IMG/VR virus record: IMGVR_UViG_3300025646_000412
Coordinates: 1-22,675 of that record
From: a virus
DNA length: 22,675 bases
Strand: one strand, 5' to 3'
The position numbers and the translations under genes are program-made. Position 1 is the stretch's first letter; each line of letters opens with the position of its first letter. Shown piece after piece: positions 1 to 22,675 of the stretch. The notes under the pieces were generated by a model that worked only from the letters and a program-made list of their open reading frames with translations, searched no databases and was not told the DNA's origin.

Positions 1-514
1 CGAGCCTTGGGCGGCAAATGTCTTTACTGAGCAATCGGCTAAAGGGACGTTTATTCGGAAAAACAAAGAGCTCAAAAAAGTCTTACGTAGAATAGGTATT
101 GATAATAATGAAACATGGAATAAGATTCTAGAAGATAAGGGATCTGTACAAGATATAGCAGAGCTTGATGAATACGGCTATGTGCAGGGAAAACTTGTGA
201 AGATTAGCGAGTCTGATGAGGCTATTGAAAAGTACGGCTTTGATGCAGTAAAGGATGTATTCAAGACGTTTAAAGAAATCAACCAGCTTGAGCTTGTTAA
301 CCAAGCGGGTATAAGACAGCAATACGTTGACCAGTCTGTTTCTTTGAATCTGGCGTTTCCTTCTGTAGCTACGCCTAAGTGGATAAATCAAGTTCATTTA
401 GATGCTTGGAAGAAAGGAATTAAAACACTTTATTACATGCGTACTGAATCTGTATTAAGAGGAGATATTGCAACTAAAGCAATGGATCCAGATTGTTTAT
501 CCTGTGATGGATAG
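1..514 (+). CDS. nrdA: Class I ribonucleoside-diphosphate reductase large subunit, C-terminal part (5' end off window)
   Basis: Open reading continues from base 2 to the TAA at 512-514, so only the last 170 residues are seen and the start lies off the left edge; the GTG at 182 is internal. NrdA reduces ribonucleoside diphosphates to deoxyribonucleotides with NrdB, feeding phage DNA synthesis in the host cytoplasm. Seen here: EPWAANVF near the start of the fragment, then QQYVDQSVSLNLAFP (about residues 106-120 of the fragment), the adjacent tyrosine pair in TLYYMRTES (144-145, matching the radical-transfer Tyr-Tyr of E. coli NrdA), and a C-terminal CLSC (Cys165 and Cys168) that matches the mobile thiol-shuttle cysteines. 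The last residues are DPDCLSCDG. It is on the opposite strand to the virion genes and ends about 30 bases from the M15 peptidase gene, so it belongs to a separate, probably early/middle, metabolism module. The family call is secure; phage versus host origin is inferred from the neighbours. Confidence 0.93.
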   Translation, partial: EPWAANVFTEQSAKGTFIRKNKELKKVLRRIGIDNNETWNKILEDKGSVQDIAELDEYGYVQGKLVKISESDEAIEKYGFDAVKDVFKTFKEINQLELVNQAGIRQQYVDQSVSLNLAFPSVATPKWINQVHLDAWKKGIKTLYYMRTESVLRGDIATKAMDPDCLSCDG

Positions 515-522
515 AAATAATT

Positions 523-545
523 AAAGGGGCTTCGGCCCCTTTTTT
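523..545 (+). terminator. Intrinsic terminator after nrdA, possibly bidirectional
   Basis: An 8-bp stem (523-530 paired with 535-542, AAAGGGGC / GCCCCTTT) is closed by a C(UUCG)G tetraloop and runs into a T tract (540-545). It begins 8 bases after the nrdA stop. Read on the minus strand, the same hairpin begins just after the stop codon of the M15 peptidase gene (547-549) and is followed by UUUAAUUA, a weaker U tract. It probably ends both convergent units, most strongly the nrdA one. Confidence 0.85.
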
Positions 546-546
546 A

Positions 547-1005
547 TTACATTTTGCTATACACAGTTTTTCCGTTTACTCTTGTTGCCCTCAATATATT
601 TCGTCTGTTTTCTTCAGGAGATATATAACTGACGTGTACCCAATCGGGGTTTGTATCATTACCGAATTCCCATATAATTTGATCAAAGGGCAGATGGGTG
701 ATAATATGATCAAACATTTCGGCATTGGTTTTATGACCGTATACGTCATCCAGATCCATTGCACACCCGTCGCAGTGTTGTGATGTTGAACTTCCTCCAA
801 TAGCCTTATTTAATTCTTCGCTTCGGAAAAACGAATTTATTTTTACAGGACCACCAACCCATTTTCTAAGCGGCTCAAAGATTTCAGTTGCAATAGTTAT
901 CATATTGAACATTTGATCTTCTGTAGGTATATTTTCAATACCTAGTCTTTTGGCCGTATAAGAGTGCGTAGCCTCATTATAGGTTACGTGTTCTGTTAAC
1001 TTCAT
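547..1005 (-). CDS. M15-family peptidoglycan peptidase (putative endolysin)
   Basis: A 152-residue protein with the zinc-ligand pattern of the M15 D-Ala-D-Ala peptidase-like family (M15_3 type). It has SQHCDGCAMD at residues 75-84 (His77 and Asp84 as ligands) and DWVHVSY at 121-127 (His124 as third ligand). The SFFRSEELN stretch near residue 58 also fits the family. Enzymes of this fold cut peptide stems or cross-links of the cell wall. No signal peptide or membrane segment is seen, so release through a holin is expected. It is the last gene of the late unit. Its ATG overlaps the stop of the upstream thioredoxin-fold gene by one base (TAATG), which suggests coupled translation. Length is normal for a single-domain M15 enzyme. 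The fold is nearly certain; the role as the phage endolysin is inferred from position next to holin-like genes. A virion-borne role is less likely. Confidence 0.87.
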   Translation of the reverse strand: MKLTEHVTYNEATHSYTAKRLGIENIPTEDQMFNMITIATEIFEPLRKWVGGPVKINSFFRSEELNKAIGGSSTSQHCDGCAMDLDDVYGHKTNAEMFDHIITHLPFDQIIWEFGNDTNPDWVHVSYISPEENRRNILRATRVNGKTVYSKM

Positions 1006-1319
1006 TATTTACTATTTTCGAAGAGTGCTTTTAAAATTTCTTCTTCTGTTATATTTAATTTAAAACTTAAATCAGCATTCCATTGGCGTACTGGCGTACT
1101 ATTTTTGTATAAAATAATTACAGGAACTACTTTAATTTTACTTTTAACACTTTCCGGCTGATCTTCTAAATACGCGAATTGTGTAGCTACTCCTGAAACG
1201 TGTGGTATTTTAACCGTATGAGCAGAATTCCATTTTGCATTAATTTGTACAATAGTAAATTTCTGCGCAAAAGTGTTTAATGTAAAAAATAATAAAATTA
1301 AACAAAGTAAATTTTTCAT
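1005..1319 (-). CDS. Exported thioredoxin-fold protein lacking the CxxC active site
   Basis: A 104-residue protein. Residues 1-18 form a signal peptide (two Lys/Asn residues, LLCLILLFF core, then NTFA before Gln19), of the flavobacterial type with no lipobox. The mature part resembles a minimal thioredoxin fold: strand FTIVQINAKW (21-30), the active-site turn, a central helix, then KVVPVIILYKN (63-73) with Pro66 where thioredoxins have the cis-proline, and a C-terminal helix EEEILKALFENS. Where thioredoxin has WCGPC this protein has WNSAH (30-34), so both redox cysteines are gone and disulfide chemistry is not expected. It lies between a membrane coiled-coil gene and the M15 peptidase, overlapping the first by ATGA and the second by TAATG, so a lysis or envelope role is plausible. 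The fold call comes from pattern matching only. The signal peptide is clear; the function is unknown. Confidence 0.68.
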   Translation of the reverse strand: MKNLLCLILLFFTLNTFAQKFTIVQINAKWNSAHTVKIPHVSGVATQFAYLEDQPESVKSKIKVVPVIILYKNSTPVRQWNADLSFKLNITEEEILKALFENSK

Positions 1320-1600
1320 TTGTTTTGAATTATTTCGTATAATTTAGAATCTATTTTGTCAAGCTTTTCACTATTTTCTTGTACTTTTTGTTGTGTATTC
1401 ATAATAGTTTCTCGAATAAGTTGATCTTTTAAATCATACTCTGTACGAGATACCTCGGGTGCCGGTAACTGTTTGGCTTCCTCTATATCTCTTTGTAGGG
1501 CAAACCACATACCAATAAACGATGACAATACCGCTACTATGGCTATAATAGTTTTTAAGTCAAAAGTTACTTGTGTATTTTCATCAATTTTAGTTGCCAT
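1316..1600 (-). CDS. Small single-TM protein with C-terminal coiled coil (lysis-cassette membrane protein, spanin- or holin-like)
   Basis: The preferred start is the ATG at 1598-1600, giving 94 residues. An in-frame TTG at 1622-1624 would add eight residues (MKFIRRRK) but lies inside the upstream small gene and is a weaker start. The ATG is preceded by a purine run, AAGAAGAAGAAAA. Residues 17-35 (TIIAIVAVLSSFIGMWFAL) form one membrane span. Residues 36-94 are highly charged and heptad-like (EEAKQ...QQKVQENSEKLDKIDSKLYEI), predicting a coiled coil. This topology is compatible with an inner-membrane spanin-like partner or a class III-type holin; no homology decides between them. It overlaps the holin-like gene by 11 bases upstream and the thioredoxin-fold gene by 4 bases (ATGA) downstream, so all three should be co-translated. 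Confidence 0.7.
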   Translation of the reverse strand: MATKIDENTQVTFDLKTIIAIVAVLSSFIGMWFALQRDIEEAKQLPAPEVSRTEYDLKDQLIRETIMNTQQKVQENSEKLDKIDSKLYEIIQNK

Positions 1601-1754
1601 TTTTCTTCTTCTTATAAATTTCAACCCACTTTGTGATTGTATATCCTATTGACGCTAACAACAGGACAATTTTAAGAGTCATTTCAATATTAGATAAAGA
1701 TATAATAAGACTTAGCGAATTGACTAGATATAGTTTTAAGTCTTGCAAATCCAT
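1590..1754 (-). CDS. 54-aa holin-like small membrane protein
   Basis: Found by direct translation: ATG at 1752-1754, TAA at 1590-1592. The protein starts MDLQDLKLYLVNSLSLIISL, has two hydrophobic stretches (about residues 8-20, amphipathic, and 25-41, KIVLLLASIGYTI) and ends in a basic tail, EIYKKKKNGN. Small size, one or two membrane helices and a Lys-rich cytoplasmic-type C-terminus are typical of phage holins. The position just upstream of the membrane coiled-coil, exported thioredoxin-fold and M15 genes supports this. It would permeabilise the inner membrane so that the signal-less M15 enzyme reaches the wall. The frame is clean over its length, and the stop overlaps the next start by 11 bases as in other coupled phage genes. 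I know no specific family name for it; the holin role is inference. Confidence 0.7.
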   Translation of the reverse strand: MDLQDLKLYLVNSLSLIISLSNIEMTLKIVLLLASIGYTITKWVEIYKKKKNGN

Positions 1755-1769
1755 TGTTTTTTTCTTAGT

Positions 1770-1785
1770 TAGTATAGTTATACTA
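1770..1785. repeat. Short AT-rich inverted repeat between the 90-aa gene and the holin-like gene
   Basis: TAGTATA GT TATACTA: two perfect 7-base arms around a 2-base centre, placed directly after the stop of the 90-aa gene and 15 bases before the holin-like ATG. No T tract follows on the minus strand, so it is not a good intrinsic terminator. It could be a weak operator, an RNA processing hairpin near the lysis genes, or chance in AT-rich DNA. Confidence 0.35.
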
Positions 1786-2058
1786 TTACTTCCTTTTTAA
1801 AGCTTTTACGCGCCGGGGCTTACCTTTTGGCTGTCCAAGACGTTTTTTTTCCGCTATCTTTTGTCGTTTTTCCGATGTTGACATTTCTGATGCTGTTTTA
1901 GGCGTTTCAGAAGAAATACGTTTTTTAGGTCTACAATATGGAACGCCGCGGCTTTCACCTTTGCCTCTTCCGCAAGGCTTACCAGTACGCACGTCAATCC
2001 ATTCTTCTTTAAACCAGCGTTTTAGCGAAGCGCCTTTCTTACTTTTTCTTACCGCCAT
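1786..2058 (-). CDS. Short basic Cys-containing phage protein, unknown function
   Basis: The preferred start is the ATG at 2056-2058, giving 90 residues; an in-frame TTG at 2077-2079 is possible but unlikely. The N-terminal part is compact: LKRWFKEEWIDVRTGKPCG (12-30) and GVPYCRPKKR (38-47), with Cys29 and Cys42. The rest is a strongly basic, low-complexity tail rich in Lys, Arg and Ser, ending KPRRVKALKRK. From memory, the LKRWFKEEW...KPCGR...YCRP pattern recurs in small proteins of marine phages and some large DNA viruses (possibly the DUF5872 group, not verified); I know of no assigned function. The two cysteines could form a disulfide or share a metal with the Cys pair of the neighbouring 45-aa protein, but that is speculative. 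The basic tail suggests nucleic-acid binding or packaging in the virion. It overlaps the upstream 45-aa gene by 20 bases. Confidence 0.75.
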   Translation of the reverse strand: MAVRKSKKGASLKRWFKEEWIDVRTGKPCGRGKGESRGVPYCRPKKRISSETPKTASEMSTSEKRQKIAEKKRLGQPKGKPRRVKALKRK

Positions 2059-2176
2059 TACCCCAATTTTTAGCGCCAACCTTACGGCATTTAGCTATTG
2101 CTCCAGAAGCATACGCCGATGGAAATACCCTGTAGCGAATTTTAACTTTATTGTAGCAAGCATCTTTTTTAGCCAT
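2039..2176 (-). CDS. 45-aa basic phage protein with SAYASG motif, unknown function
   Basis: Found by direct translation: ATG at 2174-2176, TAA at 2039-2041. The sequence opens MAKKDACYNKVKIRYRVFPS and continues AYASGAIAKCRKVGAKNWGN, ending in GGKKK. Cys7 and Cys30 are the only cysteines. The FPSAYASGA...KCRKVGA pattern matches, from memory, a small basic protein recurring in marine phage genomes and annotated as hypothetical; I cannot name a Pfam entry for it with confidence. The gene begins two bases after the stop of the giant virion gene and overlaps the 90-aa gene, so it is translated as part of the late unit. The start has the same ATGGC context as many genes here. Existence is well supported by motif and spacing; function is unknown. 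Confidence 0.75.
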   Translation of the reverse strand: MAKKDACYNKVKIRYRVFPSAYASGAIAKCRKVGAKNWGNGGKKK

Positions 2177-2178
2177 AA

Positions 2179-5100
2179 TTATTTATTTTGTTTCATATAT
2201 TCTATAAGCTCTTGTGTAGACATGGCTTTTGGCTTTTGTTTTTCTTTTTCGCGTTTTTTAACATCTTTAAGCCCAAGCTCCCATTGTCCCCATCCTAAAT
2301 ATAATGCAATTGTTTGCCAGAATTCTGTTTCGTGACGCACAGGATAGGTAATATTATCAAGTTTACGTACAACACGGTCAAGTGGTATATTTGTTGTAGC
2401 AGATACAGCTTTACCGACCGCCTCAAATGCTGGGTTATCTAAACTAAAACCTTCAGTAAATACTTTTTCACGCTCTTGTTTCCAACCAAATGTTCTACCA
2501 ACTGCTCTTGCTTTAGATATTTTAGAACCAAGCGGCGGAGAAAGTTTTAATGCTTCCCAAACAACCTCATCATAATTACCACGGCCTTTGGCTTGATCAA
2601 TAGCTTCAAGAACCATATTTTTAGATGTAGCTACAACCGCCCCTCCAAATCCTAATCCTCGTAAGAAACCGTCAGCCATCGAATTAAATGCAAATCCATA
2701 TTTGTTCATATCTTCTTCTTCATCATCTTCACCATCAAATATCATTGCAAATAAACCTTGTTGTAAATAAGTAAACATAATATTCTGGATAGCTCCATAA
2801 TAAATCAGTTTACTTGTATTTGTTTTCCAATCGCCTCTGCCGTTTATTAAATCAAGTGCGGCTTTTTTAGTTATACGTGCATACTGCATTGGTGTATTAG
2901 CCCACGCCAATATTAATCTACCTAACGTACTTGCTTGTTGTTTTGAAATGCGATCAGGTCTTGAAGACTGTTGCGATTCTTCGGCTAATTCTTTAAAATC
3001 ATCAAATGCTTTAGCTTCTGCTTCAGCTTGCGATAAACCATCATTTAAATACGTATTAATACGGTTTCTATAAAATGCGGCACCTCCTGTTGCAATAGCA
3101 TGTGAATCACCCCATGTTGTAAGCACGAAACCTTTTTTAAGTATAAGCGATATAACGCTCTGAACTGGATTTCGGCCACTTTCAGCAGCTTTTACAAGCT
3201 CGTCTTGGTTTACGTCTATTTTAATACCACTGCGGCGCTGGACAAGATAATCTGAGTTTAAAAGCGCTAAATAATCCGCCCAATATTGTTTTGGATTTGC
3301 AATAGCCGCCGCAAACTTAATTGGGTTGTTATCGGTAAGGTTAATAAAGTTAACGAGTGAAACTTGTTGCAATAATGCAGAACGCGCATTCAAAAACATC
3401 ACGGCCCCAACAGAATTGCTAATCCAATTATTAAATTGATTTACAAGTTTGTTTTTACCAAACTCTCTTCCCCTACCGTTTTTCATACGGTAAAGTATAT
3501 CACTAAGCGCTTCTATATAATTGTCGCCATACGCAGCTCTAAGCTTATTTGCTATTGGTCCCTGAATTTCGCCGCGGTTATTTAATTTACCAAAAAAAGC
3601 TTCAGCGGCTTCATTAAATTCAGCAAAAAATTCTTTACGGCTTATTTCATTAATATGCTCAAGTACATCTATGGTTATTGAGCCTCCAAACCAGTTTTCT
3701 TGAGGGGCGGGATAGCCTCCTTGTGCATTTAATAAATTTGAAACATTGCCAGCAAATCCTAAAAGATCAGAATTACCTTCAACTAATTTAACAAGTGCCT
3801 CAACCTCACTTTTAGATATACCAGGTATCTCTATTCCTTGTTTATTCCAAATATAAACTCTAACTGCTTCTTCATTAGTAAATCCTAAATCGTTTTTAGC
3901 AGAAAGCTTAGCCTTAGGTATTTTTCTTATTAATTTTTTAAACTCCCTAAATTGTGCAAGTGTACGAAGTTTATAAGAATCAAAAGCTGCTTGCCCTTTT
4001 GTAAAAGGCTTAATTAATTTTTCTTGTATAAATTTTAAATCTTCATCACCAACGCGCCCCTTGCGTAGCATGTAGTACATAAGACCCATAAAGTCGTCCG
4101 CTGACGGCGGAATAAAAAATCTAAATCTGCCCTTTGTTCTACCTAATTTTGTAGCCGTAACTTCACTAATTTCTTCTTTAGTAACTTTGCCTGTTTCAGA
4201 AATCATATCGTTCATTCTGCCGTAATCTTCTTCAAAACTATATTGAAACAAACCTTCGTTTTCTTCAATCATTTTATTTTTGAAGTTTTCTTTTTCTTCA
4301 AACATAGCAGTTAATAAACCTTCTGCTTTTGAATCGGCGCGTTTTGAAATATAAGACGGCCACATTGCAGCCCTATTATTTACAGTAGGAGCCGAATTAC
4401 CAATTAACCCCAAAAGAACATCTAGGCTGGTATTAGACGTCGCGTCTAAATGTTCTAACCTATATTTTTGTTCGCCCTCGGATAGTATGTTACTATTTTT
4501 TGAAAGAGTTGATAATGATTTTATACCACCCATTGATTGCCCATCAAACAAGGCGAGCTGTATTAAAAATAATAATCTTGTTTTTCTTTCTTCTACCGTT
4601 AATCCTTCTTGAGTTAAATAATCGTATTTATAATTATTTAAAAGATTAAAAGCATTTTCTCTTGTTACATTGGTTTCCTTAAATTCATCAATTATTTTTT
4701 GTTTTTCTTTTATAGAAACCGCTTTACTAATTTGTTTTTTTACATTAGCTAATAATGGTATTGTTTTTCGTGGCAGCCTTTTTATTTCGCCGTTAAGTGT
4801 TTTATTTAAAGATTTTGTAGCTTCAGAAAAATTAACACTTCTACCTTTACCAACAAGAGTATTGTAATGCTCCGCTGGCTTTATTACTTTATTTATTTTT
4901 TTAATATCAGTTATAATATTGCCGTTGCTGTCGACTAGCTTTTTAGTTCCAGTGTTGTTTACTAATAATTGTTTTTTATAACCGTAAAGATTAGTTCTGT
5001 ATACTATGCCTGCTATATTTTTATATAATGTTTTTTGATTCTTAAAAGCATCTGGCATATTTTTAACATAAAAATCTATTTGCTCATTAAGCTGAATTAA

Positions 5101-8100
5101 TTTTTCATAATTAAATATATGCCCGTCCTGTGTTCTTCTTGATACCCTAAACCGTTCTAAATCTTCTTGCGTTAATTCAATACCAAAATTAGCTTTCAAT
5201 TGCTCTTTTATTTCTGGTAATTCAATTATTTTTTGTATTTTTTTATAAAGACTATTTGTATCCGCAAAAATTGAAGCTAATTCGTCAATAGTTAAAGCGT
5301 CATATGTTTCTTCAACACTGAATTGCAATTCAGAAGTACCAGCCTTTGCGTCTTGTATAATTCTTGGATCAATACCACTATTTTCCATTTCAATTCTTGC
5401 AAGTGTATTTGTAGTTAATACACCGTAAAAATCAATCATAGCTCTTCTTGTCTGCGCTTCAGGGGTTCTACCTGTTATACCTTTTATATTGTTTCCGTCA
5501 GCGTCAACACCTATAGCATTATAAAAATCTTCTAAAACAATATCGGTTCGCTTAACCCACGGAGATAGCCCGGCCCCTTTTGTTAATCTATCTTCCTTAG
5601 TATAAAACGCATTTAAAATACTTCTAGGTACACCAGTTCCTGTACCTATTAATTTTTCCGTTGCCGCTTCGCCTTCTAGTATTGCGCCACTTGGCAATAG
5701 ATCTATAAAAGTTTGTGCTAATTCAAATAATTTTTTTGCAGTACTATTTACCTCTCCAGTATTTAAATTTGCTTTAGGATTGTTTATTTTAGATTCTTCT
5801 ACACCAAAATATTCACTTAATGATTTTGAAACTAAATTAGGTGTGGTTTTAAGAATTAAATCATTTAAATCTGCATCTTTAGATTTTTCGCCAAATTCTT
5901 CCAAAGCATTTTCTTCAAAAGAACCATCAAGCTTTTTAATAGGATTAATTAAATTGCTTTTATTTTCTTCTTTAAATTTTTCTAATAATTCTACTGATAA
6001 ATCAGCTTCTTCATCTGAAAATAAAAATGCATCTTCAACACCTGTAATTTCTTCTTGTGCGGCAAATTGTGCTGTAGTAGCTTCAAAACTTCTTTGACCT
6101 GTTTGCTCAGCAACTCTACCTGTTTTTAATACGCCATTTATTCTATTTTGTAATTGAGCATTTATATATCCATATAAGCTGTCATTTTTAGAAGGATCAA
6201 ATTTTTGTATGTAAGGCAGCATGTTTAAATACAGCTCCCCTTTAAAATCTTCCATATTAAAACCTTGCAATTCTCTTTCAAGATTTATAACGGTATTATT
6301 TTGAGTCCTAAATGCCCTTGCTTTAGCGGCGGCCATTTTGCCAAGCTCTTGCTCAATCTTTGGATCAAATGCATTATACCCATCAGGATTATTACCTATG
6401 TCGTCTAATACCGTTTTTGATTTTAAAGCAACATTGCTAACTTCCGCGGGCCTACTTGATTTTCTCCGTTCAACTCTTGATTGCTCTTCTTTTACTTCTA
6501 AAGTATCTAATATTTGATAGTATGTATCAGTGTCAATTTCTCCAGAATTAAGGCGCTCGTTTAAAGATTCATATTCTTCTTCTATACTAAATTGTTTTGT
6601 TACTTTTAATTGGTCTTCCTTAGAAGTATCAATTATATTTTTTATTTCATTAGAAAGTTCGCCTTCTTTTGATGAAGTTGAAAAAGCTTTCATAAATTCA
6701 AAAACTTGATCGCCGCTTTCCCAACCTAAATTAATATTTGCATCTTTAAATAAATTTTTAAAAAAATTAGCTATTTTTTCTAAAAATAAAGTATCATAAT
6801 CTAATTCGCCTTTAGCAATGGCATCTGAAAATACAGTAATATATTCTGTATTGTATTTTTCATCAGTCGTATATTCTTTAGAAGCTAAAAGCTCGTCCAT
6901 TCTTTGACGCTGCGCTTTATTTAAATTCTTTTTAAATCCTTCAACAATTTCTTTTTGTTTTTGTACATCACCTATTTGCGAGTTTAATATTGGGTGCAAT
7001 ATTTCATGCGCCCCAATATTAATTTGTAAAGTATTTATGGCGGCCTGTTTATTTATTAGAACTGTTTTGTTTTTAGGAATATAGAGGCCACCAACTTTCT
7101 CAGCATTTTTTTGCTGATCTTCCGGAAAAAACTTTTTAAATTCTTCAATAGTATTTATTATTTTTACATCAACATTTAAAAGCTTAGCTATTTTAGAACT
7201 AAAATCTATTGATTTTTGTACAGCTTCTTCTACAGTTTGTTCTTCTGAAAGTATTCCTTTTATTCTTAATTTATTTTCTTCAAATTTTCTTATTGTAGAT
7301 TGATAAGCAATATCATATTCTTCTTTTGAAATTTCATTTGCATCTAATTTATCTTGAAAGACTTCCATCTCTTTAATTTCATTAAATGCATTTTTAGAAA
7401 TTTGTGAAATTTGGTCTATTTTGCTTTTTGGCAGTTTAAATAAACGGTTATTAGCATCCGAAACAGCTTTTGTTATTTTTGCTTTTTCAATTTCTATTTC
7501 TTGCTCCATTACGTTTTTGACTTTTTCGTCAGTAGCTTGCGCCTTATCTTTATTTAAGCCCCGTATTTTATTTAAGCTTGTATCTATTTGCTTAGATTCT
7601 TCATACGTTCTTATAGAAGGCAAAGCCGATAATGTTGTACCAGAAGCTCTTAGCCCGCTACCTCCAATAAAGCCTTGCAGTGCGCTTTCATATGTTTCTT
7701 CTGTAAACAAATCCTCCGTAAACACTTTGCCCAAAGCGTCTGCCGCATTATTTGTTTCTGCTAATCTTTGATTAAATTTGCTTAATAAATGTTGGTTTGT
7801 TTCTGTGACCGCTTCAATTGCTCCAACATCTAATATTTGTAATGCTTTTTTTGCAATTGGACTATTTGCTAATTTTTTTGTAAGAGCTTTGTTTAAATTA
7901 GTTCCCTTTAATATTTTTGTAATACCAATATTTTCCAACCTAGCTTGTAGCGCACCTATTGCAACAGGGGCCAGCGTTTCATCTTCGTTATCTAATATTA
8001 GTTGATTTAAAGATGTATTTTTTCTTTTAGCTTTTGCTTCGTTATAATCAATATAATTTTCAGCCGCATAATCAAAATAATATCCAAAGCCCGCTGTACC

Positions 8101-8694
8101 AACCCCGTAAATGACGGAGCCTAGCGCATTGATAATTGTACTTATTGCGCCCCCCGCGAAGTCTGCTATATTACCTTCTTTAAAAGATTCAATTAAACCT
8201 AAAGTTTGTTTTTTTTCTAATTCCTCTTTGGCTTCTGGTATATTTTGCAGTATTTCTTCTAAACCAATACCCTGTGCCACCCATGCGTCGCCATATTTAT
8301 CCCTTATTTTTTCAGCTGTTTTTCTGCCAAAAAAACTTTCAAATAAAGCGGCGCTGGCAAGCTCAGCTGTTCCTGATTCACCGGTCCAAAATTCTGCTGC
8401 TCTTCCAATGTCTTTGCCCACATTAGATATAGCGTTTTTAATTGATTGTAGCGGAGTTACTTTTTGTTCTTGTAATTCCAAAGAAATAGGCTCCAAGCTG
8501 GAAACCATATCGGGCGCTGCAGTTGCTCCCACAGACGCGCCCGTTATCTGTGGTTGTTGCTTTTCCACGGTCTGAACCTCTACTTGTTTCATTTCGGGGT
8601 TCTTTGCTATAAGCTCATCAAATGTTAAGCCATTTTGCGCGGCTAAATCATTTAATTCTTCAATAGTGAATTGCTGTCCGTTTAACTCGTACAT
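2179..8694 (-). CDS. Giant (2171-aa) internal/ejected virion protein with zincin motif
   Basis: One uninterrupted frame of 2171 residues, the largest gene here. The N-terminus, MYELNGQQFTIEELNDLAAQ, resembles a short leader found on large internal proteins of other phages (from memory). Residues 85-350 are rich in helices and contain Gly/Ala-rich hydrophobic stretches (about 180-205). Residues 557-570 hold IGAHEILHPIL, an HExxH motif (His563, Glu564, His567), and Glu617 in YNTEYITVFSDA is a candidate third ligand, so a gluzincin-like metallopeptidase is plausible. Residues about 815-856 (EDFKGELYL...KFDPSKNDSLYGYINAQLQN) faintly recall sigma-70 region 2. The middle holds FFIPPSADDFMGLMYY; the end (about 1760-2150) contains hydrophobic helices and resembles large polyvalent protein regions of phages. 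By size and position after the tail genes it is probably an ejection protein that enters the cell with DNA, perhaps processing wall or protein barriers. The function is inferred. Confidence 0.72.
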   Translation of the reverse strand: MYELNGQQFTIEELNDLAAQNGLTFDELIAKNPEMKQVEVQTVEKQQPQITGASVGATAAPDMVSSLEPISLELQEQKVTPLQSIKNAISNVGKDIGRAAEFWTGESGTAELASAALFESFFGRKTAEKIRDKYGDAWVAQGIGLEEILQNIPEAKEELEKKQTLGLIESFKEGNIADFAGGAISTIINALGSVIYGVGTAGFGYYFDYAAENYIDYNEAKAKRKNTSLNQLILDNEDETLAPVAIGALQARLENIGITKILKGTNLNKALTKKLANSPIAKKALQILDVGAIEAVTETNQHLLSKFNQRLAETNNAADALGKVFTEDLFTEETYESALQGFIGGSGLRASGTTLSALPSIRTYEESKQIDTSLNKIRGLNKDKAQATDEKVKNVMEQEIEIEKAKITKAVSDANNRLFKLPKSKIDQISQISKNAFNEIKEMEVFQDKLDANEISKEEYDIAYQSTIRKFEENKLRIKGILSEEQTVEEAVQKSIDFSSKIAKLLNVDVKIINTIEEFKKFFPEDQQKNAEKVGGLYIPKNKTVLINKQAAINTLQINIGAHEILHPILNSQIGDVQKQKEIVEGFKKNLNKAQRQRMDELLASKEYTTDEKYNTEYITVFSDAIAKGELDYDTLFLEKIANFFKNLFKDANINLGWESGDQVFEFMKAFSTSSKEGELSNEIKNIIDTSKEDQLKVTKQFSIEEEYESLNERLNSGEIDTDTYYQILDTLEVKEEQSRVERRKSSRPAEVSNVALKSKTVLDDIGNNPDGYNAFDPKIEQELGKMAAAKARAFRTQNNTVINLERELQGFNMEDFKGELYLNMLPYIQKFDPSKNDSLYGYINAQLQNRINGVLKTGRVAEQTGQRSFEATTAQFAAQEEITGVEDAFLFSDEEADLSVELLEKFKEENKSNLINPIKKLDGSFEENALEEFGEKSKDADLNDLILKTTPNLVSKSLSEYFGVEESKINNPKANLNTGEVNSTAKKLFELAQTFIDLLPSGAILEGEAATEKLIGTGTGVPRSILNAFYTKEDRLTKGAGLSPWVKRTDIVLEDFYNAIGVDADGNNIKGITGRTPEAQTRRAMIDFYGVLTTNTLARIEMENSGIDPRIIQDAKAGTSELQFSVEETYDALTIDELASIFADTNSLYKKIQKIIELPEIKEQLKANFGIELTQEDLERFRVSRRTQDGHIFNYEKLIQLNEQIDFYVKNMPDAFKNQKTLYKNIAGIVYRTNLYGYKKQLLVNNTGTKKLVDSNGNIITDIKKINKVIKPAEHYNTLVGKGRSVNFSEATKSLNKTLNGEIKRLPRKTIPLLANVKKQISKAVSIKEKQKIIDEFKETNVTRENAFNLLNNYKYDYLTQEGLTVEERKTRLLFLIQLALFDGQSMGGIKSLSTLSKNSNILSEGEQKYRLEHLDATSNTSLDVLLGLIGNSAPTVNNRAAMWPSYISKRADSKAEGLLTAMFEEKENFKNKMIEENEGLFQYSFEEDYGRMNDMISETGKVTKEEISEVTATKLGRTKGRFRFFIPPSADDFMGLMYYMLRKGRVGDEDLKFIQEKLIKPFTKGQAAFDSYKLRTLAQFREFKKLIRKIPKAKLSAKNDLGFTNEEAVRVYIWNKQGIEIPGISKSEVEALVKLVEGNSDLLGFAGNVSNLLNAQGGYPAPQENWFGGSITIDVLEHINEISRKEFFAEFNEAAEAFFGKLNNRGEIQGPIANKLRAAYGDNYIEALSDILYRMKNGRGREFGKNKLVNQFNNWISNSVGAVMFLNARSALLQQVSLVNFINLTDNNPIKFAAAIANPKQYWADYLALLNSDYLVQRRSGIKIDVNQDELVKAAESGRNPVQSVISLILKKGFVLTTWGDSHAIATGGAAFYRNRINTYLNDGLSQAEAEAKAFDDFKELAEESQQSSRPDRISKQQASTLGRLILAWANTPMQYARITKKAALDLINGRGDWKTNTSKLIYYGAIQNIMFTYLQQGLFAMIFDGEDDEEEDMNKYGFAFNSMADGFLRGLGFGGAVVATSKNMVLEAIDQAKGRGNYDEVVWEALKLSPPLGSKISKARAVGRTFGWKQEREKVFTEGFSLDNPAFEAVGKAVSATTNIPLDRVVRKLDNITYPVRHETEFWQTIALYLGWGQWELGLKDVKKREKEKQKPKAMSTQELIEYMKQNK

Positions 8695-8705
8695 GCTATT
8701 ATAAA

Positions 8706-10010
8706 TTAAAATTTAATACCTGCTTGTTGTGCTCTCTGTAAATTAATAAGACTTCCAACACCAAATTCTTTAATTAAGTCTTGTTGCGAAATTACAGACG
8801 GTGTGGCTCCCTCCTCATCTTTTGTAAATACTAAATCGCCCTCTGAACTTCTTGCTATAATATAGTTTTCTTTCTTAAAATCATTTGATCCTTTGTATTT
8901 TATTTCTATTTGCTCACCAGGCTTTAGTGCAGTTATTTGATCAAACGCGATAGCTCTATCTTGTAAATCCATCCCCGTTCTTTCTTCAATAGGATCAACC
9001 ATTTTTTGCTCACGCGGCTTTGGCACTTTGTTACCCGTTTTATCAGCTTTAGCTACAGCCTGCTGTGCAATAAAGGTTTTAATTTGATCAACTTGTTCGG
9101 GATCTTCTGGATTATATTCTAAATCAAGTATATCTTCAGCAATATCTTTACCAAATTTAGTATAAACAACATCTACATCGGAACTATTTCTAAAGCCTTC
9201 AATAGCTTTACCTTCATCTAAAAGCTCATAACCGTTTTCAGAAACGTTAGTCATATATATACGCCCCTGACTTTTGTTAAAATTATTTGCTAATGCGGTA
9301 AATAAATTTTGCACCGGTTCATCAGCAAGCTGAATTTTAGTGTCTAACTTAAAAAAGTTTTTAGAATTAGAAATTAGCTCATTTAAGGGTATTGTTTTTT
9401 TTCTAAAATATTTTTCAGGAATACCATTTTCAGATATAATTTCATCAACATTTACATCTTTAATATTTACGCTATTATATTCTATAGTCCATTCGTTATT
9501 TTTTTTATCGTAAATATATTTGGCAGTATTATTTTCTAATGATTTTTGAAGATAAAAATTTTCTATATTTTGTTCATTCATTTTAATAGAGCCAAAATCT
9601 ATATTATCCAAATCTATTCCCTCTTCAATATTTTTAAGAGCTGTTAGATTTGCTATATTATCATTAGTAGAAGACTCTATAACAGCTAGCTGTTTAGCAT
9701 CTATAATTCCATTTTTAAAATCTAAATAAGCTTGAGACACTAGATCAGTTTGGTCCATAACCTGGCCAGCAAATTGGTTTCTAGTTTCTTTATCAAATCT
9801 ATTAAAAGTGTCTGTAAATATTTTATCAGCAGCTTGCTTTTTTCTTTTTTCTTCTTGTTTTTTTTCAATAGCAGCCCCGGCAATAGATGTTATTGCGGAA
9901 GCTATGCCCGCTCCAAGCGCCGCTTTTCCGCCTGTATTATATTTTATAGGTGTAGGATTAGCATATTCACCGTAGTTATATGTTCCTGGTGTAACTTTTG
10001 GTAATGCCAT
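8706..10010 (-). CDS. Putative internal/ejection virion protein (434 aa), unknown family
   Basis: I do not recognise a family. The N-terminus (MALPKVTPGTYNYGEYANPT) is followed by a Gly/Ala-rich hydrophobic helix at residues 28-48 (KAALGAGIASAITSIAGAAI) and a Lys/Glu/Gln helix at 49-62. The rest is acidic, Asn- and Lys-rich alpha/beta sequence without cysteines or obvious catalytic motifs. A Gly/Ala-rich membrane-seeking segment in a structural-module protein between two ejection-type genes fits a protein that helps form the channel for genome delivery. It overlaps the 265-aa gene by one base (TAATG) and is followed 11 bases later by the giant virion gene, so the three look like one functional group, comparable in position to the internal core proteins of T7-like phages. 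This is a context argument only. Confidence 0.55.
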   Translation of the reverse strand: MALPKVTPGTYNYGEYANPTPIKYNTGGKAALGAGIASAITSIAGAAIEKKQEEKRKKQAADKIFTDTFNRFDKETRNQFAGQVMDQTDLVSQAYLDFKNGIIDAKQLAVIESSTNDNIANLTALKNIEEGIDLDNIDFGSIKMNEQNIENFYLQKSLENNTAKYIYDKKNNEWTIEYNSVNIKDVNVDEIISENGIPEKYFRKKTIPLNELISNSKNFFKLDTKIQLADEPVQNLFTALANNFNKSQGRIYMTNVSENGYELLDEGKAIEGFRNSSDVDVVYTKFGKDIAEDILDLEYNPEDPEQVDQIKTFIAQQAVAKADKTGNKVPKPREQKMVDPIEERTGMDLQDRAIAFDQITALKPGEQIEIKYKGSNDFKKENYIIARSSEGDLVFTKDEEGATPSVISQQDLIKEFGVGSLINLQRAQQAGIKF

Positions 10011-10807
10011 TATTTAATTCTTTTAAATTCAACATCAATTTTAGAGTAATCAATGCCTTTGTGTTCTCCCATATTAACAACCGCATATCCAGGAACTTCA
10101 TCAACCATTGCGCCTTGATAAACGCCATTGCCAAATAATTTATTTATGTATTCAAACGCATAAATATTTATTCCTGAATTTGATTTTCCTATTAGCTTTA
10201 TATTTTTCTTTAATTTTCTTTCAGAAAATGCGCCCACTGCCGCACCAGCTGCTTGTGCAATATCACCAATTAATTGTTTGTTAGCCGCTTTCATATCATA
10301 ATATTGCTGACCGGCCTGTTGTATCATTGCAGACGTTCTTGAAATATCAGCAACGTCTCTTTGCTCTTGACCTTGGAACATGAATGTTTGTCCAAGTATA
10401 TCAGCCTCTTGCATTCTTTGCGCCTCAGCCATTCTCATTTGCATTGCCTGAGATTCTCCCTGCGCTCTTAATTGAGCATTCTGAGCTTCTTGCTGTTCTA
10501 TGCTCGCAGAAATACCCTGCTTTGATCTTGCAGCCGCTTGTGCTAATGCGGTAGCCCCGCCGGCGCCAGCACCTGTTTGTCTTAAAACATCTAATGTTCC
10601 TGCCAATGATATATCTGTTTCAGCAGCCTGCATTTCAGCGGCCTGTGTTGCAACTTGAAGATTTGCAAATGGGTTTGATATCATTGCAGTTAAATCAGAA
10701 ACGTTTGCATACGGGTTGATTACAGCTTGTCTACTAGCTAGTAAACCCTCTAATTTTCGTTGTTCTGCCTGTTGCGTTCTTAATGCTCTTTTTACTGCTG
10801 ACGCCAT
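10010..10807 (-). CDS. Ala/Gln-rich ejection-like protein with C-terminal S74-type chaperone segment
   Basis: A 265-residue protein in two parts. Residues 1-190 are helical, rich in Ala, Gln and Met (QGESQAMQMRMAEAQRMQEA), with a Gly-rich patch TGAGAGGATALA (78-89) and a hydrophobic AQAAGAAVGAF (184-194). This composition resembles small internal core or ejection proteins of podoviruses. From Ser195 the sequence SERKLKKNIKLIGKSNSG, then INIYAFEYIN and GVYQGAMVDEVPGYAV, follows the peptidase S74 intramolecular chaperone pattern (S-x-x-x-LKxNI ... YxFxY ... G-x-M-AQEV-like). Such domains usually end tail spikes or fibres, where they assist trimer folding and then cut themselves off. Here the segment is short (about 70 residues) and the AQEV step reads VDEV. 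Whether it is cleaved is unknown. It lies one base after the start-side neighbour (tail-hub gene) and overlaps the 434-aa gene. Confidence 0.72.
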   Translation of the reverse strand: MASAVKRALRTQQAEQRKLEGLLASRQAVINPYANVSDLTAMISNPFANLQVATQAAEMQAAETDISLAGTLDVLRQTGAGAGGATALAQAAARSKQGISASIEQQEAQNAQLRAQGESQAMQMRMAEAQRMQEADILGQTFMFQGQEQRDVADISRTSAMIQQAGQQYYDMKAANKQLIGDIAQAAGAAVGAFSERKLKKNIKLIGKSNSGINIYAFEYINKLFGNGVYQGAMVDEVPGYAVVNMGEHKGIDYSKIDVEFKRIK

Positions 10808-10808
10808 A

Positions 10809-13800
10809 TTAATAACTATTTATATTATAATTAGTTGATACAGAAAATAATTCTTTGTAGCCTGTATCTGCTGTTTGAATACGTAGTTTTGCAAAATAAC
10901 CTTTAATACCAGACATACTGCTACCAAGCACAACTTCATTACTATTTACGCTTGTTGCGGCATTGATAATATTTGCAAAATATTTATTGTCGTACTTTTT
11001 AAAACCGGATATGATAAGATCATCATTTACAATGCTATACGCAGTTATATCTTCTGCCGCATCTGTATCTGTTGTTACATTATTTATATTCCACGTTTCT
11101 GACCCTTCGTAATTAATAGTTAAGAAATTCTTATTTGCAGAAGGGTTTTGGTTAAATATAATATCAACAAACGACGCATACTGCGTCCCGTAGAAGTTAT
11201 TATGAAGCGCGTTTGTATTATGTTTGTATAATTGGCCATTTTTAAAAGTATAAAAATCGCCGTCTAAATTACCTATTAATTCTGGTATATAGCTATATCT
11301 TGACGTCCAACCATTATTTGATTCATCATAACCAAGTGTTATGTTAGCTGAGCCATACTCGCTTGTTGAATATGTAGAACCCTGAATACTTACAATATAT
11401 TCTTTATTATACATATCCCATCCACCAACAATATCAGTTATAGTGCCATTGCTTAAAATATTTCTAAACTCACTGCTCATGCCGTAATTTGATATTTCTG
11501 TAATACCATCACGAGATAATCTAAGCACAGCACCTTTTGGTTTATCTACAAAATACTTTCTACCTGCGTATACCGCAAAGCTTTTTGGATATAAACCAAT
11601 ACCATAGTTTGTAGCATAAGCGTTTACTTGACTAATTACATTCACGCCGGCGGTTGTTAGCGCTTGTCCTTCGGCTGTATAAATAACATCTTTGTCAATT
11701 AACGCTTGTGATACTTTTTCTTCCTGGAATATAAGTAAATCATCAGTATCGGCATATAGCTTTTGTATTGAGCCATATACCGGATCTAATGTTCTAACTA
11801 TATTTTCGCCAGAGGGAAATTGATTTGTATTATTTATTTTTGTACTATTATTTAAAATGCCCGAATAAATTAAACTTGATTTACGCGTTATTAACCCATA
11901 GTCTTCATTGGCCAAATAAGCTTGAACACCGTAATCCATACTTGGCTCATTAAAACCGCCTTTAATTCTTGATTCTTGCCATACTACATTTGTATCTGCG
12001 CCTCTTGCTGGTGCTTTTAAATTAATACAATTATAATAATTTATAGGCAGCTCAACACCGTTGCTTAAACTTGATATAAGACCCTGTGTCGCCGTTTCAT
12101 AATAAATATCAATTGTAGATTCAAATGGCTTTGTTTCAAGAATAGCTAAATCAGCATATTTAATTTCATCAGGGCTGCCGACTGTATAAAATGGCACACC
12201 ATGTAAGCCATCAACCTCAGCTAAAAGATAATTGCTATCTACTTTGTAAATACCATTTAAATCTTCTGTACTATTAGCATATATGTCACTTGTGATTTTA
12301 AGCGCTCCAAAATTATTTCTTGTGGAAATACCAGTTATTCTTAACTCCTCAAGAGTACCGGCAACAAAAGGTGTTGATGGCGGAATAAATGGTAATTCCT
12401 GCGGAGAGGTTGCTAGTGTAAGTGTATATGCACCTGTTTGTTTTGTTACAGTAATGCTACCACCTATGTCACTTAAAGAAAATAATAAAATATTTGAAGC
12501 ACCTGGTGATATTTCAAAAAAGTTATATTTAAGAAAAACAGCAATTTCTTGCCCAGATTCTGGTATATTACCCTCTGTAAAAGTTATTTTAGGGTGTGGA
12601 GATGCTGTTTTATCATATATAAAATCTATTGACGATGTTTTTTTAACACCATCTACATACACATCTACTCCTGTATTTTCAGAAAGCGAAAGGCCTATGG
12701 GAGCGGTGCCAAATGTACTACTTGAATATCTTACAATATTATGATTAATTCCATTAATATAATATATTGCCGGATTAGAACCATCAACCGTAACGGTGCC
12801 TGTAGTTATACTTGTTAGCGTGCCATTTATAGTTAATGGGTCAGCATTATTTGTATGTGCTAATGCATTAGTTATATTTGTTATAAATTTATATGAAGTG
12901 CCATTGTCGCTATAAGAATATTGGAATGCTTCTAAGTCAAAAGTATCCGTAACAGTAGCCGAGGCGTCTGCAAGCGCTTGATTTTCTAAAGATAAATATA
13001 CTCTTGCGCTTGTTGTATTAATATTAGTATCGGTATTATAGGTTGATGTATCAATTGGTATTTTATTGATATTATCACCAAACAATGCAAAATAACTTCT
13101 ACCATCCACACTGCCAAAGCCCGGCATATAAACATTATAATATTCTTGCTCTGATTGCTTTACTACAATGCTGTAGTATTTAAATCCAGCATCTATAACG
13201 CTACTAAGACCATTTGTAAAGCTTAGCGCTAATTGCTTATTGTAATTTTCTTGTACAGATTTATTTAAATAAACAGCTTTATTTTGCCCAAACATAACGG
13301 GTGATGTTCTTCCATAATCATCCGAAAAAACAATACCTATTTCGTATGTTCTATTTGATTTTACACCAAGATAATTTAAATAAGTATTACCATCTACATT
13401 AATAGTTTTGTCTATTGTTGTTAAGGTAAACGGCAGTTTTGCAGTTGTATCAATATCAAAATCTTGTGTAAAATTACCGTACACAATTCTATTACCTACA
13501 ATTTCTTGCGCAATAGCTTTTTTAGGTACAGTATCAAATACTCTTGTAAGTTGGCTTTCGGGTAAGGCAAACTTTGGCTTTTCAGAATTATAAACAAAGG
13601 CGCTATTTAAGTCACTGCCTTTAATACTGTCAATCAATAATACAGCAGGTGAATCTGAAGCTTTTAAAAGAATATCAACTTGTTGAATATTAAAATCACC
13701 CCAATCAGTCGTGCCGCCTGTTGGAGTTTTATGCTGTATATTTACTTTTCTTGCCGCATTAATTAAAAAGTCAAGGGTGCCCTTAGAATACGCATCTTTA

Positions 13801-14474
13801 ATCTGCAGCTCTGTTAGTGTATCTGTATTTATTGCAAATACGGTATTTGAAAATGGAGAGTATACAGAATATGTATTGTCTGAAAATTTATAACGGTAAG
13901 CAAAGCGTACAAACTTTTCTTCAATATAGTTTGCGGCGCCCGTAGAATCTGTTTCTTCAACAGTAATATCTGGGGCAAATTGCGGGGCTAATTTAGCAAC
14001 TGTAATATCAGAGGCAACAAATGAATTATAATTACCGGTAACGTCTATTCTTCTTGGTTCATTTCTACCGTCTGTAAAAAATAAATAATTTTCTACAATA
14101 TTAGCTTGTATGAAATCTTCTGTATTAAAGTTTAAAAGTTCATTATCGCCGTCTGTATCTTCTAGTATTACAGAAGTAGTTCCAGAAGTTTTATTGTATT
14201 TATATAAATACGACTCAGTATTATTTGTTGCAAACCAATATATATCATTGCTTTGTTCATCAAAGCACGTACCAATAACTTTAGATCCGGCTGGTAATGT
14301 TAACCCACTAATATTGGTATTACCCTTTAAATTTTGAATAACACCAACATCTGCACCTTCAGATTTAGTAACTTGTATGTTTAGCGCATCTCGGTACTCG
14401 CCTTCTGGCACTAACCGGTCATCAAGACTTTTATTCATCTTTCCAGCAAGGAAAGTGTTTTTAATCTCTGGCAT
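10809..14474 (-). CDS. Tail hub / stabilization-type structural protein (1221 aa)
   Basis: A long beta-rich virion protein. Its N-terminus, MPEIKNTFLAGKMNKSLDDR, then LVPEGEYRDALNIQV and GVIQNLKGNTNI (to about residue 55), is a pattern I recall from structural proteins of many marine short-tailed phages, annotated as stabilization or tubular-type proteins. It is followed by repeated short strand-turn-strand units with Asp/Asn-rich loops (YWFATNNTESYLYKYN, YLFFTDGRNEPRRIDV), suggestive of a propeller. A separate beta module sits near residues 590-650 (VDVYVDGVKK...ITFTEG...EIAVFLKY). The C-terminal third again looks propeller-like (YAGRKYFVDKPKGAVLRLS, WDMYNKEYIVSIQG). It probably forms the short tail hub below the ring proteins, in the position of T7 gp12. 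No enzymatic motif was seen. Confident as virion tail protein, less so for the exact part. Confidence 0.78.
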   Translation of the reverse strand: MPEIKNTFLAGKMNKSLDDRLVPEGEYRDALNIQVTKSEGADVGVIQNLKGNTNISGLTLPAGSKVIGTCFDEQSNDIYWFATNNTESYLYKYNKTSGTTSVILEDTDGDNELLNFNTEDFIQANIVENYLFFTDGRNEPRRIDVTGNYNSFVASDITVAKLAPQFAPDITVEETDSTGAANYIEEKFVRFAYRYKFSDNTYSVYSPFSNTVFAINTDTLTELQIKDAYSKGTLDFLINAARKVNIQHKTPTGGTTDWGDFNIQQVDILLKASDSPAVLLIDSIKGSDLNSAFVYNSEKPKFALPESQLTRVFDTVPKKAIAQEIVGNRIVYGNFTQDFDIDTTAKLPFTLTTIDKTINVDGNTYLNYLGVKSNRTYEIGIVFSDDYGRTSPVMFGQNKAVYLNKSVQENYNKQLALSFTNGLSSVIDAGFKYYSIVVKQSEQEYYNVYMPGFGSVDGRSYFALFGDNINKIPIDTSTYNTDTNINTTSARVYLSLENQALADASATVTDTFDLEAFQYSYSDNGTSYKFITNITNALAHTNNADPLTINGTLTSITTGTVTVDGSNPAIYYINGINHNIVRYSSSTFGTAPIGLSLSENTGVDVYVDGVKKTSSIDFIYDKTASPHPKITFTEGNIPESGQEIAVFLKYNFFEISPGASNILLFSLSDIGGSITVTKQTGAYTLTLATSPQELPFIPPSTPFVAGTLEELRITGISTRNNFGALKITSDIYANSTEDLNGIYKVDSNYLLAEVDGLHGVPFYTVGSPDEIKYADLAILETKPFESTIDIYYETATQGLISSLSNGVELPINYYNCINLKAPARGADTNVVWQESRIKGGFNEPSMDYGVQAYLANEDYGLITRKSSLIYSGILNNSTKINNTNQFPSGENIVRTLDPVYGSIQKLYADTDDLLIFQEEKVSQALIDKDVIYTAEGQALTTAGVNVISQVNAYATNYGIGLYPKSFAVYAGRKYFVDKPKGAVLRLSRDGITEISNYGMSSEFRNILSNGTITDIVGGWDMYNKEYIVSIQGSTYSTSEYGSANITLGYDESNNGWTSRYSYIPELIGNLDGDFYTFKNGQLYKHNTNALHNNFYGTQYASFVDIIFNQNPSANKNFLTINYEGSETWNINNVTTDTDAAEDITAYSIVNDDLIISGFKKYDNKYFANIINAATSVNSNEVVLGSSMSGIKGYFAKLRIQTADTGYKELFSVSTNYNINSY

Positions 14475-14478
14475 TTAA

Positions 14479-15576
14479 TTAGTGTTTGATTTGTTTAGAT
14501 TTACCGCGCATAACTTGAGTAAGTTCCGGTAGTTTTAAATCGTATAAGCGAAGTTTAGCGTTGCGCATAGAAGCTCTACGTTCTCTTCTAAAGCGGTTTA
14601 CAATGTATTCTGGTACTTGCGCCATTGAAGACAATAAAGCGTGTGCTACGTGCTTATAAATGGCCTCTTCGGCAAATTTATGCACCTTCATTTCTTCATC
14701 AGTACCCATACTGTCAGAAATGTATTTAAGCGTAACTAAATACCCTGATAAATTACTTGTGAAGTTTATTGTACCGTTCTTTTCGTCAATAACAAAGAAA
14801 CCGTTATTATTCATAAGTGCGGGATCACCGCCAAAACGCTTACCTACTTCAAGCATTTTTTCAGCAGGATAATCAGAGTTATAGAAGTAATCATCATCCG
14901 CAAAAGAACCGGCTAAGTTTCTAAAGTCAAGGCTTTTAAATCTTTCATCTGTTAAAGGCGATGTAGTAGCAAGTTCGTCGTCGCTATCAAATTGGTAGTT
15001 AAACTGATCATCTTGCAATATTGCCTCGGATGGCTTAGATGTAATTGTTCCTCTTGGTATTGGTCTTTCAATACCGTATTTATCTACATAAGAAATGGCT
15101 ACATAATTAACGTAGTCTTGTGGCATTGGGATTGACAAGCTTGGGCCAATCTCCATCTCTTGTATCTTTTCTACTTTCGTAATATCGTACGAAAATTCTT
15201 GAAGTGCTCTTTTAGCGTGGAAAACAACATCTCTTCTTTTGGCGCGGTTAATAATTTTACCGTCGCCAACATAGCCAACCATAAAGTTAGTAACGATATC
15301 AGCCAAAGAAGTGTACCTGTAATCGCCATATACCTTTTCTTTAAGTGTTACAATTATTTGTGCATTATTGGCCGGAGCAGTAACAAATGTTAGTGTTGTT
15401 CCGCTATAGCCATAAGTATTTTCAGCCTGCAAGTCATCATCAATATAAACAAAGAAATCAAGTTCATCTGTTGGCTGAGGTGATAAATCTATTGTAAACG
15501 CAACCGTACTGCCATCGCCAATGAAGTTTTGACTACCAGCGTAATAATTATAAGCGTTGTCAGTTATAAGTCCCAT
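14479..15576 (-). CDS. Head-tail connector protein with N-terminal beta module (365 aa)
   Basis: Residues 18-82 form a small beta domain with the pattern FIGDGSTVAFTIDLSP, LDFFVYIDDDLQAENTYGYS, LTFVTAPANNAQIIVTLKE, a module seen on many phage tail and fibre proteins for assembly or attachment. From residue 89 a helical connector-like part begins (TSLADIVTNFMVGYVGDGKI, then RAKRRDVVFHAKRALQEFSY), followed by a beta-rich core (LSIPMPQDYVNYVAISYVDK, IERPIPRG) and a basic C-terminal helix (RFRRERRASMRNAKLR). The helix-plus-beta layout resembles tail tubular A/ring connectors of podoviruses. It lies three bases from the 233-aa ring gene and four bases from the tail-hub gene, fitting a neck assembly order. 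It is probably a dodecameric ring joining portal to tail. Family pattern recalled, not searched. Confidence 0.72.
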   Translation of the reverse strand: MGLITDNAYNYYAGSQNFIGDGSTVAFTIDLSPQPTDELDFFVYIDDDLQAENTYGYSGTTLTFVTAPANNAQIIVTLKEKVYGDYRYTSLADIVTNFMVGYVGDGKIINRAKRRDVVFHAKRALQEFSYDITKVEKIQEMEIGPSLSIPMPQDYVNYVAISYVDKYGIERPIPRGTITSKPSEAILQDDQFNYQFDSDDELATTSPLTDERFKSLDFRNLAGSFADDDYFYNSDYPAEKMLEVGKRFGGDPALMNNNGFFVIDEKNGTINFTSNLSGYLVTLKYISDSMGTDEEMKVHKFAEEAIYKHVAHALLSSMAQVPEYIVNRFRRERRASMRNAKLRLYDLKLPELTQVMRGKSKQIKH

Positions 15577-15579
15577 TTA

Positions 15580-16281
15580 TTAAGAATTTTCTAAAGTTAC
15601 GTTATTTGCTTCTTGTTGCTGTGCTACTTGAATAACCGTAGGGTCTTTTATAATAACACCTGCATAAGAAAGAATCTTAATTACTAAATTTGTTTCATCA
15701 GATGGGTGTAATTCAAAATCTGTTGACGCGCCTGCGGAATATACATACGCAGCAGCTCCTCCGCCTGTAAAGCCCCAAATAGGGTCAGCAGGTATTTTAA
15801 TATAATTTATTACAGGGCTTGATATACTTGAAGGGAAAACCTTAAATACGTTATTATCAAAATAGTAAACAGGATAGGATGTAGAAGGCGCACTTAACTG
15901 CGAAGAGCTGTAATAAGAATATTCAGATTTTTTTATCTTTTCAATTTCGGTAAGCCCGTTTGACGTAGTAATTTGTATTGTTCTGTATAAATCAGCGGGC
16001 GCAGAATATGTTCCGCTACTAACTAATGTTAACCCTGTAGACTTAGCAAATAAGTCAATTTTTTCTTCAATATTATCAGCTATATCGCCATATTCACTAT
16101 TAACGCCCTGAATATTTCTTTTTGTTAGCTGCCTATTATAATCATAAAAAGACTTTTCAAACAAGTCAAGTTGGGCTTGTCTTCCAAGTCTGTTAAATTG
16201 ATCTGGGGTAAGATAACCCCGCTGCTCCTTATTTAGAACAGCAAGGACTACCCTGTAAACTTTGTTTACGTTTATAGCCAT
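15580..16281 (-). CDS. Ring/neck connector structural protein (233 aa)
   Basis: The N-terminal half is helical, with GYLTPDQFNRLGRQAQLDLF at residues 22-41 followed by DYNRQLTKRN. This pattern is one I recall from structural proteins next to the capsid genes of Bacteroidetes and marine podoviruses. The second half is a beta-rich domain (TYSAPADLYRTIQI, SYPVYYFDNNVFKVFP, PVINYIKIPADPIWGF) and ends in a helix (ETNLVIKILSYAGVIIKDPT). The arrangement fits a ring protein of the head-tail neck. It is flanked by the basic 185-aa gene and the 365-aa connector, all in the same direction with gaps of 3-12 bases. No catalytic motif is seen. Assignment as virion neck protein rests on order plus remembered similarity. 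Confidence 0.68.
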   Translation of the reverse strand: MAINVNKVYRVVLAVLNKEQRGYLTPDQFNRLGRQAQLDLFEKSFYDYNRQLTKRNIQGVNSEYGDIADNIEEKIDLFAKSTGLTLVSSGTYSAPADLYRTIQITTSNGLTEIEKIKKSEYSYYSSSQLSAPSTSYPVYYFDNNVFKVFPSSISSPVINYIKIPADPIWGFTGGGAAAYVYSAGASTDFELHPSDETNLVIKILSYAGVIIKDPTVIQVAQQQEANNVTLENS

Positions 16282-16293
16282 AGCTAAATTTAT

Positions 16294-16851
16294 TTATGAT
16301 TTTTTAAGTCTAGTAGTTTGGCGATCGTATCTTTTCGCCATTCTTCTTGACTTTTCTATATTGCCCGACTTAAGGGCAGCTTCACCTTTGCTTCTTGTTT
16401 TCGCGGCTCTAGCAGACACATCTGTTTTAGGCATTGTTGAAGACGTAGAAGACTCGGCAGCTTTTTTAGTTAATCTATTTTGTCTAAAAGAAGCCGCTGC
16501 GCTTTCATTTATAGCAGAATAATTGCTAAGCATTTTATTTAAATTTTCAGCCTGCTCTGATCTAAAATTAGTAGGGGTATTCTTCTGTTTTGAACCTAAT
16601 GACTGCTTGTAAGACGTATTAGGCTCGGCAGCTGGTTTGGCCGCTGGCTTATTAGCTTTTGCTGTTGAAAAATATGTTTCTTCAACAGAAATAGGCTTTG
16701 GCTTGCTCGGCCCAATTGGAGCTTTGCTTATTGATGGGGCAGAAAATGGTCCTAAACTTTCTTTTTTAGGACTAGAATTTTGCTTTCCGGCTTTTTGGTC
16801 TTTTAGCTCAGCCATTGTGTAATAGCCTGCAGGTTTCATTTTGTCGGGCAT
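16294..16851 (-). CDS. Basic, low-complexity virion-associated protein (185 aa), unknown function
   Basis: I do not recognise a defined domain. The protein is rich in Lys, Ser, Ala and Pro, predicted mostly disordered (SSPKKESLGPFSAPSISKAP, NKPAAKPAAEPNTSYKQ), with short helical patches near the centre (EQAENLNKMLSNYSAINESA) and a strongly basic C-terminus containing GNIEKSRRMAKRYDRQTTRL. The N-terminus MPDKMKPAGYYTMAEL resembles openings of other small basic phage proteins. The low-complexity composition could have argued for a spurious frame. Against that, it is open over 558 bases, begins with ATG 19 bases after the 248-aa gene, ends 12 bases before the ring gene, and no other frame fills the space. 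The basic tail suggests DNA or capsid interior binding. Function unknown. Confidence 0.62.
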   Translation of the reverse strand: MPDKMKPAGYYTMAELKDQKAGKQNSSPKKESLGPFSAPSISKAPIGPSKPKPISVEETYFSTAKANKPAAKPAAEPNTSYKQSLGSKQKNTPTNFRSEQAENLNKMLSNYSAINESAAASFRQNRLTKKAAESSTSSTMPKTDVSARAAKTRSKGEAALKSGNIEKSRRMAKRYDRQTTRLKKS

Positions 16852-16870
16852 GATAAATAGTGTTAATTAA

Positions 16871-17617
16871 TTATTTTAATCGTTTTTCAATTGTTTGATA
16901 AACTTCTACACCTTCATCGGTTTTAAACCATGCTGCTAGTGCAGAATATGGATTTTCATCAAATGGTACGGTCATAAGTAATCTACCGTTGCTTGCCCAT
17001 TTAAATGAACGCTGGTCATCAGATAATTTAATAATACCCTGTTCAGCTGCTTTTACACCAATGTTACGAATATTTACATTTTCGTCATTAGCGAGTTCTA
17101 TGAATAGCTTTGGCTCTTTACGTGCAAATATCAATAAATCACGTTTAAGCTCCTTAGAAGTCATCTCAGATACCTTAGAACCAATTTCAACGCGCATAAT
17201 TGCTTCTGCTTGGTCAATATCCATTTCTCTTGCTAAAATTAAAGCGTCAACTTCTGCTTCAATAACATCAAGATCCTCCTGCGCTTCTAATTCAGCATCG
17301 TACTCTTCATATACTTTATCTTTATCGGGATGATAAATGGAAAGCATTTTTTGAAGCACTTGCTTTTCTCTTGGTACAAGTAGAATACCGTTTTCAAATA
17401 CGATGTGTTCTAATCTTGCGTTCCCGTTGAATTCGTCAACGAACGGTGTTTTTTGATTTACGGTGTATTTTAGCTCTCGCTCATACCCTTTATCTTCATC
17501 AAACCAATATATATTTTTTGATCTGATTGTATATGTTAGTGGAGTTTTACCACTTTTGAGTACATAAAGTCTGTCTTTCTGTGCCCAACCTTCTGTTTTT
17601 GTAGTTTGTTTTGCCAT
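16871..17617 (-). CDS. Capsid-adjacent structural protein (248 aa), unknown function
   Basis: No named family recognised, though the arrangement just after the capsid gene recurs in marine phages. Residues 1-85 are beta-rich with basic/aromatic strands (DRLYVLKSGKTPLTYTIRSK, NIYWFDEDKGYERELKY). Residues 100-145 are an acidic helix (EEYDAELEAQEDLDVIEAEV). The C-terminal part (150-248) is helical, with KELKRDLLIFARKEPKLFIE and a last domain IIKLSDDQRSFKWASNGRLL...AAWFKTDEGVEVYQTIEKRL. The order suggests a head-completion, vertex or neck protein that needs lower dosage than capsid, since a strong hairpin terminator separates it from the capsid gene and only read-through transcripts, or a promoter inside the capsid gene, would express it. 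The ATG at 17615-17617 has an A/T-only leader with no Shine-Dalgarno. Confidence 0.6.
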   Translation of the reverse strand: MAKQTTKTEGWAQKDRLYVLKSGKTPLTYTIRSKNIYWFDEDKGYERELKYTVNQKTPFVDEFNGNARLEHIVFENGILLVPREKQVLQKMLSIYHPDKDKVYEEYDAELEAQEDLDVIEAEVDALILAREMDIDQAEAIMRVEIGSKVSEMTSKELKRDLLIFARKEPKLFIELANDENVNIRNIGVKAAEQGIIKLSDDQRSFKWASNGRLLMTVPFDENPYSALAAWFKTDEGVEVYQTIEKRLK

Positions 17618-17638
17618 AATAAAATAAAATATAAGAGT

Positions 17639-17688
17639 AAAAAAAGTAAAGATTTACCCCCAGCGTTAGTGCCAGGGGTAATCCTTAC
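17639..17688 (-). terminator. Strong intrinsic terminator/attenuator after the capsid gene
   Basis: On the minus strand a long hairpin follows the capsid stop by about 11 bases. The core pairs TTACCCC with GGGGTAA, continues inward through two G-U pairs and GC/GC to a 6-base loop (ACTAAC), and extends outward as TAAGGAT with ATCTTTA past one bulged A, about 18 bp in all (17648-17665 with 17672-17688). One C then leads to eight T (17639-17646). The next ATG is 22 bases further, in the same direction, so it probably sets capsid expression far above the downstream genes while allowing some read-through. Confidence 0.88.
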
Positions 17689-17699
17689 CTCAATAGTTA

Positions 17700-19091
17700 T
17701 TAGTTAAAAAGTACGAAGTTGTTAGCTCCTTGTACAACCAAACATCTTTCAGTTAGGTAGTGTACTTCCATTTTGTCATCTCCTGAAGTAGAAGCACCAC
17801 CAACAGAGCCAGTGATCCAAGACTTCATACGACGATCATCAGCTTCAGAAGCTCTGTATCGTACGTGTAGGAAAGGACGCTTGATGTTCTTACCAAGGAT
17901 TTGATCGTAAACTGAAGAAGTACCAGCAGGAACAAGTACACCTTCAACACCTCCGATAAGACCACGAGTGGTAGCATCGTTAAGGTATTTCCAGTCAGTT
18001 TTGTAGAAATCGTAAGAACCTCTGCGGAAACCTGAGAATCCTAGGTTAAGTGCCATATCTTCTGAGTTGTTGAATACTCCGTAAGAAGTACCACCAGCTC
18101 CGTAAGAGTTTTGAGCAGCAAGCATGTCATCGATAGAAAGAGCGATGTCGCGGTTAACGAAAAGCATATTTTCTTCAATAGCACCCTCTTTGTCAAGTTT
18201 CTTAAGAAGAGTATCAAAATCAGTCAAAGACTCAGTAGCAGTACCACCAACGAATCCGTCAAATTGGTGACCTCTGTTTTCAATAGCAGAGAAAAGACCT
18301 TCAGTACCTTCTACAGCAACAACTCCAGAAGCACCTTTTTTCTCGGCCTCAACTAGTGCCATTTCAGCGTAGTCTTCGAAACGCTTACGGGTATCGCCCT
18401 CAGCTTTGATGTACCATAGGTAACCTGTTTGACCAGCTTCACCAGTTACTTCAATCCAGCCAATTTGAGAAGCATCAGATCCAGAAATTTCATAGTGATC
18501 TTTAAGGATGATAGGCTTGTTGGTTAGAGATACGAAATCTGGCTCAACAGCACCAGCCATAGCGGCTTGTCCTTTAGCAAACTCAGAACCGTAAACAAAA
18601 AGATCTACGTCAGTAGCTCCAGAGAATCCGAAACCATCTGAGCTGTAGCTTTGAAGAGTGACAGTAGTGTCAGTAGTGGCTGAAACTAAAGCTTTCCAGA
18701 TAGTAGTTCCGTCAGTTACAACTACAGTTTGGTTAACGCGTACAGCGTGACCAGAACCAAGAGTAACAACGTTTACTTGAGAACCAGCACTACCTGAATC
18801 AGCAGCAGAAGAAACACTTGAGTAAGAAAGGTGAAGACGTCCTTGCTCTGACCAAATAACTTGATCTGAAGTCATTGGCATTTCAGCGCCGACCATTTGT
18901 AAGAAACCAGCTAATGAACGATCGCCGTATCTTTCGATTTCAGCCTCGTAAAGCTCTGGTAAGTATTGTTGCGCCCAACCAGCAGTACCAGAAGCGGTAA
19001 AGTCTACGTAGTTAGTAGCAAGCGTTTGTTTTACAGGAGCGGCATTTGACAGAATCAAACTTCCTCCTGCAGTGTAAGTTGCAGTTGCCAT
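17700..19091 (-). CDS. Major capsid protein, HK97-like fold
   Basis: A 463-residue protein placed between the scaffold gene and the neck genes, where the capsid gene of this phage type lies. The N-arm (1-60) ends in WAQQYLPELYEAEIERYGDR. The E-loop-like region contains MTSDQVIWSEQGRLHLSY. Residues 103-168 are a beta-rich insertion (VRVNQTVVVTDGTTIWKALV ... VDLFVYGSEFAKGQ) that looks like a small SH3-type barrel. The spine-helix region has RKRFEDYAEMALVEAEKKGA, and the C-terminal part has FLHVRYRASEADDRRMKSW and HYLTERCLVVQGANNFVLFN. Alignment to HK97-fold capsid proteins is from memory. Codons are noticeably more GC-rich than in neighbours, fitting very high expression, and a strong terminator follows directly. 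No N-terminal delta domain is seen; a separate scaffold gene precedes it. Leader: A/T-only, no Shine-Dalgarno. Confidence 0.88.
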   Translation of the reverse strand: MATATYTAGGSLILSNAAPVKQTLATNYVDFTASGTAGWAQQYLPELYEAEIERYGDRSLAGFLQMVGAEMPMTSDQVIWSEQGRLHLSYSSVSSAADSGSAGSQVNVVTLGSGHAVRVNQTVVVTDGTTIWKALVSATTDTTVTLQSYSSDGFGFSGATDVDLFVYGSEFAKGQAAMAGAVEPDFVSLTNKPIILKDHYEISGSDASQIGWIEVTGEAGQTGYLWYIKAEGDTRKRFEDYAEMALVEAEKKGASGVVAVEGTEGLFSAIENRGHQFDGFVGGTATESLTDFDTLLKKLDKEGAIEENMLFVNRDIALSIDDMLAAQNSYGAGGTSYGVFNNSEDMALNLGFSGFRRGSYDFYKTDWKYLNDATTRGLIGGVEGVLVPAGTSSVYDQILGKNIKRPFLHVRYRASEADDRRMKSWITGSVGGASTSGDDKMEVHYLTERCLVVQGANNFVLFN

Positions 19092-19113
19092 GTTTTAAAA
19101 ATTTAGTTTGTTT

Positions 19114-20316
19114 TTAGTTTTTAATTTTAACTCTAAGTTTTGAACTATTGTCGCCTGAAACAGCCCTTACTTTTACGCCACCAGCATCAACAAAACCAGA
19201 TTCAACTTTACGAGGATCCATGTTAATGTTTTTTGCCTCTGCTTCTAATTGCTTAATTGCATCAGCCCTGCCTTGTTCATAAAAGTGATTAGCTATTTTA
19301 TCAGCGTTTCTTGCAGCAAATAAAGCTTTGTGGTAACCTTGCGCATCTTTTAACATATTATTCTCGTCTAGGAACGTCCTAAATGTACTAAGTATGTCAC
19401 TTTGCGATTGTTTGGTTTGTTGAACATCTTGTACTTTAAACCTGTATTTGTTTTCGCCTACTTTGAAATCAAAACCTTTGAATTCTTCGTTAAAAACAGT
19501 TTCGGTTTGTTTTGTAAAATGTTCTGACGCTTTTTGCTGTCGAGCAGTCAGTCCTTCCTGCTCTTTTTTATAATTGTTATAAAACTCAATTGCTTCTTTT
19601 TGTTCTGGGGCTAAACGAGAAGTAAGCTTTACTTCTTCGTAATATTTACCTTTTAAATCAGTAAGAAAATTTCGAGCCTTAGCAATTTCTTCCTTGTAAG
19701 CAAGTTTTTTTCTGCGGATGTCTCGCTCCTCATCCATATCTTCATCAAAAGCAAAACTGTCTTCAATTAAAAAGTTAATCTCATCGTTGTCTAAATGAGA
19801 TTTAGTTTGCTTGTAGTATTCTCTTAATAATGTTTTTTCGTCTACATTAGAATAATCTGTATTAAGACGAACATAGTCTTCTAAGCTTCCGCCAGTTTCT
19901 TGCATAAAATCAACAAGCTTCTGGATATTCTCTGGAAGTTCAGGTCGTGCTACTTCTTGAGTTTGCTCTTGGGCTTCATTGACTTCGCTTTCTTGCTCGT
20001 CCCGTACTTGCCCTTGCATTTGCTCTTGTACATCTGTATCTTCTTTAATTAATTCTAAGACTTCTTCTTTTTCTTCGGCAGGTTCTTCGGTACTCCGTAC
20101 TTCTTGACCCACTTCTTCGCTAATTTCGGCTCCTTCAGAAACAGGTACCTCATCTGCGCTTTGCTCTTGAACGGCATTTTTTTGTTTGCTTAAATCAATT
20201 TTATAATTACCATTGTTGTTATCTACTTCAACGCCGGCGTTTTCTAAAACTTTTTGTTCTCTTTCGGCAATAGAAGGTTCTTCTTCATTTACCATTTTAA
20301 TTTTGTAATCAGCCAT
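19114..20316 (-). CDS. Capsid scaffolding protein (acidic, coiled-coil)
   Basis: A 400-residue protein between portal and capsid genes, the usual place for a scaffold. Residues 1-130 are very acidic and Gln/Glu-rich (EISEEVGQEVRSTEEPAEEK, EQMQGQVRDEQESEVNEAQE), probably disordered. Residues 130-330 are helical with heptad patterns (RRKKLAYKEEIAKARNFLTD, YNNYKKEQEGLTARQQKASE). The C-terminus turns basic (SSKLRVKIKN), as in scaffolds that bind capsid subunits through a positively charged end. Scaffolds assemble the procapsid around the portal and leave or are cut before DNA packaging. No protease motif is visible here, so cleavage by a separate enzyme, or simple exit, is assumed. It lies 29 bases after the portal gene and 22 before the capsid gene. 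Assignment from composition and order. Confidence 0.82.
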   Translation of the reverse strand: MADYKIKMVNEEEPSIAEREQKVLENAGVEVDNNNGNYKIDLSKQKNAVQEQSADEVPVSEGAEISEEVGQEVRSTEEPAEEKEEVLELIKEDTDVQEQMQGQVRDEQESEVNEAQEQTQEVARPELPENIQKLVDFMQETGGSLEDYVRLNTDYSNVDEKTLLREYYKQTKSHLDNDEINFLIEDSFAFDEDMDEERDIRRKKLAYKEEIAKARNFLTDLKGKYYEEVKLTSRLAPEQKEAIEFYNNYKKEQEGLTARQQKASEHFTKQTETVFNEEFKGFDFKVGENKYRFKVQDVQQTKQSQSDILSTFRTFLDENNMLKDAQGYHKALFAARNADKIANHFYEQGRADAIKQLEAEAKNINMDPRKVESGFVDAGGVKVRAVSGDNSSKLRVKIKN

Positions 20317-20345
20317 AATAAAATATTATAAAAATTTTTTGTGTA

Positions 20346-22675
20346 TTATCTAGGCTCAAATTGTTCTAATCCAAAACCGCCTAGTGTATCAAATCCTGCA
20401 GATTCAAAATCTTTTGGACCAGTATTTCCTTTTCTTTGTTCTATAAGTTCAGACTGTTGTGATGCCTGAATTTTAGTACGCTTATCTTTTCTATCTTCTT
20501 TATAAGCTTCTTTATTATTTATCACCTGAGATTCCATTTGTTTAAGCTTCATATTGAGATCAAACTCATGGTACATAAGTTCTTTCTTTATAGCAGCTTC
20601 TCTCTCCAATCTTTGAATACTTAAATTAGATTTTATTTGCTCTAATTGTGCTTTACCCTCAACAAGTGCTTGTTCTTTTTGCATTTCAGCAGCCGCAGCC
20701 TCCTGTGCGGCTCTAGCATTAGAATCAGATTGTGCTTGAATATTTTGTAACTGCATCGCTCTATCTTCAGCAGCCTTACGCTTTCTTCTTACTTTAAGTA
20801 ATTGATTAGCTAATTTGATATTTTTAATTTCTCTAATATCAATTGCATCTTCAAGATAAATTTGATCACGTTGCAGGGCTACTTGAATATTATTTTCAAG
20901 ACGTTGCTTTTCTTCGTCATCTGGCGCTAATTCTAAATAAATGCCAAATTCGTGTAAATGCAAATTTTGTATTTCTTCTAAAGTGCCAACATTGAATCTA
21001 CCTATACCGCCTATAAATGATGCTTTGGTATTTGAAAATTTTAAAATATCAGCAATCCTAAGCGAAATAGCTTCTGCTGTTTTAAGCGTTAAATATAATC
21101 CTGACTGAACAATGTGTCTTGTTGCCGTGTTTGAATTAGCCGCTGCTAATTTTTGTAGCCCAACTAATGCTTTTTCATCTGGCGTACTACCATCTCTCGC
21201 TTCATTTAATCCTGTAACATCTCGCATCATTTGCAAGTAATAGTTATATGAATTTATTAAAGCGCTTATTTTGTTACCGCCAGCTCCTGATTGTAATTCT
21301 TGGATAGGCATACGGCCATGGTTAAACTCGCCGTCTTGTGTCATTGACCTACCAATTACAGATCCTGTTTGGAAATACATGTTTAATGCTTCCTGCGGAT
21401 TGTAATTTGTACCATTACCTAAATCTATTTCAGCAATACCATCAGCATCTAAATAAACACCATCAGGTACCATACGAGAAAGTACTTGTTGTAGCTTTAA
21501 ATGCGTTAATTGAATCATATCAGCAAACGTAGTCATACGGCTAACAAGTGATTCAACTTTACCTTTATACATTCTTGGCGCTACTATATTATAAGTCATA
21601 TTGACTTTTGTAGTATCAGAATATGGGCGTGTCATGTTTTCGGCAAGTTTCCATTCTAATAGCATATCGCTACCAATAATTTTTGCGCCCGTATAAAGCA
21701 CTTCAATAGAACGGTTTACTTTTTCAAAACGTGAACGAGCATCAGCCGGCGGATTAAAATCGTCTGCCTTCTTAATGGCTTTTTCTGCGCCAGTTGCTGT
21801 TTCTTTTATTTTATATACTTGGTTTTGGAATGTTTTGTATTCAAAATAAAGTACATAAACGTGATTTGTATCTTCGGCATCAGATGAAGCAAAGCTTTTA
21901 TTATAAAGCATTGCATTTGAACCTGTACCTTCAATTTGTTTAATATTTTCTTCTGTTAGTTCAGGGTATTGCTTTTTAAGCTCAACCAAACTCACTCGGC
22001 GTAATTCACCTACATAATATAGATCATCAAAATACGGTGACTCTGTATATGAATAAACAATATCAGCAGGATCAACATATTCTATTTTAATACCTTCAGA
22101 CGTATTGAATGTTGTTCTATTACAAGCTATACCTATAGTTACAATATCGTAATCAAGACGTTTTTTAAGTAAATGGTATTTATTATAATCAAGTACATTA
22201 TTAATAGCTTCTTCTTCTGCTATTTCAATTGATTGCTTATAATCAAGCTGCATATGTAATTGCAACTCTTCATCTGTATTTGGTATTTGATCTTCCGGAA
22301 TTGTAAACGTATTAATATTTAAAGCATCTTTAATTGATCGCTTTAAATCGTACGCGTACATATCTTTCATAACATCCTCAAGGTATTTTGTTTTTTTCTG
22401 CACTGAAGCAGGATCTTGAGAATAGGCTTTAATATCAAATGTTCTTTCGCCAATACCATTAACAACGATGTCTACAAACTTTGGAATAATAGGTACAGGC
22501 TTCCAATCTAAATTAAGATAAGACAAATCACCATTAATAGATAATTCGTCTTTATATTTTTGTATAGACTGTTCACCCCTTGCGTAAAGTCTTAGTCTAT
22601 GGTAATTGTCTCTATTAGCATAATACTTTACACTTCCAGAGTCTCTTCTAAACCATTCGCCTTCAATAGCTTTAG
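20346..22675 (-). CDS. Portal protein (N-terminus off window)
   Basis: The frame stays open through the right edge. The TTG at 22524-22526 is internal, because upstream codons continue coherently (EGEWFRRDSGSVKYYANRD, then YHRLRLYARGEQSIQKYKDE) with no in-frame ATG or stop, so at least 775 residues are present and the true start lies beyond. The LRLYARGEQSIQKYKDE...LSYLNLDWKPVPIIPKFVDI block is what I recall from portals of marine Bacteroidetes podoviruses. Portal-like features follow: a clip/stem region (VESLVSRMTTFADMIQLTHL, then QQVLSRMVPDGVY), the DVTGLNEARDGSTPDEKA loop, and a long charged C-terminal helix of about 120 residues (RKRKAAEDRAMQLQNIQAQS onward), suggestive of a barrel like that of P22. 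Portals form the dodecameric DNA gate of the capsid. It heads the structural genes visible here; terminase would be expected further right. Confidence 0.85.
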   Translation of the reverse strand, partial: KAIEGEWFRRDSGSVKYYANRDNYHRLRLYARGEQSIQKYKDELSINGDLSYLNLDWKPVPIIPKFVDIVVNGIGERTFDIKAYSQDPASVQKKTKYLEDVMKDMYAYDLKRSIKDALNINTFTIPEDQIPNTDEELQLHMQLDYKQSIEIAEEEAINNVLDYNKYHLLKKRLDYDIVTIGIACNRTTFNTSEGIKIEYVDPADIVYSYTESPYFDDLYYVGELRRVSLVELKKQYPELTEENIKQIEGTGSNAMLYNKSFASSDAEDTNHVYVLYFEYKTFQNQVYKIKETATGAEKAIKKADDFNPPADARSRFEKVNRSIEVLYTGAKIIGSDMLLEWKLAENMTRPYSDTTKVNMTYNIVAPRMYKGKVESLVSRMTTFADMIQLTHLKLQQVLSRMVPDGVYLDADGIAEIDLGNGTNYNPQEALNMYFQTGSVIGRSMTQDGEFNHGRMPIQELQSGAGGNKISALINSYNYYLQMMRDVTGLNEARDGSTPDEKALVGLQKLAAANSNTATRHIVQSGLYLTLKTAEAISLRIADILKFSNTKASFIGGIGRFNVGTLEEIQNLHLHEFGIYLELAPDDEEKQRLENNIQVALQRDQIYLEDAIDIREIKNIKLANQLLKVRRKRKAAEDRAMQLQNIQAQSDSNARAAQEAAAAEMQKEQALVEGKAQLEQIKSNLSIQRLEREAAIKKELMYHEFDLNMKLKQMESQVINNKEAYKEDRKDKRTKIQASQQSELIEQRKGNTGPKDFESAGFDTLGGFGLEQFEPR

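Follow-up and report, generated by a model that had tools for sequence, protein, structure and literature searches.

Two overlapping genes in the lysis cassette of an uncultured phage encode proteins that form one unit: TMCC, a small membrane protein with a probable coiled coil, and TRX, an exported protein with a thioredoxin fold. Dozens of uncultured phage groups share these two genes as a conserved module, which belongs to the lysis region. It is also a concrete, testable candidate for the step that disrupts the outer membrane. Judging from position, pairing, topology and the lack of any lipobox ORF, we consider it an even question whether TMCC and TRX perform this step as a spanin-like pair without a lipoprotein. 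If they do, many uncultured Bacteroidetes phages use the pair and would be classed as spanin-less by present surveys; the lipobox is what spanin searches rely on, and a system that lacks a lipoprotein would escape them.

Layout of the cassette, its holin candidate and its endolysin

The window, by which we mean the whole stretch of DNA analysed, is the entire IMG/VR record IMGVR_UViG_3300025646_000412 (22,675 bases), a genome fragment. Because its portal protein is 42-51% identical to the portals of elemoviruses, Maribacter phage Panino and MW202828 (whose sizes are 60-77 kb), we take it to be probably part of a larger podovirus genome, from a phage that infects a Bacteroidetes-type host. Along the minus strand, portal, capsid and tail-type genes, a gene for a 2,171-aa protein and genes for small basic proteins lead up to the cassette, which then runs H54 (54 aa), TMCC (94 aa), TRX (104 aa) and M15 (152 aa). 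A hairpin at 523-542 separates it from a ribonucleotide reductase gene that is convergent on it. The features are as follows.

1590-1754, minus strand: H54, 54-aa membrane protein, probable holin (ATG start; 45 distinct homologues)
1316-1600, minus strand: TMCC, 94-aa i-spanin-like protein (ATG start; a TTG at 1624 may give a longer form)
1493-1552, minus strand: predicted transmembrane segment of TMCC, residues 17-36 (hydropathy)
1005-1319, minus strand: TRX, 104-aa exported thioredoxin-fold pseudo-enzyme (model, structure alignment, profile match, conservation)
1266-1319, minus strand: predicted Sec/SPI signal peptide of TRX, cleavage before Q19 (Gln there in 37/46 clusters; Q-rule)
547-1005, minus strand: M15, 152-aa M15 peptidase endolysin (Pfam PF08291, PHROG 894)
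523-542, no strand assigned: bidirectional intrinsic-terminator-like hairpin closing the cassette, between M15 and the convergent gene

The small basic proteins encoded at 1786-2176, one with DUF5872 and one of 45 aa, recur around the cassette in many relatives; the 45-aa protein resembles a segment of cyanophage proteins, one of which is annotated as a virion protein.

An earlier note on this DNA had described four minus-strand ORFs joined by 11-base, ATGA and TAATG overlaps, and all of these are in place: H54 and TMCC share 11 bases (1590-1600), TMCC and TRX share four (ATGA, 1316-1319), and TRX and M15 share one (TAATG, 1005). The same note had singled out the 54-aa frame as a hidden gene, an exported thioredoxin-fold protein and an M15 peptidase; the gene is real and conserved, and both protein assignments agree with the family, signal and fold evidence given below. 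It had suggested looking for the four-gene order in related contigs, and the order H54-TMCC-TRX-(lipoprotein)-M15 indeed recurs in three further TRX clusters (the L169, L188 and L198 groups), which makes four with the window.

A profile search with H54 recovered 77 loci encoding 45 distinct proteins of 46-64 aa, mostly on other contigs. The next labelled gene downstream of these 45 homologues is M15 in 24 cases and TMCC in 18, usually with an overlap. H54 is 52% identical over its full length (100% coverage) to the homologue of a cultured elemovirus, gp36, and in 68 elemovirus records the H54 homologue runs into the beginning of a D-Ala-D-Ala carboxypeptidase gene. We read H54 as a holin because it has a hydrophobic core (residues ~10-43) and a basic C-terminal tail (KKKKNGN); together with its small size and its coupling to an endolysin gene, this is the layout of a holin. 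The role is quite likely rather than certain, since the matches to PHROG 920 'holin' are weak (E 0.049 for the window protein; E 0.0073 for the best match of any member, a relative); no Pfam match was found.

M15 matches Peptidase_M15_3 (PF08291) with an E-value of 5.4e-15 and 55.9 bits against a curated cut-off of 23.2, and the PHROG 894 endolysin family with an E-value of 1.4e-27, matches by which we assign it as a Peptidase_M15_3 endolysin. It keeps the H, D, H ligand positions as H77, D84 and H124, which probably make up the metal site. It has no signal sequence, as expected if its release depends on a holin.

TMCC and TRX form one unit in the lysis region

The fold of TRX is supported by a structure model (pLDDT 90) that matches thioredoxins in structural alignment with Z scores of up to 10.5 (Foldseek, VIA-align), and by a profile of 29 members that matches PDB thioredoxins with an E-value of 1.5e-5. 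The WCxxC motif of thioredoxins aligns to WNxxN/H in TRX (H34 in the window), with no Cys at these positions in the 46 clusters, and P66 aligns with the thioredoxin cis-proline in the profile alignment. Among the most strongly conserved positions of mature TRX across the 46 clusters are W30, P66, A28, A82, N31 and N34. In thioredoxins, three loops form the peptide-binding groove, and the conserved TRX loops W30-N31, V65-P66 and A82 are the corresponding ones. TRX keeps the groove loops and has lost the redox chemistry; an active thiol oxidoreductase is ruled out by the missing CxxC.

Signal peptides and transmembrane segments were called by hydropathy and pattern rules. The predicted signal peptide of TRX is followed by position 19, a Gln in 37 of the 46 clusters, and this Sec/SPI signal conforms to the Bacteroidetes Q-rule, by which Gln follows the cleavage site in signal peptidase I substrates (PMC5837995). 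The sole cysteine of the window protein, C6, lies inside the signal peptide. Nearly all members are without a lipobox and none is conserved over the 46 clusters; we rejected TRX as an o-spanin with an unusual lipobox, as a signal Cys occurs by chance in a few members (L178, L159) and the pattern is not conserved. In species genomes, TRX was found only on two MAG contigs, apparently of phage origin.

TMCC has a single N-terminal transmembrane segment (residues 17-36 by hydropathy), invariant residues K16 and I39, and no cysteine. Its model (pLDDT 72) consists of helices 15-44 and 52-93, the domain after the membrane segment being probably a coiled coil, and its charges suggest an N-in, C-out orientation. 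A small inner-membrane protein with an N-terminal TMD and a helical periplasmic domain has the layout of an i-spanin.

In 45 of 46 TRX clusters the gene immediately before TRX is TMCC; the 46th cluster sits at a contig edge. The spacing ranges from -14 to +5 bases and is exactly -4, the ATGA overlap, in 29 clusters. As loci were gathered by TRX or M15 similarity, adjacency to TMCC was not a selection criterion. Two arrangements depart from a single pair: TMCC-TRX-TMCC2, with two divergent TMCC copies flanking TRX in three clusters (L096, L105/L107, L115), and two divergent pairs in L099 (1604-2271 and 4696-5321), separated by about 3 kb with the M15 gene between them. TMCC also occurs without TRX, in the order H54-TMCC-M15 in L006 and L008, and as a distant form in G011 and G018.

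The pair is closely tied to lysis genes. Within 2 kb of TRX, an M15 peptidase is present in 32 of the 46 clusters and a 3TM holin in 22; with H54 and a 2TM holin-like protein counted as well, 42 clusters have one or more of these genes. The order in 22 clusters is TMCC-TRX-(lipoprotein)-M15. One member of the GTA-type 3TM holin matches PHROG 3427 (E 7e-20), while the 2TM protein is holin-like by our own reading. In 17 of 22 long records, M15 or the 3TM holin is no more than 2 kb from the pair, against 2.64 expected (P 2e-12 for random placement within records, uncorrected for relatedness). The M15 scan supplied six of the 22 records; among the other 16, the pair is near in 12. In the remaining 5 of 22 records the pair lies more than 2 kb away, and in G027, G030 and G037 it is 15-34 kb from the endolysin. 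These distant pairs, as well as the duplicated pairs of L099 and the TMCC-TRX-TMCC arrangements, speak for a non-lysis envelope function, for example superinfection exclusion, merely located among late genes. We regard this as very unlikely in view of the strong overall association with lysis genes and the lack of a defence-family match; a search for the pair as a defence system gave no PADLOC match.

A second reading keeps the pair within lysis and has it set the timing, with TRX as a periplasmic sensor or antiholin-like partner (as T4 RI) acting via TMCC on the holin or endolysin. It would suit the tight coupling to holin and endolysin genes, a soluble exported TRX with a preserved peptide groove, and the fact that TMCC has weak, scattered hits among PHROG holin, antiholin and hemolysin families. 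Those hits, however, may be explained by coiled-coil composition, and the pair co-occurs with two types of M15 and with three holin-like types that are unrelated to each other, which lends no support to a specific holin partner; we consider a timing role quite unlikely.

Among 50,697 cultured phage records, none matched TMCC or TRX (E 0.01 for the window proteins, E 1 for divergent members), and we found no description of such a pair in the literature on thioredoxins and spanins.

The outer-membrane step and lipoproteins

The earlier note had observed that a lipoprotein outer spanin was absent, which holds: no frame of the window contains a lipobox ORF, and none in the cassette combines a lipobox with a C-terminal TM. 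Its further suspicion of an unfamiliar outer-membrane component was reasonable, and we infer that the TMCC-TRX pair, and not a gap, is its best reading. What looked to the note like a complete lysis module is a set of four coupled, conserved genes; completeness is another matter, the record being a 22.7-kb fragment and relatives measuring about 60 kb. Within the searched data the 54-aa frame is conserved and no holin/spanin pair appears elsewhere.

In the mechanism that we propose, H54 would open the inner membrane as a holin and M15, having no signal peptide, would pass through this opening and cut peptidoglycan peptides, roles suggested by their families. From anatomy and gene pairing, TMCC would provide a helical periplasmic stalk and form one complex with periplasmic TRX, in whose groove a peptide would probably be bound, either from TMCC or from an envelope protein of the host. 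After removal of the wall by M15, the complex would act like a spanin and disrupt the outer membrane, with soluble, exported TRX taking the outer position in place of a lipoprotein; in some relatives a lipoprotein would be a third part. For this explanation as a whole, in which the four genes are the late lysis cassette of a tailed phage that infects a marine host of Bacteroidetes type and TMCC-TRX carries out the outer-membrane step, we see the chances as evenly balanced. That the pair represents a new class of outer-membrane disruption device, an inner-membrane stalk with a soluble redox-dead thioredoxin fold and no outer lipid anchor, is a more tentative proposal, to which we give somewhat less than even weight. 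Several observations weigh against the outer-membrane role: both window proteins are without an outer-membrane anchor and without periplasmic Cys, TMCC can occur without TRX, the pair is far from the endolysin in some records, and some pair-less records do not carry a spanin in its place.

The last point concerns 11 records with M15, most also with H54, that have no TMCC-TRX and no recognisable spanin. On the supporting side, one lineage encodes a 149-aa u-spanin-like protein (L064:4668-5117, L067:5652-6101) with lipobox Cys13 and a C-terminal TM that adjoins H54-M15, on contigs where TMCC-TRX was not seen. Because of the 11 records, a pattern in which a u-spanin replaces the pair rests on this one lineage. 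Strict mutual exclusion between the pair and lipoproteins or u-spanins was rejected, as some pairs adjoin a lipoprotein and many H54-M15 records have neither.

Another possibility is that TMCC-TRX is accessory and that the gene for the true outer-membrane component, an o-spanin or u-spanin, lies in the portion of the genome outside this fragment. The fragmentary state of the window leaves room for such a gene, and lipoproteins do occur beside the pair: within 2 kb in 6 of 46 clusters, in the order H54-TMCC-TRX-lipoprotein-M15 in L197, and in L084, the nearest TRX relative, as a gene that shares 4 bases with TRX. In most records of 30-67 kb with TMCC-TRX, however, no long ORF encodes a credible lipoprotein, and we deem this possibility unlikely. 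About seven credible lipoproteins were found in 1.72 Mb of records, three of which touch TMCC-TRX; lipoproteins in these records, where present, tend to adjoin the pair. Lipoproteins touching the pair suggest a device that reaches outward from the inner membrane and sometimes gains a lipid-anchored part.

A Tyr/Asn-rich lipoprotein lies beside or near TMCC-TRX at L096:5620-6012, L197:6339-6698, L198:6338-6694, L110:6909-7385 and G008:5966-6337, with the common motif 'HVLAVTxxGDTLxxPxxxIxPxxY'; it is possibly a third component. Near TMCC-TRX and M15 we also noted an exported protein of 360-429 aa, unassigned to a family (L015:3916-4998, L020:1266-2456, L099:2273-3562), which is possibly an outer-membrane protein. 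In cultured relatives, elemovirus gp32 (L123:5805-6350; 181 aa) has an N-terminal hydrophobic segment and an apparently beta-rich C-terminal end, and could be an unconventional outer-membrane component.

Comparison with known systems

Two-component spanins such as lambda Rz/Rz1, P2 LysB/LysC and T4 PseT.3/PseT.2 resemble TMCC-TRX in several respects. Their genes are adjacent and overlapping in the lysis cassette, and the embedded, overlapped or adjacent gene architecture of spanins is also that of the pair. The first protein is small, with an N-terminal TM and a helical periplasmic domain, like TMCC. The summed periplasmic length of TMCC-TRX, about 58+86 residues, falls within the two-component range of 62-300 (PMC6139136). 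Unlike o-spanins, which are defined as outer-membrane lipoproteins with a lipobox, TRX has a predicted SPI site before Q19, a globular thioredoxin fold and no cysteine in the mature protein. A periplasmic Cys is present in 507 of 528 known two-component pairs, and is thus common but not absolute (PMC6139136); the window pair has none. As both lipobox and cysteines are missing, we would not file TMCC-TRX as a two-component spanin, which leaves aside whether it acts as one.

Unimolecular spanins share with TMCC-TRX the host phylum and the presumed step. Those of the T1 gp11 type are annotated in flavophages Ingeline and Nekkels (PMC8776804), a 2025 survey reported only unimolecular spanins in Bacteroidetes phages (PMC12596118), and the u-spanin-like gene of L064/L067 lies near M15. 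TMCC-TRX differs in consisting of two proteins, neither with a lipobox plus C-terminal TM. Among cultured phages, the gp36-gp35 genes of Flavobacterium phage elemo, in which the H54 homologue overlaps an M15-type D-Ala-D-Ala carboxypeptidase gene, parallel the H54-M15 coupling, with another endolysin subtype and without TMCC-TRX. Thioredoxins, finally, share their fold, cis-proline and groove loops with TRX, whereas TRX is exported, has both active-site cysteines replaced and stands in a gene context with a single partner.
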